A stretch of 64,000 nt of DNA, taken from assembly GCF_904528075.1 (NCBI RefSeq), contig NZ_LR882035.1:1736001-1800000 (forward strand). The letters run 5' to 3'. Origin of the DNA: Agreia sp. COWG (GTDB lineage: Bacteria > Actinomycetota > Actinomycetes > Actinomycetales > Microbacteriaceae). The notes beneath the pieces were generated by a model. The model had not been told where the DNA came from. It was given only the letters and a program-made list of their open reading frames with translations, and ran no database searches. Positions 1 to 64,000 of this stretch are shown in pieces (the stretch's first letter is position 1; each line of letters begins with the position of its first letter). Both the position numbers and the translations under genes were made by a program.

Positions 1-165
1 TCCGATGCTCGTGGCACTCAGCAGCATGGTTTCCTCGTCGAGGTAGGCGGCTACTGCGCCCTGTGCCTGCTGCGCCAGACGACCCGCTTCGAAGCGGACC
101 GTGCGGGTGCCGTACTTGCCGTTGTCGAGAACGGCTTCGGCGAATTTGATTTCTGGACCCTCCAT
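1..165 (-). CDS. pnp: polyribonucleotide nucleotidyltransferase (PNPase), N-terminal part
   Basis: First 55 codons of polynucleotide phosphorylase; the rest lies beyond the left edge. The enzyme degrades RNA 3'-5' by phosphorolysis and acts in mRNA turnover. The visible part begins [16 protein letters not shown] and continues with [10 protein letters not shown] and [10 protein letters not shown], which is the start of the first RNase PH domain in actinobacterial PNPases. The ATG ends at 165 and an AAGGAG Shine-Dalgarno lies at 176-181. In most bacteria rpsO directly precedes pnp. Here rpsO is 2.9 kb upstream, has its own terminator, and is separated by five other genes, so pnp must have its own promoter in the long leader 166-510. 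Confidence 0.95.
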
Positions 166-510
166 ATGGGGGTTTCTCCTTATGTGTTGTTCCCTCGCCA
201 TGCAGGCGATGAGAAATTCGCGGCCCCGTGTGGGCAAGCGCGATGCGTACAGCGGAGCGAAGGTGACAGAGCGACGTGACGGTGCCCGCCTGGTGCGAAA
301 CCCGACCGCGTACGCGCATGTTGAACCCGAAGTGTCAGGTGTGGCGCATGTCTGGCCAACAGTAGAAAACCTCGGACCCGTGACCTGGCGATTCCGAAAT
401 CCACCACCGGTGACCAGCGTCCTGCCGACCTGCTCCGATTTGGTGCTTTGTGTTGAGATGTTCTGCTTAGCACATGTGCAAGCACTCACATCGTAGCAGG
501 CGGCCCCAGT
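166..510. other. 345-bp region without a gene (pnp leader)
   Basis: No convincing gene is visible here. The open frame on the minus strand across 180-485 has actinobacterial-atypical, Arg/His/Ser-rich composition and no similarity I recognise. The region must hold the promoter and 5' leader of pnp. A perfect 10-bp palindrome GCACATGTGC lies at 470-479, and a minus-strand TACGAT at 490-495 could be a -10 box, but neither has a good -35 partner. PNPase leaders in enterobacteria are autoregulated, which could explain the length, but nothing in the sequence proves it. Confidence 0.4.
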
Positions 511-1149
511 TCAGCGGCTGATCTCGCGCAGCGCGTCTTCGTCGGGTACGGCGATCTCCACGGTGAAGGGTCGTGCCAGCCGGGTGAAAGGACGATCCGG
601 ATCCGCCCGACGACCGTTGCCGATCACAACGGCGGCGACGGACACCAGCATTCCTCGCTCGCGCAGCTCGACGAGGCCCGGGGAGACGGCCTCGTCCACC
701 GCCCTCGGCAGGAAGCCAGCCCGACATGGCCGCCCCCCATTGATCAGGTACACCTCTGTGCGCAGCTCCCTGCCCAGCCACCGAGTCGCCTCCGGCCACA
801 GGACCGCGACCGCGCTGGCATCCTTCGACCAGCCGAGGGCGAGGTCGATCGAGTCCTGGCGCGTCTTCGTCTCATCGAGCAGAACTCGGCCGCTGGTGGC
901 GGGGACGGTCACTTCGAAGCCATCGATCGAGACGAGTCGACGCGCGCTGTTTCGGCCCTCGCCCTCCCGAAGCCCCAGCCGCACGAGCTGGATCACGGCG
1001 GGCACGGCGACGACTGCCGCGAGCACGCCGACGATGGCCCCGACGGTGCCAGCGCGCAGAGTCAGCGACGCGGCGAGGGCGGCGAGAAGAATGACCGCCA
1101 GAAAAAACGGCTCCCAGCGCAGAAGGGGGAGCTTTCGTCTGTCGGGCAT
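511..1149 (-). CDS. membrane-anchored protein, distant third copy of the neighbouring HIRAN-like family
   Basis: A 212-residue protein of unknown function. Residues 1-58 form two hydrophobic segments (about 13-31 and 37-57), so the protein is membrane anchored with the remainder probably cytoplasmic. The C-terminal part around TEVYLINGGRPCRAGFLPRA resembles the VRLFVNQRPTPIVGYVPRG segment of the gene at 1725 and the matching part of the gene at 1190, which suggests a diverged third member of a local family. HIRAN domains have a similar beta-strand plus GY/FxPR pattern, but this assignment is by eye. It is the last gene before the pnp leader and runs in the same direction. Start: the ATG at 1149, with a TTTGAT box 6 nt before it that may be a weak leaderless promoter. 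Confidence 0.6.
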   Translation of the reverse strand: MPDRRKLPLLRWEPFFLAVILLAALAASLTLRAGTVGAIVGVLAAVVAVPAVIQLVRLGLREGEGRNSARRLVSIDGFEVTVPATSGRVLLDETKTRQDSIDLALGWSKDASAVAVLWPEATRWLGRELRTEVYLINGGRPCRAGFLPRAVDEAVSPGLVELRERGMLVSVAAVVIGNGRRADPDRPFTRLARPFTVEIAVPDEDALREISR

Positions 1150-1189
1150 CCGTCAATCAAAGCACGCCGACGCGACGAGCCCGGTCGCG

Positions 1190-1666
1190 TCAATACGCTC
1201 TGCCGATCTTGAGTTCGAGCCGGATGCCATGCCGCGTCGGCACGATGGCGCACGGTATGCGGGCCCCCCTTCCCCTGTCGAAGAGGCGGCCGAGGCACGC
1301 ATCGACGGGGGCCTCGAGTCCGTGCGGCACGAAGCCGACGACGCCGCTCAACTCGTCGCCGAGCCAGAGACGCACGGGCATGGGGGCATCGATCCTCTCC
1401 TCCGACAGCAGCCTCCGCTCGACGAACGCCTCGCCCGGATGCTGCGGAAGCGCCGCCAGGGTGCGCAGTTCGTCGGCGAACGGGTCGCTGCCCGCGAGGC
1501 GGATCCGCGCACTGAGGAAACGCGGGATCAGGCCGTAGGTGAAGTCACCGAGCGAACCCGCTCCGGCGTCGTGCCGATCCGGTCTCGGGCCGGCGGGTAC
1601 GAGCGGGCTCCACGCATCCGGCATACCTGACGCGTGCGCTGATTCATCTGGATCGCCGGTGACCAT
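1190..1666 (-). CDS. small HIRAN-like protein (tandem paralogue A)
   Basis: A soluble protein of about 158 residues, clearly paralogous to the next gene upstream. The shared track is GxGS..D..Y.LIPR near residue 40, a stretch like ERIDAPMPVRLWLG, then GFVPHGLEAPVDACLGRL and a final basic beta-strand region ending in a TRHGIRLELKIG-like tail. The conserved V/IxGF/YVPR..EAPV..AL core resembles HIRAN domains, small beta folds associated with DNA-repair helicases, but no helicase is fused or adjacent here. I chose the ATG at 1666; a TTG at 1678 is possible and adds four residues. Function unknown. It lies within a minus-strand run VanZ - paralogue B - paralogue A - membrane copy. Confidence 0.65.
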   Translation of the reverse strand: MVTGDPDESAHASGMPDAWSPLVPAGPRPDRHDAGAGSLGDFTYGLIPRFLSARIRLAGSDPFADELRTLAALPQHPGEAFVERRLLSEERIDAPMPVRLWLGDELSGVVGFVPHGLEAPVDACLGRLFDRGRGARIPCAIVPTRHGIRLELKIGRAY

Positions 1667-1724
1667 AGCGACATTCAACTACCCCTGAGCCGTGCGCGAA
1701 AGCCCGGCCCCGAACGCCAGACCG

Positions 1725-2156
1725 TCAGCGCGTCTGGCCGAGGAGGAGGGTGACGCGGAGCCCGTGCTTGGTCGGGCGGACCGTGGCCACTATCCGCTGG
1801 GACCTGCCCGAATCCGCGAGCCGTCCGAGGGCGGCCTCGACGGGCGCCTCCAGGCCGCGCGGAACGTAACCGACGATTGGAGTCGGCCGCTGGTTGACGA
1901 ACAGCCGCACGGGCGTCGGCGCGTCCGTTCGCTCGTCTGCGGCGCTTCGCCTCGTGATGAACGCATCGGCCTCTGTGATGCCCTGCCCAACGACGGTGCG
2001 AAGAGCGTCTTGGTGGGCGTCACTGTCGGCGAGCTCGATCGTGACCTTCTTGTTTCGGGGAATCAGGTCATAGGCGTAGTCGTCGAAGGAACCCGTTCCC
2101 TGATCTGTCTTCGCAAGCTCTGGGTTGTTCAGCCGGCCGAAGCGGAAGATTTTCAT
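1725..2156 (-). CDS. small HIRAN-like protein (tandem paralogue B)
   Basis: A soluble protein of about 143 residues, paralogous to the gene at 1190. It reads MKIFRFGRLNN, then GTGSFDDYAYDLIPRNKKV, then PTPVRLFVNQ and IVGYVPRGLEAPVEAALGRL, ending in KHGLRVTLLLGQTR. The pattern ERTDAP.PVRLFV....IVGYVPR matches the N..D..A..V...G..IGYVPR layout of HIRAN domains (known family; my assignment is from the visible pattern only). It begins a few bases after the VanZ-like gene, so both are probably co-transcribed. The ATG at 2156 gives a sensible N-terminus; a TTG at 2168 would add four residues. Confidence 0.65.
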   Translation of the reverse strand: MKIFRFGRLNNPELAKTDQGTGSFDDYAYDLIPRNKKVTIELADSDAHQDALRTVVGQGITEADAFITRRSAADERTDAPTPVRLFVNQRPTPIVGYVPRGLEAPVEAALGRLADSGRSQRIVATVRPTKHGLRVTLLLGQTR

Positions 2157-2172
2157 TCCCCTATCCAACCGC

Positions 2173-2634
2173 CTATGCGGTTCCGACGCGACCTCGACCG
2201 CGCCCGCGCATGGCCAGCGAGAGCGACATCACGATCAGGCCGAGGCATACCCCGAGGATGCCTCCGCTCGAATTCGCGACGATGTCACCGAGGTCGGCGA
2301 CCCGCGTGGGTAGGAACGCCCCCTGCCACAGTTCGATCGCCACCGAGGTGGCGACGCAGAGAAGCACCGCGAGCCACCACCTGCTGCGGGAGACGAGGAG
2401 AACGAAGAACAGTCCGAGAGGCACGAACATGACGATGTTGGCGACGAACTCCACTCGGTCGAACGTGATCCAGTCCGTCTCGTCGTGGCGCGCGAAGAAG
2501 TCGAGGAACCTCCACAACACGCCGCTTGATCGTGCGTCGTACGGCTCGGGCCCGAGCGTGATGTAACCGACGCAGCCGAGATAGAGCACGGTCAGCACGG
2601 ATAGCACGGGATGGCGTCGAAACATAGGCCCCAT
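2173..2634 (-). CDS. VanZ-like family membrane protein
   Basis: A 153-residue integral membrane protein with four hydrophobic segments, at about 9-27, 60-82, 86-105 and 119-142. The VanZ signature is present as IELWQGAFLPTRVADLGDIVANSSGG, where E, W/Q, R, D, D, N and the closing glycines are the conserved residues. VanZ proteins give low-level teicoplanin resistance in enterococci, but chromosomal VanZ-like proteins in actinobacteria have no established function. The start is the ATG at 2634, preceded by AGGCAGG and by TAGGCA 6 nt upstream; an ATG three codons later is also possible. It is the first gene of a minus-strand group that ends just before the pnp leader. Confidence 0.8.
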   Translation of the reverse strand: MGPMFRRHPVLSVLTVLYLGCVGYITLGPEPYDARSSGVLWRFLDFFARHDETDWITFDRVEFVANIVMFVPLGLFFVLLVSRSRWWLAVLLCVATSVAIELWQGAFLPTRVADLGDIVANSSGGILGVCLGLIVMSLSLAMRGRGRGRVGTA

Positions 2635-2676
2635 CCTGCCTGCCTATTCTTGGCACCCCGTGAGGCATCGCTGTTC

Positions 2677-2682
2677 TAGAGT
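2677..2682 (+). promoter_or_regulatory. TAGAGT -10 box, leaderless start
   Basis: TAGAGT ends 6 nt before the ATG at 2689, the spacing expected when transcription starts on the first base of the start codon. No Shine-Dalgarno is visible. TTGGCA at 2650-2655 is too far (21 bp) for a standard -35. Confidence 0.45.
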
Positions 2683-2688
2683 CGGAAT

Positions 2689-2976
2689 ATGACTGACAAC
2701 GAACGCGACGACTTCACCAAAGACGACCTGCTCGAGGTCTCGAGCGAACTCGATGCACGAGGAGATGCGGAGTTCACCAACCCCGGCGATCCCTCTGTCG
2801 ACGACGAGGAGAGCTTGGACGAAGGCCTTCTCGACGGCGCAGACACCGAGTTCGGTGTCGAGAGCGACATCGACACCCTGCAGGTCGACGACCCGAACGA
2901 GACGAACGACGACCTGGACGACGAGGACTACAAGGTGGAGAGCGAGACCGAGCTCGGTACTGACGACCGCGTCTGA
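2689..2976 (+). CDS. small highly acidic protein
   Basis: A 95-residue protein dominated by Asp and Glu, with no cysteine and almost no hydrophobic stretch, so it is probably soluble and largely disordered. I do not recognise its family. Reasons to call it real are the ATG at 2689 with a TANNNT box exactly 6 nt upstream, its independent orientation between two minus-strand genes, and the terminator hairpin just past its stop. The opposite-strand frames over the same bases are shadows of its GAC/GAG codons. A role such as nucleic-acid mimicry or protein buffering is only a guess. Confidence 0.65.
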   Translation: MTDNERDDFTKDDLLEVSSELDARGDAEFTNPGDPSVDDEESLDEGLLDGADTEFGVESDIDTLQVDDPNETNDDLDDEDYKVESETELGTDDRV

Positions 2977-2997
2977 CAGCGCGCCTACCGCCCCACG

Positions 2998-3034
2998 AAA
3001 AAATGGGCCGTTCCCCTGAGGGGAACGGCCCATT
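2998..3034 (-). terminator. rpsO intrinsic terminator
   Basis: A perfect 16-bp inverted repeat at 3002-3034 with a one-base centre. On the minus strand it is followed by six Ts (A-tract at 2998-3003). It sits 10 bp after the rpsO stop, so it is a strong rho-independent terminator that separates rpsO from pnp. For the plus-strand acidic gene the same hairpin has no T-tract. Confidence 0.93.
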
Positions 3035-3044
3035 CGTCAAGAAA

Positions 3045-3314
3045 CTACCGGCGGAGTCCGAGACGCTCGATCAGCGAGCGGTAACGCTCGATCTCGACAT
3101 CGGCGAGGTAACCCAGCAGGCGACGGCGCTGTCCCACCAGAAGCAGCAGACCACGACGCGAGTGGTGGTCGTGCTTGTGCTCCTTGAGGTGCTCCGTGAG
3201 GTCCTTGATGCGACGCGTGAGCATCGCAACCTGAACCTCGGGGGATCCGGTGTCACCGGGGTGGGTTGCAAATTCGTCGATGATCGCCTTCTTGACTTCA
3301 GCTTCAAGAGCCAT
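3045..3314 (-). CDS. rpsO: 30S ribosomal protein S15
   Basis: Ribosomal protein S15 binds 16S rRNA helices 20-22 and helps form bridge B4 to the large subunit. The 89-residue product has the family length and the conserved core [36 protein letters not shown] and the [12 protein letters not shown] end. The start codon ATG at 3314 follows the purine-rich GGAGAAAGGGG region. rpsO is usually followed by pnp and preceded by ribF; here both neighbours have been displaced, and an MFS gene ends upstream with 120 bp of leader between (3315-3434). Confidence 0.97.
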
Positions 3315-3434
3315 AGTTGGTGATCCCCTTTCTCCTCATTGCGCGGTGCCCTGCACAGAATATGCGAGCTCTCTTTATCCGCGGCCGCTAGACGGCAACC
3401 TTGGAATCCTAGCAGACCCGCTTGACGGTGTCGT

Positions 3435-4832
3435 TCAGTGCTGAACGATGGCGATGGGCATCAACGATCGACGCATGCGCAGGTGGAGCCCTCCGCTTCG
3501 CGCGAGGATGACCCCGACGACCAGGGCGGCGGCCGCCGGAACGACGCCGGAGACGAGCATCCCGACATGCGCGCCATAGCTCTCGACGATCCAGCCCATC
3601 AGCGGCCCGCCGACGGCCTGACCGCCCAGCAGCACGAGCACGTAGACGCTCATGACACGACCACGGATGGCGACATTGCTCGACAGCTGGATCAGTTGAT
3701 TGGCCCCGGTGAGGAACTGCAGGGTGCAAAAGCCCACCAGAACGAGCAGGATGCCCACGCTCCATTGGGTCGGGGCGCCAGAGACGAGGGCCTGCACGAC
3801 GCCCCAGGCCAACCCGGTGATCACCACGGCGCGCAGCCGGATGCTCGCGCGCCTCGTGGAGAGCACAGCACCGATGAGCGCCCCCGCCGCGACCAGGGAG
3901 TTGAACAGGCCGTACCCCCCGGGGCCGGCGTCGAACACCGTCGATGCGTACGCGGCCAGAAGCACGGGCATGTTCAACGCGAAGATGGCGACGAAGCCGA
4001 CCATGATCACCGTCCAGAGGATGGCCGGCTTCGCGACGACGTAGGCGAGGCCCTCTTTCAACTGGCCCTTCGCCCGCGGGGCTACCGGGGCCGGAAAGAG
4101 TGTCGCGGGGTTGAGCCGCAGAACCGTGATCACGACTCCGATACAGGCGAGGGCGTTGATGGCGAACGACCACCCGGCACCCACCGACACGAGCAGCACG
4201 CCGCCGATGGCGGGGCCGATGAGGGCACCGAGCTGGAATACGGAGGAGTTGATGCTGATGGCGTTGCGCAGGTACGTCGGGCCCACCAGCTCGTTCACGA
4301 ACACCTGGCGCGTGGGGTTGTCGATCACGGTGGCGAGGCCCACGAGCAGCGCGACGGCCATGATGTGCCAGACCTCGACGACGCCGGTGAGTGCGAGCGC
4401 AGCCAGGGTGATGCTGGCGAGAACCGAGACGCTCTGGGTGATCGCCAGCAGAACCCGCTTGTCGTAGCGGTCGACCAGCACTCCCCCGTAGAGGCCGAGA
4501 AAGAGCATGGGGGCGAACTGCAGGGCGACCGTCACGCCGACCAGCGCGACGCTGCCGGAGAGCTCCAGCACCAACCAGTCCTGTGCGATCCTCTGGATCC
4601 ACAGTGCCGTCATCGCGACGATGTTGGCTGCGGTGAAGAGCCGGAAGTTGGGAACCCGCAGAGAGACCAAGGTCTCTCTCCACGGAGGACGGGTCGTGAG
4701 AACGGGCATGGGGGCGGTGACGGGATAGCCGTCGGAGGGTGGGGGCGTCACGAATAATCCAAGTGCGAGATGAGTGGGATGAGTTGTGTATGGGTGGGCG
4801 TCGAACGCCGTCTTCCTCAACGGTATTGCCAC
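3435..4832 (-). CDS. MFS transporter (EntS/MFS_3 type)
   Basis: A major facilitator of up to 465 residues with about 12 hydrophobic segments. The motif A-like loop reads GLYGGVLVDRYDKR, which places it with the EntS/MFS_3 drug and siderophore exporters. The substrate cannot be read from sequence. The first possible start is the GTG at 4832; an ATG at 4709 (residue 42) gives an N-terminus closer to the family, because the first transmembrane helix begins only after FRLF near residue 64. It is transcribed away from a LysR gene, with a 62-bp intergenic region, and another MFS of the same type follows the LysR gene. The LysR protein probably controls at least one of them. Confidence 0.9.
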   Translation of the reverse strand: MAIPLRKTAFDAHPYTTHPTHLALGLFVTPPPSDGYPVTAPMPVLTTRPPWRETLVSLRVPNFRLFTAANIVAMTALWIQRIAQDWLVLELSGSVALVGVTVALQFAPMLFLGLYGGVLVDRYDKRVLLAITQSVSVLASITLAALALTGVVEVWHIMAVALLVGLATVIDNPTRQVFVNELVGPTYLRNAISINSSVFQLGALIGPAIGGVLLVSVGAGWSFAINALACIGVVITVLRLNPATLFPAPVAPRAKGQLKEGLAYVVAKPAILWTVIMVGFVAIFALNMPVLLAAYASTVFDAGPGGYGLFNSLVAAGALIGAVLSTRRASIRLRAVVITGLAWGVVQALVSGAPTQWSVGILLVLVGFCTLQFLTGANQLIQLSSNVAIRGRVMSVYVLVLLGGQAVGGPLMGWIVESYGAHVGMLVSGVVPAAAALVVGVILARSGGLHLRMRRSLMPIAIVQH

Positions 4833-4849
4833 GCCCCGTCATTCCCCGA

Positions 4850-4876
4850 GTAAATTGGGTCTATAACTCCCATTAC
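4850..4876. promoter_or_regulatory. candidate LysR operator between divergent genes
   Basis: Imperfect inverted repeat GTAAatTGGG-N9-CCCATTAC between the MFS gene and the LysR gene. The inner TGGG/CCCA arms are exact, and the AT-rich centre TCTATAACT fits a LysR-type box overlapping a promoter. Position and symmetry support an operator; no binding data exist. Confidence 0.45.
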
Positions 4877-4894
4877 TTTTTCGAATGAGGCTCG

Positions 4895-5749
4895 ATGTTC
4901 GACCCCGCGCTCCTTCGCACCTTTCTCGCCGTCGCCGAGACGGCGAGTTTCACCCTCGCCGCACAGCGACTCGGCATCAGCCAACCCACGGTCAGCCAGC
5001 AGGTGCGCAGGCTCGAGCAGGCATCCGGTCGCCTTCTCGTCGCACGCGACACCCGCGACGTGTCCTTGACCGACAACGGCGACGCCATGGCCGGATTCGC
5101 GAGAACGATCCTCGCGGCGCACAGCGCGGCCGAAGACTACTTCAGCGGGTCGGCGATGAAGGGCAAGCTGCGTTTCGGCACGGCTGACGACTTGGCCATC
5201 ACGCAGCTCCCCCGCATCCTGCGGCATTTTCGCCAGCTGTACCCGCAGATCAACCTCGAGCTCACCGTCGACCAGTCGGCCCCGCTCTTTCGCAAGCTGC
5301 ACGCCGGCTCGCTCGATCTCATCTTCATCAAGCAGAAGCCGGAGACGACGGATGGCACCGTGGTACGCCGCGACCAGCTCGTGTGGGTCGGCCACGAGAA
5401 GACGATCCTCGAGCAGGATGCTCCGGTTCCCCTCATCACCTACCAGGGCACGACCGTGAGTCGCACCAGCGCGATCGAAGCGCTCGAACAGGCCGGTCGG
5501 CGCTGGCGCATCACCTGCAACACGCGTGAGGTGAACGGACTTCTCGCCGCCGTGCGTGCCGGTCTCGGCGTCGCCGTCTTTCCGCGCTCGCTCATCCCCG
5601 ACGACCTCGTGGTCGTCAGCGCCCGTTTCGGCCTGCCCGTGCTCGGCGAGGTCGACCTCACCCTGCTGCGCAATCCCGGCGCGCCGGCGGAACCCGTCGA
5701 TGCACTCATCTCGGCCATCATGGGCCGCACCCTGAACAAGACGGCCTGA
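4895..5749 (+). CDS. LysR family transcriptional regulator
   Basis: A 284-residue LysR-type regulator. Residues 1-60 form the winged helix-turn-helix (FLAVAETASFTLAAQRLGISQPTVSQQVRRLE) and the remainder the periplasmic-binding-like effector domain (KLRFGTADDLAITQLPRI onward). The ATG at 4895 has GAGG at 4887-4890. It is divergent from one MFS exporter and lies 3 bp upstream of a second (5753), which suggests it regulates efflux or uptake of its own effector. The inverted repeat at 4850-4876 is the likely binding site. The effector is not deducible. Confidence 0.93.
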   Translation: MFDPALLRTFLAVAETASFTLAAQRLGISQPTVSQQVRRLEQASGRLLVARDTRDVSLTDNGDAMAGFARTILAAHSAAEDYFSGSAMKGKLRFGTADDLAITQLPRILRHFRQLYPQINLELTVDQSAPLFRKLHAGSLDLIFIKQKPETTDGTVVRRDQLVWVGHEKTILEQDAPVPLITYQGTTVSRTSAIEALEQAGRRWRITCNTREVNGLLAAVRAGLGVAVFPRSLIPDDLVVVSARFGLPVLGEVDLTLLRNPGAPAEPVDALISAIMGRTLNKTA

Positions 5750-5752
5750 CCC

Positions 5753-7078
5753 GTGAGCTCTCGCCCACCCGCGGCCCAGGGACGCCGCACTCATTTCGTC
5801 GATCTCACCCCGTTCCGTCGGAGTCCCGCGTTCTTCCGCCTCTGGCTCGGCGGCCTCATCGCCGGCGTCGGCGGTCAGATGACCGTGGTGGCGGTGGGCC
5901 TTCACCTCTACGACATCACCGGATCGACCTCCGCCGTCGCCCTTGTCGGCGTGTTCGCCCTCCTGCCCATGATCCTCGCCGGCGTCTACGGCGGGGTTCT
6001 CGCCGACACGTTCGACCGCCGCACCGTGGTGCTCATCGCCGAATTCCTGGCCTGGGGATCGACGGTGGGCCTCGCCGTTCTGGCCTGGAACCACCTCGAC
6101 GTGCTGTGGATGTTCTATGCGCTGACCACCGTCAACGCGGCGGCCACGACCGTGGTGGGTGCGACCAGGTCGGCCATCCTGCCTCGGCTACTCGCCCCCG
6201 ACCTGCTGCCGGCTGCATCCGCGCTCGGCGGGATCAGCTTCGGCGTTCAGGTCACGGTGGGGCCCGCCCTGGCGGGCGTTCTCGTGGCGACGGTGGGATT
6301 CCAATGGACCTACACGGTCGATGTGGTCCTATTCCTGGCCGCCTTCACCGGGGTGATCACGCTTCCCCGCATCGTGCCGGAGGGCAGCACACGCCGCGCC
6401 GGGTTCGGCGCCGTCTGGGAGGGGCTGAAGTTCTTGCGCCGAGCCCCGAACATCCGCATGTCGTTTCTCATCGACATCGTGGCCATGACATTCGGCATGC
6501 CTCGGGTGATCTTTCCGGCGGTGGGCGCTCTCCTCATCGGCGGAGGTGCCGTGACGGTCGGCATTCTGTCGGCCGCATTCGCCGTGGGGGCGCTGCTCTC
6601 GTCGGTCCTCTCCGGCCGCCTCGGCCACGTTCGCCGGCAGGGCCGCGCCATTGCTCGGGCCGTGGCCGTCTACGGCTCGTTCATCCTCGCGTTCGGCATC
6701 GTGCTGCTCGCCTCGGATCGTGGGGCCTCGTCGGGGATCGGCTCGTCGTTCGACGATGCGAATCTGCCCGCCCTCGTTCTCGCCAGCATCGCGCTGGCCG
6801 GCGCGGGAGCCGCTGACAACGTCAGCGCGATCTTTCGCCAGACCATGATGCAATCGGCCGTCCCCGACGTGATGAGGGGCCGCATCCAGGGCGTCTTCAC
6901 CGTGGTCGTCACGGGCGGGCCCCGGCTCGGCGACGCCTATGTCGGGCTGGCCGCAGCGACCGCACTGCTGTGGTTGCCCCCGCTTCTCGGCGGTGCGATC
7001 GTGGTGTTGTTCTCTCTGGCGGCGGCGCGGCTGCACCGATCGCTCCGCGCCTACGATGCACTGAGCCCGACCCCCTGA
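5753..7078 (+). CDS. MFS transporter (EntS/MFS_3 type)
   Basis: A 441-residue integral membrane transporter with about 12 helices, first helix at FFRLWLGGLIAGVGGQMTVV and motif A as GVYGGVLADTFDRR. It shares this loop with the MFS at 3435, so the two are probably old paralogues. The GTG at 5753 follows the LysR stop by 3 bp, which suggests co-transcription. Members of this family export drugs, siderophores or metabolites; the substrate here is unknown. The stop codon lies inside the hairpin at 7063-7091. Confidence 0.9.
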   Translation: MSSRPPAAQGRRTHFVDLTPFRRSPAFFRLWLGGLIAGVGGQMTVVAVGLHLYDITGSTSAVALVGVFALLPMILAGVYGGVLADTFDRRTVVLIAEFLAWGSTVGLAVLAWNHLDVLWMFYALTTVNAAATTVVGATRSAILPRLLAPDLLPAASALGGISFGVQVTVGPALAGVLVATVGFQWTYTVDVVLFLAAFTGVITLPRIVPEGSTRRAGFGAVWEGLKFLRRAPNIRMSFLIDIVAMTFGMPRVIFPAVGALLIGGGAVTVGILSAAFAVGALLSSVLSGRLGHVRRQGRAIARAVAVYGSFILAFGIVLLASDRGASSGIGSSFDDANLPALVLASIALAGAGAADNVSAIFRQTMMQSAVPDVMRGRIQGVFTVVVTGGPRLGDAYVGLAAATALLWLPPLLGGAIVVLFSLAAARLHRSLRAYDALSPTP

Positions 7079-7091
7079 CGGGGCCGGGCTC
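7063..7091. terminator. hairpin between convergent genes
   Basis: Arms GAGCCCG and CGGGCTC plus CCCC/GGGG with one A-C mismatch and a 5-nt loop, spanning the MFS stop and reaching towards the 3' end of the FKBP gene. There is no T-tract on either strand, so it may act weakly or with Rho. Confidence 0.5.
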
Positions 7092-7111
7092 GGTGCGTGC
7101 TCGAGACGTGG

Positions 7112-7483
7112 TTACGGAGCGCTGACCAGGTCGATGACGAAGACCAGGGTCTTGCCTCCCAGGAAGTGGCCGCCGGCAGGGCCGTAGGCGAGGTGCGGCG
7201 GGATAGTGAGCTTGCGACGTCCGCCGGCCTTCATTCCGGGGATACCCTCCTGCCAACCGGCGATGAGACCGTTCAGGGGGAACGTAATGGTCTCACCACG
7301 GCCCCACGACGAGTCGAACTCCTCGCCGGTCTCGTACTCGACACCGAGGTAGTGCACCTCGACGGTTGCTCCGGGCTTGGCCTCGGCACCGTCGCCGACG
7401 ACGATGTCCTCGATGACGAGCTCTGTGGGCGCGGGGCCCTCGGGAAAATCGATCTCGGGCTTGGAATTCAGTGATTCGGTCAT
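7112..7483 (-). CDS. FKBP-type peptidyl-prolyl isomerase, cytoplasmic
   Basis: A 123-residue single-domain FKBP that catalyses cis-trans isomerisation of Xaa-Pro bonds. Hallmarks are VEVHYLGVEYETGEEFDSSW, the loop ITFPLNGLIAGWQEGIPGMK, GGRRKLTIPPHLAYG and the closing LVFVIDLV. No signal peptide is present, so it is cytoplasmic, unlike the lipoprotein FKBP at 62033. I chose the ATG at 7483; the TTG at 7519 would overlap the HelD stop. It lies 32 bp after the HelD gene on the same strand, so the two are probably co-transcribed. Confidence 0.93.
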   Translation of the reverse strand: MTESLNSKPEIDFPEGPAPTELVIEDIVVGDGAEAKPGATVEVHYLGVEYETGEEFDSSWGRGETITFPLNGLIAGWQEGIPGMKAGGRRKLTIPPHLAYGPAGGHFLGGKTLVFVIDLVSAP

Positions 7484-7515
7484 GACACCATCCAACCAAG
7501 CGCCGGGTGCGTGGG

Positions 7516-9825
7516 TCAAAAGCGTTCTCTCAGGGCGTTGTCGTTGCCGACCCTCAGCAGGTGAAGGCGCTGGGTGGGTCTCGTCATTGCCACGTACAGT
7601 CCCGACGCACCCCGCGTCGACTCGGCCAGGATGCCGTCAGGATCGACGACGATCACGGCGTCGAACTCGAGCCCCTTCGCATCCTGTGCCGTCAGTGCCG
7701 CGACCTGACGGCTGAGCCCCTGCGCTCCGAGACCGATGTCGAGGCCGAACGTCTCTTTCAGAGCCGGGTAGACGACATCCAGCACCGATTGAGGGGCGAT
7801 GACGGCGAGCGTCCCCCTGTCGTCGATGTCCCGATCATCTTCGACCGCCGTCACCACGGCGTCGGCCAGCGCGTCGGGATCGGCCGCCCGGTCGGACGGC
7901 GCGAGGTCGACGGAGCTTTCTTTCACAGGCCACTCGCTCTCTCGCACAGCGGTCGCCCTGGTGATGGGCAGCCTGTTCTCTTCGGCCATGTGCTCAGCCA
8001 CGCGGGCGATCTGGGCCGGAGTGCGGTAGTTCACGGTGAGTTCCTCGAGCCTCCACCTGTCTCCCTCGAGGGCATCGCCGACCAACGGCCGCACGGCATC
8101 CTTCCAACTGCGGGCGCTCGCAGCCGCGCTCGCCTGCGCCATGTCGCCCACCACCGTGAAGGAACGAAGCGGACACCGGCGCGCCAGCACCCTCCACTGC
8201 ATCGGCGACAGTTCTTGGGCCTCGTCGACGACGATGTGGCCGTACGTCCAGGTGCGGTCGGCCGCGGCCTGCTCGGCCGTCGTCCCCCGCACGCTGCGCT
8301 CGGCGAAGCCTGCGGCAAGGTCTTCGGCGTGCACCAGGCCCTCGACCTGCATGTTGCGGATCGCGTTCTCCGCGTTCTCGATGTCGCGTTTCTTCTGCAG
8401 CTTCTCTTCGCGCTTCAGGGCCGCGTTCTGTTCGCTGTACTCGCCCAGCAGCTCGGCCGCCTCGTCGAGGAGCGGAACGTCGGAGATCGTGAGCGCCGCA
8501 TCGCGACCACGACGAAGCAGCGCGCGCTTCTCGTCGCTCCACGACGGAGTGAGTGAGGCGAGCCACTGCGGCCTGGCGTAGAGGTCCGCCAGCAGTTTCT
8601 CGGGCGTGAGCGGCAGCCATGCCGTGTTCAGCGCCACCACCACATCCTCCGAGGTGCGCAGGTCTTCCCGCAGGATGGCCTGATCTGCGTCGTCGACCGT
8701 GTTGCCGTGGGCTCGCAGCTGCTCGGCGAGCAGTCGGGACAGCTGGTTGAGGGCGCTCTTGACGAACACGACGCGCGCCTCGTTGTGCGGCTTGCGTGTC
8801 TCCCACGCCCGGTTCATGGCGGACGCGATCAGCCCCGGTTCGAGGGTCAGCCGCTCACCGTTGATGTCGAGGTCGACCGCCTCGACCGGGGTGCGCTGAC
8901 GGGAGCGGACAGCGCGCTTGAGCAGCCCGGCCATCTCTGCGGAGCCCTTGACGACGGCTATCTCCGGCGCGTCATCCACGGTGGCCTCGATGCCCGGATA
9001 GAGGCCACCCACACTCGAGACGACGACACCGGTCTCGCCGAGGCTCGGCAGAACGGCCTCGATGTACTGCAGGAAGGCCCGTGACGGTCCCACGACGAGC
9101 ACGCCGGATGAGGCGAGTCGCTCGCGGTGGGAGTACAGCAGGTAGGCGGCGCGATGAAGGGCCACGGCCGTCTTGCCCGTGCCGGGACCGCCCTGCACGA
9201 CGAGCACTCCGCCCAGCTCGGAGCGGATGATCCTGTCTTGCTCGGCTTGGATCGTCGCCACGATGTCCGTCATGCGGCCGGTGCGCTGACTCGTCAGCGC
9301 CGCGAGCAGCGCCGCCTCCCCCTGCAACGAATCGGCCTGCTCCACAAGCAGCTCGGAGTCGAAGATCTCGTCGTCGATGCGCGTGACGGTGCGGCCTTCG
9401 GTGATGAGATGCCGTCGTGCACGCGCGCCGAGGGGGGTCGCCGCGGTCGCCTGGTAGAACGCGGCGGCCTGGGGCACCCGCCAGTCGAGCAGAACCGGCC
9501 TCAACTCCTCGTCGCGCAGGCCGATGCGGCCGATGTAACGAACGGCGGGGCCGTCTTCATCGTTCGGTTCCGCGCCGGACTCCGCATCCTGCTGCAGCTC
9601 GAGTCGACCGAAGGCGAGCCTGTCGTCGACCTCATCGAGCTGGGCGATGCGGTCCTCGTAGAGGCGGGCGTATGCATCGCGCTCGGAACGACTCTGGTGA
9701 TTGCCCCCGACGCTTTCGCGCCTCACGCGAGTGAGGGCATCCCGGGCCTCGGCCCGCAGAAAGTCGAGGCGGGAATAGAGGGCGTCGACGTAGCGACGCT
9801 CCTGGTCGAGCTCGGACGAAACCAC
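7516..9825 (-). CDS. helD: HelD/HelR-type RNA polymerase recycling ATPase
   Basis: A superfamily I (UvrD-like) ATPase of about 769 residues. Counted from the upstream ATG at 9852, Walker A GGPGTGKT is at 221-228 and motif II VVDEAQELSP at about 541-550. The N-terminal helical region (ELDQERRYVDALYSRLDFLR) and length match HelD, which binds RNA polymerase, removes nucleic acid and recycles stalled enzyme. Close actinobacterial relatives (HelR) also displace rifamycins from RNA polymerase, an inference for this protein. AAGGAG at 9835-9840 lies 9 nt before the GTG at 9825, and a TAAACT box at 9856-9861 abuts the ATG at 9852. I therefore prefer 9825 as start. Followed by an FKBP gene. Confidence 0.9.
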   Translation of the reverse strand: MVSSELDQERRYVDALYSRLDFLRAEARDALTRVRRESVGGNHQSRSERDAYARLYEDRIAQLDEVDDRLAFGRLELQQDAESGAEPNDEDGPAVRYIGRIGLRDEELRPVLLDWRVPQAAAFYQATAATPLGARARRHLITEGRTVTRIDDEIFDSELLVEQADSLQGEAALLAALTSQRTGRMTDIVATIQAEQDRIIRSELGGVLVVQGGPGTGKTAVALHRAAYLLYSHRERLASSGVLVVGPSRAFLQYIEAVLPSLGETGVVVSSVGGLYPGIEATVDDAPEIAVVKGSAEMAGLLKRAVRSRQRTPVEAVDLDINGERLTLEPGLIASAMNRAWETRKPHNEARVVFVKSALNQLSRLLAEQLRAHGNTVDDADQAILREDLRTSEDVVVALNTAWLPLTPEKLLADLYARPQWLASLTPSWSDEKRALLRRGRDAALTISDVPLLDEAAELLGEYSEQNAALKREEKLQKKRDIENAENAIRNMQVEGLVHAEDLAAGFAERSVRGTTAEQAAADRTWTYGHIVVDEAQELSPMQWRVLARRCPLRSFTVVGDMAQASAAASARSWKDAVRPLVGDALEGDRWRLEELTVNYRTPAQIARVAEHMAEENRLPITRATAVRESEWPVKESSVDLAPSDRAADPDALADAVVTAVEDDRDIDDRGTLAVIAPQSVLDVVYPALKETFGLDIGLGAQGLSRQVAALTAQDAKGLEFDAVIVVDPDGILAESTRGASGLYVAMTRPTQRLHLLRVGNDNALRERF

Positions 9826-9855
9826 GAATAGACACTCCTTGACAGCGGCCATCCA

Positions 9856-9861
9856 GTTTAC
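9856..9861 (-). promoter_or_regulatory. TAAACT -10 box of helD
   Basis: TAAACT on the minus strand, predicted to start transcription at about 9849, close to the ATG at 9852. This leaves the AAGGAG at 9835-9840 inside the mRNA and supports translation from the GTG at 9825. The -35 region is weak. Confidence 0.4.
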
Positions 9862-9884
9862 GCGGTCGTCACGAGGCCGACACC

Positions 9885-9896
9885 CGAACCGGTTCG
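9885..9896. promoter_or_regulatory. perfect palindrome upstream of helD
   Basis: CGAACCGGTTCG, a perfect 12-bp palindrome lying directly upstream of the expected -35 position of the helD promoter. It may be an operator. I cannot equate it with the rifamycin-associated element known from other actinobacteria. Confidence 0.35.
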
Positions 9897-9906
9897 CCCG
9901 CCGTGG

Positions 9907-11157
9907 CTAGCTTTGGCCGAGCAGTCTGCCCCGCGCGCCCGCGACGGCACGCAGGAGCTGTGCCTCGTCGCGTTGTCCGCCGATCTGGTCTCGGCCGGTG
10001 ACGACGCGCTGCCGAGCAAATGCCAGGCGGGTGGCGTCACGCGTGAATTCGCGCATGGTGCGGCCCCTGTCGCCGCTCTGGGCGGCGGCCCATGCGCGGG
10101 CCTGGCGACGCCCCGCGCCCGTCGAGAGCATGGCGACCTCATCTGGTGTGAACCAGCCGACGGCGGCGTACTCGCCGAGACGGAGCCGGGTGAGGTCGGC
10201 CTCCCGCTTTCGCAAGTGCACAACGGCCACGATGGCCAGCGCGAAGAGCGGCACTTGAACGAGCGCATAGACGATGAAGAAGCCGCCCAGTCCCTCGACG
10301 ACATACGACGACCCGTTCCAGAGCGCGTGGAGAAGCACGGCAGGCACCAAGCCGACGACGAAGAACCCGACACCCGGCAGCCAGCCGCGCCTCTGCGACG
10401 CGAAGCCGAGCGCCACCCCCGTGCACGCGGTGAACATCACGTGGGCGAAGGGCGACATGATCCCACGAAGGAAGAAGGTGAAGCCGAGGCCGATTCCGCC
10501 GGACTCGATCAGAGATGAGCCAAAATAGAGGATGTTCTCGGTGAACGCGAAGCCCGCTGCAACGGTCGCGCCGTAGACGAGGCCGTCGACGGGCCCATCG
10601 AAGTGGCGACGCAAGACGAAGAACAGAATCAGCACTCCGAGACCCTTGGCGCCCTCCTCGACGAGTGGCGCCTGGATGACGGCACTGAAGAAGTCTCCGA
10701 CGCCACCCTGGCCCTCTGTCGCGTAGTAGACGGCCAGCTGTACGCCGAGCCCGACGAGCAGGGCGATCGCGACGGATGCTGCCGCTCCCCACAGGAACGC
10801 GAACCAGAGCGCACCCCTCGGCTCCGGCTCCCACCGGTCGATCCAGCGGATGGTCAGAAGCACGATGCTGAGAGGAATGAGCGCGACCACGCCGCAGACG
10901 ACCAAGGTGACCGGCCCGAGGCCGATGAGCAGGTAGACCAGCACGGCGAGAAAGACGAACCCGAGAACACTGATGCCGATGATCGACAGAACGAGCCCGG
11001 TCGACCGCGGGGTGTGCTGTATCGGCGTCTGGCCCGTCGGCAGCGTCCAGACGGCATGGCCTGCGTGCACGGGGTCGACCGCGAGCTGCGGAGCAGGTGC
11101 CCCGAAGACCGCGTGACCGGAGGCGTGCGGGGAACCGGGCTGATAGGGCAGAGACAC
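9907..11157 (-). CDS. prsW: PrsW family intramembrane metalloprotease
   Basis: A 416-residue membrane protein of the PrsW (CPBP superfamily) glutamic-type metalloproteases, which in Bacillus start anti-sigma-factor cleavage. Visible active-site motifs are EEGAKG, FTEN, HVMFTA and LLHALWN within about eight membrane segments. A Pro/Ala-rich cytoplasmic N-terminus (about 55 residues) and a charged C-terminal tail of about 90 residues flank the core. I chose the GTG at 11157 because GAGGAG at 11162-11167 precedes it by 4 nt; the TTG at 11184 has no such signal. No sigma or anti-sigma gene is adjacent, so its substrate is unknown. The other intramembrane protease in the window is RseP at 59490. 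Confidence 0.88.
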   Translation of the reverse strand: MSLPYQPGSPHASGHAVFGAPAPQLAVDPVHAGHAVWTLPTGQTPIQHTPRSTGLVLSIIGISVLGFVFLAVLVYLLIGLGPVTLVVCGVVALIPLSIVLLTIRWIDRWEPEPRGALWFAFLWGAAASVAIALLVGLGVQLAVYYATEGQGGVGDFFSAVIQAPLVEEGAKGLGVLILFFVLRRHFDGPVDGLVYGATVAAGFAFTENILYFGSSLIESGGIGLGFTFFLRGIMSPFAHVMFTACTGVALGFASQRRGWLPGVGFFVVGLVPAVLLHALWNGSSYVVEGLGGFFIVYALVQVPLFALAIVAVVHLRKREADLTRLRLGEYAAVGWFTPDEVAMLSTGAGRRQARAWAAAQSGDRGRTMREFTRDATRLAFARQRVVTGRDQIGGQRDEAQLLRAVAGARGRLLGQS

Positions 11158-11224
11158 GGGGCTCCTCGTTGTCGACGGTGGCAATCGAGCCTAGCGGCTC
11201 GGCTTCCTCGCCCACCGGGTCCTG

Positions 11225-12634
11225 CTAGAAGACCTTGCCGGGATTCATGATCGAGGTCGGGTCGAAAACGGCCTTGATGCCCTTCTGCAGAACGAGGCTC
11301 TCGGATCCGATCTCCCGCTCGAGCCATCGCCGCTTGAGCACACCGATCCCGTGCTCGCCCGTGAGAGTTCCGCCGAGCGCCAGCGCAGCCTCGAAGAGTT
11401 CGTTCGCCGCTCGCCAGACGACGTCCGGCACCCACGAGTCCGCCCCCGGCCGGGCCGCCTCGGCCTCCCCCGCCCGCTCAGGAAGCACGAAGTTCGGGTG
11501 CAGATTTCCGTCTCCCGCGTGGGCGACGGTCGGAATACTGAGGGAGTATCTTTCGGCGATCTGCTCGATGGCCGCGAACATGTCGGCCAGGCGCGAGCGC
11601 GGCACGCAGACGTCTTCGATCAGAACGGTGCCCTGCGCCTCGAGCGCAGCGTGAAATGCCCTCCGCGTCTGCAACAGACGGTCACCCTGCGCCCTGTCGC
11701 GAGCGAGCTCCACCTCTCCCCCAGCGGTGGTCAGGAGTTCGACGATCGACGCCGCCTCCTCGTGCGCCCCTCCACCGTCGGTCTGAACCAACAGATAAGA
11801 CGCACCCCGCCTCGACAGGGTCGTCTCGAGGTACGCGTCGATTGCGGTCAGCGCGGCGGCATCCATGAGCTCCATCACGGCGGGCCGGATGCGCGCGGCC
11901 GTGACCGCCGCGCTGGCCGCGGCAGCCGAGACCACGTCGGTGAAGAATGCGCCGACCGTGACCACCTCGCCGGCCGCGATCGGCCGAAGCCGCACGGTGG
12001 CCTCGACGATGATGCCCAGGGTTCCCTCGGAACCGGTGAAGAGGGCCGTGAGGTCGTAGCCGGTGACTCCCTTGACGCTGCGGCGCCCCGTTCGAAGCAG
12101 CGATCCGTCGGCGAGCACGACGACCAGGCCGAGAACAGCCTCCCTCGTCACGCCGTACTTGGCACAGAGCAGCCCGCCGGCGTTCGTGGCGATGTTGCCG
12201 CCCACCGTCGAGATGGCCTTGGAGGCAGGGTCTGGCGAGAAGACCAGCCCGAGGGGCGCGACCCGGTCGCTGAGGTGCTGGTTGATAACGCCGGGCTCGA
12301 CGACGGCGAATTCGTCCTCGGCGTTCACCTCGAGGATGCGATTCATCGAGGCGACGGAGACGACCAGGGCGCCGTCGGTTCCGGCGGCTCCCCCGGCGAG
12401 TCCCGTTCCGGCTCCACGCGGCACGACGGCGATACCGAACTCGTGGGCGATCCGCAGTGCGGTCTGCACGTGCGTGACCTCGGTGGCATTCACCACGGCC
12501 AGGGGCCGCCCCGGCGCGACCCAGCCGGACTTGTCGCGGCGCGCATCCTGCAGCTCCGCTCCTGTGGTGACGACCGCGCGGCCGAGCTCGGCCTCCAGAC
12601 GGGCCAGCGCGTCGAGGGGGGTCACGACCGCCAC
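11225..12634 (-). CDS. FAD-linked oxidase, glycolate/D-lactate oxidase subunit GlcD-like
   Basis: A flavoprotein of about 469 residues. The PCMH-type FAD-binding domain carries VVPRGAGTGLAGGAAG and SDPASKAISTVGGNIATNAGG-like segments. The C-terminal FAD-oxidase domain ends with VAHAGDGNLHPNF and GEHGIG. Relatives oxidise glycolate, D-lactate or D-2-hydroxyglutarate; the exact substrate is not clear. The start is GTG at 12634 (or GTG at 12625), 5 nt after the aspartase stop, so the two are translationally coupled. A longer in-frame opening up to 13645 only reflects the reading of the aspartase gene in another frame. Neither GlcE nor GlcF is nearby. Confidence 0.88.
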   Translation of the reverse strand: MAVVTPLDALARLEAELGRAVVTTGAELQDARRDKSGWVAPGRPLAVVNATEVTHVQTALRIAHEFGIAVVPRGAGTGLAGGAAGTDGALVVSVASMNRILEVNAEDEFAVVEPGVINQHLSDRVAPLGLVFSPDPASKAISTVGGNIATNAGGLLCAKYGVTREAVLGLVVVLADGSLLRTGRRSVKGVTGYDLTALFTGSEGTLGIIVEATVRLRPIAAGEVVTVGAFFTDVVSAAAASAAVTAARIRPAVMELMDAAALTAIDAYLETTLSRRGASYLLVQTDGGGAHEEAASIVELLTTAGGEVELARDRAQGDRLLQTRRAFHAALEAQGTVLIEDVCVPRSRLADMFAAIEQIAERYSLSIPTVAHAGDGNLHPNFVLPERAGEAEAARPGADSWVPDVVWRAANELFEAALALGGTLTGEHGIGVLKRRWLEREIGSESLVLQKGIKAVFDPTSIMNPGKVF

Positions 12635-12639
12635 GCGGC

Positions 12640-14277
12640 CTACGGCCTGTTCTCTTCCGCCGCAGCCGCCTCGGCCTCGGCCTGTGCGATCACCTGGATG
12701 ACGTCGGTGACCGGCTCGATGCCGGACAGCCTGGCCGGCGAGAGCAGCTTGACGACGCGCTCGGCGTCCATGAGACCTGCCTCCACGACGAGATCGGCGA
12801 TGTTGCGCTTGGTCAGCAGCGCGGCGTGGGCGAGCGACGAGGCCGCCGCGTAACCGATGTAGGGGGTGAGGGCGGTCACGACTCCGACGCTCGACGCCAC
12901 CATCGCGTCGAGCCGCTCGTGGTTCGCGGTGATGCCATCGATGCAGTTGATGCGGAGGGTGCGGCAGCCCTGGCGCATCCAGGCCAGGCTCTGCAGCAGG
13001 GAATGCGCGATCACGGGCTCGAAGGCGTTCAGCTGCAGCTGGCCACCCTCCGCCGCCATCGTGACCGTGAGGTCGGCACCCGCCACCGAGAAAGCGATCT
13101 GGTTGACCACCTCGGGAATGACAGGGTTGACCTTGCCCGGCATGATCGACGAGCCGGCCTGCCTCGGCGGAAGGTTGATCTCGCCGAAGCCAGCCTGTGG
13201 TCCACTCGAGAGCAGCCTCAGGTCGTTGCAGATCTTCGAGAGCTTGATGGCGGAACGCTTCAGGATTCCCGAGAGCTGCATGAACACGCCCGCGTCGCTC
13301 GTCGCCTCGATGAGGTCGGCCGCGGTGATGTGCTCGTAGCCGGTGAGTGCGCTGAGGTGGGCCCTGACCGACTCGGTGTACTTCGGATCCGCCGTGATAC
13401 CGGTACCGATGGCCGTCGCTCCGAGGTTGATCTCCCAGAGCAGGGGCACGGTCTCTTCGAGACGGTCGAGGTCTTCGGTGAGCGTGGTCGCGAAGCCATG
13501 GAACTCCTGGCCGAGTGTCATCGGCACAGCGTCCTGCAGCTGCGTGCGCCCTACCTTCAGCACGCCAACGAACTCCCGGCCCTTGGCGCCGAACGAGTCC
13601 CTGAGCAGAGCGTGCTCGACCAGGAGCCTCTGCAGCGAGAAGCACAGCGCGAGCTTCACCGCCGTCGGGTAGGTGTCGTTGGTGCTCTGGCTGCGGTTGA
13701 CGTCGTCGAGCGGGTGGAGAACGTCGTAGCGCCCCTTCTCGACGCCGGCGAGGTGCAGGGCGACGTTCGCGATGACCTCGTTCGTATTCATGTTGGTGGA
13801 GGTGCCGGCCCCGCCCTGGATGACGCCGACCACGAACTGGTCGTGGAACTCACCCGAGCGGATGGCCTCACACGCGGCCTCGATCATCGCGCCCTTGTCG
13901 GGTGACAGCACGCCGATCTCGACGTTGGCGCGGGCGGCGGCCTGCTTCACGATCACCAGGGCGTCGATGAGGTCGGGGTACACCGAGATGGGCCGTCGGC
14001 TGATGGGGAAGTTCTCGAGAGCCCGGGCGGTGTGCACACCCCAGAACGCGTCGAATGGGATGTCGACGCTGCCGAGCGAATCCGACTCCGTGCGGAACTT
14101 CGTGGCCGTCGACGGGGCCGCGGCCGTCTGAACGGACGTCTGCACCGCGAGGCGCTCGGCGGCCGTCGTGGGCGCCGTCGTGGTCGTACCCGCGGAGGGT
14201 GTCGTGGGGGGTGTGGTGTCTGACGCGTCTGTGTTCACGTTTACTCTCAGCTCCATTGCTCGGTTGGTGTTGTGCAC
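12640..14277 (-). CDS. aspA: aspartate ammonia-lyase
   Basis: Class II fumarase/aspartase superfamily enzyme of about 545 residues. It catalyses reversible deamination of L-aspartate to fumarate. GGAGTSTNMNTNEVIAN is the aspartase-type version of the substrate loop (fumarases read SGTQSNMN), and GSSIMPGKVNPVIPE is the superfamily signature. The first 60 residues are Thr/Ala/Pro rich and lie outside the family core, as does the Ala/Glu-rich tail. The start is uncertain among TTG 14283, GTG 14277 and ATG 14256; a TAGTCT box at 14287-14292 sits just upstream. The GlcD-like oxidase gene follows immediately and is probably co-translated. Confidence 0.92.
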   Translation of the reverse strand: MHNTNRAMELRVNVNTDASDTTPPTTPSAGTTTTAPTTAAERLAVQTSVQTAAAPSTATKFRTESDSLGSVDIPFDAFWGVHTARALENFPISRRPISVYPDLIDALVIVKQAAARANVEIGVLSPDKGAMIEAACEAIRSGEFHDQFVVGVIQGGAGTSTNMNTNEVIANVALHLAGVEKGRYDVLHPLDDVNRSQSTNDTYPTAVKLALCFSLQRLLVEHALLRDSFGAKGREFVGVLKVGRTQLQDAVPMTLGQEFHGFATTLTEDLDRLEETVPLLWEINLGATAIGTGITADPKYTESVRAHLSALTGYEHITAADLIEATSDAGVFMQLSGILKRSAIKLSKICNDLRLLSSGPQAGFGEINLPPRQAGSSIMPGKVNPVIPEVVNQIAFSVAGADLTVTMAAEGGQLQLNAFEPVIAHSLLQSLAWMRQGCRTLRINCIDGITANHERLDAMVASSVGVVTALTPYIGYAAASSLAHAALLTKRNIADLVVEAGLMDAERVVKLLSPARLSGIEPVTDVIQVIAQAEAEAAAAEENRP

Positions 14278-14340
14278 CGACAAACGAGACTAGCCCAGCG
14301 CGCACGGCAGGCCACGGATGACGGCGGCCGAGTGACGGGA

Positions 14341-15180
14341 CTACTGCTCATTGTGGGTGCGCGGATCCGCGCCGAAGAGTCGGCCGTCGGGACGACCGAG
14401 CAGGGTGATGTCGACCAGCTCGTCTGCCGTGAGCTCGAAGTCGAAGATGTCGAGATTCTGGTGCTGCCGCTCCGGATCGGCCGATTTGGGCAGCGGCACC
14501 GAGTCGAGCTGCGTGTGCCAGCGAAGGACGACCTGGGCGGGCGTCACGCCATGGGCGTCGGCGGCCGCGATGACCGGCCCGGATGCCAGCACGTCGGAGC
14601 CCTTGCCGAGCGGGCTCCAGGCCTCGGTTCGGATGTTGTGCGCCGCGTGGAACTCCCTGAGCTCGAGCTGCGGAAAGTAGGGGTGCATCTCGATCTGGTT
14701 CACGGTGGGAAGGACGCCGGTCTCGGACTGCAGCCGGGTCAGGTATTCCGGGGTGAAATTGGAGACGCCGATGGAGCGAGCCCTGCCCTCTTCGTGCAGC
14801 TGGACCATGGCGCGCCAGGTGTCGACGTAGCGATCGTCTCCAGGGTTAGGCCAGTGGATCAGGTAGAGGTCGATGCTGTCGAGCCCGAGGAGCGAGAGCG
14901 ACTGGTCGAAGGACGCCAATGTGGAGTCGTAACCCTGGGCCCGGCCGGGAACCTTCGTGGTCAGCACAAGCTCCTCCCGTGGAACGGGCGACTCCCTGAT
15001 CGCCCGGCCCACGGCATCCTCGTTGCCGTAGTTGACGGCACTGTCGATGAGGCGGTAGCCGGCATCGATGGCGCACGTCACGGCTGAGACCGCCGCGTCT
15101 GCCCTCAGTGGATACGTGCCGAATCCGATGGCCGGAAGAAGGTTGCCGTCGGCGAGAAGATGGGTGGGAGCGGTGGTCAT
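14341..15180 (-). CDS. aldo/keto reductase (2,5-diketo-D-gluconate reductase type)
   Basis: A 279-residue NADPH-dependent reductase with the AKR5-type layout. The catalytic tetrad is visible as D46, Y51, K76 and H109 (DSAVNYG, LTTKV, LIHWPNP). Signatures GFGTYPL and GVSNFTPEYL are present, as is the cofactor-binding PLPKSADPERQHQN segment. Substrate specificity cannot be told. It starts at the ATG 15180 with TAGGCT 6 nt upstream and no Shine-Dalgarno, so the mRNA is probably leaderless. The divergent kinase gene starts 70 bp away with a similar arrangement. Confidence 0.93.
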   Translation of the reverse strand: MTTAPTHLLADGNLLPAIGFGTYPLRADAAVSAVTCAIDAGYRLIDSAVNYGNEDAVGRAIRESPVPREELVLTTKVPGRAQGYDSTLASFDQSLSLLGLDSIDLYLIHWPNPGDDRYVDTWRAMVQLHEEGRARSIGVSNFTPEYLTRLQSETGVLPTVNQIEMHPYFPQLELREFHAAHNIRTEAWSPLGKGSDVLASGPVIAAADAHGVTPAQVVLRWHTQLDSVPLPKSADPERQHQNLDIFDFELTADELVDITLLGRPDGRLFGADPRTHNEQ

Positions 15181-15186
15181 GCACAG

Positions 15187-15192
15187 AGCCTA
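15187..15192 (-). promoter_or_regulatory. TAGGCT -10 box, leaderless start of aldo/keto reductase
   Basis: TAGGCT on the minus strand, 6 nt before the ATG at 15180. No Shine-Dalgarno. The same hexamer at the same distance precedes the ROK kinase, mutY and panE. Confidence 0.5.
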
Positions 15193-15237
15193 AACCGTGC
15201 TCGACGCACTCCGTCCCCCGCGTTGACGAGCGCAGGG

Positions 15238-15243
15238 TATGGT
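15238..15243 (+). promoter_or_regulatory. TATGGT -10 box, leaderless start of maltokinase-like gene
   Basis: TATGGT ends 6 nt before the ATG at 15250. TTGACG at 15223-15228 is too close (9 bp) to be its -35. Confidence 0.4.
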
Positions 15244-15249
15244 CAAACA

Positions 15250-16659
15250 ATGAGCGCCGGAGCAGCCCTTCCTGACCGTCTTCCCGATAACCTCTCCGAT
15301 TGGATCGCCGGCCAACGCTGGTATCAGAACTCGGGTCATACGCCCCGGCTGAGCCTGGTCGGTGAGTGGGCCCTGGCCTCGCCACCCGACGGAACAGCAC
15401 TCCTCACCCACCTGCTGCTCGACGACTCCGCCGGGGTCCCGACCCTGTATCAGGTTCCGCTGTCCTACCGTTCCGAGCCGCTGGCTGGGGCCGAAGGCTC
15501 GCTCGTCGGAACCATCGACACGACCGAAGGTGCGCGCTGGGTGTACGACGCCCCTCACGACGCCGCCTACTGCTCGGCGCTCGTCGACCTGATCATGGGC
15601 GAGAGCACGGCACTCTCGACGGCATCCTCGGCCGGCGCCGTCGCCCAGGGACATCGCCACCCGGCGGCCGAAGACTCCCGACCCGTGTTCTCCCAGGTGC
15701 TGCGAGGCGAGCAGTCGAACACATCGATCATCGTCGACACCGTGCTGGCCGACGGAACGCCCGGCGTTCCCATGATCTGCAAGATCTTCCGTACCCTGCA
15801 CCACGGTGAGAACCCCGACATCATCGTGCAGTCGGCCCTCGCCGCGGCGGGGTCGACCCTGGTACCGCCGCCGGTGGGGCACGTCTCCGGAACCTGGCGC
15901 GCTGGTGGGCCGGATGGCGGGGTACTCGATCACGGCCACCTCGCCTTCGCGCAGCAGTTCCTGCCCGGTGTACGCGATGCGTGGCGGGTGGCGCTCGATG
16001 CCGTCGAGAACGGCGAGGATTTCAGCGAGCGCGCCCGCAGCCTGGGTGTCGCAACGGCCGACGTGCATGCGCTCCTCGCCGAGATCATGCCCACCGTGCC
16101 TGCCACCGTCGATGAGCGGGCGGGAGTCGCCTCCCTCATGCGGCAGCGGCTCGCGATGGCGGTCGCAGAGGTGCCCTCCCTCGCCGTCTACGCCGACGCC
16201 GTCGATGCGGTGATCTCCGACGCGCAGACCGCCGACTGGCCTGCACTTCAGCGCATCCACGGCGACTATCACCTGGGTCAGGTCGTCTCGGTCCGTGGAG
16301 GGGGCTGGGTACTACTCGACTTCGAGGGCGAGCCCCTTCGTCCACTCTCCGAGAGGTCGCAGCCCGATCTCACCCTGCGCGATGTCGCCGGAATGCTGCG
16401 ATCGTTCGACTACGTCGGCGGGTCATACGAGCAGTCGCATCCGGGAGAGTCCGCCTCCGAGTGGGTGCTGTCCGCACGACACGCGTTCCTCGAGGGCTAC
16501 TCCGAACGCTCGAGCATCGATGCGGATCGCTACACCGTGCTCCTCGACGCCTTCGAGATCGACAAGGCACTCTACGAGGCCGTCTACGAGTCGCGCAACC
16601 GACCCGCCTGGCTGCCCATCCCGGTCACGGCGATCTCGCGGCTGGTCACGCTGCCGTGA
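15250..16659 (+). CDS. maltokinase-like sugar kinase
   Basis: A 469-residue protein of the maltokinase/APH-like kinase family. The N-terminal cap begins LSDWIAGQRWYQNSG, a variant of the QRWF(A/S)GK start of maltokinases. The catalytic region has RIHGDYHLGQV (HxDxHxxxV) and the DFG-like WVLLDFEGEP followed by R..S..SPLRDVAGMLRSFDY. Maltokinase makes maltose 1-phosphate for alpha-glucan synthesis; related actinobacterial enzymes phosphorylate glucosamine. Trehalose synthase, GlgE or GlgB genes are absent here, so the substrate stays open. It starts at the ATG 15250 and overlaps the oligopeptidase gene by 4 nt (GTGA), which indicates translational coupling. Confidence 0.82.
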   Translation: MSAGAALPDRLPDNLSDWIAGQRWYQNSGHTPRLSLVGEWALASPPDGTALLTHLLLDDSAGVPTLYQVPLSYRSEPLAGAEGSLVGTIDTTEGARWVYDAPHDAAYCSALVDLIMGESTALSTASSAGAVAQGHRHPAAEDSRPVFSQVLRGEQSNTSIIVDTVLADGTPGVPMICKIFRTLHHGENPDIIVQSALAAAGSTLVPPPVGHVSGTWRAGGPDGGVLDHGHLAFAQQFLPGVRDAWRVALDAVENGEDFSERARSLGVATADVHALLAEIMPTVPATVDERAGVASLMRQRLAMAVAEVPSLAVYADAVDAVISDAQTADWPALQRIHGDYHLGQVVSVRGGGWVLLDFEGEPLRPLSERSQPDLTLRDVAGMLRSFDYVGGSYEQSHPGESASEWVLSARHAFLEGYSERSSIDADRYTVLLDAFEIDKALYEAVYESRNRPAWLPIPVTAISRLVTLP

Positions 16660-18830
16660 GCCCGGTGAACCCCGCCTCGGCCGATCCACGCTTCGGCGAA
16701 GCACCGGAGGCGCCCCGTCGGCCGGTCGAACGAACCCACCACGGCCACACGGTGTCCGACGACTTCGAGTGGCTGCGCGAGAAGGACAATCCCGAGGTAC
16801 TGGCCTACCTCGAGGCGGAGAACGGCTTCACCGAGGCGGCGACAGCTCACCTGGCCGAGCTGCGCGAGTCACTCTTCGACGAGATCAAGGCGCGCACACT
16901 CGAGTCCGATCTGTCGGTGCCCGTTCGCCACAACGGCTACTGGTACTACTCGCGCACCATCGAAGGCAAGCAATACGGCATCCACTGCCGAATCCCCATC
17001 CGCGACGCCGATGACTGGACGCCGCCCGACATCGCCCGAGGCTCGATCGACGAGCAGGTTCTGCTCGACGACAACGTCGAGGCCGACGGCACGGACTTCT
17101 ACTCCCTGGGCAGCTTCGACGTCTCGGTTGACGGAACACTTCTCGCCTATTCCGTCGACACGGCGGGCGACGAGCGGTACACCCTGCGAGTGCGCGATCT
17201 GCGCACCGGTCGCGACCTCGCCGACGAGATCGCCAACACGTCGCCGGGCGCCACCTTCGCGCCGGATGCATCGGTCCTCTTCTATCCGACCGTCGACGAC
17301 GCGTGGCGGCCCGACACCATCTGGCGCCACGTGCTCGGTACTCCCGGCTCGGCCGACGTCGCGGTCTACACCGAGCCCGACGAGCGGTTCTGGGTCGGTA
17401 TCGGGCTCACCCGCAGCGAGCGTTACCTGGTGCTCGACATCGGATCCAAGATCACCAGCGAGGTACGACTCCTCGACGCGGCACATCCCCTGGGCGAGTT
17501 CGAGGTCGTCTGGCCCCGTCGGAACGGCGTGGAGTACGAGGTCGAGCACGCCGTCGTCGCGGGGGAAGACAGGCTCCTCATCGTGCACAACGACGGTGCT
17601 CCCGACTTCACCGTCGTCGATGCTTCCGCAGCCGAGCCTCGGGAGCGATCGTCGTGGCGCACCGTCGTGGCCCCGGGCTCCGGTCGACGGATAGAACAGG
17701 TCGACGCCTTCTCGACCCACCTGACCGTCGAGTACCGCAGGGACGGACTGACGCGAGTGGGCATCATCCGGCTCGGTCAAAAATCGGACGACGAACCGTA
17801 CGGTCCGCTCGAGGAGGTGGAGTTCGAAGAGCCCCTGTTCCAGGTGGGTACAGGCGGAAACCCCGAATGGTCGCAGCCCACGGTGCGGCTCGGCTACACC
17901 TCGTTCGTCACGCCGTCGAGCGTGTACGACCTCTCGCTCATCGACTCATCCCTGACGTTGCTGAAGCGCCAACCGGTGCAGGGAGGATACGACCCTCAGC
18001 AGTACGAGCAGTTGAGGCTCTGGGCGACCGCGGCAGACGGCACGCGCATTCCGATCTCACTGGTGCGAAGGCTCGGCGGGGCGTCAGAAGAGCGGCCCAC
18101 CGTGCTCTACGGCTATGGGTCCTACGAGGCCAGCATCGATCCTGCGTTCTCGATCGCGCGCCTGTCTCTGCTCGATCGTGGCGCGGCATTCGCGATCGCA
18201 CACGTGCGCGGCGGCGGCGAGTTGGGCAGGCAATGGTACGAACAGGGCAAGACCCTCACGAAGCGCAACACCTTCACGGACTTCATCGTCGTTGCCGACG
18301 AACTCATCGAGCGTGGCCTCACCACGCCGAGCGTGCTCGTCGCCCAAGGCGGCAGCGCGGGCGGTCTCTTGATGGGCGCGGTCGCCAACATGGCGCCGGA
18401 TCGATTTGCCGGAATCCTGGCGCAAGTACCGTTCGTCGACGCCCTCACCTCGATCCTCGACCCCGAGTTGCCGCTCACGGTCATCGAATGGGACGAGTGG
18501 GGGGATCCGCTCCACGATGTCGAGGTGTACGAGTACATGTCGGGCTATTCGCCCTACGAGAACGTGCGCGACGACATCGCCTACCCTCCGATCCTCGCCG
18601 TGACGAGTCTCAACGACACTCGTGTGCTCTACGTCGAACCGGCGAAGTGGACGGCGCGTCTGCGCACCGTGGGGGCGCCCGTGTTGCTCCTCACCGAGAT
18701 GACAGCCGGTCACGGCGGCGTCAGCGGTCGCTACGAACGGTGGCGGGAGATCGCCCAGGAGTATGCGTGGATGCTCGATCGACTCGGCCTCGCCGACACC
18801 CCACCGGCAACACTGGAAGTCACGTCATAA
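16656..18830 (+). CDS. ptrB: oligopeptidase B (S9A serine peptidase)
   Basis: A 724-residue cytoplasmic peptidase cleaving small peptides after Arg/Lys. Residues 1-90 and the following seven-bladed beta-propeller (SVDTAGDERYTLRVRDL, IGSKITSEVRLL) precede the alpha/beta hydrolase domain. The catalytic serine is in AQGGSAGG (S567); the Asp and His lie in SLNDTRVLY and GHGGVSGRY. The propeller entrance motif GGYDPQQYEQ matches the family. Start is GTG at 16656, overlapping the stop of the kinase gene. Co-translation of a sugar kinase and this peptidase has no obvious pathway logic. Confidence 0.93.
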   Translation: MSPVNPASADPRFGEAPEAPRRPVERTHHGHTVSDDFEWLREKDNPEVLAYLEAENGFTEAATAHLAELRESLFDEIKARTLESDLSVPVRHNGYWYYSRTIEGKQYGIHCRIPIRDADDWTPPDIARGSIDEQVLLDDNVEADGTDFYSLGSFDVSVDGTLLAYSVDTAGDERYTLRVRDLRTGRDLADEIANTSPGATFAPDASVLFYPTVDDAWRPDTIWRHVLGTPGSADVAVYTEPDERFWVGIGLTRSERYLVLDIGSKITSEVRLLDAAHPLGEFEVVWPRRNGVEYEVEHAVVAGEDRLLIVHNDGAPDFTVVDASAAEPRERSSWRTVVAPGSGRRIEQVDAFSTHLTVEYRRDGLTRVGIIRLGQKSDDEPYGPLEEVEFEEPLFQVGTGGNPEWSQPTVRLGYTSFVTPSSVYDLSLIDSSLTLLKRQPVQGGYDPQQYEQLRLWATAADGTRIPISLVRRLGGASEERPTVLYGYGSYEASIDPAFSIARLSLLDRGAAFAIAHVRGGGELGRQWYEQGKTLTKRNTFTDFIVVADELIERGLTTPSVLVAQGGSAGGLLMGAVANMAPDRFAGILAQVPFVDALTSILDPELPLTVIEWDEWGDPLHDVEVYEYMSGYSPYENVRDDIAYPPILAVTSLNDTRVLYVEPAKWTARLRTVGAPVLLLTEMTAGHGGVSGRYERWREIAQEYAWMLDRLGLADTPPATLEVTS

Positions 18831-18894
18831 TCGCGACCCATCTGCGTGCCGTTTACCGTTCGTTCAGTCCCGCGTGCTTTATTGGAGGCTGAAC

Positions 18895-18914
18895 GTACGG
18901 AGGTCGATCCGTAC
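18895..18914. promoter_or_regulatory. inverted repeat upstream of phosphodiesterase gene
   Basis: GTACGG-N8-CCGTAC between the oligopeptidase stop and the next ATG. An outer pair CGTTCAG/CTGAACG spans 18860-18895. It could be an operator or an mRNA structure; there is no T-tract. Confidence 0.3.
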
Positions 18915-18940
18915 ATCCGGCCACACCCCTTGAGGTTGAC

Positions 18941-19897
18941 ATGTCTGTCAGAACCGCCGAACACCCCCGACCCACCCACTTCATCCTTCACCTGAGTGAC
19001 ACTCACTTCATCGGTGAAGATGGCCTGCTCTACGGAGCGATCGACGCCGAGGCTCACCTCGCTCAGTTGCTCGCCGAGCTCGAGGCCTCGAACGCCAGAC
19101 CCGAGGCCATCGTCTTCACGGGTGACCTGGCCGACAAGGGAGACCCGCGCGCCTATGTGAAGCTGCGCGCCATGGTCGAGCCCGTCGCGGCCCGCCTCGG
19201 GGCTCAACTGATCTGGGTCATGGGCAACCATGACAACAGGGCGTCGTTCCGCGCCGGCCTCCTCGGTCAACTGCCCTCAATGAAGCCGGTGGACCGGGTG
19301 TACGACGTGAACGGGCTGCGCATCATCGCGCTCGACTCGACCGTGCCGGGCTCCCACCACGGCGAGGTCTCGAGCGATCAGCTCGACTGGCTCGCCGAGG
19401 AGCTCTCCTCGCCCGCTCCCCACGGAACCATCCTCGCGTTGCACCACCCTCCCGTGCCCAGCGTTCTCGATCTGGCCGTGCTCGTCGAGCTGCGCGAGCA
19501 GTCGGCGCTCGCCGAGGTGATCGAGGGGTCCGACGTGCGGTCGATTCTGGCCGGCCACCTGCACTACTCGTCGTCGGCGACCTTCGCCGGCGTACCGGTC
19601 TCGGTGGCCAGTGCCACCTGTTACACACAGGATCTCAACGTTCCCGTCGGTGGAACCCGCGCCCGTGACGGAGCGCAGGGTTTCAACCTGGTGCACGTCT
19701 ACGAGAACACCGTCTTGCACACCGTCGTGCCCATCGGCACCTACACGACCACGTCGTACACCTCGGCCGAAGAGACCGCGCGCATCCTCGAACGTGCGGG
19801 AGTCGTGATCGCGCCGGCCGCCAAAGCGACGCTCCCCGCCGAAGACGTGCTCACCGTGCCGCAGGTCGTGCCAGCCCGCTCGACTCTGGTCGGCTAG
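18941..19897 (+). CDS. metallophosphoesterase, CpdA-like phosphodiesterase
   Basis: A 318-residue calcineurin-like enzyme with all five metal-binding motifs: SDTHF (D20, H22), GDLADKG, GNHDNR, LHHPP and GHLHYSS. This order and spacing match class III cyclic-nucleotide phosphodiesterases (CpdA) and the related glycerophosphodiesterases, so it may hydrolyse cAMP or another phosphodiester. No signal peptide is seen, so it is cytoplasmic. The ATG at 18941 follows TTGAGG. About 40 residues beyond the catalytic core ([19 protein letters not shown] and onward) are specific to the actinobacterial versions. Confidence 0.9.
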
Positions 19898-19904
19898 ATG
19901 TGAC

Positions 19905-19925
19905 GAGGGGCCTGCCCGGCCCCTT
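19905..19925. terminator. hairpin between convergent genes
   Basis: AGGGGCC-TGCCC-GGCCCCT, seven base pairs, between the plus-strand phosphodiesterase stop and the minus-strand Stealth stop. Possible bidirectional terminator without a T-tract. Confidence 0.5.
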
Positions 19926-21546
19926 ACGACGAGGTCTTCTCCCAGGGTGCGGCGATCGGGTAGTACTTCTCTAAGAAGTCACCCATGATGGCCGCCCGCT
20001 CGGCGGCCGGAACCTCGGGGAAGCTGCCGTCGTTCAGGCAGAACATGTCGTACTGGCGTCGACGCAGCAGCCCCGTCAGGCTGGCCAGCCCTGACCGCTG
20101 CGTGGTGTCGACGTAGAAGACCTTCGCGTCTTCCTGCGTGACCGCGCGACCCACGAGCAGGGCGTAGTAGTGGTAGAGCGAGTTGGTGACCGAGATGTCG
20201 GTCTTGGACCGGAAGCGTGAGGCTGCCGTGTCCTTGAACTCCTGCGGGAACGTCGCCGCAAGTTCCTCGATGACACTCTTTCGAAGCGGCGCGGGGGTGT
20301 GTTCGAGGTGCCTCGTAATCACGTGGCCGAACTTCTGCCGAAGAAGGTCCCTGTTGACACGCGCCGCGTTCTCGAAGCCGCTGCGGGTGGGGTCGCTGGC
20401 ACCGAGTCCGATGCGCGTCGTCGCCTCGATGAACTTGGTGACGCCGCCCGGCGAGAAGAAGAGGGCGGGCTGCACGGGGCGGCCGAAGAACATGTCGTCA
20501 TTCGAGTAGAGGAAGTGCTCGGACAGCCCGGGGATGTTCTGCAGCTGGCTCTCGACGGCCTGGGAGTTATGCGTGGGGAGTACAGACGGGTCGCTGAAGA
20601 ACTGCTCGCTGCGCATGAGCTGCACGCGCGGGTGCTCGGCGAGCCACTCCGGGCGAGGCGAATCCGTTGCGATGAAGATGTTTCGTACCCACGGGGCGAA
20701 CAGGTAGACCGAACGGAGGGCGTATTTGAGCTCGTCGACCTGACGGAATCGGGCGTCGGCCTCATCGCCCTCTCCGACGACCACGCCCTTCATGCGCTTC
20801 GCCCTCGCCTTTTGAAACTCCACGTCGTTGCCGTCGACCCACGAGAAGACGATGTCGATGTCGAAGCGCACATCGGTGGCGTGTGGCTCGAACATGCCCT
20901 CGAACGTGTCCCAGTTGCGACCGAAGAGCTCGACCGTGGCGGGAACGGCCTCGGAGAGCGGAAGCACGCGACGGGTCAGTGAGTTCTCGACGGGGCAGAT
21001 GTAGTCGTCGCCCTCGATGCTCCAGAACTGCAGCTCGATTCCCGTCGATGATCCGTAGCTGAGCCCGCCGAGGGGCGCGAGGCGCGGGCGGAACAGACGA
21101 AAGATGGATGCCTTGCGCTTGGTCGAGAGCGTTCCGTCGGCAACCAGAACCGGGGGCCTCCGACGCCCCTCGACCGTGCGGGAGTAGAACGGCTCATCGG
21201 CGCAGGCCGCGGCCAGCACTTTCTCGACCAGTCGTCGCTGCGGCGCGTCGACGACGAGCACCGGACGCTCGTCGTTTCCGCGCACGAGAACGAAGTCGAC
21301 TCCCCCGGCGATGAGGGCATCGCGCACGAAGAGCAGGTCTTCGACGAGAGCCTGGTGCGGCGTGAGCGAGGTGTTGATGAGGGTGGCGAGACCCTTACGC
21401 ACGATGACATCGGGTCGGCCGTGGACATCGGGCCAGGACTTGGGTGTGCCGTGGACCCCCGTGGCACGAGTGAACAGCTCTTCGGGGGTGAACGCCTCGA
21501 CGCTCTCATCGAGGGCGAGGTTGTGGGTTGCGGCGCTTCCAGTCAA
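19924..21546 (-). CDS. Stealth family phosphotransferase (capsule/teichoic-type sugar-phosphate transfer)
   Basis: A protein of about 540 residues containing the four conserved Stealth regions: CR1 IDIVFSWVDGND, CR2 RFRQVDELKYALRSVYLFAPWVRNIF-like with TDSPRPEWL, CR3 FLYSNDDMFFGRP, and CR4 near TDISVTNSLYHYYA. Stealth proteins transfer hexose-1-phosphate from UDP-sugars to build phosphodiester-linked surface polymers. The first 240 residues form a separate actinobacterial N-terminal module. The best available start is the TTG at 21546. Surprisingly, no capsule or teichoic-acid cluster surrounds it; neighbours are a phosphodiesterase and CorA. Confidence 0.88.
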   Translation of the reverse strand: MTGSAATHNLALDESVEAFTPEELFTRATGVHGTPKSWPDVHGRPDVIVRKGLATLINTSLTPHQALVEDLLFVRDALIAGGVDFVLVRGNDERPVLVVDAPQRRLVEKVLAAACADEPFYSRTVEGRRRPPVLVADGTLSTKRKASIFRLFRPRLAPLGGLSYGSSTGIELQFWSIEGDDYICPVENSLTRRVLPLSEAVPATVELFGRNWDTFEGMFEPHATDVRFDIDIVFSWVDGNDVEFQKARAKRMKGVVVGEGDEADARFRQVDELKYALRSVYLFAPWVRNIFIATDSPRPEWLAEHPRVQLMRSEQFFSDPSVLPTHNSQAVESQLQNIPGLSEHFLYSNDDMFFGRPVQPALFFSPGGVTKFIEATTRIGLGASDPTRSGFENAARVNRDLLRQKFGHVITRHLEHTPAPLRKSVIEELAATFPQEFKDTAASRFRSKTDISVTNSLYHYYALLVGRAVTQEDAKVFYVDTTQRSGLASLTGLLRRRQYDMFCLNDGSFPEVPAAERAAIMGDFLEKYYPIAAPWEKTSS

Positions 21547-21642
21547 GTAGATGTCAAGCCTTTCCGAGCGTGAAGCCAGGCGGCCCGCTTTCTATAACCT
21601 CGCTATTCTACCGTGCGCCGGACGCGCCTGACACGTGCGCCG

Positions 21643-22788
21643 TCACAGCCAGCCGCGGCGCCTGAACATGACGTAGAGCCCCGTCATCGCGACGACCATG
21701 ACACCGAGTGCCACCGGATAGCCGTAGGGCAAAAGCAACTCGGGCATCACCTGGAAGTTCATGCCATAGATGCCCGAGATGACGGTCGGAGCGAAGAAGA
21801 TGGCGGCCCACGCCGAGATCTTCTTCACCTCGTCGTTCTGCCGGTTGCTCACCTCGGCGAGCTTCTTCATGTCTTCGTTCTGCCGCTGCGCCACCAGGGT
21901 CGCATTTACCGCGAGGATCTCGCGCAGGGTCGATCTGAAGCCGTCGACACGCTCGTTGACCACCGTGACGTGGTCGGCGACGTCTCGCAGCGCCCGACGC
22001 AGCTCGAGGTTCGTCTCGAAGGCCTCGAATCCCGCCCGCAGAGTTTCGAGCATGCCGACGAGCGGCAGGGTGGCGCGCTGAAAATCCAGTACCTCCTGGC
22101 TGAGCTCGTAGATGCGCCTTGATACCTCGGCGTCGCCGGCGAAGACCTGCGCTTCGATCTCGTCGATGTCGTTCTCCAGCCCCATGACCACCGGCTGATA
22201 CTGGTCGACGACCGCGTCGAGGATTCCATAGAGCACCGCGACCGGCCCCAGTGCCAGGAGCTCGGGCTCGCTCTCCATGCGGTGACGCACCGTGGCGAGA
22301 TCCGGCGACTCGCTGTGCCTGACCGAGACCACGAAGTTGGGTCCGACGAAGAGGTGCAGCTCACCGAAGTCGACCTCCTCGCGCTCATCGGAGTAGCTCG
22401 CGGCCCGGAGTACGACGAAGAGGGTGTCGGCGTAGCGCTCCAGCTTGGGCCTCTGGTGCGCGCCGATCGCATCCTCGACGGCGAGCGGATGCAGCGAGAA
22501 TTCGCTCTGGATCGCGGCCAGCTCGGCCTCGTCGGGTCGATAGAGGCCTATCCAGGCCATGGATTCCGGAAACCGGGCACATCCGGCGAGGGTGTCTTCG
22601 ACGCTGTGTGGCGACAGCACCCGGCGACCCTCCGCGTACACGGCATTGTCGACCGTGCTGCTCGTTCGCTGCTGTGAGGGGTCATTCTGATCGTCTGCGC
22701 CGAGACCGGCCCCGGGCTCATGCGCCCGTGCCGACGGCCTCAGGTTCGTCATCACACGCAGGGCTTTCGTCACGCTGGGCTTCTTCAC
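21643..22788 (-). CDS. corA: CorA family magnesium/cobalt transporter
   Basis: A 381-residue divalent-cation channel. The long cytoplasmic N-terminal domain is followed by two C-terminal transmembrane helices joined by the signature loop YGMNF. The final basic tail FRRRGWL is typical. It carries Mg2+ and probably Co2+ or Ni2+. Start GTG at 22788 is backed by an AGAGGTGA Shine-Dalgarno immediately upstream. It is divergent from the GST gene. Confidence 0.93.
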   Translation of the reverse strand: MKKPSVTKALRVMTNLRPSARAHEPGAGLGADDQNDPSQQRTSSTVDNAVYAEGRRVLSPHSVEDTLAGCARFPESMAWIGLYRPDEAELAAIQSEFSLHPLAVEDAIGAHQRPKLERYADTLFVVLRAASYSDEREEVDFGELHLFVGPNFVVSVRHSESPDLATVRHRMESEPELLALGPVAVLYGILDAVVDQYQPVVMGLENDIDEIEAQVFAGDAEVSRRIYELSQEVLDFQRATLPLVGMLETLRAGFEAFETNLELRRALRDVADHVTVVNERVDGFRSTLREILAVNATLVAQRQNEDMKKLAEVSNRQNDEVKKISAWAAIFFAPTVISGIYGMNFQVMPELLLPYGYPVALGVMVVAMTGLYVMFRRRGWL

Positions 22789-22826
22789 CGATCACCTCTT
22801 TCGAAACGGGCCCGATCGAGGGCGGT

Positions 22827-22832
22827 TAACCT
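22827..22832 (+). promoter_or_regulatory. TAACCT -10 box of GST leader ORF
   Basis: TAACCT ends 6 nt before the ATG at 22839, the leaderless spacing seen elsewhere in the window. It points transcription at a short ORF rather than at the GST start itself. Confidence 0.4.
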
Positions 22833-22838
22833 TGTCAT

Positions 22839-22859
22839 ATGGACGTGAATCAGACATGA
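22839..22859 (+). CDS. six-codon leader ORF overlapping the GST gene
   Basis: ATG-GAC-GTG-AAT-CAG-ACA-TGA encodes MDVNQT. Its TGA overlaps the GST ATG (ATGA), and the TANNNT box at 22827-22832 would make it leaderless. This layout fits a leader peptide whose translation delivers ribosomes to the GST start, which has no Shine-Dalgarno of its own. It is a prediction from position only. Confidence 0.4.
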   Translation: MDVNQT

Positions 22860-23917
22860 ATGACTCAACGGTGAATGACTCGGAGAGCACCGCCGGCAGC
22901 TACGTGACACCGGGAGCGGAGTTCACACGCGACACCAACTACATCGACGATCGCATCACCGCGAACGGCACAGGCAACGGCCACGACGACGACGGGCGCC
23001 TGTTGTGGCCCGTCGAGCCCGACAGGTACCGACTCGTCGTCGCCAGGGGCTGCCCGTGGGCGAATCGCGCCGTCATCTCACGCCGCCTGCTCGGCCTCGA
23101 GAACGTGATCTCGATGGGCATCGCCGGCCCGGTACACGACAAGCGCAGCTGGAGCTTCGACCTCGACCCCGACGGCCTCGACCCCGTCCTTCGCATCCCC
23201 CGGCTGCAGGATGCGTTCCTCGCTCGCTACCCCGACTATCCGCGCGGCATCACGGTGCCGGCCATCGTCGACGTTCGCACCGGGCACGTGGTCACCAACG
23301 ACTTTCCCCAGATGACCCTCGACCTCGCGCTCGAGTGGACCCAGTACCACCGCGAGGGCGCGCCAGATCTCTATCCGGTCGACCTCCGCGCCGAGATCGA
23401 CGAGGTCAACAGCCTGGTCTTCTCCGATGTGAACAACGGGGTCTACCGTTGCGGGTTCGCCGGCTCACAACGCTCGTACGAGCGCGCCTATCGCACGCTG
23501 TTCGACCGCCTCGACTGGCTCAGCGAGCGGCTCAGCACACGTCGATTCCTTGTGGGCGACACCATCACCGAGGCCGACATCCGGTTGTTCACGACCCTCG
23601 CGCGCTTCGACGCCGTCTACCACGGACATTTCAAGACCAACAGGCAGAAGCTCACCGAGATGCCGGTGCTGTGGGCCTACGCGCGCGACCTCTTCCAGAC
23701 TCCGGGCTTCGGCGACACGATCGACTTCGAGCAGATCAAGCAGCACTACTACATCGTGCAGACCGATCTGAATCCGACGCAGATCGTACCGGTGGGGCCG
23801 GATGTCTCCGGCTGGCTCGAGCCATCGGGTCGCGAAGACCTGGGAGGGCGCCCGTTCGGCGACGGTACGCCGCCGCCCGCCCCGATCGAGGCCGAGCGAG
23901 TCCCCTCGATCGGGTAG
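22856..23917 (+). CDS. glutathione S-transferase, xi class (glutathionyl-hydroquinone reductase family)
   Basis: A 353-residue thioredoxin-fold transferase. The catalytic cysteine is in VVARGCPWANR, and the VPAIVD/TGHVVTNDFPQM segment and the C-terminal helical domain match xi-class enzymes, which reduce glutathionylated hydroquinones. Actinobacteria of this group normally make mycothiol rather than glutathione, so the natural thiol may be mycothiol. The ATG at 22856 is preferred; an upstream in-frame TTG at 22832 is less likely. The six-codon ORF at 22839 overlaps the start. Confidence 0.9.
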   Translation: MNDSTVNDSESTAGSYVTPGAEFTRDTNYIDDRITANGTGNGHDDDGRLLWPVEPDRYRLVVARGCPWANRAVISRRLLGLENVISMGIAGPVHDKRSWSFDLDPDGLDPVLRIPRLQDAFLARYPDYPRGITVPAIVDVRTGHVVTNDFPQMTLDLALEWTQYHREGAPDLYPVDLRAEIDEVNSLVFSDVNNGVYRCGFAGSQRSYERAYRTLFDRLDWLSERLSTRRFLVGDTITEADIRLFTTLARFDAVYHGHFKTNRQKLTEMPVLWAYARDLFQTPGFGDTIDFEQIKQHYYIVQTDLNPTQIVPVGPDVSGWLEPSGREDLGGRPFGDGTPPPAPIEAERVPSIG

Positions 23918-23918
23918 T

Positions 23919-23959
23919 CCCTTGATCAGCTGGCCACTCGGTGGCCAGCTGATCGAGGG
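23919..23959. terminator. bidirectional terminator hairpin
   Basis: A 19-bp stem (one G-T pair) with a 3-nt loop fills the whole gap between the GST stop and the SNF2 helicase stop. No T-tract; very stable, and probably serves both convergent genes. Confidence 0.75.
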
Positions 23960-26080
23960 CTAGTCGCCGAGCGCCTGCTGCAGCAGATGCACGAGTGCGT
24001 CCATCTGCACGCTGTCCGATCCGGTGATCTCTTCGTCGCTGCCGTCGAGCGCCCGGGCTGCGAGACCCTGCTTGCTGTCGATGAGCTCGGCGATCTTCGC
24101 GTCGATGGTCTGGGCCGCGACGATCCGCCACGCGGTCACGGGCTCCTCCTGGCCGATGCGGTGCACCCGGTCGATGGCCTGCGTCTGTTCGGCCGCCGTC
24201 CACGACAGTTCGGCGAGCACCACGTTGGACGCCGCCTGCAGATTGAGTCCGACGCCCGCGGCGGTCAGGGAGCACACGGCCACAGAGACCGCAGGATCGT
24301 TGTTGAAGGCATCGATCTCACGCTGACGCAGCAGCGCTGACTGGTCGCCCCTGATCGACACGGTGGTCAGGCCGGCCTTCGCGAAGGCCTCCTCCGCCTG
24401 GTCCATCACGTCGATGTGCTTTGCGAAGAACACGACCTTGCCGACGGAACGGGCGAGCTGCGCGGTGTAGTCGGCGGCGAGATGCGCCTTGGCCTTGCCG
24501 ATGAGCCGCACCATCGTGAAGACGTTGTCGCCGGTGCCGCCCTGGGCCTTCGACTCCTCGATCTCCTGGTGGGCTACCGCTCGCATGAGGTTCTCGATGT
24601 TGACGTCGGCGTCGGGGTCGGTCTTCGTGCGGGCAGCGAGCAGGCGGGTGTACCGGGTCACCAGGCGTCGGCCCAGCTCGGCCTCGGCCTCGCGAATCGA
24701 CCTGCCCAGGTCACCGTCGAGTTCGACGGGGAGGTCGACCACGCGCTTCGCCGGGAGGTCGGCCGCGACGTCGAGCTTTCGACGACGAACGATCCCCATA
24801 TCGATGACGGCCTCCCTCGCCTCGGAGAAGAAGCCGAAATCGGCGGGGGTGAGCCCCGTCTCCTCGAGGCGCTCCATCAGGGCGTGCGTCGGCTTCGCTC
24901 CGTCGATCCAACCGAGAAGCTGCCAGATGGCCCGGAAATCGTCGATGTCGTTGATGAGCGGTGTTCCGGTGAGCGCCATCATCAGCGGCTCTCCCCCTGG
25001 CGCCTGCGAACGGATGCGATCGGCCAGCGCGAGTACGTGCTTCGAGCGCTGCGACGACAGGTTCTTGATGAAATGGGCCTCGTCGACGACCATTCCGCGA
25101 AAGCCCAGCGTGCTGAGCCACGCGAGGTGACGATCCAGCACCTCGTAGTTCACGATCACGACATCGGCGAACGCGTCAAGCCCGGCGCCGTCGCCGTGGA
25201 TGACCGTGGCCCTGCGATGCGGAGTCCAGAGTTCGACCTCGCGTGCCCAGTTCATCTTGACGACGTTCGGCACGACGGCGAGAAGAGGATACGCATCGGC
25301 GACGGAGGCGGCGAGCAGCGACTGCGCCGTCTTTCCGAGTCCGGGTTCGTCGGCGAGCAGGAAGGAGCGGTGACCCTGCGCGACGCTCGCGACGAAGCGC
25401 GCCTGATGCCGCATGAGTTCCTGCCCCGGGGGCGATAGCCGGTCGATGCGGGGAGCCTCTGGCAGCTCCATCGAGGCGACCTGTCCGCCAGCGCCGTATT
25501 CGAAGGCACGGAACAGCGGGCCGAGCAACTCCCAATTCGACAGTCGACCGTGGGAGGAGGTGGATTGGCGGGCCGACGCGGAGAAGTCGGGCGCGAGGAA
25601 GGGGTTGGCCAGCTGACGAGCCTTGACCGATTGCGGGATCACCTGACGCTCTGCCAGTTCGGGCGGCAACATCGTGACGGGCTTCGGAGCCTCGACGACC
25701 TCGTCGGGAACGTCCATGCCGGCCTCGACCAGGTACTGCCGACGCAGCTTCTGCGCGACGGGCGAGATCGGAGCGTCGTTCTCGAGAAGGGTGATGAGCG
25801 AGGTGTCCCTTGCGGCGGTCTTCGCCAGGATGGAGCCGATGCCGTCGAGTCGTTTGAGCTGCTCGGCCCTGTCGGCGTCTGCCAGCTCTGTGTTGCCCTT
25901 CACCGCGGTGCGCTCCTCACGCGCGAGCAGCGCGACCACGAGGAACTTGGTGCGGTTCGACGGGGCGACCTTGCCTCGCTGCGCCGCAGCCTCCACCTCA
26001 CGCACCTTGCGGGCGAGGATGGGGATGAGGCCGGTGTTGTCGACGCTCTTGGGTGATCGGCGTCCGCCAGACCTGGACAT
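23960..26080 (-). CDS. SNF2-type DEAD/DEAH helicase (SMARCAL1-like)
   Basis: A 706-residue ATP-dependent DNA translocase. Walker A is ADEPGLGKT, motif II VVDEAHFIKN (DEAH), motif III ALTGTPL and motif VI QAIDRVHRIGQ, all within residues about 240-680. The N-terminal 190 residues are poorly conserved. SMARCAL1-like enzymes anneal or remodel DNA at stalled forks; the role of the bacterial versions is not settled. The ATG at 26080 has a strong CAGGAGGAG ribosome site. It stands alone, bounded by the hairpin at 23919 and the terminator at 26139. Confidence 0.9.
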   Translation of the reverse strand: MSRSGGRRSPKSVDNTGLIPILARKVREVEAAAQRGKVAPSNRTKFLVVALLAREERTAVKGNTELADADRAEQLKRLDGIGSILAKTAARDTSLITLLENDAPISPVAQKLRRQYLVEAGMDVPDEVVEAPKPVTMLPPELAERQVIPQSVKARQLANPFLAPDFSASARQSTSSHGRLSNWELLGPLFRAFEYGAGGQVASMELPEAPRIDRLSPPGQELMRHQARFVASVAQGHRSFLLADEPGLGKTAQSLLAASVADAYPLLAVVPNVVKMNWAREVELWTPHRRATVIHGDGAGLDAFADVVIVNYEVLDRHLAWLSTLGFRGMVVDEAHFIKNLSSQRSKHVLALADRIRSQAPGGEPLMMALTGTPLINDIDDFRAIWQLLGWIDGAKPTHALMERLEETGLTPADFGFFSEAREAVIDMGIVRRRKLDVAADLPAKRVVDLPVELDGDLGRSIREAEAELGRRLVTRYTRLLAARTKTDPDADVNIENLMRAVAHQEIEESKAQGGTGDNVFTMVRLIGKAKAHLAADYTAQLARSVGKVVFFAKHIDVMDQAEEAFAKAGLTTVSIRGDQSALLRQREIDAFNNDPAVSVAVCSLTAAGVGLNLQAASNVVLAELSWTAAEQTQAIDRVHRIGQEEPVTAWRIVAAQTIDAKIAELIDSKQGLAARALDGSDEEITGSDSVQMDALVHLLQQALGD

Positions 26081-26138
26081 GCTCCTCCTGTGGAGTGTGG
26101 GCCCGTCGTCCGTGCTCCCCCGCTGGACGGCGATGCCG

Positions 26139-26162
26139 AAAAAAGATCCCCGATGCGGGATC
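26139..26162 (-). terminator. intrinsic terminator
   Basis: GATCCC-N6-GGGATC at 26145-26162, followed on the minus strand by six Ts (26139-26144). It ends the epimerase and small-membrane-protein transcript before the SNF2 gene. Confidence 0.75.
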
Positions 26163-26289
26163 GTGCGGTCATACTCTCCGGATGCGAGGTGTCGAGCAAC
26201 ATGACATTGTCACGGTCGGCACGGGGAGCGAGGGCATCCGGTGTGCGTTCAGTCTACGACACGGCGACGGGTGGGCCCGTGCGCCGGGC

Positions 26290-26646
26290 TCAGCGGCGGG
26301 AGGACGTGGGGTCCTTGGCCTGCGGAACCTTGATCATGAGGCCGGCCACCACGAAGACGACGGCTGCGGCCAGGTGGAGTACCTGCCAGACCAGCATCTC
26401 GAACGACAACGGGAAGATCGGATTCCACAAGACGACGATCGCGGCGAACGCGGAAAGCCACCACCATTGCTTCGCCTGGAAGGCGAAGACGGCCACGATC
26501 GCCGCCAGGATGCTGATGGCGTAGCGAAAGATCGTGAACCAGTCGCTGTCGATGACGGCGACGCCGGCGAGCAGCACGACCGCCGACAGGAGACCGGGTG
26601 CCAGGGCGAGCCTGGCGAAGGAAGGATTCGGGTAGCGCTGTGACAT
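26290..26646 (-). CDS. small four-helix membrane protein (DUF6804-like)
   Basis: A 118-residue membrane protein with four hydrophobic segments, at about 11-30, 36-56, 61-78 and 86-105. Its pattern resembles a small family of actinobacterial membrane proteins of unknown function (DUF6804-like by memory, unverified). It starts 12 bp after the TIGR01777 epimerase stop on the same strand. TAGGCT at 26656-26661 lies 9 nt before its ATG and overlaps the epimerase stop, so it may also have its own promoter. Confidence 0.7.
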   Translation of the reverse strand: MSQRYPNPSFARLALAPGLLSAVVLLAGVAVIDSDWFTIFRYAISILAAIVAVFAFQAKQWWWLSAFAAIVVLWNPIFPLSFEMLVWQVLHLAAAVVFVVAGLMIKVPQAKDPTSSRR

Positions 26647-26658
26647 CGTGCCGCAAGC

Positions 26659-27684
26659 CTAATGCCCGTGGTCTCGGCCCGTGGGCGCGCCCTCGCTCGT
26701 GGTGAGCTCGGTGAACGCATCCTCGAGCCGGCTGAAACGAAAGCGATAGCCTGCCTCCGTCAGGCGTTCCGGAACCACCCACCTGCTCTTGAGCACGAGC
26801 TCCGGCTCCGTGCGAAGGAGCCACATGCCGGGTTCGAGCATCCAGCGGTAGGCCGGCAGCCCCAGCGGCGCGCCGACGCGGCGACGAAGGAGGGCCATGA
26901 GGGTGCGATTGTCGCTCGGAACCGGCGCGGTGAGATTGATGGCCCCGTCGAGATCGGCGCGCTCGCGAATGAATCGGATGGCGCCGACGACGTCGTCGAT
27001 GTGCACCCAGCTGAACTTCTGTCGTCCGCGGGAGCGTCGAGGGCTATGCCACACGCCAGCCGCGCGACGGCTCTTCCCACCAAACAGCGAGCGAAACCAC
27101 CAGCCGTCGTACTGCGGCCCGCCGAGGCCCACCCTGGCGAGACGCTCGAGGGGGACCAGCGCCCCTCCGCGCCCGAGCACGATGGACATTCGCAGCGCGA
27201 CCCTCCTCGTCTGTGCAAGCTCGTCCGCGAAGAACTCGGCCTCCCACGCCGTGGCGATATCGACGGAGAGACCCGAGCCGATGTCGCCGGTGGACTCGGT
27301 CTGCGGACGGTCCTCGGCGTGCCGATAGATCGTCGCGGTGCTCGAATTGATCCACAGCGCCGGAGGCTTCGCCGCCGACCGAATGGCCTCCCGCAGCTGC
27401 CTCGTCGTCTCCACACGAGACCGCACGAGCTCCTCACGGTTCTTGCGCGTGTAGCGACAGTTGACGCTCTTGCCGGCGAGATTGATGACGATCTCCGCTC
27501 CGTCGACCGCGGCCTCGACGGCGGCCCGATCCGACCAGTGCGGTCCGGGGCCCGATCGCCCCACCCGCACCACCTCGTAGCCTTCTGAAGCGAGTTCTCG
27601 TACGAGAACGCCGCCGATGAAGCCGGACGCGCCGGCGATGACCGCTCGTCGGGGCGGAGATGGGTCAGGGGTGCTCGAAGCCAT
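26659..27684 (-). CDS. TIGR01777 family NAD-dependent epimerase
   Basis: A 341-residue extended-SDR protein. The Rossmann motif is AVIAGASGFIGGVLVRELA. The TIGR01777 hallmarks NLAGKSVNCRYTRKNREELVRSRVETT, WINSSTATIYRHAEDR and the C-terminal DUF1731-like part (VGAPLGLPAYRWMLEPGMWLLRTEPELVLKSRWVVPERL) are present. Function unknown; bacterial relatives sit near cell division or nucleoid genes, and YfcH is the E. coli member. The ATG at 27684 is supported by family alignment; the frame remains open to 28020 without reason to start there. Confidence 0.9.
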   Translation of the reverse strand: MASSTPDPSPPRRAVIAGASGFIGGVLVRELASEGYEVVRVGRSGPGPHWSDRAAVEAAVDGAEIVINLAGKSVNCRYTRKNREELVRSRVETTRQLREAIRSAAKPPALWINSSTATIYRHAEDRPQTESTGDIGSGLSVDIATAWEAEFFADELAQTRRVALRMSIVLGRGGALVPLERLARVGLGGPQYDGWWFRSLFGGKSRRAAGVWHSPRRSRGRQKFSWVHIDDVVGAIRFIRERADLDGAINLTAPVPSDNRTLMALLRRRVGAPLGLPAYRWMLEPGMWLLRTEPELVLKSRWVVPERLTEAGYRFRFSRLEDAFTELTTSEGAPTGRDHGH

Positions 27685-27750
27685 TCGTCCAGTCTGCCCT
27701 TCCCCGCGGGCTGCGAGGCTCGGATCATCCGGCGAGCCCGGGGAGGGCGA

Positions 27751-27779
27751 TTGTCGGCGACAGCGCGCGGCGATAGATT
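27751..27779 (+). promoter_or_regulatory. TTGTCG-17-TAGATT promoter, leaderless start
   Basis: TTGTCG at 27751-27756, a 17-bp spacer and TAGATT at 27774-27779, ending 6 nt before the ATG at 27786. This is the best two-box promoter in the window and predicts a leaderless mRNA. Confidence 0.6.
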
Positions 27780-27785
27780 CTCTGT

Positions 27786-28193
27786 ATGACCTCTCCCCTG
27801 CCGTACGGTGCTCCCACTCCCGCTTTCTTCTCCGGCCCCGAGGGAGTCTGGAATGCAGATCCGGTGGAGCTCGCCGCACGGCTCTTCGTCGCCGTCTTCC
27901 AAGCCCAGGCGTCGGCACCGCTCCCCCAGCGCGACGTGTCCGACGTCTACGACGCGGTGGCTGCCCTCGGGGGCTACGCCCTGCCCGCCCAACGCATCGG
28001 CAACACCCAACCTCTGGCACTGACGGTTCAGCTCGCCCAGGAATCCATCCTGAGGTGGGAGCGCGCCACCATCGCCACTCGCCTGTCGGCCGGATCGGGA
28101 CCCGTTTCGCACACCGTCACGATGCTCCGCTTCGGCCCGGGCATCCTGCAGGCGGCAGACCCCGTCGTCGCACTGCGCGAGCGACTCGGCTGA
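27786..28193 (+). CDS. conserved hypothetical protein
   Basis: A 135-residue soluble protein of unknown function that I do not recognise. It begins MTSPLPYGAPTPAFFSG and contains an LRWERATIATRL stretch and TVTMLRFGPGILQAADP. No signal peptide or membrane segment. Evidence that it is a gene: the promoter at 27751-27779 with the leaderless geometry, divergent placement from the epimerase gene and normal GC-rich codon use. The following Pr6Pr gene begins 65 bp after its stop. Confidence 0.7.
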   Translation: MTSPLPYGAPTPAFFSGPEGVWNADPVELAARLFVAVFQAQASAPLPQRDVSDVYDAVAALGGYALPAQRIGNTQPLALTVQLAQESILRWERATIATRLSAGSGPVSHTVTMLRFGPGILQAADPVVALRERLG

Positions 28194-28245
28194 CTCTCGC
28201 GCTCGTCATCGCACGGCTTGCGCCATTGCCCCAGGGGCGACGCCG

Positions 28246-28251
28246 TAAGGT
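28246..28251 (+). promoter_or_regulatory. TAAGGT -10 box, leaderless start
   Basis: TAAGGT ends 6 nt before the GTG at 28258; no Shine-Dalgarno is visible. Confidence 0.4.
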
Positions 28252-28257
28252 CGTAGC

Positions 28258-28944
28258 GTGCGGCCTGCCCTGAATGTGCGACGTCCCGGGGGCGGCATCA
28301 CCCTGCGGGGCTCGTTCGGCGTGGCCCGCGTCATCGTGGCCATTGTCGGAGCCGTCGCGCTGGTAGGCGATTACCAGTACATTCTGGGCTTCTCCAGCTT
28401 CTCGAAGGCCAACTACTTCGCCTACTTCACGAATCAGAGCAATGGAGCGGGCGTGGTGGTGCTCGCCCTCGGGGCGTGGTTCGCGATGCGTCGCGCGACC
28501 GATCCGGCCGCGCTGGTGACCGGCGGCATGCTGACGTCGACGTACACGATCATCTCGGGCGTGGTGTTCGGGCTCATCGTGAGCCAGGCCGGCGACTACA
28601 ACTACAAGATCGTGGTGCCCTGGTCGAGTCAGGTTCTGCACTTCTGGATCCCGGCCTACGTGATCCTCGACTGGATCTTCGCACCGGGCCGGCGGCCCAT
28701 ACCGTGGTCTCGCCTGTGGCTCGTGCTGATCTATCCGGTGGTCTGGGGAGTGTTCACGATCTGGCGCGGCTCGGTTGTCGGCTGGTATCCCTACTTCTTC
28801 CTCGACCCGGGTCAGGTGTCCGTGCCCTTCGAGTTCGCGGCCTACTCCGGCGGCATCGTCGTCGTGATCACCGGCCTCGCGGCGGCGCTGATAGCGCTGA
28901 CACACCGGCGTCGCGAACACGCGCCCGTTGCGTCCGAGGCCTGA
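28258..28944 (+). CDS. Pr6Pr family membrane protein
   Basis: A 228-residue protein with six predicted transmembrane segments. The family pattern is visible: YFTNQSN near residue 60, HFWIPAYVILDWIF near 135 and WGVFTIWRG followed by GWYPYFFLDP. Pr6Pr proteins resemble the FAR-17a/AIG1 hydrolase family, but bacterial members have no proven function. Start GTG at 28258 is set by the TANNNT box. The stop abuts the stop of the convergent flavin amine oxidase gene (TGATCA), so the two transcripts must overlap or end within coding sequence. Confidence 0.85.
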   Translation: MRPALNVRRPGGGITLRGSFGVARVIVAIVGAVALVGDYQYILGFSSFSKANYFAYFTNQSNGAGVVVLALGAWFAMRRATDPAALVTGGMLTSTYTIISGVVFGLIVSQAGDYNYKIVVPWSSQVLHFWIPAYVILDWIFAPGRRPIPWSRLWLVLIYPVVWGVFTIWRGSVVGWYPYFFLDPGQVSVPFEFAAYSGGIVVVITGLAAALIALTHRRREHAPVASEA

Positions 28945-30444
28945 TCAGCTCTGCGGCAGGAACGCCACCAAGCTGGAGAGTGCGAGATCGCGCACGTCGT
29001 CGTCGCCCAGCTCGGAGAGTGCCCTCGCATCGTCACCGCCGACGAGGCCGATGAGGACGGCGTCGCCGGTGATCGGCATGAGATTGATCCACTGTGTGAT
29101 CGAGGGCGTAAGCGAGCCGCCGACGGTGGGCTCAGGCGTCGCGAGAAATGAGGGCTGCGCAGCGGCGGTGTATGCCTCCGCCGCGGACACGACGCTCCAG
29201 AACACCGCCTCGTCGGTCCAGAACGGCTCGTCGTAGCGCAGCCACACCTTTTCGACGGCCCCCATACCCAGGGCGGCGACGGCGGCGCGGTGCGCGAACG
29301 GGAGCGGCGGATCGAACGCGATGGAATCGGACTGAAGCACGCCCAGGGGCACGGTCACGATGACCCTGTCGAGGGTGATCGACTCCCCCGTCGCCATCTT
29401 CAGCCGAACGCCGCTGTCGTCGTAGGAGACCTCGCGAACGGGCGTCGAGAGCGAGACATCGGCACCGTCGAGGCCATCGACCACGACGTCTGTCACCGAT
29501 CCCGCGATGAAGGCCGCCGAGCCGTCTGATGAGCCTCGATCGTCGAGTCCGTACCAGGTCGACAGCTCATTCGCGTCAGCGCCGAGCTGCGAGACCACGG
29601 CGCGGTCGACGTAGGCGGCCACCCGAGAGGCGGCGCTGACGCCGGATGAGTCGGGCGCGGCATCGATGGCAGCACCGCCGGCACCGGCCAGCGCCGTCGA
29701 GAGGTCGACGTCGCGATTCTGTGCAGCGCCCCAGGTGACGGCCGCGGCGACGGCATCTTCTCCGACCGTGTCGACGGGCACGACAGCTGCGGTCGGGCTG
29801 CGCTGGCTCACCGAGGTCGAGTCGAAGGCAACCGTCCGTACGCCGAGGGCGTCGAGTCGCGATCCGAGCTGGGTCGCGTCTACATCGTGCAGAATCGACG
29901 GCCCGAGGTCGACGAGGAACGGCCATTCACCCTGGTCGCGGGCATCAACCCGCCCGCCGACCCGGTCCCTGCCTTCGAAGACCAGCACCTCGTGGCCCGC
30001 CGCCACGAGGGCACGTGCCGCTGCGGCGCCCGCCAGCCCCGCCCCGATGATCCCGACTCGCTCGCGGTCTGCGGCATAGACGAGCACGTCGTTTGCCGCC
30101 CTCGTTCCCGAGGACTGCGCGCCGGCCAGGCTGCCCGGCGCGTCGACGCTCGTGGCCTCCCCCGCAAAGAACAGCCTTTTCGACACCGGCTGGGCCAGTG
30201 CCGAGCGAGCGTCGGGCGCGGAGCCGACGGGCAGATAGCTCGATGCGCCGCGAGAGAACGGATCCGTGGTCCAGTTCGAGCGAACGAAACCGGATGGCCG
30301 AGGAACCTCGCCGGTCGGCGTCGGTGACGGCGTGGAGGCCGTCTTCGAGGGCCGCGGTGCGGGCGGACCGACGCAGGCCGTCAGCGCGAGCACAGCGGCC
30401 GATGTCGCCGCGCCCGCGAGAAAGGTGCGTCGGTCCACGTTCAT
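28945..30444 (-). CDS. circularly permuted flavin amine oxidase, Tat lipoprotein
   Basis: A 499-residue flavoprotein exported by the Tat pathway and lipid-anchored: MNVDRRTFLAG has the RRxFL motif and LTAC (C24) is a lipobox. A Ser/Thr/Pro linker runs to residue 50. The order of the flavin amine oxidase motifs is inverted. W58..DPFSRGASSYLPVGS and RLFFAGEATSVDAPGSLAGAQSSG (about 57-115) normally form the C-terminus but come first. The FAD Rossmann motif GAGLAG (134-139) and RDRVGGR follow. The protein ends at LSSLVAFLPQS, just where the missing C-terminal part would start. It should oxidise an amine at the outer membrane face. The start is ATG at 30444; two upstream genes may be co-transcribed. 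Confidence 0.85.
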   Translation of the reverse strand: MNVDRRTFLAGAATSAAVLALTACVGPPAPRPSKTASTPSPTPTGEVPRPSGFVRSNWTTDPFSRGASSYLPVGSAPDARSALAQPVSKRLFFAGEATSVDAPGSLAGAQSSGTRAANDVLVYAADRERVGIIGAGLAGAAAARALVAAGHEVLVFEGRDRVGGRVDARDQGEWPFLVDLGPSILHDVDATQLGSRLDALGVRTVAFDSTSVSQRSPTAAVVPVDTVGEDAVAAAVTWGAAQNRDVDLSTALAGAGGAAIDAAPDSSGVSAASRVAAYVDRAVVSQLGADANELSTWYGLDDRGSSDGSAAFIAGSVTDVVVDGLDGADVSLSTPVREVSYDDSGVRLKMATGESITLDRVIVTVPLGVLQSDSIAFDPPLPFAHRAAVAALGMGAVEKVWLRYDEPFWTDEAVFWSVVSAAEAYTAAAQPSFLATPEPTVGGSLTPSITQWINLMPITGDAVLIGLVGGDDARALSELGDDDVRDLALSSLVAFLPQS

Positions 30445-30476
30445 CGAGTTCTTTCTACCGGCCGGTGGGCGGGGCC

Positions 30477-31052
30477 TCACTGCGCGGAGAGGTCCGGCAG
30501 CCTGATCGGTCGAGACATCGGGGGCAGGTCGTTCACGCGCTCGAGAGCAGGTCGCAATTCGGACAACCACGCGTCGTAACCGGCGGCCGTCAGGTGCAGC
30601 CGATCGTCGGTGTATTCGGGGCTCAATTCGCCATCACCCCGGGCGAGCGCGGGCCAGAGATCGAGGTAGTGCACGCGCTGGGTGGCGGCGAACTGCCAGA
30701 TGTGACGGTTGATCTCTCGAACGTTCTCGGCGAATTCGTGTCCGCGGGGAAGAACGGAGACCAACAGGATGCGCGCGTCGGGCAGCTCCGAGTGCAGACG
30801 TACGAGTGCGGTCTCGATGTTGCGCACGATGCGTTCGATGCTGCGCCTCTCGGCCAGGTCGTTCGTTCCGATGAGAAGGACGATCGTCTGCGGGTCGCTC
30901 GCGATGACCTCGTCGAGCCTCTCGATGAGGCCGTCCGTGGTGTCGCCGTCGACGCCGAAGTTGCGAGTCGAGAGTTCGGGGAACCACTCGTCCCAGGCTC
31001 CTGCCGCTGTAATGCTGTCCCCCACGAATGCGGTTACGGGCTTGTCAGTCAT
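30477..31052 (-). CDS. SGNH/GDSL-type hydrolase
   Basis: A 191-residue esterase-like hydrolase. Block I is AFVGDSITAAG (catalytic Ser), block III is IGTNDLAE (Asn), and block V is DRLHLTAAGYDAW (Asp and His). It lacks a signal peptide, so it is cytoplasmic. Substrate unknown; relatives deacylate sugars, lipids or thioesters. The ATG at 31052 is chosen because a GGAGG Shine-Dalgarno lies 4 nt upstream; the ATG at 31079 lacks one. Between the SDR-DUF2867 gene and the flavin amine oxidase, with gaps of 39 and 32 bp, it is likely part of one transcript. Confidence 0.88.
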   Translation of the reverse strand: MTDKPVTAFVGDSITAAGAWDEWFPELSTRNFGVDGDTTDGLIERLDEVIASDPQTIVLLIGTNDLAERRSIERIVRNIETALVRLHSELPDARILLVSVLPRGHEFAENVREINRHIWQFAATQRVHYLDLWPALARGDGELSPEYTDDRLHLTAAGYDAWLSELRPALERVNDLPPMSRPIRLPDLSAQ

Positions 31053-31091
31053 TGTGCCTCCGAGCTTGTCACCTGCCATGATACGCGGGCG

Positions 31092-32609
31092 TCATTTTGC
31101 GGTGGCCGGGGCGCCGTTCCCTTGCGCCTGTGCTGCCTTCTCCGCCGTCGCTGTGATGCGGTTGGCCATGCCGTTGAAGATGACGCCGTGGAACGGCAGG
31201 ATGGCGAACCAGTAGAGGCGTCCTCCGAGCCCGCGCGGAAAGAACACCGCCCTCTGGTCGTAGAACGAGCCCTCGCCGTTGGCAGCAGGTGTCGAGCGCA
31301 TCTCGAGCCACGCGAGGCCAGGCACCTTCATCTCTGCCCGGAGCCTCAGGAGGGAACCCCGCTCGATGGTCTCGACCCTCCAGAAGTCGAGGGCGTCCCC
31401 CGTGTGCAGCTCCGTCTGGCTGCGGCGACCTCGCCGCAGTCCGACTCCGCCCACGAGCTTGTCCATCCAGCCGCGCGCGGCCCATGCCACGGGAAACGAG
31501 TACCAGCCGTTCTCGCCACCGATTCCCTCGATGACGCTCCACAGCGCGTCGCTCGGCGCCGTGGTCACCCGCCTCTTGGTGTCGAGGAAGACGGTGTGTC
31601 CCGCCCACTCGGGGTCGCTCGGCAGCGGATCGCTCGCAGCGCCCTGCACGACGGCGTTCTGCCAGCTCGTCTCCACCTGACCGGACTTCATTCGGCCGAG
31701 CGCGAGACGCACGGAGCGCCTGTAGGGCGTGAGCCCGCCATCCGGATCGGGAATCAGCTCGCGGATGTCGTCTTCGTGCGCGACGCAGTCGAACTGCAGC
31801 GACGCGATGATGGGCACGGCGAGAGAACGCGGAATGGGCGTGACCAGGTTGACCCACTGCGACGCGAGCCACGGTGTCATCACCGGGAGCGAGGCGATCG
31901 GGCGCTGCTTGAGCCCGGCCTCCAGGGCGTAGCCGTTCATCATCTGCCCGTACCGCAGAACATCGGGCCCGCCGATGTCGAAGGTGCGATTGACGTCGGC
32001 CGGCACGCTGGCCGCGTGCACCAGGTAGTAGAGCACATCGCGAATGGCGATGGGCTGGATCTTGTTGCGCACCCAACGCGGAGCCGGCATGTAGGGAAGC
32101 ACCTCGGTGAGGTGGCGCACCATCTCGAAGGACGTCGAGCCCGAGCCGATGATGACCCCGGCCTGCAGCGCGACCGTGGGCACTCCCGATGCGATCAGGA
32201 TGTCGCCGACGAGCTTGCGGCTCTCGAGGTGTTCCGAGAGCCGGCCCTCGGCAGGATGCAGCCCTCCCAGGTAGACGATGCGGTCGACGCCGGCGCTCGC
32301 GGCCGCGGCGGCCACGTTTCGAGCGGCCTGCCCTTCCTGCTCCCGGAAGTGCCCGGGGCGGCCCATCGAATGCACGAGGTAGTAGAGCACCCCGACGCCG
32401 TCGAATGCGTCGACCAGCGTCGCGGGGTCATCGAGGTCGCCCGTGGCGACCTCGACGTCGGGAGCCCACGGCACGTCCCGGAGCTTTAGCGGGCTACGCA
32501 CGAGCACGCGTACGCGGTAGCCGGCCTCGATGAGTCGGGGAACGAGTCTGCCGCCGACGTACCCGGTTGCTCCGGTGACGAGGGCAAGAGGCAACTCTGA
32601 GGAGGTCAT
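31092..32609 (-). CDS. SDR-DUF2867 fusion oxidoreductase
   Basis: A 505-residue protein. Residues 1-310 are an NAD(P)-binding atypical SDR with TGATGYVGGRLVPRL, YLVHSMG and YLGGLHP; residues about 325-490 are a DUF2867 domain (SRPBCC-like fold). This fusion is common in actinobacteria and proteobacteria, and no enzymatic function is established. The ATG at 32609 has TAGCGT 6 nt upstream. Downstream on the strand are the GDSL hydrolase and the permuted flavin amine oxidase, likely an operon. Confidence 0.88.
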   Translation of the reverse strand: MTSSELPLALVTGATGYVGGRLVPRLIEAGYRVRVLVRSPLKLRDVPWAPDVEVATGDLDDPATLVDAFDGVGVLYYLVHSMGRPGHFREQEGQAARNVAAAAASAGVDRIVYLGGLHPAEGRLSEHLESRKLVGDILIASGVPTVALQAGVIIGSGSTSFEMVRHLTEVLPYMPAPRWVRNKIQPIAIRDVLYYLVHAASVPADVNRTFDIGGPDVLRYGQMMNGYALEAGLKQRPIASLPVMTPWLASQWVNLVTPIPRSLAVPIIASLQFDCVAHEDDIRELIPDPDGGLTPYRRSVRLALGRMKSGQVETSWQNAVVQGAASDPLPSDPEWAGHTVFLDTKRRVTTAPSDALWSVIEGIGGENGWYSFPVAWAARGWMDKLVGGVGLRRGRRSQTELHTGDALDFWRVETIERGSLLRLRAEMKVPGLAWLEMRSTPAANGEGSFYDQRAVFFPRGLGGRLYWFAILPFHGVIFNGMANRITATAEKAAQAQGNGAPATAK

Positions 32610-32615
32610 GCCTTT

Positions 32616-32621
32616 ACGCTA
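32616..32621 (-). promoter_or_regulatory. TAGCGT -10 box of SDR-DUF2867 gene
   Basis: TAGCGT on the minus strand ends 6 nt before the ATG at 32609. The intervening AAAGG could also act as a weak ribosome site. Confidence 0.4.
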
Positions 32622-32659
32622 CGCCGAGGGCGCTAGCCGCTGCGGGCATTGACAGGTAC

Positions 32660-33127
32660 CTAATCGGGTCGTTCTCCGTGCCGCCAGACCACCGGATGGC
32701 CACCCAGCAGCGAGTGCAGCAGATCGAGCCGCCTGCTCCAGAAGCGAGCGACGGCCTCAGCTTCCGAAGAGGTCAGGAACGACTCGTGCAGAACCGCGAC
32801 CTGTGAGCCTCGTCGGTCGCTCACGAGTGAGGCTCGAAGCTCGAACGTGATCAGCGTGTGCGGAGCGAACGCGACGGCGAGACGCTCAGCTGGAATCATC
32901 TGCTCGATCGTGCCGAACCAATCCGCCTGGTGGGGCTCGTCGGTGGGCCAGACGAGCGCAAACCTGCCACCCTCGACGGGCTCGACGATGAGGTGTCCGA
33001 GCCAGCCGTCGGCGAGGTCCGCATCGACGAGGGCGTCCCACACGATGACCGGCGAGAAGGGCACGGCTCGTTCGACGGACACGGACCGCCGGGGGCGCAG
33101 CGGCACGGCGTGGAACGGGTTCACCAT
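32660..33127 (-). CDS. SRPBCC family protein
   Basis: A 155-residue START/Bet v 1-like protein with the AHSA1-type core: VERAVPFSPVIVWDALVDADLADGWLG, GGRFALVW, then TFELRASL and a C-terminal helix FWSRRLDLLHSLL. Such proteins bind lipids or polyketides or act as co-chaperones; the role here is unknown. The ATG at 33127 has TATCGT 6 nt upstream. It is divergent from the ROK kinase gene; both probable -10 boxes lie within the 44-bp gap. Confidence 0.8.
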   Translation of the reverse strand: MVNPFHAVPLRPRRSVSVERAVPFSPVIVWDALVDADLADGWLGHLIVEPVEGGRFALVWPTDEPHQADWFGTIEQMIPAERLAVAFAPHTLITFELRASLVSDRRGSQVAVLHESFLTSSEAEAVARFWSRRLDLLHSLLGGHPVVWRHGERPD

Positions 33128-33133
33128 GAGCCC

Positions 33134-33139
33134 ACGATA
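33134..33139 (-). promoter_or_regulatory. TATCGT -10 box of SRPBCC gene
   Basis: TATCGT on the minus strand, 6 nt before the ATG at 33127, 20 bp from the divergent ROK box. Confidence 0.4.
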
Positions 33140-33159
33140 TCCGGGTCTCCGCGGGGCAA

Positions 33160-33165
33160 TAGGCT
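33160..33165 (+). promoter_or_regulatory. TAGGCT -10 box, leaderless start of ROK gene
   Basis: TAGGCT ends 6 nt before the GTG at 33172. No Shine-Dalgarno between. Confidence 0.5.
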
Positions 33166-33171
33166 GGAGCC

Positions 33172-34161
33172 GTGCCTTCCGACAGCCTGAACAGACCCGC
33201 AGATCCCCCCGTCGAGTCCGCACCACCCCAGGGCGGTGGCCGGCCGGTCGCTCTGGCCGTCGATTTCGGGGGAACCAAGGTCGAGAGCGCGCTCGTCGAC
33301 GACGCGGGCAGGGTGCTGTCGGCGAGTCGCTTCCGCGCACCCACGGGCAAGAACAGCTCATCCGAGCAGCTCGTCGATTCCGTCACCACCGTGGTGCGGC
33401 AGTCGCTCTCCGCCCTCCCGGCCGACCGACAGCTGGTCGGAATCGGTATCGGGGCAGCCGGGCCCATCGACAGGGAGCGCGGACTCGTCTCCCCCGTCAA
33501 TCTCACCGTGTGGCGCGACTTCGCCCTGCGCGACACTGTCGAGAGCACCGCTCGTGAGTCCGGCCACGACGCGTCCGCCGTGCTTCGGCTCGACGGACTC
33601 TGCATCACACTCGCAGAGAGCTGGGTGGGTGCGGGAAGCGGCCGCATGAACATGATGGGCATGATCGTCTCGACGGGCGTCGGCGGCGGCGTGATCTCTG
33701 GCGGTTCAGTCGTCTCGGGCCTCTCGGGCAATGCCGGGCACATCGGCCAGGTCGAGGTACCCGGTTTCACCGAGCCGGATGCTCCGTGCACGCTCGAGGA
33801 GATCGCGTCGGGCCCGCACACCGTCGCCTGGGCGAGGGCGCGCGGATTCGAGGGCACGACCGGAGAGGATCTCGCGCTCGCCTACGCCGCGGGCGACCAC
33901 ATCGCCGTCGCCGCCGTCACGCGCAGCGGAACGGCGATCGGCCGTGCGATCGCGTCGGTCTCCACGCTGCTCGATCTCGAGGTGGTGGTGATCGGCGGCG
34001 GATTCTCGCTGGTGTCGCCCGATCTCTTCGACATCATCCGCAACGCCATCGACCGTTACGCGCGATTCGACTACGCGCGGAGGGTCGAGGTGCTGCCGAC
34101 CGGCCTCGGCGCTGACGGCCCGCTCGTTGGCGCAGCCGCACTGGTCTTCCGCGGAGTCTGA
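33172..34161 (+). CDS. ROK family sugar kinase lacking the CXCGXXGC zinc motif
   Basis: A 329-residue ROK (repressor/ORF/kinase) protein with no DNA-binding N-terminus, so a kinase, probably for glucose or another hexose. ATP motif 1 is AVDFGGTKVESALVD, and TGVGGGVISGG and GNAGHIGQVEV follow. In place of the usual CXCGXXGCXE zinc-binding motif it has TEPDAPCTLEEIASGP with a single cysteine. This might alter stability or substrate range. The first 24 residues are a Pro-rich extension. Start GTG at 33172 with TAGGCT 6 nt upstream. Confidence 0.85.
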   Translation: MPSDSLNRPADPPVESAPPQGGGRPVALAVDFGGTKVESALVDDAGRVLSASRFRAPTGKNSSSEQLVDSVTTVVRQSLSALPADRQLVGIGIGAAGPIDRERGLVSPVNLTVWRDFALRDTVESTARESGHDASAVLRLDGLCITLAESWVGAGSGRMNMMGMIVSTGVGGGVISGGSVVSGLSGNAGHIGQVEVPGFTEPDAPCTLEEIASGPHTVAWARARGFEGTTGEDLALAYAAGDHIAVAAVTRSGTAIGRAIASVSTLLDLEVVVIGGGFSLVSPDLFDIIRNAIDRYARFDYARRVEVLPTGLGADGPLVGAAALVFRGV

Positions 34162-34185
34162 GCCGCACCGGCATCGAGCCGCGCG

Positions 34186-35121
34186 TCAGGCGTCGGGCAG
34201 CAGCGTGCGCACCTGCACGACGTCGTCGTCCATCTGGGCGATCAGGGGTTCGACACCCGTGTACTTCACCATGCCGCGGATCCGGTGCGTGAACTCCACG
34301 TCGACGATGTGGTCGTAGAGGTCTATCTCCTGATCGAGCACGTAGGCCTCGACCTGCTTCTGCGGCACGCCCTTGAACGTCGGGTTGTTGCCCACCGAGA
34401 TGGCGGCGCGGTAGCGTGCCGGCCCGTCGGTGAGCCAGCCCGCATAGACGCCGTCCGCCGGGATCAGACCCTGCGAATCCGGCGAGAGGTTGGCGGTCGG
34501 ATACCCGAGCTCGCGACCGCGAGCCGCGCCGTGCACCACCATGCCGCGCACGGTCGGGATGTGCCCCAGCAATTCTGCGGCCCCCTCGACGTCGCCCTCG
34601 CGCAGCAGCTCGCGGATCCACGTCGACGACACTCTGCGGTCCCCCTCGAGGCGCACATCGTCGATGAGCTGCACCGTGAACCCGTGCTGAATGCCGAGCT
34701 CCCTCAGCAGCGCGACATCGCCCGCACCCCGGGCGCCGAAGCGAAAATCGCTGCCGACGAGCACGACCTTGGCGTGCAGGGCGTCGACCAGCATCCGTGA
34801 GACGAACTGCTGCGGGGTCTGGTCTGCGAATGCCCTGTCGAAGCGCAGAACGAGGGCGGCATCGATGCCGGTCGACGACAGCAGCTCGATCTTTCGCTCG
34901 GTGCCCACCAGGGTGGCCGGGCAGCTGCCCGGTGAGAGCAGCGCGAGCGGATGCCGGTCGAACGTCACGACGACGCTCGTCAGAGACCGCTGCTCGGCCA
35001 CCCCGAGTAGCTGTCGGATGACCGCCCTGTGACCCGCGTGCACGCCGTCGAACTTTCCGATGGTGACAGCGGAGTTGCCGATGTCACCGGGAACGGATTC
35101 GAGATCTGTGAAGACCTTCAC
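34186..35121 (-). CDS. ribF: bifunctional riboflavin kinase / FAD synthetase
   Basis: A 311-residue bifunctional enzyme that converts riboflavin to FMN and FAD. The N-terminal FAD-synthetase domain has TIGKFDGVHAGHRAVI (nucleotidyl transferase HxGH-type motif), ISSTWIRELL-like segment and the C-terminal riboflavin-kinase domain has GRELGYPTANLS and EVEFTHRIRGMVKY. The GTG at 35121 overlaps the stop of the upstream membrane-protein gene by 4 nt. It belongs to the truB-ribF part of the backbone; rpsO, its usual neighbour, is 31 kb away. Confidence 0.95.
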   Translation of the reverse strand: MKVFTDLESVPGDIGNSAVTIGKFDGVHAGHRAVIRQLLGVAEQRSLTSVVVTFDRHPLALLSPGSCPATLVGTERKIELLSSTGIDAALVLRFDRAFADQTPQQFVSRMLVDALHAKVVLVGSDFRFGARGAGDVALLRELGIQHGFTVQLIDDVRLEGDRRVSSTWIRELLREGDVEGAAELLGHIPTVRGMVVHGAARGRELGYPTANLSPDSQGLIPADGVYAGWLTDGPARYRAAISVGNNPTFKGVPQKQVEAYVLDQEIDLYDHIVDVEFTHRIRGMVKYTGVEPLIAQMDDDVVQVRTLLPDA

Positions 35122-35567
35122 GCGACGTCTGACGCTGCGTCGGCGCCCATGCGGCGCGACCTGAGCCAGATCATGCCGAGGATCGGCAGAACCAGGGGAA
35201 TGAACAGGTAGCCGTTTCCGTACCACGACCAGACGCTCGGCCTGGCGAACAGCTCTGGGTGGGTGAGGCTGAGTGTGCCGACGACCAGCACCCCGATGAG
35301 CTCGAATGAGATCGTGACCCACGCGACGCGATACCAGACCCGGCCCGGGGCGATCAGGGCGACCGTGGCGACGATGTAGACCACGCTGGCGAGCGCCGAC
35401 AGCCAATAGGCCAGGGAGACCTCCTGCGAGTCCCTTATCAACCCGGCGATCTGAACGAAGGAGCGCCCGGTTGCACCGAGGGCGAGGATGCCGTACACGA
35501 CGACGAGAACCCTGCCCACTCCTTTCGAGCGAGTCGAGCGGGGCGCGGGAGAAGTGAGTTCTGGCAT
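35118..35567 (-). CDS. conserved membrane protein next to ribF
   Basis: A 149-residue protein with four predicted transmembrane segments, at about 19-43, 54-74, 82-101 and 119-138. I do not recognise a named family, but small membrane proteins beside ribF are seen in other actinobacteria. The stop overlaps the ribF GTG by 4 nt, which implies coupling. A TAAACT box lies 10 nt before the ATG at 35567. Function unknown. Confidence 0.75.
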   Translation of the reverse strand: MPELTSPAPRSTRSKGVGRVLVVVYGILALGATGRSFVQIAGLIRDSQEVSLAYWLSALASVVYIVATVALIAPGRVWYRVAWVTISFELIGVLVVGTLSLTHPELFARPSVWSWYGNGYLFIPLVLPILGMIWLRSRRMGADAASDVA

Positions 35568-35607
35568 GGCGAAGAAGAGTTTACAACCCGCGTGCGCGCT
35601 GAGCCCC

Positions 35608-35976
35608 TCAGGCGCCCTGCACGAACCAGATCACGTTCATGCGGTAGACCATCACCGCGATGGCGAGGCACACCACACCCAGGATGACGGTGCTCCAGCG
35701 CGTTCTCTCGACGAGGGCCCAGAACACCCCGGCCGCGGGGAGCAGCAGCGCCGACACGAGGTAGGTGTAGAACTCGAGGGGGTCGCCGCTGGGGCTGTTA
35801 CCGGCGAACGGCGACACGATGGCCGACACGAGCTGGGCGACGAGCAGCACCTCGACGAGCGCCACGGCGCCCAGCGTGTAGTCGTTCGGCTTGCGCCCTG
35901 CGAAGCCGAGGGCGAGGCACAGAACGCCGCCGACCACCGCCACGGAGACCTGCAGGATCGTGAGCCACTCGATCAT
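35608..35976 (-). CDS. conserved four-helix membrane protein
   Basis: A 122-residue protein with four hydrophobic segments, at about 5-25, 36-58, 72-87 and 95-113. No family recognised. Its ATG overlaps the truB stop by 4 nt (ATGA), so truB and this gene are co-translated; the ribF-side membrane gene starts 40 bp later. Function unknown; the context between truB and ribF is the only clue. Confidence 0.75.
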   Translation of the reverse strand: MIEWLTILQVSVAVVGGVLCLALGFAGRKPNDYTLGAVALVEVLLVAQLVSAIVSPFAGNSPSGDPLEFYTYLVSALLLPAAGVFWALVERTRWSTVILGVVCLAIAVMVYRMNVIWFVQGA

Positions 35977-36959
35977 GAGTCGCCTCCGGCAGAACGGGCG
36001 TCCGCCCCGGACTGCTGGTCCGGCGGAAAGTTCACCAGCGTCTGCGCTCGACCTGAAGCGACGGAGACGAGGCCGACCAGGCGGCCGTCGGGAGCGATCG
36101 CGGCGACCGGGCCCCGGGCATCCGGCGCGGTGTCGCCCAGCTCGAGCCTCTTGCCGTGGCCCAGGTCGATGCTCTGCTGGGCGGTGAGCTCGAGGGTCTC
36201 GAAGAGGCGTGATGCTGTGGTGGCAGGGGCCTCGAGCGCATCGGCCACGATCACGGTCTCGAGATCGGCGGCCTCGTCGACGCGGAACGGCCCGATGCGG
36301 GTACGCCTGAGGGCGGTCAGGTGGCCCCCTACCCCGAGCGCCGCACCCAGGTCACGGCCTAGGGCTCGAATGTAGGTTCCCGACGAGCACACCACGCGCA
36401 CCTCGAGCTCGACCACCTGTGCGCCGTCGGCCGTGGTGGCGGCGCGCTCGTCGACGACCTCGAACTCGGACACCGTGACCGGCCGCGCCTTCAGCTTCAC
36501 CTCGACGCCGCTTCGCACCAGCGCATAGGCACGCTGACCGTCGACCTTGATGGCGCTCACTGAACTCGGGGTCTGCTCGATGTCACCCGTGAGCGCCTCG
36601 ACCTGAGACCGGATGTCCGCCGCGATCAGCCCCTCGACTGCGCCAGACGGTGCCACGGAGACGACCTCGCCCTCGGCGTCGTCTGTCGTGGTGGCGACGC
36701 CGAGCCGGATGGTGGCCAGGTACTCCTTGTCGAGGCCCACCACGTAGGTGAGCAGCCGAGTCGATGCGTTCACGCCGAGCACGAGCAGCCCCGTCGCCAT
36801 GGGGTCGAGCGTTCCTGCGTGCCCGACCTTGCGGGTTCCGGCGATCCGGCGGGTGCGGGCGACCACGTCGTGGCTGGTGAGGCCAGCGGGCTTGTCGATG
36901 AACAGAACGCCGCTGCGCGTCGAAGGCTCGGCTTTGTCACGGGTGAACTTCTCTGGCAC
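35973..36959 (-). CDS. truB: tRNA pseudouridine(55) synthase
   Basis: A 328-residue pseudouridine synthase that modifies U55 in the tRNA T-loop. GHAGTLDPMATGLL contains the catalytic aspartate (D52), and FIDKPAGLTSHDVV and GTYIRALGRDLG are family motifs. The C-terminal about 60 residues form the PUA-like domain. The GTG at 36959 has TAGGGT 6 nt upstream, so the transcript is probably leaderless. It heads the truB - membrane protein - membrane protein - ribF group. Confidence 0.95.
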   Translation of the reverse strand: MPEKFTRDKAEPSTRSGVLFIDKPAGLTSHDVVARTRRIAGTRKVGHAGTLDPMATGLLVLGVNASTRLLTYVVGLDKEYLATIRLGVATTTDDAEGEVVSVAPSGAVEGLIAADIRSQVEALTGDIEQTPSSVSAIKVDGQRAYALVRSGVEVKLKARPVTVSEFEVVDERAATTADGAQVVELEVRVVCSSGTYIRALGRDLGAALGVGGHLTALRRTRIGPFRVDEAADLETVIVADALEAPATTASRLFETLELTAQQSIDLGHGKRLELGDTAPDARGPVAAIAPDGRLVGLVSVASGRAQTLVNFPPDQQSGADARSAGGDS

Positions 36960-36965
36960 CCCTCA

Positions 36966-36971
36966 ACCCTA
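36966..36971 (-). promoter_or_regulatory. TAGGGT -10 box of truB
   Basis: TAGGGT on the minus strand, 6 nt before the truB GTG at 36959. Confidence 0.45.
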
Positions 36972-37016
36972 AGCGCGTCGCGCCCGACGCCCGGGCACGC
37001 TGAACGGTGAGCGGTC

Positions 37017-37640
37017 TCAGCAGCTGTCCGCGAACACCCTCCGGGGTCGTTCCGGATCGGTGGTGTCGACGATGGCCGTCGCCGAGAAGCGCGGCCCCGC
37101 CTCGGCCGTGTAGCGATCGATCGCCTCGTCGAGAGCCACATTCTGCGGCCGCGCAGGCGTTTCGAGATAGATCGTGTAGTTGAACGTGCCACGCAGCTGC
37201 GGTCGCGCGAGAAAGGGGCCGGCGACCACGAGGATGGCATCTGCCGCTGCCGTTCGCCAGACCGGCTCGATGGCACGGGAGGCGCCCTCGTCGAACGCTG
37301 CAACGACGAACCCGGTGCTGCCACCGAGGCGGAACGGATCGACGAGCACTCGTCGGAACGTGGCGTAGTCGTATCTCTCTTCGTAGTAATGGGCCGCCGT
37401 CTCACGCGCCCCGCCTCGCTCTGCCGGGGGCGTGACGAAGTCGTCGATGGAGGCGAAGACGGAGGCGTGCCCGGAACGTGAGAACGCGCCAACCAGCTGC
37501 CGACCGAACTCGGGGGCGCCGACCGCGCCATCGACGGCGACGATCGCGCGTCCGCGTCCGTAGTTGTGAGCGATCTCGAGCGCTTGGGCATCGAAGAACT
37601 GGCGGCTGACTACGCGGTCTTGCGAAGGGTCGGTGGGCAC
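37017..37640 (-). CDS. uridine-kinase-like protein with degenerate P-loop
   Basis: A 207-residue protein with the fold layout of actinobacterial uridine-kinase-like proteins: an IVAVDG strand, FASIDDFVTPPAERG in place of the DDFY loop, and the lid-like ARPQNVALDEAIDRY. The P-loop, expected as GxxGxGK(S/T), reads DGAVGAPEFGRQL and has neither the lysine nor the Ser/Thr. ATP binding is therefore doubtful, and it may be a pseudokinase or bind another ligand. Start GTG at 37640 with TACACT 6 nt upstream. Divergent from the epimerase at 37725. Confidence 0.7.
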   Translation of the reverse strand: MPTDPSQDRVVSRQFFDAQALEIAHNYGRGRAIVAVDGAVGAPEFGRQLVGAFSRSGHASVFASIDDFVTPPAERGGARETAAHYYEERYDYATFRRVLVDPFRLGGSTGFVVAAFDEGASRAIEPVWRTAAADAILVVAGPFLARPQLRGTFNYTIYLETPARPQNVALDEAIDRYTAEAGPRFSATAIVDTTDPERPRRVFADSC

Positions 37641-37646
37641 CCGTCA

Positions 37647-37652
37647 AGTGTA
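37647..37652 (-). promoter_or_regulatory. TACACT -10 box of kinase-like gene
   Basis: TACACT on the minus strand, 6 nt before the GTG at 37640. The divergent epimerase has GATAGT at 37714-37719, 5 nt before its ATG. Confidence 0.4.
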
Positions 37653-37724
37653 GGCACGCCTTCGCCGCCGGCGAACAGAGTGCGCCGAGATCCCTGGTCA
37701 CCGACACCTCGCCGATAGTAGACC

Positions 37725-38744
37725 ATGGACAAGATTGCGTTTGTACTCGGGGGGTCCGGCCAGGTGGGCGAAGCCGTCATCCCCGCCCTCCTTCGCGACG
37801 GCTGGCACGTGCGGGCAGGATCCCGGTCGCAGCATTCCTGGCCCGATGGGGTGGAGGGTGTCTTGGTCGATCGGCAGATCGATGAGTCGTTCTCGGCGGC
37901 GCTGGGCGCCGGGGTGGATCTGCTCGTCGATTGTGTCGCCTACACGCACGATAACGCCCACCAGCTCGGCCGGGCCGCCGACAGGATCGGATCCGCCGTC
38001 GTGCTCTCGAGCGTCTCGGTGTACTGCGACAGCCGGGGCCGCACCCTCGACGAGGCCACAGGGGCAGACGACTTTCCCGTTCTGCCCATCCCGATCGCAG
38101 AGGGTCAATCGAGAACCGCGCCCGGCGACACCACGTATTCCACTCGCAAGGTGGCGATGGAGGACGTGCTCCTAGCCGACGACATGCGCATTCCCGTGAC
38201 CGTCCTGCGGCCGGGCGCCATCTACGGGCCCGCGAGCGTGCACCCGAGAGAACTGTGGTTCATCAAGAGAGCGCTCGACAGGCGCCCCGTGCAGATTCTG
38301 AACTGGGGCGGGCAGAGCAGGTTCCATCGCAGCAACAGCCGCACCATCGCCGAGCTCGTCCGCCTGGCCGCGCGCTCTCCAGGGCGACGAGTGCTCAACG
38401 CCGTCGATGACGACGCGCTCACCACGAGCGAGATCGCCCACATCACGAATGCGTTTCTCGATCACCATCCAACGGAGTTCCTCATCCCCGGTGCCTCGGC
38501 CCTCGGAGACACGCCCTGGTCTGTGCCCGAGCCCATCGTCGCCGACATGTCCGAGGCCGTGGCACAGCTGGGTTATCGTCAGGTCGCAACCTATGCCGAC
38601 TCGCTGCCGGCGATGGTGAAGCGCATCGTCGATACGATCGGCGCCCGAGACTGGTCGACGGCCTACCCCGCTTTTCTTCGGGCGAACGGCCCCGATGCCT
38701 TCGACTACGCAGCGGAGGATGCCTGGGTTCGCGCGGCCCTCTAG
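37725..38744 (+). CDS. NAD-dependent epimerase/dehydratase
   Basis: A 339-residue extended-SDR protein. Nucleotide binding is by FVLGGSGQVGEAVIPALL. SSVSVY and TYSTRKVAMEDVLL supply the Ser/Tyr/Lys-type catalytic positions, and VLRPGAIYGP follows. Substrate unknown. Its stop overlaps that of the convergent TmrB-like gene (CTAG), leaving no room for an intergenic terminator. Confidence 0.85.
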   Translation: MDKIAFVLGGSGQVGEAVIPALLRDGWHVRAGSRSQHSWPDGVEGVLVDRQIDESFSAALGAGVDLLVDCVAYTHDNAHQLGRAADRIGSAVVLSSVSVYCDSRGRTLDEATGADDFPVLPIPIAEGQSRTAPGDTTYSTRKVAMEDVLLADDMRIPVTVLRPGAIYGPASVHPRELWFIKRALDRRPVQILNWGGQSRFHRSNSRTIAELVRLAARSPGRRVLNAVDDDALTTSEIAHITNAFLDHHPTEFLIPGASALGDTPWSVPEPIVADMSEAVAQLGYRQVATYADSLPAMVKRIVDTIGARDWSTAYPAFLRANGPDAFDYAAEDAWVRAAL

Positions 38745-39268
38745 GCCTGCCGTAACACGGCGTCCGCTATCTTCTGAGCCACCTGTTCTGCCGGGATGAG
38801 CGCGGTATCGATGACGTCGGCCTCATCGTGCAGCCATGCCCGGGCCGCCTCGTCGTAGGCCTCGAGATACGAGAGCCTGAACCTCGACGGTCCCATGACG
38901 GTGTCGCTCATGATCCTGTCGTGCAAGACGGTCCGGTCGGCGTGCAAAACGAAATGTCGCACAGGGATTGCGTACTCGGCAAGGCCCGAGCTGATCTCAC
39001 GCCAGTAGCTCTCCACCAGAACGGTCATCGGCATGACGAGAGTGCCACCCGTGTAGCTCAGAACTCGACGTGCCGTCTCGACGACGAGGGGGCGCCATGG
39101 TGGCCAGTGCTGAAAGTTGTCGGTCTGCGGCAGCCCGGGCGTGATGTCCATCAACACCTCGCCCACCTTCTCCGCGTCGAGGACCCGGGCATCCGGCAGC
39201 AGTTGCTGCACGAGCGCGGCGGTCGTGGTCTTGCCTGCACCGTGGGTGCCATTGAGCCAGACGATCAT
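38741..39268 (-). CDS. TmrB-like P-loop protein
   Basis: A 175-residue P-loop kinase-like protein. Walker A is GTHGAGKTTTA. The order VWLNGTHGAGKTTTAAL, then DAEKVGEVL, then TDNFQHWPPWRPLV matches the Bacillus tunicamycin-resistance protein TmrB, which binds ATP and tunicamycin at the membrane. Resistance is therefore possible but unproven here, and many TmrB relatives have other or unknown roles. Start ATG at 39268 with TAGAGT 7 nt upstream, overlapping the DUF2332 stop. Confidence 0.75.
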   Translation of the reverse strand: MIVWLNGTHGAGKTTTAALVQQLLPDARVLDAEKVGEVLMDITPGLPQTDNFQHWPPWRPLVVETARRVLSYTGGTLVMPMTVLVESYWREISSGLAEYAIPVRHFVLHADRTVLHDRIMSDTVMGPSRFRLSYLEAYDEAARAWLHDEADVIDTALIPAEQVAQKIADAVLRQA

Positions 39269-39275
39269 GCATCGG

Positions 39276-39281
39276 ACTCTA
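39276..39281 (-). promoter_or_regulatory. TAGAGT -10 box of TmrB-like gene
   Basis: TAGAGT on the minus strand, 7 nt before the ATG at 39268 and overlapping the DUF2332 stop codon at 39279. Confidence 0.4.
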
Positions 39282-40256
39282 GCGGTCTACCACGGCCTCG
39301 TAGCTGTCACCGTGCGCACCGGCCAGGGCCGTCGCACGCCCGTTCACCGAAACCACCATTCGGCCGTCGGGGTCACGCCTGAGCTGCCGGGTGATGCGCG
39401 GGAGGATGTTCCTCCCCTCGTTGCTGATCCACGTAACGTTCGGCAGGGAGCGCATGAGCTCCGAGAATTTCTGCCGCACGTCGAGATCGACATAGGCCAG
39501 AACGGCACTGTGGAACACCACGACATGGCAATCGGCGGGTGTGCTGGCGACGAGCCCGGGCAACGCCTCCAGCATGTCGCCGCGCTGGACATTCGGCGGG
39601 TCCGCGGCGGCGATCTCGAACGCCGCAGCCAGGCGAGCACGCCGTTCCTCGTGCTCCGGCCAGACGAGGGTCGTCAACCACGCTCTCTCGTCGGGGTCTC
39701 GAACGCTCAGCGGGTTCAGGTCGACACCAGCGCGCCAGGCGACCAGGGGAAGACGCGTGGGCACGCTCTGCTCGTCGATGCGGCACCGGATGGCTACCGC
39801 GCTCGGACCATCGTCGGGATCGAGACGAACCGTGCACCCCGGCGCCTCGTAAAGGTAGCTGTACCGATCCGGTAGAAGGCAGAGGCCGGCCGACGCTCCC
39901 ACCTCGATCAGGGCGAGCCGGCCGGGGAGTCGGCTCAGAACGGGCAGAAGCACAGCGCACCGCGCCGCCTCGTTGGTCTGCGTAGACCGGGCCATGACCT
40001 GGGCGAGCACGTCGACCCACCTCGCCACCAGCCAATCACGCATCTCGGCGTATCCCGCCTCGGGGGCTCCTCCCAGCCGCGCTGCAGCGAAGACGAGATT
40101 CGGTTGTCGCTTTCTCTCAGGCAGCCCGGCGACGAGCTGCAGCACACCGGCATCGCGGGCGATCCCGGTCGCCCAGTCGAAGTAGACGTCAGAGACCCCG
40201 CGCGCCTCGCGATCGGCGAAGCGCTGATACAGCTGCGCTACCGCAGTCTCTGTCAT
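39279..40256 (-). CDS. DUF2332 domain-containing protein
   Basis: A 325-residue soluble protein of the DUF2332 family, common in actinobacteria. Family signs are YFDWATGIARDAGVL, QPNLVFAAARLGG, LIEVGASAGL and VVFHSAVLAYV, which resemble a methyltransferase-like Rossmann core. No function has been established. The ATG at 40256 overlaps the GNAT stop by 4 nt, so both are translated together. Confidence 0.85.
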   Translation of the reverse strand: MTETAVAQLYQRFADREARGVSDVYFDWATGIARDAGVLQLVAGLPERKRQPNLVFAAARLGGAPEAGYAEMRDWLVARWVDVLAQVMARSTQTNEAARCAVLLPVLSRLPGRLALIEVGASAGLCLLPDRYSYLYEAPGCTVRLDPDDGPSAVAIRCRIDEQSVPTRLPLVAWRAGVDLNPLSVRDPDERAWLTTLVWPEHEERRARLAAAFEIAAADPPNVQRGDMLEALPGLVASTPADCHVVVFHSAVLAYVDLDVRQKFSELMRSLPNVTWISNEGRNILPRITRQLRRDPDGRMVVSVNGRATALAGAHGDSYEAVVDR

Positions 40257-40894
40257 AGCCCGAAGAGTGCCAGACACGATTGCACGCCCTCAACCTCCAC
40301 ACCGATGCGCTCGGATGCCGCCCAGTCCTTCCTGTCGAGGCGAAGCCGATCCGAGACGACGACAGCACCGTCTCTGACGTCTCGAGAGATGCCGTCTTTT
40401 GCGTACCCGAGGCGACGCGACACACTCTGGGATGCCGCGTTGTCTTGAAAGACCTCGCTCACAGCGCTCTCGGCCCCGAGCCCCGCAAACGCCAGGTGGA
40501 GCAGGGCGGCACGGGCCTCCGTGCCCAGCCCGCGACGGTGGTACTCGATGCCCAGCCACGACTCCGTCTTGACCTCTCGTCGCGCGCGAAAGTCCTGCGA
40601 CCGCAAGGCGACCATCCCCACGGGGTTGTTGCCCCAGAACACGCCGAACTCGAGTTCCCATCCTTCCGGAGTCCACTCCCCCCGACGCCGCCAGTGCTGC
40701 TGAACCACGTGCACTGCACGTTCGTGGGGCGTTCCCTCGGTCCAGGGCCTCAGGTACGGGCGCTCCCCCGGTGCGTGCACCCCCGCCGCCGCCAGGTCGG
40801 CGATGGTCGCCAGCTCGTCGTCGCTGGGCGCACGAAGAACCAGTCGCTCCGTCGTCAGCGAGAGGTTGAGAACAGGCCAGTAGTCGGCAATCAC
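40253..40894 (-). CDS. GNAT family N-acetyltransferase (RimJ/RimL type)
   Basis: A 213-residue acetyl-CoA-dependent acetyltransferase. TERLVLRAPSDDELA opens the fold, and WLGIEYHRRGLGTEARAAL is the motif A pyrophosphate-binding loop. VFQDNAASQSVSRRLGY is typical of the RimJ/RimL group. Acceptor unknown. Start GTG at 40894; a GAGGCT box lies 6 nt upstream (one base off TANNNT). Coupled to DUF2332 and divergent from mutY. Confidence 0.88.
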   Translation of the reverse strand: MIADYWPVLNLSLTTERLVLRAPSDDELATIADLAAAGVHAPGERPYLRPWTEGTPHERAVHVVQQHWRRRGEWTPEGWELEFGVFWGNNPVGMVALRSQDFRARREVKTESWLGIEYHRRGLGTEARAALLHLAFAGLGAESAVSEVFQDNAASQSVSRRLGYAKDGISRDVRDGAVVVSDRLRLDRKDWAASERIGVEVEGVQSCLALFGL

Positions 40895-40952
40895 GCCACG
40901 AGCCTCTCACATGTCGCCGGCGGGCAATCAGATCTATGCGCCGAACGCGGCC

Positions 40953-40958
40953 TAGGCT
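40953..40958 (+). promoter_or_regulatory. TAGGCT -10 box of mutY
   Basis: TAGGCT ends 6 nt before the GTG at 40965; leaderless geometry. Confidence 0.5.
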
Positions 40959-40964
40959 GTCACG

Positions 40965-41885
40965 GTGACGACGACCACCTCGCCCCGAGATGCAGCAGGA
41001 GCAGAGGCCACGAGCGACTATGCACGCTCGCTGATCGATTGGTTCGACGTCTCCGCCCGCGACCTTCCCTGGCGAGCACCGCACTTCGGCGCCTGGGGGA
41101 TCCTCGTCAGCGAGTTCATGCTGCAGCAGACCCCGGTGGTGCGGGTCATTCCGCGCCTCACCGAGTGGCTCGAACGCTGGCCGACACCCGAGGCCCTCGC
41201 CGCGGACTCCCCCGGCGAGGCCGTGCGCGCCTGGCAGTCGCTCGGCTATCCGAGGCGGGCCTTGTGGTTGCACGCCTGCGCGGTCGCGATAACCGAGATG
41301 CACGACGGAGTGGTTCCGTCAGACGTCGACGCACTGCGCGCGCTTCCGGGCATCGGGGATTACACGTCGAGGGCTGTGGCCGTCTTCGCGTACGGCGGTC
41401 GGCATCCGGTCGTCGACACGAACACGCGACGCGTCATCGCCCGCTCTGTCGAAGGCCGGGACGATGCCGGGCCGCCGAGTGCGCGACGCGACCTCGAAGC
41501 GATGGAGCGCCTGCTGCCACGCGACGAGCTCGATGCCCGCGGCTTCAACGCCGCGATCATGGAACTCGGGGCCGTGGTCTGCACCGCGCGACGACCCGAC
41601 TGCGACATCTGCCCGGTTCGTTCGTCCTGCGCTTGGCGGAGCGCCGGCTTTCCCGAGACCGGAGGTCCGAGGAAGAAGGTGCAGAAGAAGTTCGAGGGCT
41701 CCGACCGCCAGGTTCGAGGGCTGGTACTCGCGCTCCTTCGCTCGACGAACGACACCGACGGCGTGAGCATCGGAGCGGTCGACGCCGTCTGGCACGACCG
41801 TGCCCAGCTCGAGCGCGCGGTCGACGGGCTGGTGCGCGACGGCCTTCTGGCCCGAACACCGGATGGCTTCGCGCTGCCGAGCTAG
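40965..41885 (+). CDS. mutY: A/G-specific adenine DNA glycosylase
   Basis: A 306-residue repair glycosylase that removes adenine mispaired with 8-oxoguanine. FMLQQTPVVRVIPRL holds the catalytic Glu-side region, LPGIGDYTSRAVAVFAYG the helix-hairpin-helix, and VVDTNTRRVIAR the catalytic Asp. The [4Fe-4S] cluster cysteines are in CTARRPDCDICPVRSSC (C-x6-C-x2-C-x5-C). The C-terminal region is shorter than in E. coli and lacks a full NUDIX-like domain, as in other actinobacteria. GTG at 40965, leaderless. Confidence 0.93.
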   Translation: MTTTTSPRDAAGAEATSDYARSLIDWFDVSARDLPWRAPHFGAWGILVSEFMLQQTPVVRVIPRLTEWLERWPTPEALAADSPGEAVRAWQSLGYPRRALWLHACAVAITEMHDGVVPSDVDALRALPGIGDYTSRAVAVFAYGGRHPVVDTNTRRVIARSVEGRDDAGPPSARRDLEAMERLLPRDELDARGFNAAIMELGAVVCTARRPDCDICPVRSSCAWRSAGFPETGGPRKKVQKKFEGSDRQVRGLVLALLRSTNDTDGVSIGAVDAVWHDRAQLERAVDGLVRDGLLARTPDGFALPS

Positions 41886-41909
41886 GCGCGTCACCGCTCG
41901 CGCCGTGGC

Positions 41910-41915
41910 TAGGCT
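41910..41915 (+). promoter_or_regulatory. TAGGCT -10 box of panE
   Basis: TAGGCT ends 6 nt before the ATG at 41922. Confidence 0.5.
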
Positions 41916-41921
41916 TGCTGC

Positions 41922-42923
41922 ATGCGAATCGCCGTGATCGGAGCTGGGGCGATCGGGGGCACCATCGCCGCACTCCTCGATCGCGCGGGGCACGAAGTGA
42001 CCATCACGGCGCGGGGGGCACAGCTCGAATCGATCCGGGCATCGGGCCTCACGATCTCCGGCGGCTGGGGCGAGCACACGGCGCGGCCCCGCGCATCCGA
42101 TCTGCTCGACGAGACGCCCGAGCTGGCGTTCGTGTGCACCAAGGCGCAGGATGCCGGCACCGCGATCCAGGCGAATGCAGCGTGGCTCGACGGTATTCCC
42201 GTGGTGATCGTGCAGAACGGCCTCGACGCCATCACCGTAGCCGAGCGTCTGCTGCCCGAAGCACAGGTGGTCGGTGCGATCGCACTCTACGCCGCCAGCT
42301 ACCTCGAGCCGGGGGTCGTCACGGTGACCGCCGCCGGGCCGACGTTCATCGGCGCCACTGACGTGAGTCGATCCGGCCAGGCCGAGTTCGCGGCCGGCAT
42401 CCTCGGGGCCGCCATGCCCACGATCCTCACTCGAGACTTTCGGGGCGCGCAATGGTCGAAGCTCATCGTGAACCAGGTGAATGCGATGCCGGCCATCACC
42501 GGCATGTCTGCCCAGCAGACGCTCGGCGATCCCGCCCTCCTGCGCATCATCACCGCGAGCATGAGGGAGGCCGTGCGCGTGGGCCTCGCATCGCGAGTCC
42601 GCTTCGCGGCCTTGCAGGGGCTCAGCCAGCCTCTGCTGCGCGTCTTCTCCTTGGCTCCCCTCCGCCTCGGCTGCGCTCTGCCCCGCCTGATGGCACGGCG
42701 CATGGGCGACACGCCGAATCCCGGCTCGACGCTGCAGAGCATTCGCCGGGGTCAGCCGACCGAGATCGATTTCTTGAACGGCGCAGTCGTGCGGGCAGCT
42801 GCGGCCATCGGTCGCGATGCGCCCATCAACAGAGCCCTCACCGAACTCGTGCACAGGGTAGAAAAAAGCGGCGACTTCCTCCGGGTGGAGGAGGTCGCCG
42901 CCTCTGTGCCCGTTCGGGCGTAG
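41922..42923 (+). CDS. panE: 2-dehydropantoate 2-reductase (ketopantoate reductase)
   Basis: A 333-residue NADPH-dependent reductase of the ApbA/PanE family; in pantothenate synthesis it converts ketopantoate to pantoate. RIAVIGAGAIGGTIAALL is the Rossmann motif. The C-terminal domain has WSKLIVNQVNAMPAITG with the catalytic lysine region and NPGSTLQSIRRGQPTEIDFLNG with the family signature. Start ATG at 41922, leaderless. Its last about 14 codons encode, on the opposite strand, the terminator of the rbfA operon (42862-42901). Confidence 0.88.
   Translation: MRIAVIGAGAIGGTIAALLDRAGHEVTITARGAQLESIRASGLTISGGWGEHTARPRASDLLDETPELAFVCTKAQDAGTAIQANAAWLDGIPVVIVQNGLDAITVAERLLPEAQVVGAIALYAASYLEPGVVTVTAAGPTFIGATDVSRSGQAEFAAGILGAAMPTILTRDFRGAQWSKLIVNQVNAMPAITGMSAQQTLGDPALLRIITASMREAVRVGLASRVRFAALQGLSQPLLRVFSLAPLRLGCALPRLMARRMGDTPNPGSTLQSIRRGQPTEIDFLNGAVVRAAAAIGRDAPINRALTELVHRVEKSGDFLRVEEVAASVPVRA
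42862..42901 (-). terminator. rbfA operon terminator inside panE
   Basis: A 15-bp stem (one G-T pair) with GGGT loop at 42868-42901. On the minus strand it is followed by six Ts (A-tract 42862-42867). It lies 32 bp after the rbfA stop and entirely within panE codons. On the plus strand it has no T-tract. Confidence 0.88.
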
Positions 42924-42932
42924 TCCGACGAG

Positions 42933-43421
42933 CTAGTGGCGGGGGGCCTTGACGGCCTCGCCCTGCTCCTCGTCGTCGTCTTCATCGTCGTCTTCGTCGA
43001 ACTCGCGCGGCTTGACGTACGGGTCGGCATCGCCGGCGTACTGGGCCTCGCGGGCGAGACGAACGGTCTCGGCGTCGCGCTGCTGCGCTTCGGCCAGTAG
43101 GCCGTCGATCAGCTGAGCGTTCTCGGGGATGCCATCCGGAATGAATTCCAGGCTCGGGGTGAGGCGGGCCGTGATGTTCTTGCCCACCTCGCTCCTGAGC
43201 ATTCCCGTCGCGCTCTTCAACGCGGCCGCACTGTCTGCGCGCTCCTCATCGGAGCCGTAGACCGTGTAGAAGACCGATGCGTGCTGCAGGTCGCCGGTCA
43301 CCTTCACATCCGTGATGGTGACGAAGCCCAGGCGGGGGTCTTTCAACCCCCGCTCGAGCGTCTTCGCCACGATGACCTGGATTCGCTCCGCCATCTTTCT
43401 GGCGCGTGCGGGATCAGCCAT
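42933..43421 (-). CDS. rbfA: ribosome-binding factor A
   Basis: A 162-residue 30S maturation factor that binds near helix 1 of 16S rRNA. The KH-like core shows RARKMAERIQVIVAKTLERGLKDPRLGFVTITDVKVT and the ITARLTPSLEFIPD region. The C-terminal tail is acidic (EDDDEDDDEEQG). It follows infB by 47 bp and closes the nusA-ylxR-infB-rbfA unit; the terminator lies in the convergent panE gene. Confidence 0.94.
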   Translation of the reverse strand: MADPARARKMAERIQVIVAKTLERGLKDPRLGFVTITDVKVTGDLQHASVFYTVYGSDEERADSAAALKSATGMLRSEVGKNITARLTPSLEFIPDGIPENAQLIDGLLAEAQQRDAETVRLAREAQYAGDADPYVKPREFDEDDDEDDDEEQGEAVKAPRH

Positions 43422-43468
43422 GGTGCTTTTCCGTTCTCTTTCGAAGCTGCGATCTCGGTCCTTTCGGA

Positions 43469-46289
<2,821 letters not shown>

Positions 46290-46295
46290 AATTCT

Positions 46296-46323
46296 CCTGT
46301 CTGGGATCCGCTCCCCAGACAGG
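46296..46323 (-). promoter_or_regulatory. hairpin overlapping the infB ribosome site
   Basis: Perfect 10-bp stem CCTGTCTGGG / CCCAGACAGG with an 8-nt loop, located just before the infB GTG at 46289. On the mRNA its 3' arm ends in the first half of the AGGAG Shine-Dalgarno, so folding would partly hide the ribosome site. No T-tract, so it is a translational element rather than a terminator. Confidence 0.55.
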
Positions 46324-46360
46324 AACAGACCATTAGTGGTGTACGGGGCTCATTTGGAGC

Positions 46361-46387
46361 CACTCATTAGTTGTCACTCATTAGTTG
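46361..46387. repeat. 13-bp tandem repeat in the infB leader
   Basis: Two exact copies of CACTCATTAGTTG at 46361-46373 and 46375-46387, period 14. A further CATTAGTGG copy of the ATTAG core is at 46331-46339, and the hairpin GGCTC-ATTTG-GAGCC is at 46347-46361. Together they fill the ylxR-infB gap. Confidence 0.6.
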
Positions 46388-46446
46388 GTCACGATGTACG
46401 TTTCAGCCTGTTCTGTAGAAACTGAATGTGTGTGGATGGATGGGTT

Positions 46447-46707
46447 TCACGCCTCGCCGGGGCGAGTCGTCACGTAGAGCGAGACGGCGGAGGTATCGAG
46501 TGCGGTGGTGACACGCAACGCACGGCCGAAGGCCCTGCGAGTCTGCGCCTTCTCGACGCACTCGATGCGTGGATGCACCCACGCACCCCGGCCCGGAAGC
46601 GAGGCCGTCTCATCGACGACCACGACTGGAATCTGGGCCACGACCCTCACGAGAGAGGATCGAGCGGCACGCGCGCGGCAACCGACGCACGTTCTAACGG
46701 GATTCAT
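46447..46707 (-). CDS. ylxR: YlxR family RNA-binding protein
   Basis: An 86-residue protein of the DUF448/YlxR family, found between nusA and infB in most bacteria. It binds RNA and, in Bacillus, modulates RNase P. The signature is VRTCVGCRARAARSSLVR followed by PGRGAWVHP. Start ATG at 46707, 43 bp after nusA. Followed by the 157-bp infB leader. Confidence 0.93.
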   Translation of the reverse strand: MNPVRTCVGCRARAARSSLVRVVAQIPVVVVDETASLPGRGAWVHPRIECVEKAQTRRAFGRALRVTTALDTSAVSLYVTTRPGEA

Positions 46708-46750
46708 ACTACACCTCCCCCGTCTGGATCCCTGGGCGCGGATCGGCCTG

Positions 46751-47770
46751 TCAGGCCTCGTCCATCACCGAGTCGGGCTGGATGTCGATCTTCGCACCCG
46801 TGAGCTTCGCGGCGAGTCGGGCGTTCTGGCCCTCCTTGCCGATGGCGAGGGACAGCTGGTAGTCGGGAACCAGGGCCCGCACGGCCTTGAGCGACTCGTC
46901 GATGACGAACGCGCTCGACACCTTGGCCGGCGACAGGGCGTTCGCGACGAACGTCGGCAGGTCGGTCGAGAAATCGACGATGTCGATCTTCTCGTTGCCG
47001 AGCTCGCTGGTGACCGCCCGCACCCGCTGGCCGAGTTCGCCGATGCAGGCACCCTTGGCATTGATACCCGGCTCGGTGGCGCGAACGGCGATCTTGGTGC
47101 GATGACCGGCCTCGCGGGCAAGCGACACGATCTCGACGGCCCCGGATGCGATCTCGGGCACCTCGAGCGCGAAGAGCTTGCGCACGAGCGACGGGTGCGT
47201 GCGCGACACCGTGATCGACGGACCCTTGGTGCCCTTCGACACGCTCGTGACGTAGACACGGATGCGGAGCCCGTGAGAGTAATCCTCGCCCGGCACCTGC
47301 TCCTCGGGAGGCAGGATCGCCTCGATCGTTCCGAGATCGACGTGGATCATGCGCGGGTTCGGGCCCTGCTGGATGATGCCGGCGACGATGTCGCCCTCGC
47401 GGCCCTTGAACTCGCCGAGCACCGCCTCGTCGGCGATATCGCGCAGGCGCTGGTTGATCACCTGCTTCGCTGCGAAGGCTCCGATGCGACCGAAGTCGCT
47501 CGGGCTGTCCTCCGATTCGCCGATCACGGCACCCTCGTCGTCGAGCTCCGGAACGAAGATGCTCACGTGACCGCTCTTGCGATCGAGGTGCACCCTGGCC
47601 GTGAGAGCCACGGGTACTGGCGCGTCTTTCGGTGCATCGAGCGGAAGCACGGGGGTCGTGTGCTTGATGTAGGCGGTCAGAATCGCCTGTTCGATGATCT
47701 CTACCAGTTCGTCGAACGGAATCTCACGTTCGCGTTCCAAGAGTCTGAGCACACTGAGGTCGATATCCAT
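46751..47770 (-). CDS. nusA: transcription termination/antitermination factor NusA
   Basis: A 339-residue RNA polymerase accessory factor for pausing, termination and antitermination. The N-terminal domain (FDELVEIIEQAILTAYIKH) is followed by S1 and KH domains with EIASGAVEIVSLAREAGHRTKIAV and DYQLSLAIGKEGQNARLAAKLTG. The short C-terminus is normal for actinobacteria. The ATG at 47770 has a perfect AGAAGGAGG ribosome site. rimP, which normally lies just before nusA, is absent: proS lies 138 bp upstream. Confidence 0.95.
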   Translation of the reverse strand: MDIDLSVLRLLEREREIPFDELVEIIEQAILTAYIKHTTPVLPLDAPKDAPVPVALTARVHLDRKSGHVSIFVPELDDEGAVIGESEDSPSDFGRIGAFAAKQVINQRLRDIADEAVLGEFKGREGDIVAGIIQQGPNPRMIHVDLGTIEAILPPEEQVPGEDYSHGLRIRVYVTSVSKGTKGPSITVSRTHPSLVRKLFALEVPEIASGAVEIVSLAREAGHRTKIAVRATEPGINAKGACIGELGQRVRAVTSELGNEKIDIVDFSTDLPTFVANALSPAKVSSAFVIDESLKAVRALVPDYQLSLAIGKEGQNARLAAKLTGAKIDIQPDSVMDEA

Positions 47771-47908
47771 AACCCGGCCTCCTTCTGTATTAAATTCGTA
47801 GGTCTTCCTGTCCGCGGATGGCGTCAGGTCCAACAGACCAATTTACCCGACCGCAGTCGAGCGTGGTACCGCACAGGCAAATCAACGCGAAGGGATCGCG
47901 CGCGATGC

Positions 47909-49672
47909 TCAGCGCAAGCGCGAAACGACATCGGAGATAGCCACCTCGGTGCGCTCCCCGGAGGCACGGTCCCAGAGCTCGACGACCCCGTCTACCGCAC
48001 CGCGACCGACGATCACGATCGTGGGCACGCCGATCAGCTCGGCGTCGCCGAACTTGACCCCGGGCGAGACCTTGGGCCGGTCGTCGTAGAGCACCTCGAG
48101 ACCGGATGCCTCGATCTCTTCGACGATGGTCTCGGCGGTCTCGTAGACGGCGGCGTCACGGCCCGTCGCGACGACGTGCACGTCGAACGGGGCGACCGCC
48201 TTGGGCCAGATAAGGCCCTTCGCGTCGTTATTGAGCTCGGCGATGATCGCGAGGATACGCGTGACACCGATTCCGTAGGAGCCCATGGTCACCGTGGCAA
48301 GCTTTCCGGACTCGTCCTGCACCTTCAGGCCCAGGGCCTCGGCGTACTTGCGACCGAGCTGGAAGACGTGACCGATCTCCATGCCGCGGGCGAGTTCCAC
48401 TTCACCGGAGCCATCCGGTGCCTCGTCGCCCGCCAGGACCTGCGCGATCTCGATCGTGCCGTCCGACACGAAATCACGACCGGCCACAAGGCCGAAGACG
48501 TGCTTTCCGTGCCGGTTGGCACCGGTGACCCAGTCGCTGCCCTCCGATACGCGCGCATCGGTGAGGTACCGGATGCCGGTCGTGCCGTTCTCGCCGAGCA
48601 CGGGGCCATCCTCGGACCACGGCCCGATGTAGCCCTTGACCAGGCCGGGGTTGGCGACGAAGTCCTTCTCGATGGCGGGCTCGATCTCGGCCGGTGCGAA
48701 GGCGACCTCGGCGCGCTTGAGGTCGACCTCGCGGTCGCCGGGCAGACCGATCACGACGAGCTCGCGGCTGCCGTCGAGCTGGCGCAGGGCCAGAACGACG
48801 TTCTTCAACGTGTCGGCCGCGGTCCACTCGCGGCCATCGGGCCGGGGGTGCGTGGCGTTCGCGACGTCGACGAGAGTCTGGATAGTGGGGGTGTCGGGGG
48901 TGTCGTGAACCTCGGCGGGAGACAGGTCGTCATAGGAACGCGGCGCGGGCGCGGTGGTCGTGAAGGCCTCGACGTTGGCGGCGTAGCCCCCCGCGCTTCG
49001 CACGAACGTGTCTTCTCCGATCGGGGTGGGGTGCAAAAACTCCTCACTCTTCGAGCCGCCCATCGCCCCGGCATCGGCCTTGACGATCACGTATTCGAGG
49101 CCGAGGCGGGTGAAGATGCGCTCGTAGGCCGCGCGCTGAGCCTGGTACGAGGCCTCGAGGCCCTCGTCGCTGACGTCGAACGAGTAGGCGTCCTTCATCG
49201 TGAACTCGCGTCCACGCAGGAGCCCAGCGCGAGGGCGCGCCTCGTCGCGGTACTTGTCCTGGATCTGGTAGATCGACAGGGGCAGGTCTTTGTAGCTGTT
49301 CACGAGGTCTTTCACGAGGAGGGTGAAGACCTCCTCGTGGGTCGGGGCGAGCACGTAGCCGGCCTCGTGCCTGTCACTGAGCCGGAACATTCCGTCGCCG
49401 TACTCGGTGTAACGGCCCGTGACCTCGTAGGGCTCCTTCGGCAGTAGCGCGGGAAAGTGCACCTCGTGCGCGCCCGCCGCCGTCATCTCCTCGCGAATGA
49501 TGTTCTCGATGCGAGCCTTGACCCTCAGGCCGATCGGCAGCCACGCGAAGATGCCGGGCGCCTGGCGCCTGATGTAGCCGGCGCGCACCAGGAGGCGATG
49601 GCTCGCCACCTCGGCATCGGCGGGATCTTCGCGGAGGGTTCGGAGGAAATAGTTGCTGAGGCGGACTGACAC
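47909..49672 (-). CDS. proS: proline-tRNA ligase
   Basis: A 587-residue class II synthetase of the bacterial type, with an editing (INS) domain in the middle. The beginning [22 protein letters not shown], motif 2 [31 protein letters not shown] and motif 3 [12 protein letters not shown] are clear. I chose the GTG at 49672, 7 nt after the TAGACT box; the GTG at 49678 would lie 1 nt after it. Upstream is the LCP gene, downstream nusA. Confidence 0.95.
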
Positions 49673-49679
49673 GCCCACC

Positions 49680-49685
49680 AGTCTA
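49680..49685 (-). promoter_or_regulatory. TAGACT -10 box of proS
   Basis: TAGACT on the minus strand, 7 nt before the GTG at 49672. This sets the proS start and predicts a leaderless mRNA. Confidence 0.5.
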
Positions 49686-49712
49686 TTGACCGGCAGCCGG
49701 GGGCCGTGCCAG

Positions 49713-50906
49713 CTAGTTGCCGACGGAGCAGGTCACCTCGGCGGCCGTCTGCCCGGTGAAGGACTTGGGCAGCACGGTGGTACCCCCGGCATCCGGTGCC
49801 GGCGTCGCATTGGGATCTGCCGTGGCATCCGGCGAAGCGGTCGCCGGAGTCTCGGGCGCGGGGGTGGCGGTGCCGTCAGCCTGCACGACCGAGTCCGCGG
49901 GCTTGACCGCGCTGAGATCGAGTGAGGTGTCGTTCAGCAGCGCCGCGTTCAGCAGCTTCGCGTTGCTGTTGTCGACGACGACACGGTTGCGGTCGTCGGG
50001 GTCTTCGGATACCGGGTAACGCAGGAACGCCACCTTGTCGAGCTGCACGCCCTGCAGCGCCTTGGCGATGGACACCATGGAGTCGACCCTGCCGAGCTGC
50101 GTCGAGAAGAGCATGTTCTTGAGCGCCGCGTCGGCGAGGCTGTACAGGGTCACGAGGTTCGTGAGGGTGCCGTCGGAGAGCATCTTTCGGGCGAGTGCCG
50201 ACAGGTAGACCTGCTGCGAACTGATTCGGGCGAGATCGCTGCCGTCACCCACCCCCTCGCGGGTGCGCAGGAACGCCAGGGCATCGTCACCCGAGAGCGG
50301 GTGGTTGCCGGCGCTCAGGTGCAGGTTGCTGTAGTTGTCGTTGATCGGCTCGGACACGCACACGTCGACGCCGCCGATGGCCGTGGTCATGGCCGCCACA
50401 CCGTCGAACGAGATCACTCCCGCGTAGGGAATGGTGAGCCCCGTGATCTTCTGCACGGTGGCGACGACACAGCCCAGTCCGCCCCGCTGGCCGCCGCGAC
50501 CGAGAGCCGTGTTCAGCTGCTGATAGCTCTCGGCCGGATACACCTCGCCCGTATCCGGATCTTTGCAGGCGGCCATGTCGACCATGGTGTCGCGGGGAAA
50601 GCTGATAACGCTCACGTTCTGGTGATCGGCGCTCACGTGCAGCAGCATGGTCACGTCGTTGCGCGCCCCCGCCGTGTCGTCGCCCTCCGTCGTCATCTGG
50701 TCGACGCGGGTGTCGCTGCCGACGATCAGCAGATTGACGGCCCCCTCGACGGCCCCGACGTCGACGAGCTGATCCACAGCGGCCTCGTTGCCCAGACTGA
50801 CCGTGTTCGACGTCACCTCGGACACCAAACCGTTGACGGCGATGGCCGCGATCGAGACGGTGCTGACCAGAGCCACGGAGGCTGCGATGGCGACCACCTT
50901 GAGCAC
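49713..50906 (-). CDS. LCP (LytR-CpsA-Psr) family protein
   Basis: A membrane-anchored phosphotransferase that attaches teichoic acids, arabinogalactan-like polymers or capsule to peptidoglycan. The N-terminal helix is [22 protein letters not shown], and the LCP domain reads [10 protein letters not shown], then [23 protein letters not shown] and [23 protein letters not shown] Thr/Pro/Ala-rich C-terminal tail follows. The first canonical start is a GTG at 50906, yet the frame stays open to 51080. The upstream residues (ISASPPSQNRQTTAHTRHGR) look like the usual cytoplasmic N-terminus, but no ATG/GTG/TTG precedes them. Confidence 0.85.
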
Positions 50907-51136
50907 ACCGGGAAGTGCAGAACGCTTGGAGAGCCGTCCATGCCGGGTGTGCGCCGTCGTCTGGCGGTTCTGCGAGGGGGGTGAGGCGCTGATGGGAGTG
51001 ACGTTCCTTTGTCTAGCGTTTTCGGATGCGGCGATGTCACGATCCGAATTCCACGGGGGAAGCTGGCAAGATCTTTGAAGCTAACGAGCAAAGTTCGGAA
51101 TTCGCTGTGTTCCGGTCGTGAATGCGCAGTACACGC

Positions 51137-51832
51137 TTACCAGGGCTTGTCGACGGAGCCGGGCTGAGCGGGTGCCCTATCGCTCTTCTGCTGGTCACTC
51201 CGGTCTTGGCCGGACTCGCCCAGCTTCTCTTTCAACTGCTTGACCGTGTCGTCCGTGGGGGCGTCATCGGCGGGGTCGCCTTCCTGGTCGGCCGGCTCTT
51301 CGTCAGAGAGGGCGCCCTGCTTCGCCTCGATCCGCTGCTTCGATCCCTCGAGCTGCTCGGCCGTCGGGCCTCGACCCTCCACCGGCGGTGCGAGACACGC
51401 GTCGTCCGCGTCGGCGATGACGTCGAGCGCCCGGTCGTAATAGGCCCGCGCCTCGCCGACCGCCGCCGCATCCGCCGCCAGTGCCGCGTCGCCCTGACGC
51501 TCCAGCACCACCACCAGGTTCACTCGCACCGGGCACTCGTCGGCCGGGGCGGCGAGCTCGAGTGCCCGATCGAACTCCTTCTCTGCCTCGGCGTCGAGCT
51601 GGCGCGCTGCCAGCCCGTCTCCGACGGCGAAATGCGCCTTCCAGGGGTCGATGACGTTCGCTATCGTCTGCCAGCGCGCCAGGGCGGTCGCCCCCTCGAA
51701 GTCGCCCCGAGCGTAGGCCGCGGAGCCGAGCGACGACAGGGCGATCATGCCGATCAGTTTGATGGCCACGGCGACCGCGACGACGGCGAACGGCAGGGCG
51801 AGAAGCGCGAATCTGCGGCGCTGCGGTGTCAC
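51137..51832 (-). CDS. TPR-like protein of the Bat operon (BatC/BatE type)
   Basis: A 231-residue membrane-anchored protein: one N-terminal transmembrane helix (LLALPFAVVAVAVAIKLIGMIAL), a helical repeat region resembling TPRs (GDFEGATALARWQ, ARQLDAEAEKEFDRALELAA, GEARAYYDRALDVIA) and an acidic, Pro-rich tail. It sits at the end of the MoxR/vWA operon where BatC/BatE proteins are found. Its start overlaps the vWA gene stop by 4 nt. Function presumably in the Bat complex. Confidence 0.75.
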   Translation of the reverse strand: MTPQRRRFALLALPFAVVAVAVAIKLIGMIALSSLGSAAYARGDFEGATALARWQTIANVIDPWKAHFAVGDGLAARQLDAEAEKEFDRALELAAPADECPVRVNLVVVLERQGDAALAADAAAVGEARAYYDRALDVIADADDACLAPPVEGRGPTAEQLEGSKQRIEAKQGALSDEEPADQEGDPADDAPTDDTVKQLKEKLGESGQDRSDQQKSDRAPAQPGSVDKPW

Positions 51833-52833
51833 GTCTCCTCCGCCCTGCGAGTGGCCTCACCGAGCTCTACGAGACGCCGGATGCCTCGACCCACGTCGAC
51901 CGACACGAGCACGACGAGCAGGGCTGCGAAGATCCAATAGAGCTCGATCGTGCCGGGCGCGGGAGCCTCGCCGACGCCGCTCTGCCGGGCACCGGTGGCG
52001 GCGGGAACGGCGGAGTCGGTCGTGCGGTGCTCGTACGAGACACCCAGTTGACTCGCGATGGTGCGCAGATTGTTCTCGTCGATCGCCGACATCCCCCTCT
52101 CGCCCCGAGAATCCGTGACGTAGACGTTGTCTGTCTTGTCATCGTCGTAATAACCCGTCTGGGTGCGCATCGGGCCGCCAGCTTCTGTGCCGTAGCCGAA
52201 GACGTAGCCAGCCGAGATCATCTCGCGCGATGCGCCGAAGTCGCCGATCGGCTCAGTGGAGGTCTGCTCGCCGTCGCCCAGGTAATAGACGACGGACTGT
52301 CTCGATGCGTCGGCCTCGTGCGACCGGGCAAGCGTGTCTGCGAGCAACGTCGCGGCTTCGGTGACGCTGCTGCCGGCGGAGTAGATCGTGATCTCGGGGG
52401 TGAGTACCGCCACGGCGCTCGACAGCGCCGAGGAATCCGAGGTCAACGGAACGCGGAGCAGCGCGGAGCTGTCGAAGGAGATCAGGCCGAATCGCGCGCC
52501 CGGATACTGCTCGATGACCCGCGCGATGTCGTTCTTGACGCCCTCGAGTCGCGGCCGCGCACCGTCCCAGTCTTCGGCGACGATGCTCGTGGTGGTGTCG
52601 ACGACGAAGAGCACGTCGGCGTCGGTATTCGCCTGCTCCCCCGCTCCCGCCTCTCCGGGCAGGCCCGGGCGCAGCAGCATGGCGATGATGAGCACGACCA
52701 TGCCGCCCCGCAGGGTCCATGCCGCTCTGCGAGAGCGGTTCGAGCGATCGAACAACTGCCAGGCGATGAAGCCGCCGAGCACCAGAAAGAGAACCCCGAT
52801 CAGGGCAGGGGGAAGCATCGGAGAGAACGTCAC
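51829..52833 (-). CDS. vWA domain membrane protein (BatB-like)
   Basis: A 334-residue protein with two N-terminal and one C-terminal membrane helices. The central vWA domain has a MIDAS of the form DTTTSI (DxTxS) in LFVVDTTTSI, with RFGLISFDSSALLRVPL after it. The second vWA member of the operon. BatA/BatB proteins with MoxR are thought to act in envelope stress or chaperoning of metal-bound complexes. Its start overlaps the preceding vWA gene by 4 nt. Confidence 0.85.
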   Translation of the reverse strand: MTFSPMLPPALIGVLFLVLGGFIAWQLFDRSNRSRRAAWTLRGGMVVLIIAMLLRPGLPGEAGAGEQANTDADVLFVVDTTTSIVAEDWDGARPRLEGVKNDIARVIEQYPGARFGLISFDSSALLRVPLTSDSSALSSAVAVLTPEITIYSAGSSVTEAATLLADTLARSHEADASRQSVVYYLGDGEQTSTEPIGDFGASREMISAGYVFGYGTEAGGPMRTQTGYYDDDKTDNVYVTDSRGERGMSAIDENNLRTIASQLGVSYEHRTTDSAVPAATGARQSGVGEAPAPGTIELYWIFAALLVVLVSVDVGRGIRRLVELGEATRRAEET

Positions 52834-53816
52834 AGGCGAGCCCTCCTCAGAAGTACGAGAGCTGCTACCAGAGCCAGGAGGGCCACGATGACCGGGACGG
52901 TCGGCTCATCAGACACGAGAAGTCTCGGCTGGCCGTCCACCAGCGCCGACTCGGTCTTCTCGATGCTGTCTACGATCGACGCGACCGCATCGCTCGACTC
53001 CAGCTCGAAGTACTCTCCCTGCGTCGACTCGACCACCTTCTCGAACTCTGCCGACTCCGCGGACCCACCGGCCGAGGACGACCCGGCGTTCGGATCGATG
53101 CCGTAGACCCGCACTCCCTTCGACGTCGCGAAGGCTCCCGCCTCGGCGAGACTCATGATGGGCGCGCCGTTGATGTCGTTGTCGGTGGCGAGCACCACGG
53201 AGCGGGAGCGCTCTACTCCGGCGTTGTCGAAGGTGAGCACGCACGACGCCAGCCCGTCGCCGATCAGCGACGCGCCCGCGCCCGTGAGGGTGCCCGCGAA
53301 CGCGTCGCTCGTGTCCGCCGTGCCGTCGAGACTGGCCCGCACCGATTCGAGCTGCTCCTGGATGTAGGCGTAGTCGTCGGTGAGAGGAAAGACCTGGGCC
53401 GCAGAGGAGTTGAAGATGACCAGGGCCAGTCGCTCTCCCTGAAAGCCCTTCGACAGCTCGGTGAATCTCGCGAGCACATCGATGTCGACGTCTGTCATCG
53501 AGCCGGAGACGTCGAGGCACAGCACCACATCCCGGTTGTCCATCGCCCGGTCGTCGACCCGCGTCTGGGCAGGTCGGGCCGCCGCCACGGCGGCGGAGAC
53601 GACCACGATGGCGAGGAGCACCGTGATCACGATCGTGGACCGCCTGAGGCGGCGGAGGGCGGCACGAAAAGCGGGCAGCCTCGTGAGGCGCCCCGCGTGC
53701 GCGACAGGAACCGGCGCATCCGGGCCCCGGCGACGCCCGGAGCGGGTGACGGCCGCGATGAGCGCCGCGGCGACGAGTGCCAGTGGGATGAGCAGCCAGG
53801 CATTGGTCAGCGTCAC
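52830..53816 (-). CDS. vWA domain membrane protein (BatA-like)
   Basis: A 328-residue protein with membrane helices at the N-terminus (two) and C-terminus. The vWA domain has the canonical MIDAS DVSGSM and VLATDNDINGAPIM, followed by ATSKGVRVYGIDPN. First vWA member of the Bat operon. Overlaps its neighbours by 4 nt on both sides, so it is co-translated. Confidence 0.88.
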   Translation of the reverse strand: MTLTNAWLLIPLALVAAALIAAVTRSGRRRGPDAPVPVAHAGRLTRLPAFRAALRRLRRSTIVITVLLAIVVVSAAVAAARPAQTRVDDRAMDNRDVVLCLDVSGSMTDVDIDVLARFTELSKGFQGERLALVIFNSSAAQVFPLTDDYAYIQEQLESVRASLDGTADTSDAFAGTLTGAGASLIGDGLASCVLTFDNAGVERSRSVVLATDNDINGAPIMSLAEAGAFATSKGVRVYGIDPNAGSSSAGGSAESAEFEKVVESTQGEYFELESSDAVASIVDSIEKTESALVDGQPRLLVSDEPTVPVIVALLALVAALVLLRRARL

Positions 53817-54271
53817 GAGTCGATCACCCGCCTTGCCCGGGAGAGGGCCGACTCGATGTCGCCGGGTAGGCCGGGTTCGAACGACGACGGGTAGTACTCC
53901 GCCACGGCCGCGGTGACCTCGGGCAACGGGCTCTGTCTCAACTCCGTCAGCGTCATCACGGGGGCGTTAACCCCGCTCGTGTCTCGCGCGAACGAGCGCA
54001 CGAGGGCGCTCAAGCGGAGGTGCGCCTCGCGTGCCGAGATCGAACCGGCCGCGACATCCTCCTCGACGGCGTCGATCTGCGCGTGGTAGCGACCCCTGAG
54101 CCCCCGGTCGCCGACCTCGCCCGCCGCCCGCGTGCCCTTCGGCGACCCTCTCCGCGCGAACACCAGTGCTGCCGCGCCGACGACGACGACGACGACCGCG
54201 AGGATGGCGATGCCGAGCACAAGCCAGCCGGAGTCGTAGCCGATCGGGGCGATCAGCTCAGCCTCGGTCAT
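53813..54271 (-). CDS. membrane protein of the Bat operon (DUF4381-like position)
   Basis: A 152-residue protein with one N-terminal membrane helix (WLVLGIAILAVVVVVVGAAALVFA) and a cytoplasmic helical part (HLRLSALVRSFARDTSGV, EVTAAVAEYYPSSFEPG). The position between DUF58 and the vWA genes is that of DUF4381 proteins in Bat operons; the match is by context and size. Overlaps the DUF58 gene by 14 nt. Confidence 0.7.
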   Translation of the reverse strand: MTEAELIAPIGYDSGWLVLGIAILAVVVVVVGAAALVFARRGSPKGTRAAGEVGDRGLRGRYHAQIDAVEEDVAAGSISAREAHLRLSALVRSFARDTSGVNAPVMTLTELRQSPLPEVTAAVAEYYPSSFEPGLPGDIESALSRARRVIDS

Positions 54272-55133
54272 GGTGCCTCGACTTGAGCAGGTGCAGCAGC
54301 GACGGCACCACGTCGTCGGATCGTCCGATGCGCCGATGAGAGACCCCGAGGCCCTCGAAGGCCTGCTCGAGGGCCAGGATGTCCGTGTCTATCGATCGCG
54401 ACAACGCGTCGGCGAGAGCGGCATCGTGGCGCAGTGCGGCGGGGATCGACCAGCCGTCGGCTACCGCAATGGCGCGCGCCGGCCGCAGCGGATCGACGTC
54501 TCCCACCGTGACCCACACGAGCTCGTGCTGGGCCCGAAGCCGCCGGATGAGCGAGCGTGACCCGTCGTCCGGCCTCGTGTCGTCGCTCACGACCACGACG
54601 ATAGCCCGCCTTCGCACCGTGCGTGCGAGCACCCTCAGGACACGATCGAGGTCGCTCGGCGGGGCGTCGGCCGTCAGCGATCCCCTGAGGGATCGAAGGA
54701 TTCGCTCGAGATGGTTCTCGCTCGATCGGGAGGCCTGCCTGAGGGTGCGTTCCGCATCGCCGCCGAGGAACGCGACCTCGTCGCCGTGACGCACGGCCAG
54801 GTAGCCGAGGACTCCGACCACGAGCAGGGCGATGTCGCTTTTGGGCTCACCCTCGACTGCCGCCGCCGCCATGCTGCGACCGGAGTCCACCACGAACACG
54901 ACGCTCTGACGCCTGAGCGCCGAGTAGCGCCGAACCAGAGTCGAGCCGCTCCTGGCCGTCGCCTTCCAATCGATATCCCTGACCTCGTCGCCCGCCACGT
55001 AGCTGCGGAGGTCTTCGAAATCCATGCTGCGTCCGGTCACGAGCGAGGCGTATTCGCCGTCGAGCAGGTGGAGGGCCTTGCGGTGCGCGTGGATGAACAT
55101 CCGCGATTTGACGCGCACGAGCAGGCTGTCCAC
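54258..55133 (-). CDS. DUF58 domain-containing protein
   Basis: A 291-residue cytoplasmic protein of the DUF58 family. The marker motif is RSMDFEDLRSYVAGDEVRDIDWKATARSG. VFVVDSGRSMAAA then opens a degenerate vWA-like fold. DUF58 proteins accompany MoxR ATPases in nearly all such operons. It starts 7 bp after the moxR stop. Confidence 0.9.
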   Translation of the reverse strand: MDSLLVRVKSRMFIHAHRKALHLLDGEYASLVTGRSMDFEDLRSYVAGDEVRDIDWKATARSGSTLVRRYSALRRQSVVFVVDSGRSMAAAAVEGEPKSDIALLVVGVLGYLAVRHGDEVAFLGGDAERTLRQASRSSENHLERILRSLRGSLTADAPPSDLDRVLRVLARTVRRRAIVVVVSDDTRPDDGSRSLIRRLRAQHELVWVTVGDVDPLRPARAIAVADGWSIPAALRHDAALADALSRSIDTDILALEQAFEGLGVSHRRIGRSDDVVPSLLHLLKSRHHDRG

Positions 55134-55140
55134 GTCGGGC

Positions 55141-56166
55141 TCAGGGAGTCTGCACCGCGGCGAAGACCGCGTCGATGATGGTCTCGGGTCGTACGCCCTC
55201 CGCGTCTGCCGAGAAGTTGAGAATCACGCGATGCCGCAGCACGGCGTGCCGAATGGCCTTCACGTCGTCGGGTACGACGTGTCCCCTGCCCGACAGCAGC
55301 GCGAGGGCCCGCGCGGCCTGCATGAACGCGATGGTTCCTCGAGGGCTCGCGCCGTATTCGACGTAACCGGCCAGCTCCTCGCCGATGTAGGCGAGAGGAT
55401 GCCGCGTGACGTAGACGAGGGAGACGATGTAGTGGCGGATGGCGTCGTCGACGTAGACCCGAGAGGCCACGTCTTGCAGAAAGCTCACGTCATCGAGCGA
55501 CACGACGCCGGGCTCCTGCGCGGAGGCGTCGAACACGCCGGCATCGAGGCGCTTCAACACCTCGAGCTCCTCCTCCATGGTGGGGTAGTCGACGATCTCC
55601 TTCAGAAGAAAGCGATCCATCTGGGCCTCGGGCAGCTGATACGTACCCTCCTGTTCGATGGGGTTCTGCGTCGCCATCACCAGAAAGGGATCGGGTAGCC
55701 GGTGCACGACCCCGCCGATCGTCGTCTGCCGCTCTTGCATCGCCTCGAGCATGGCGCTCTGGGTCTTTGCGCTCGAGCGATTGACCTCATCGAGCAGCAC
55801 GAAGTTCGAGTGCACAGGCCCGAGCTGCGTCTCGAAGGTGCCGGTGTGAGCGTCATAGATCTGCGTTCCGGTGATGTCGCTCGGCAGCAGGTCCGGAGTG
55901 CATTGGATGCGCGTGAACTGCGCACGGATAGCCCGAGCCAGGGTCGTTGCGGCTGTCGTCTTGGCCAGGCCGGGCACGCTCTCGAGCAGCACGTGACCAC
56001 CGGCGAGGAGCGCGACCAGCAGCGCTCGTCGAAGAGTCACCTGCCCGACGACCGTCGCCGAGTACGACCTCTCGACCGCCTCGATGACGCCCCTGGCACG
56101 ATCGAGCTCAGCAGCGGTCAACACGGACCGGTTGCGGGACTCCCCGGGGAGGGGCTCTGCGCTCAC
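55141..56166 (-). CDS. MoxR family AAA+ ATPase
   Basis: A 341-residue AAA+ ATPase. Walker A is [13 protein letters not shown], Walker [25 protein letters not shown], and [24 protein letters not shown] is the MoxR sensor-1 signature. MoxR ATPases act as chaperones that insert cofactors or activate vWA partners. The GTG at 56166 overlaps the ispG stop by 4 nt (GTGA), so the operon begins in the isoprenoid gene. Confidence 0.93.
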
Positions 56167-57323
56167 CTGGATCCGACGGTGACCACGGGGCTGCCCGTGG
56201 AGCTGTCGGCGGCGGGCATCTCGGCCGCGAGGCGGTTTGCCTCCGCGATCAGGGTCGCTACGATCTCCGATTCCGGAACGGTCTTGACCACCTCGCCCTT
56301 GACGAAGATCTGGCCCTTGCCGTTGCCCGACGCCACACCGAGATCCGCGTCGCGCGCTTCACCCGGTCCGTTGACGACGCAGCCCATGACGGCCACCCGC
56401 AGCGGCACGGTCATTCCCTCGAGCCCGTCGGTCACGTCGTTGGCGAGCTTGTAGACGTCGACCTGAGCCCGGCCGCAGCTGGGGCAGGAGACGATCTCGA
56501 GCTTGCGCTCACGCAGGTTTAGAGACTGCAGGATCTGAAGGCCCACCTTGATCTCTTGCGCGGGCGGTGCCGACAGCGAGACCCTGATCGTGTCGCCGAT
56601 CCCCTCGCCGAGCAGAATGCCGAAGGCGGTCGCGCTCTTGATGGTGCCCTGGAACTCTGGGCCTGCCTCGGTGACGCCGAGGTGCAGCGGCCAGTCGCCG
56701 CGCTCCGCGAGCAGGCGGTAGGCCTTCACCATCACGACGGGGTCGTTGTGCTTGACCGAGATCTTGAACTCGTGGAAGTCGTGCTCCTCGAAGAGGCTCG
56801 CCTCCCAGACGGCGCTCTCGACGAGTGCCTCTGGCGTGGCCTTGCCGTACTTCTGCAGCAACGAGGGCTCGAGCGAGCCGGCGTTGACACCGATGCGGAT
56901 GGAGACACCGGCGGCCTTGGCCGCGGCGGCGATCTTGCCGACCTGGTCGTCGAACTTGCGGATGTTGCCGGGGTTGACCCGCACGGCGGCACAACCCGCG
57001 TCGATGGCCGCGTACACGTAGTTCGGCTGGAAGTGGATATCGGCGATCACCGGGATCTGGCTCTTCTTCGCGATGATCGGAAGGGCCTCGGCGTCGTCGC
57101 GGCTCGGCACGGCGACGCGAACGATGTCGCATCCGCTCGCGGTGAGCTCGGCGATCTGCTGGAGAGTCGCGTTGATGTTCGTGGTCGGCGTCGTCGTCAT
57201 GGACTGCACGCTCACACGAGCGTCGCCTCCGACGAGTACTTTTCCGACCTTGATCTGACGGGATTTGCGCCGAGGTGCGAGGGTTTCAGGCACTTTCGGC
57301 ATTCCCAGATTGATAGCAGCCAC
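56163..57323 (-). CDS. ispG: 4-hydroxy-3-methylbut-2-enyl diphosphate synthase
   Basis: A 386-residue Fe-S enzyme of the MEP isoprenoid pathway (GcpE), converting MEcPP to HMBPP. The N-terminal TIM barrel has [11 protein letters not shown] and [16 protein letters not shown]; the C-terminal cluster cysteines are in [12 protein letters not shown] and [11 protein letters not shown]. The GTG at 57323 matches the family start ([19 protein letters not shown]) and has TACACT 7 nt upstream. With dxr 3.6 kb away it forms part of the MEP pathway in this window. Confidence 0.95.
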
Positions 57324-57330
57324 GTTTTCC

Positions 57331-57336
57331 AGTGTA
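57331..57336 (-). promoter_or_regulatory. TACACT -10 box of ispG
   Basis: TACACT on the minus strand, 7 nt before the GTG at 57323. Confidence 0.45.
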
Positions 57337-57351
57337 GGCGCTGGCGGCCGC

Positions 57352-58017
57352 TCAGGACCCCCAGCCCGTTCGTACCAACCCCGTCTCGTAGGCGGTGACA
57401 ACCAGCTGCACCCGGTCTCGCGCGCCGAGTTTCTGCATGATCCGGCTCACGTGGGTCTTCGCCGTCAGGGGGCTGAGAAAGAGTCTTTCGGCGATCTCGT
57501 CGTTGGTCAGTCCCCGGCCCACCAGCTCGAGCACCTCCCTCTCCCTGAGTGTCAGAGGAGTCAGCGTCGCGTCGTCGACGACGGCCGCGAGGCCGCCTGC
57601 GACCCGCTCTATGAGGGTTCTCGTGACCCCCGGCGAGAGCAGGGCGTCACCCCTCGCGACGACGCGCACCGCGCGGATCAGTTCCACGGGTTCCGTATCC
57701 TTCACGAGAAATCCCGACGCGCCGGCTCGAATCGCGTTGACCACGTAGTCGTCGAGCTCGAACGTCGTCACGATCACGATGTGGGTCGCGGCGTTCGAGG
57801 CATCCTGCACGATCTGCTCTGTCGCCCAGATTCCGTCGCCGTCAGGCATCCGGATGTCCATGAGCACGACGTCGGGGCGCAGCCGGTTCACCGCCTCCAC
57901 GGCAGCCGAGCCCGTTGCCGCCTCTCCCACGACCTCGATGTCTGCTTCGTTCGACAGGAGTGCCGAGAATCCGGCGCGGATCAGCTGCTGGTCGTCGGCG
58001 AGGACCACCGTGATCAT
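57352..58017 (-). CDS. NarL/FixJ family response regulator
   Basis: A 221-residue two-component regulator. The receiver has the phosphoacceptor D54 in [10 protein letters not shown] with KDTEP at the lysine switch. The C-terminal LuxR-type HTH reads [40 protein letters not shown]. Its ATG overlaps the histidine kinase stop by 4 nt. Target genes unknown. Confidence 0.94.
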
Positions 58018-59387
58018 CGTGACCCCCGTCTTGCCGACGCGTCTGTGGCACGCGGGATGGTCGCGGAGACGGTGAACCCGCCGCCCTCGACGCCGCTCGC
58101 TGCCTCGAGGCGACCGCCGAGCAGTTCCGCCCTCTCCCGCATGCCGAGGAGGCCTCGGCCGGCAACCTCACCCACGTCGCCCGGGAGCCCGGCGCCGTTG
58201 TCGGATACGGTCAGCACGTAGTGCGAGCCCGTCTGCCCCAGGACAATCGATGCGTGCGACGCACCGGAGTGGCGGACGATGTTCGTGAGGCTCTCCTGGG
58301 CGATTCGGTAGAGCGCGAGCTGCACGGCTGCGGACGGCGGGGAGGTGATGCCGTTCTCGAAGTCGACGTCGAGCTCGGGCGACCGGGTGCTCTCGATGAG
58401 CCCAGGCAGCGTGGCGAGATCCTTCTCCGGTGTGCGCGGGGCGGACGTCGTGTCGGAATCGTCACCGTAGGGGTCATCGGAGCGAAGGATCCCGAGAACG
58501 CCGCGCACCTCGTCGAGCGCCTGCTTGCTGGTGGCCTTGATGCTCGCGAGGGCCTCACCGGCCTTCTCGGGCTGGGAGTCGAGCAGGTGAAGACCGACCC
58601 CGGCCTGCACGTTGATCGACGACAGCGAGTGGGCGAGCACATCGTGCAGCTCGCGCGCGATGCGCACCCGCTCCTCCTGTGCCGCGTCGACCCTGCGACG
58701 CGTCTGCATCGCCCGAAGCTGCGCGAAGCGTTCGCGCTGGTTCCGAACGGAGTCGGCGAAGCCCAGCACGAAAAGCAGGGCGAGGGTGCCCCCGATGATG
58801 CGCAGCGGCGACCAGTCCAGGCCGAGGATGCTTCCGCCGACGAAGGCGGCCAGCCAGCCGCCGGCCACGGCGAGGAGTGCCCACCTGCGCGCTCCTCGAA
58901 CCACGGCCAGCCCCGCGGAGAAAGCCAGAGCGAGGTAGATCTGCACGATAGACGTGTCGACCAGCACGTCGAGAACCGCGACGACGGCCGCCACCACGAC
59001 CACGGGCCCGGGAAATCGGCGTGCGGCGATCAGTGCGGCTGGACCGGCGATAGCGAGGCCCACCGCGATGGCGACCGCGCCGGGTCGGACCGCTGCGTCG
59101 CCCACCAGCTGGAACGACGCGACACCGAGCTGCACCACGAGGGAGACGATGACGGGCAGCCACAGTCGCGCCTTCGCTGGGAGAAACGGGCCGCGCGGGC
59201 CGACTCCGTAGGCGCCTCGCCATCCGGCAGGGCCGTGACCTCGACCGGGGGGCCGGTGCGGCGCGTGTCCGTGGCCGCCACGTTGCCAGGCCGCGCCGCG
59301 CGGACCCCAGTCGTCGGAAGACGGAGGCGTCCACCCTGAGCGGCTCGCCCACGGGCCGCTCTCGTGCGGCGATCGGGGTTGGCTCAT
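58014..59387 (-). CDS. sensor histidine kinase (HisKA_3, NarL partner)
   Basis: A 457-residue histidine kinase. A Pro/Gly/His-rich cytoplasmic N-terminus of about 60 residues is followed by about six membrane helices without a large extracellular domain. Then comes the dimerisation/phosphoacceptor motif RIARELHDVLAHSLSSINVQAG and the ATPase motifs IAQESLTNIVRHSGA, VSDNGAGLPG and GLLGMRERAELLGG. It probably senses a membrane or lipid-side signal. Start ATG at 59387 with TAGCAT 7 nt upstream. Confidence 0.93.
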   Translation of the reverse strand: MSQPRSPHESGPWASRSGWTPPSSDDWGPRGAAWQRGGHGHAPHRPPGRGHGPAGWRGAYGVGPRGPFLPAKARLWLPVIVSLVVQLGVASFQLVGDAAVRPGAVAIAVGLAIAGPAALIAARRFPGPVVVVAAVVAVLDVLVDTSIVQIYLALAFSAGLAVVRGARRWALLAVAGGWLAAFVGGSILGLDWSPLRIIGGTLALLFVLGFADSVRNQRERFAQLRAMQTRRRVDAAQEERVRIARELHDVLAHSLSSINVQAGVGLHLLDSQPEKAGEALASIKATSKQALDEVRGVLGILRSDDPYGDDSDTTSAPRTPEKDLATLPGLIESTRSPELDVDFENGITSPPSAAVQLALYRIAQESLTNIVRHSGASHASIVLGQTGSHYVLTVSDNGAGLPGDVGEVAGRGLLGMRERAELLGGRLEAASGVEGGGFTVSATIPRATDASARRGSR

Positions 59388-59394
59388 GCTTTCG

Positions 59395-59400
59395 ATGCTA
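59395..59400 (-). promoter_or_regulatory. TAGCAT -10 box of histidine kinase gene
   Basis: TAGCAT on the minus strand, 7 nt before the ATG at 59387. Confidence 0.4.
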
Positions 59401-59489
59401 GCGAGGCTCGGCCCCGCCGGCGTCGGCCCGCGGAGGGTGATCTCCCTACTCCCCCGGGAGCAGAGCCTCTACCGGTGCAGGACGACCCG

Positions 59490-60812
59490 TCAGCCGAAGA
59501 GGTTGATGGGTTTCACGATGTCGGCGTACATCAGCAGAACGCTCATGGCGCCGAGGACGATGACCACCGCGAAGGTCAGAGGCATGAGCTTTGCCGTGTC
59601 GACGGGCCCAGGGTCGCGACGCTTGAAGAGCTTGGCGAAGAATCTACGGATGCCTTCCCACAGCGCGCCGGCGATATGTCCGCCATCGAGGGGCATGAGC
59701 GGCACCAGATTGATGACGCCCAACGCGATGTTGAGCGAGCCGATGAGCCCGAGCAGGCTGGCGATCTTCGACGGCAGCGTGAACTGGTCGACGCTGGCGA
59801 TCTCGCCGGCTGCGCGCCCGACCCCCACCACGCTGATCGGCCCGTTCGGGTCGCGCTCCCCCGGCCCGAATGCGGCGTTCGCGACGTCGACCATGCGCTG
59901 TGGCAGGTTCAAGATGAGGTGGACGACGTTGGCGATGTTCTCCCCCACGAACGGCAGAACGGCGCCGGCGCTCTGCGGCACGAGTTCCTGCTTCGGGCCG
60001 ATGCCGACGAAGCCGACCTCCTGGGTCACGGGCTGCCCCGCATCATCGAGAATCTTGTTGCCCGAGGCATCCTGCTCGAAGCGCTCCGCGAGAAGCGGCA
60101 CCACGGTGAGCGTCGCCTGCTGCCCGTCGCGCAGCACGTCGACGCTGAGCGTCTTGCCCGGCGACTTCTGGATGATGGAGGTCGATTCGTCCCAGTTCGA
60201 CACGGTGACGCCATTGATCGCGGTGATGAGGTCGCCCTCCTCGAAGCCCGCCGTGACCCCGGGGCCCGGGGTGTCGGATGCGTCGCACGTCTGCCGCTCG
60301 CTCGTTGCGGGCAGCACGCACTGGCTCACCGAGCCGACCGTGGTCTTGGCCACGCCGAAGCCACAGAGCACGATGGCGAAGATGACCGTGGCGATCACGA
60401 AGTTCATGAACGGCCCGCCGGCCATGATGATGATGCGCTTCCAGATGGGCAGGCGGTAGAACGCACGATCGTCGTCGTTGCCGATCGACTCGGCGCTCAC
60501 CTCGCGCGCATCCTGCACCAAGGTGTTGAAGAAGCCCGTGCTGGCGTTGCGCACGGCACCGCCCTGCTTGGCGGGAGGGAACATGCCGATCATCGAGATG
60601 TAGCCACCCATGGGGATGGCCTTGATGCCGTACTCGGTCTCTCCGCGGCGGCGCGAGAACAGGGTGGGCCCGAAGCCGATCATGTACTGCATGACCTTCA
60701 CGCCGAACAGCTTGGCCGGCACCAAGTGCCCCACCTCGTGCAGGCCGATGGAGACGGCGAGGCCGACGACGACGACGAGCACGCCGAGAATGAATTGAAG
60801 GACCGTTTCCAC
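59490..60812 (-). CDS. rseP: site-2 protease, RseP/M50 family
   Basis: A 440-residue intramembrane zinc protease. HEVGH near residue 25 is the HExxH site, and LVPLMPLDGGH in the C-terminal helix the second ligand motif. A PDZ domain lies between (VTAGFEEGDLITAINGVTV). In E. coli it releases sigma E; in actinobacteria the relatives (Rip) cleave anti-sigma factors. I place the start at the GTG 60812, 6 nt after TAACGT; the GTG at 60818 would touch that box. Typical dxr-rseP order. Confidence 0.93.
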   Translation of the reverse strand: METVLQFILGVLVVVVGLAVSIGLHEVGHLVPAKLFGVKVMQYMIGFGPTLFSRRRGETEYGIKAIPMGGYISMIGMFPPAKQGGAVRNASTGFFNTLVQDAREVSAESIGNDDDRAFYRLPIWKRIIIMAGGPFMNFVIATVIFAIVLCGFGVAKTTVGSVSQCVLPATSERQTCDASDTPGPGVTAGFEEGDLITAINGVTVSNWDESTSIIQKSPGKTLSVDVLRDGQQATLTVVPLLAERFEQDASGNKILDDAGQPVTQEVGFVGIGPKQELVPQSAGAVLPFVGENIANVVHLILNLPQRMVDVANAAFGPGERDPNGPISVVGVGRAAGEIASVDQFTLPSKIASLLGLIGSLNIALGVINLVPLMPLDGGHIAGALWEGIRRFFAKLFKRRDPGPVDTAKLMPLTFAVVIVLGAMSVLLMYADIVKPINLFG

Positions 60813-60818
60813 GTGCAC

Positions 60819-60824
60819 ACGTTA
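60819..60824 (-). promoter_or_regulatory. TAACGT -10 box of rseP
   Basis: TAACGT on the minus strand, 6 nt before the GTG at 60812. Confidence 0.4.
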
Positions 60825-60918
60825 CAGGTCGTCTCGCTGGCCCCGCTGGTCTTTGGCTGGGCGCCAGCCGCACGCAGACCGTATGACAGACCCGACCCCT
60901 CGGTCGGCTCCGCCGCAC

Positions 60919-62001
60919 CTAGGAGGCGATCAGGGCATCCGCCGTCCGCCGCGCCCACGCCTCGGAATCGGCCAGGGATTCCAGAGTGACCTCGCCGGCG
61001 GCCGGGTCGAAGCGCTCCACGACGGTTGCGATCGTGTCCACGATGCCGGTGAACGGGATCGATCCGGCGTGGAACGCGGCGACAGCCTGCTCGTTGGCCG
61101 CGTTGAACACGGCGGGATACGCTCCCTTCGCCCGGCCCACCTGTTTGGCGAGCTCGACCGCCGGAAAGGCCTCGCTGTCGAGGGGTTCGAACGTCCAGCT
61201 GTGCGCCGACGACCAGTCGAGGGGCTGACCGGCTCCGCGCACCCTGTTCGGCCAATCGAGTCCCAGCGAGATGGGCAGCCGCATGTCGGGCGGCGACGCC
61301 TGCGCGATGGTCGAGCCGTCGATGAACTCGACCATGGAGTGGATGATCGACTGCGGATGCACAGTGACCTCGATGCGGCCGTAGGCCACGTCGAACAGCA
61401 GGTGCGCCTCGATCACCTCGAGCCCCTTGTTCACCAGGGTGGCCGAGTTGGTCGTGATGACCAGCCCCATGTCCCAGGTCGGATGCGCGAGGGCCTCGCG
61501 GGGGGTCACCCGTTCGAGCGACTCCCGGCTGCGTCCGCGGAATGGACCGCCCGACGCGGTGAGCACCAGTCGCTCGACCTCGTCGGCCGAACCCGATCTG
61601 AGGGCCTGGGCGATGGCGGAGTGCTCGGAGTCGACCGGAACGATCTGTCCGGGACTCGCCAGTGCCTTGAGCAGCTCGCCGCCCACGATCAGACTCTCCT
61701 TGTTCGCCAGGGCGAGCGTGCGTCCTGCTCGCAGTGCGGCCACGCTCGGGCCGAGGCCCACGGAGCCCGTGATGCCGTTCAACACGACATCGGCGCCGAC
61801 GTCGCGTACGAGCTCGGCCGCCTCGTCGGCCCCGATAGCGGTGTCAGAGACACCGAACTCCGCCGCCTGTTCGTCGAGTAGTTCGCGATTGCGGCCGGCA
61901 CCGAGGCCGACGACCTCGAAGCGCTCGGGAGCGGATCGGACCACGTCGAGCGCCTGCACGCCGATGGAACCCGTTGAGCCAAGGATGATGATGCGTCTCA
62001 C
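60919..62001 (-). CDS. dxr: 1-deoxy-D-xylulose 5-phosphate reductoisomerase
   Basis: A 360-residue NADPH-dependent enzyme, second step of the MEP pathway and the target of fosmidomycin. [17 protein letters not shown] is the nucleotide loop; [12 protein letters not shown] carries metal-binding Glu/Asp residues, and ASGGPFRG and HPTWDMG are family signatures. Start GTG at 62001, preceded by AGGA. It is followed by rseP and lies 55 bp upstream-side of the FKBP lipoprotein gene. Confidence 0.95.
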
Positions 62002-62032
62002 ATGCTCATCCTGCCATTGGCGTGGCTCGTGC

Positions 62033-63043
62033 CTAGCCCGCGAGGATGTCGATGACGAAGACGAGGGTGTCGGTCGGCGTGATGGGCGAGCCCTCGGGCG
62101 GGTTGTTTCCGTAGCCGTCGGCCGGGGGAATCGACACGATCACCTGCGACCCCACGGTCTGGCCGGCGATCGCCGATTCGAAGCCCTTGAGCGTTCCACC
62201 GGGCTGCACGGCCAGCGGGGTCTTTCCCCAGCTCTGGTCGAAGACCGCCTTCGTGCCCCACACACTGCCGATGTACTGCACCACGGAGGGCTGTCCGGCG
62301 CCGATGACCTTGCCGGTGCCCTTCTTCAAAACGGTGATCGTGGTTGCTGCCGGCGGGGCTGTGTCGGGGATGGTCACCGTCGGCGTGCCATCGGCAGCCG
62401 TGGTCACCGTGGGCACGCCGTCGACGGCGGGCTGGTCGGCGCCGTCGGCCTTGAGCGAGTCGGGGTCGTTCGCGGCGAGCACCTGGCCGAGGTCGACGAC
62501 GAAGACGAGGGGGTCGGTGGCGGTGATGCCCAGGTCTTTGTTGCCATTGGCGCCGAAGCCCTCGGACGCCGGCACGGCGACGGCGACACGCGAGCCGCCA
62601 TTCACGCACTCGACCGCCTTCACCAGGCCCGGAAGGAACTGCGTGGAATCGACGACCATGCTCAGCGCCGCCGATCCCTGGTCGTACGTCGAGAAGACCT
62701 CTTTGCCGGAGGTGCCGTTGAACAGGGTGAAGTTGATGATGCCGAAGTCGCCGACGTTGGCCTTGACGCCATCGCCGTTGTCGAGAACAGTGCGCTGCGT
62801 CGAATCGACGGAGACGGGAGAGTCGAACGTGGCATCGGCCTTCGCGCCGGCATCGGAGGTCACCTTGATCGAGTCGGAGGCGGAGCCGGACGGCGTGTCG
62901 GTGCACGAACCAGCGGGTGCCTGGGCCGCGGCCGTCGATGTCGGCGTCGCGCTCGGGTCGGGCGAGCCGGAGCATCCGGCCAGGGTCAATGCCAGGGCCG
63001 AGACGGCGACGATGACGGGGAGCTTGCGCACGGGAGTCCTCAC
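62033..63043 (-). CDS. two-domain FKBP-type peptidyl-prolyl isomerase, lipoprotein
   Basis: An exported FKBP of about 336 residues. The signal peptide ends in LTLAGC, a lipobox, so it is lipid-anchored on the outer face. It contains two FKBP domains: a diverged first copy ([22 protein letters not shown] to VFVVDLG, about 90-200) and a second, better conserved one ([33 protein letters not shown], about 230-336). The GTG at 63043 has little support; the GTG at 63031 follows GAGG and gives [10 protein letters not shown]. Probably folds proteins in the envelope. Confidence 0.88.
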
Positions 63044-63099
63044 AGACGACAGGGGGGAAGAAGGTCACAGTCTGACGCACCAAGCATGGGCGTTCCTGT

Positions 63100-64000
63100 T
63101 CAGGCGCTGGGAGCGGCGGGGGCCTGGGCGACAGGTCGCGCAGACTTCGATGCGTTTACGATCCCGATTCCCGAGATGACACCGCCGACGATGAGCAGTA
63201 CCCCCGTGGTCAGCGCCGCCCGGTGAAATCCGGAGACGTCGAGCGAGGGTCCGACGATGAGGCCGGCGGATGCCACGGCGACGAGCCCGGCGACCCTCGA
63301 GACCGCATTGTTCACGGCCGAGGCGATGCCGGCCCTGGCGGGCTCGATGGAGCCGAGGATGGCCGAAGTGAGCGGGGCGACCGTCAGAGTCATGCCGAAG
63401 CCGAACACGATGATGCCCGGAAAGACCTGCGTCCAGTAGTCGGCCTCGGCGCCGACGCGCGTGAGAAGGAGAAAACCGATGCCGGCGATGATCGGCCCGG
63501 CGAACATGAAGAGGCGAGGGCCGCGCACTCCGGCGAGCCTGCCGACCTGGGTCGACAGCACGATGCTGATGACGGTGGTCGGAAGCGTGCTGAGCCCAGC
63601 CAGCGTCGCCGAGTACCCGGCCACCTGCTGCAGGAAGACGGCGAGCAGGAAGGTGCCGAGCGAGAGCGCGCCGTAGACGAAAACGGTCGACACATTGCCC
63701 ACCGAGAAGTTGCGCACCCGAAAAAGCGAGAGCGGCATCATGGGCTGGGCGGTGCGTCGCTCGTGCCGGATGAACAGCGCGAACGAGGCCACGCCGACGA
63801 TGGCTGGCACGAAGATGATCGGGCTCGTCCAACCGAAGTGGGACTGCTCGATGAGGGCGAAGACGGGAAGGCCGAGCCCGACGATTCCGAGGACGGCCCC
63901 GCGAATGTCGATGCGCGTGCCCGCCGGTGCAGCGTGATCGTGCTGCAGCCGTCGCAGCAGAACCAGCGTCACGGCGATGGGCACGATGTTGATGGCGAAG
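63100..64000 (-). CDS. MFS drug exporter, DHA2 family, 3' part (truncated by window edge)
   Basis: The C-terminal 300 residues of an EmrB/QacA-type 14-helix exporter, whose 5' end lies beyond 64000. About eight membrane segments are visible, with the DHA2 mid-region loop INIVPIAVTLVLLRRL at the edge, MMPLSLFRVRNFSVGN, then GRLAGVRGPRLFMFAGPIIAG and the final APLTSAILGSIEPARAGIASAVNNAVSRVAG (the DHA2 motif C-like end). Substrate unknown. A new start inside the window is not needed; the frame continues past the edge. Confidence 0.9.
   Translation of the reverse strand, partial: FAINIVPIAVTLVLLRRLQHDHAAPAGTRIDIRGAVLGIVGLGLPVFALIEQSHFGWTSPIIFVPAIVGVASFALFIRHERRTAQPMMPLSLFRVRNFSVGNVSTVFVYGALSLGTFLLAVFLQQVAGYSATLAGLSTLPTTVISIVLSTQVGRLAGVRGPRLFMFAGPIIAGIGFLLLTRVGAEADYWTQVFPGIIVFGFGMTLTVAPLTSAILGSIEPARAGIASAVNNAVSRVAGLVAVASAGLIVGPSLDVSGFHRAALTTGVLLIVGGVISGIGIVNASKSARPVAQAPAAPSA

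Follow-up and report, generated by a model that had tools for sequence, protein, structure and literature searches.

Flavin amine oxidases rank among the best-studied flavoenzymes. MAO-A, MAO-B and the polyamine oxidases belong to the Pfam family PF01593 and have the standard linear order, in which the Rossmann segment with its GxGxxG motif comes first and the FAGE-T block last; in MAO the flavin is covalently bound and a membrane helix lies at the C terminus. The amine oxidase domain of LSD1 and LSD2 (KDM1A and KDM1B), nuclear enzymes of eukaryotes that have additional domains and no Tat signal, has the same order. In bacteria, NicA2 and Pnao are Tat-exported amine oxidoreductases of this superfamily with a cytochrome c gene adjacent, according to PMC12224317, whose main text makes no mention of a permutation. 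We found no published description of a permuted amine oxidase in the open-licence literature, which does not imply its absence from print.

Here we describe a gene in a stretch of 64,000 nucleotides from Agreia sp. COWG (hereafter the window) whose product shares PF01593 with MAO and the polyamine oxidases, and both the Tat signal and the superfamily with NicA2 and Pnao. Unlike the LSD enzymes it is permuted, and unlike MAO it has a predicted lipid anchor at its N terminus. Very probably (about 0.9), this enzyme belongs to the flavin amine oxidase superfamily (MAO/LSD/polyamine oxidase) and owes its order to a natural circular permutation. The superfamily is known; what is new is the swapped connectivity.

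Gene organization and block order

The gene lies on the reverse strand (28945..30444), as do all its segments given below, and forms a single intact frame of 499 aa from an ATG at 30444 to a stop at 28945. Its product matches PF01593 with 197.3 bits (cut-off 19.8), in two separate stretches. The N-terminal sequence, MNVDRRTFLAGAATSAAVLALTAC, is a Tat-like signal (RRTFL) that ends on the lipobox LTAC with Cys24 (residues 1-24, 30373..30444), followed by a linker rich in Pro, Thr and Ser (residues 25-51, 30292..30372). The displaced block comes next (residues 52-121, 30082..30291; W-DPFS ... FFAGEAT ... SG) and corresponds, by alignment to PDB sequences, to the C-terminal FAD-binding segment of standard amine oxidases. 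A new junction (residues 122-127, 30064..30081), delimited by gap lengths in the family and model confidence, links the old C terminus to the old N terminus. It leads into the Rossmann block that is N-terminal in standard enzymes according to Pfam, PDB matches and alignment (residues 128-190, 29875..30063). The remainder (residues 191-499, 28948..29874) holds the substrate domain and the middle FAD segment, including Lys399 (29248..29250), which by alignment columns is the counterpart of what we take to be the flavin-N5 lysine of amine oxidases. The chain ends in ..LALSSLVAFLPQS and terminates (..AFLPQS) at the point where standard enzymes begin the displaced block.

The motifs thus found comprise both the Rossmann GxGxxG and the C-terminal FAD-binding segment, in an order that departs from the standard one: W-x2-DPFS starts at residue 58 (W58-TTDPFS), FAGEAT at 93 (93-98) and GAGLAG at 134 (134-139), with a GAQSSG helix between the last two. 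A HMMER search of PDB sequences matched one LSD2 chain three times, with query residues 128-167 on 337-376, 320-412 on 535-628 and 45-121 on 698-774, and query residues 49-121 aligned with MAO-B 379-451. As both blocks match the same LSD2 chain in opposite positions, the order is reversed at the residue level. Since this is a change of connectivity within a homologous family, we claim membership of PF01593 for a permuted variant only. The old termini are joined, the new ones lie in one former loop and each segment is retained once, as in a permuted protein. A preliminary description of the gene had proposed this layout, with the second block placed directly after a Tat lipoprotein signal and linker, GAGLAG following at 134-139, the chain stopping where the C-terminal block should begin, and one open frame pointing to circular permutation rather than fusion or frameshift. 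Our analysis bears it out on each point. The N-terminal block, in particular, is not a separate domain with another role, as it is homologous to the C-terminal block of LSD2 and MAO-B.

The AlphaFold2 model is confident (pLDDT 87.6, pTM 0.84). Mean pLDDT per ten residues is 91-98 over residues 51-120, hence in the displaced block, and 97 over the junction region (121-130), with values below 50 in the linker (25-28 and 30-42). Aligned sequentially by structure, the model superposes on LSD1 (276-738) over residues 125-499 only; the moved block is out of reach of such an alignment. This is what is expected if residues 52-121 are a displaced segment. The fold and FAD site would then be standard, with the last FAD-binding segment leading directly into the Rossmann strand.

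A large family of permuted relatives

We classified relatives with three small profile models, for the Rossmann block (A), the displaced block (B) and the last part before the cut (C). In three protein searches, the 7998, 7995 and 7997 candidates sharing most words with the query were scored and the best 120 listed for each. Among the best 120 of 805 matches in the first search, hereafter Microbacteriaceae-type proteins, a motif pattern test gave 107 permuted, 13 undecided and no standard proteins, and by the profile models every one of the 120 is B-A-C, with a weak additional A match inside B in three cases. When a deeper permuted alignment served as query in a second search, the best 120 of 4024 matches were all B-A-C. 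The preliminary description had called for homologues of the same order; they occur in many independent genomes and make up all of these 240 listed proteins.

In named genomes, 79 of the 80 loci among the matches listed are permuted, the only standard one being in an Anaerolineales MAG (L109). Two named Agreia genomes have the same arrangement, at 65% identity (query 1-499 and 1-496), which rules out a join at the linker unique to this assembly. Within the family of the window gene, which its nearest named relatives identify as Microbacteriaceae, a match spans both blocks in at least 46 of 150 genomes. The order was verified directly in 35 of the 46 (30 loci plus L116, L117, L142, L146 and L147) and rests on one match covering both blocks in the other 11. 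Standard-order amine oxidases are also present in Microbacteriaceae (L122-L132). In the Naasia aerilata chromosome, the permuted gene (L100, 7953-9406), counted among the 79, is in two frames with a break inside the displaced block, which may be a true frameshift or a sequencing error.

Outside Microbacteriaceae, permuted genes occur in Acidimicrobiia and other Actinomycetota MAGs. One further class has them in at least 4 of 148 genomes, a sample that shares some genomes with the earlier survey of genomes outside Microbacteriaceae, and Pseudomonadota in at least 5 of 398, centre genome included. All these genome counts are lower bounds, as at most 10, 4, 25, 11 or 4 candidates were scored per genome, depending on the survey. 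Two of the five permuted proteins of Pseudomonadota (L169 and L170) lack an evident signal peptide and are perhaps cytoplasmic. Among plasmids, 10 records matched the permuted gene, none with 80% of the query at one place. Taken at the level of sequence, these comparisons support the permuted order as a genuine natural rearrangement inherited in a large family.

Cut point and origin of the permutation

To reach the nearest standard enzymes, we rearranged a permuted protein to standard order and used it as query. This added 117 proteins to the lists, 80 of them with the permuted and 32 with the standard order, the other 5 being incomplete. Relative to the nearest standard-order relatives, the cut falls within one loop and is clean in the proteins compared: standard proteins read ..MFGKNIPAPLRTKLTRWRSDPF.., whereas permuted ones end in ..FDG, ..FE or ..MYQTA and start with ..VPNPTGALITRWRADP.. 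The median length of the gap from B to A is 6 residues over 320 permuted proteins (range 5-8 in the 120 Microbacteriaceae-type and 4-16 in 200 deeper ones), and that of the loop from C to B in standard order is 10 (n=32). Each block is present once, none lost or doubled, which matches the prediction of permutation by duplication. We saw no B-A-C-B duplication intermediate among the classified proteins. The family size, the cut within one loop and the conserved membrane-protein neighbour presented below go beyond the preliminary description.

Built from 74 permuted and 45 standard rows, a first tree has three order changes; after removal of 8 long rows (72 and 39) the count is two. For these same rows, holding all permuted rows together gave a log-likelihood 6.2 above that of the free search (p-AU 0.60). 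A third tree, to which more Pseudomonadota rows were added and from which 7 rows were left out (84 and 44), again has three changes, of which its strongly supported branches require just one. The trees are therefore compatible with a single origin, and a second permutation event or a reversion may also have occurred, as the free trees need three, two and three changes. The ancestor would have been a standard-order enzyme, probably already secreted. Its old ends would have been linked by some six residues and new ones opened in the loop that precedes the W-DP-F/Y-S motif; the simplest route would be an in-frame duplication with later loss of the outer pieces.

Predicted export and neighbouring genes

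The Tat pathway exports folded cofactor proteins, and lipobox cysteines receive lipid. By motif, the window protein has both features of a Tat lipoprotein, the twin-arginine signal and the lipobox cysteine, and R5, R6, L9 and C24 are invariant in a 28-row alignment. The Pfam profile TAT_signal (PF10518) gives 14.2 bits, under its cut-off of 22.7. In a pattern search, 203 of 320 permuted proteins have the Tat motif as well as the lipobox (99 of the 120 Microbacteriaceae-type and 104 of the 200 deeper ones), which makes a location on the outer face of the membrane probable; neither motif was found in 2 and 21 of these, respectively, fragments among them. The signal and lipobox would carry the folded FAD enzyme out and anchor it through Cys24 to the outer face of the membrane, so that the tether would attach at the permuted loop.

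The convergent neighbour (28258..28944, forward strand) encodes a membrane protein of 228 aa of the Pr6Pr family (NCBIfam NF038065, 103.3 bits, cut-off 30), on which we found no paper in the open-licence literature. Within Microbacteriaceae a Pr6Pr gene adjoins the permuted gene, nearly always tail to tail (44 of the 46 genomes), and the other eight neighbours tested are not conserved beside it. Among the matches listed, the only named locus with a co-directional Pr6Pr gene is that of Microbacterium stercoris (L083, 9353-9805). In two genomes Pr6Pr genes flank the oxidase on both sides, at 3373-4089 and 5479-6267 of L145 (G076) and at 273298-273789 and 275333-275812 of G139:C3. The Pr6Pr protein may possibly be a relative of the AIG1/ADTRP/TMEM164 lipid enzymes (Pfam PF04750): its matches to AIG1 and TMEM164 are weak, with Z within 1 of an unrelated row, the best hit of a sequence search against PDB has E 0.15, and Foldseek gave no match at E up to 0.001.

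Upstream of the oxidase, 30477-32609 (reverse strand) encodes an NmrA/epimerase-DUF2867 protein and a GDSL lipase, and the three genes are likely one operon; the former two were found near the permuted oxidase in just the two Agreia loci. A small protein encoded at 27786-28193 of the window (forward strand), with no Pfam or NCBIfam match, is 87% identical in these two loci. At the loci examined outside Microbacteriaceae we saw no constant neighbour. The genes there vary by locus and include TetR, glycolipid-binding (L090 and L095), methyltransferase, HemD and APH-type kinase (each at the related loci L103 and L107), and others.

The flavin-N5 lysine

The naming of the lysine next to flavin N5 follows the part of PMC12224317 used here. 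Position 399 is K in 65 of the 120 listed Microbacteriaceae-type proteins, T in 34, Q in 11, S in 4 and another residue in 6. The corresponding column is K in 120 of the 120 proteins listed for the deeper-alignment search, in 67 of the 80 permuted proteins of the restored-order search (R 12, S 1) and in 51 of 52 standard-order proteins. In 118 permuted loci, which overlap one another and the protein sets, it is K 51, T 40, S 8, Q 5, A 5, V 4, R 4 and L 1. The lysine has been lost in one branch of the permuted family. As it is missing in 55 of the 120 Microbacteriaceae-type proteins and replaced in 13 of the 80 permuted proteins of the restored-order search, use of O2 cannot be assumed for all members. 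This branch and the conserved Pr6Pr neighbour within Microbacteriaceae are new here. By comparison, all of 59 rows (every second listed Microbacteriaceae-type protein longer than 430 aa) keep W58, D61 and E96 of the moved block, and likewise W452 and N454.

Alternative explanations

The intact frame and the same order in independent genomes led us to reject an assembly join, a fusion with a foreign domain and a frameshift. That two adjacent gene pieces were joined by an assembly or annotation artefact in this genome has a negligible probability, given the genomes with matches spanning both blocks (at least 46 of 150), the order shared by the 79 of 80 named loci among the matches listed and by the 240 listed proteins, and the almost constant junction length. 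A partial duplication or fusion, with the N-terminal block as an extra copy or regulatory domain and the C-terminal segment absent or borrowed in trans or from a dimer partner, would account for sequential aligners fitting just residues 125-499 to known structures. It is nevertheless very improbable: each block is in single copy, the moved block has its invariant W58, D61 and E96 and is predicted with high confidence, and the chain ends where that block was excised.

The remaining alternatives concern chemistry. The permuted Microbacteriaceae proteins could be degenerate flavin binders rather than amine oxidoreductases, as might be suspected from the frequency of the lysine (65 of 120 against 51 of 52 standard proteins). 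We regard this as unlikely, as the window protein has the lysine and the motif residues, W452 and N454 among them, do not vary in the 59 rows. In addition, PMC12224317 reports an assay of a family member whose lysine is replaced by Glu; of the enzymes tested there, it had the lowest rate with O2. It is less unlikely, though still doubtful, that the enzyme is a dehydrogenase whose electrons, like those of NicA2, go to an acceptor in the membrane or to a cytochrome. The Tat-exported relatives encoded beside a cytochrome c gene are dehydrogenases in the same study, and about half of the listed Microbacteriaceae-type proteins have lost the lysine. However, unlike at NicA2 and Pnao, no cytochrome c family was found among the 28 neighbour proteins scanned, and PMC12224317 reports a fast reaction with O2 for most of the tested Tat enzymes that have no cytochrome c gene nearby. 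Moreover, only one His of the Pr6Pr neighbour is invariant across 14 rows, whereas a bis-His haem would need two.

In our best reading the protein is an amine oxidase or dehydrogenase of the outer face, whose connectivity is permuted and whose chemistry is ordinary. It would bind FAD in the usual manner and oxidise an amine at the outer face, Lys399 being present for transfer of electrons to O2. The substrate may be tied to lipid metabolism, as the neighbour gene suggests, and the enzyme would act next to, and perhaps jointly with, the Pr6Pr membrane protein whose gene lies tail to tail with its own. A bolder proposal, which we hold to be improbable, makes the two a single surface system in Microbacteriaceae: Pr6Pr, as an acyl hydrolase or acyltransferase (AIG1/TMEM164-like, with Thr58 and His128), would free or remodel an amine-bearing lipid, and the oxidase, lipid-anchored above Pr6Pr, would oxidise that amine; by shifting the anchor, the permutation would have turned the active-site funnel towards the membrane, and the lysine-free branch would be an oxidase turned dehydrogenase.

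Implications

Where the listed permuted proteins are named, they are mostly called flavin monoamine oxidase family protein, monoamine oxidase or FAD-dependent oxidoreductase, names that mask the rearrangement. The conserved membrane neighbour and the lysine-free branch offer a way into a surface process for which we found no description. As a large natural branch, the permuted proteins allow a direct test of connectivity against folding and cofactor loading in a two-domain flavoenzyme, and they offer a natural scaffold with new termini.
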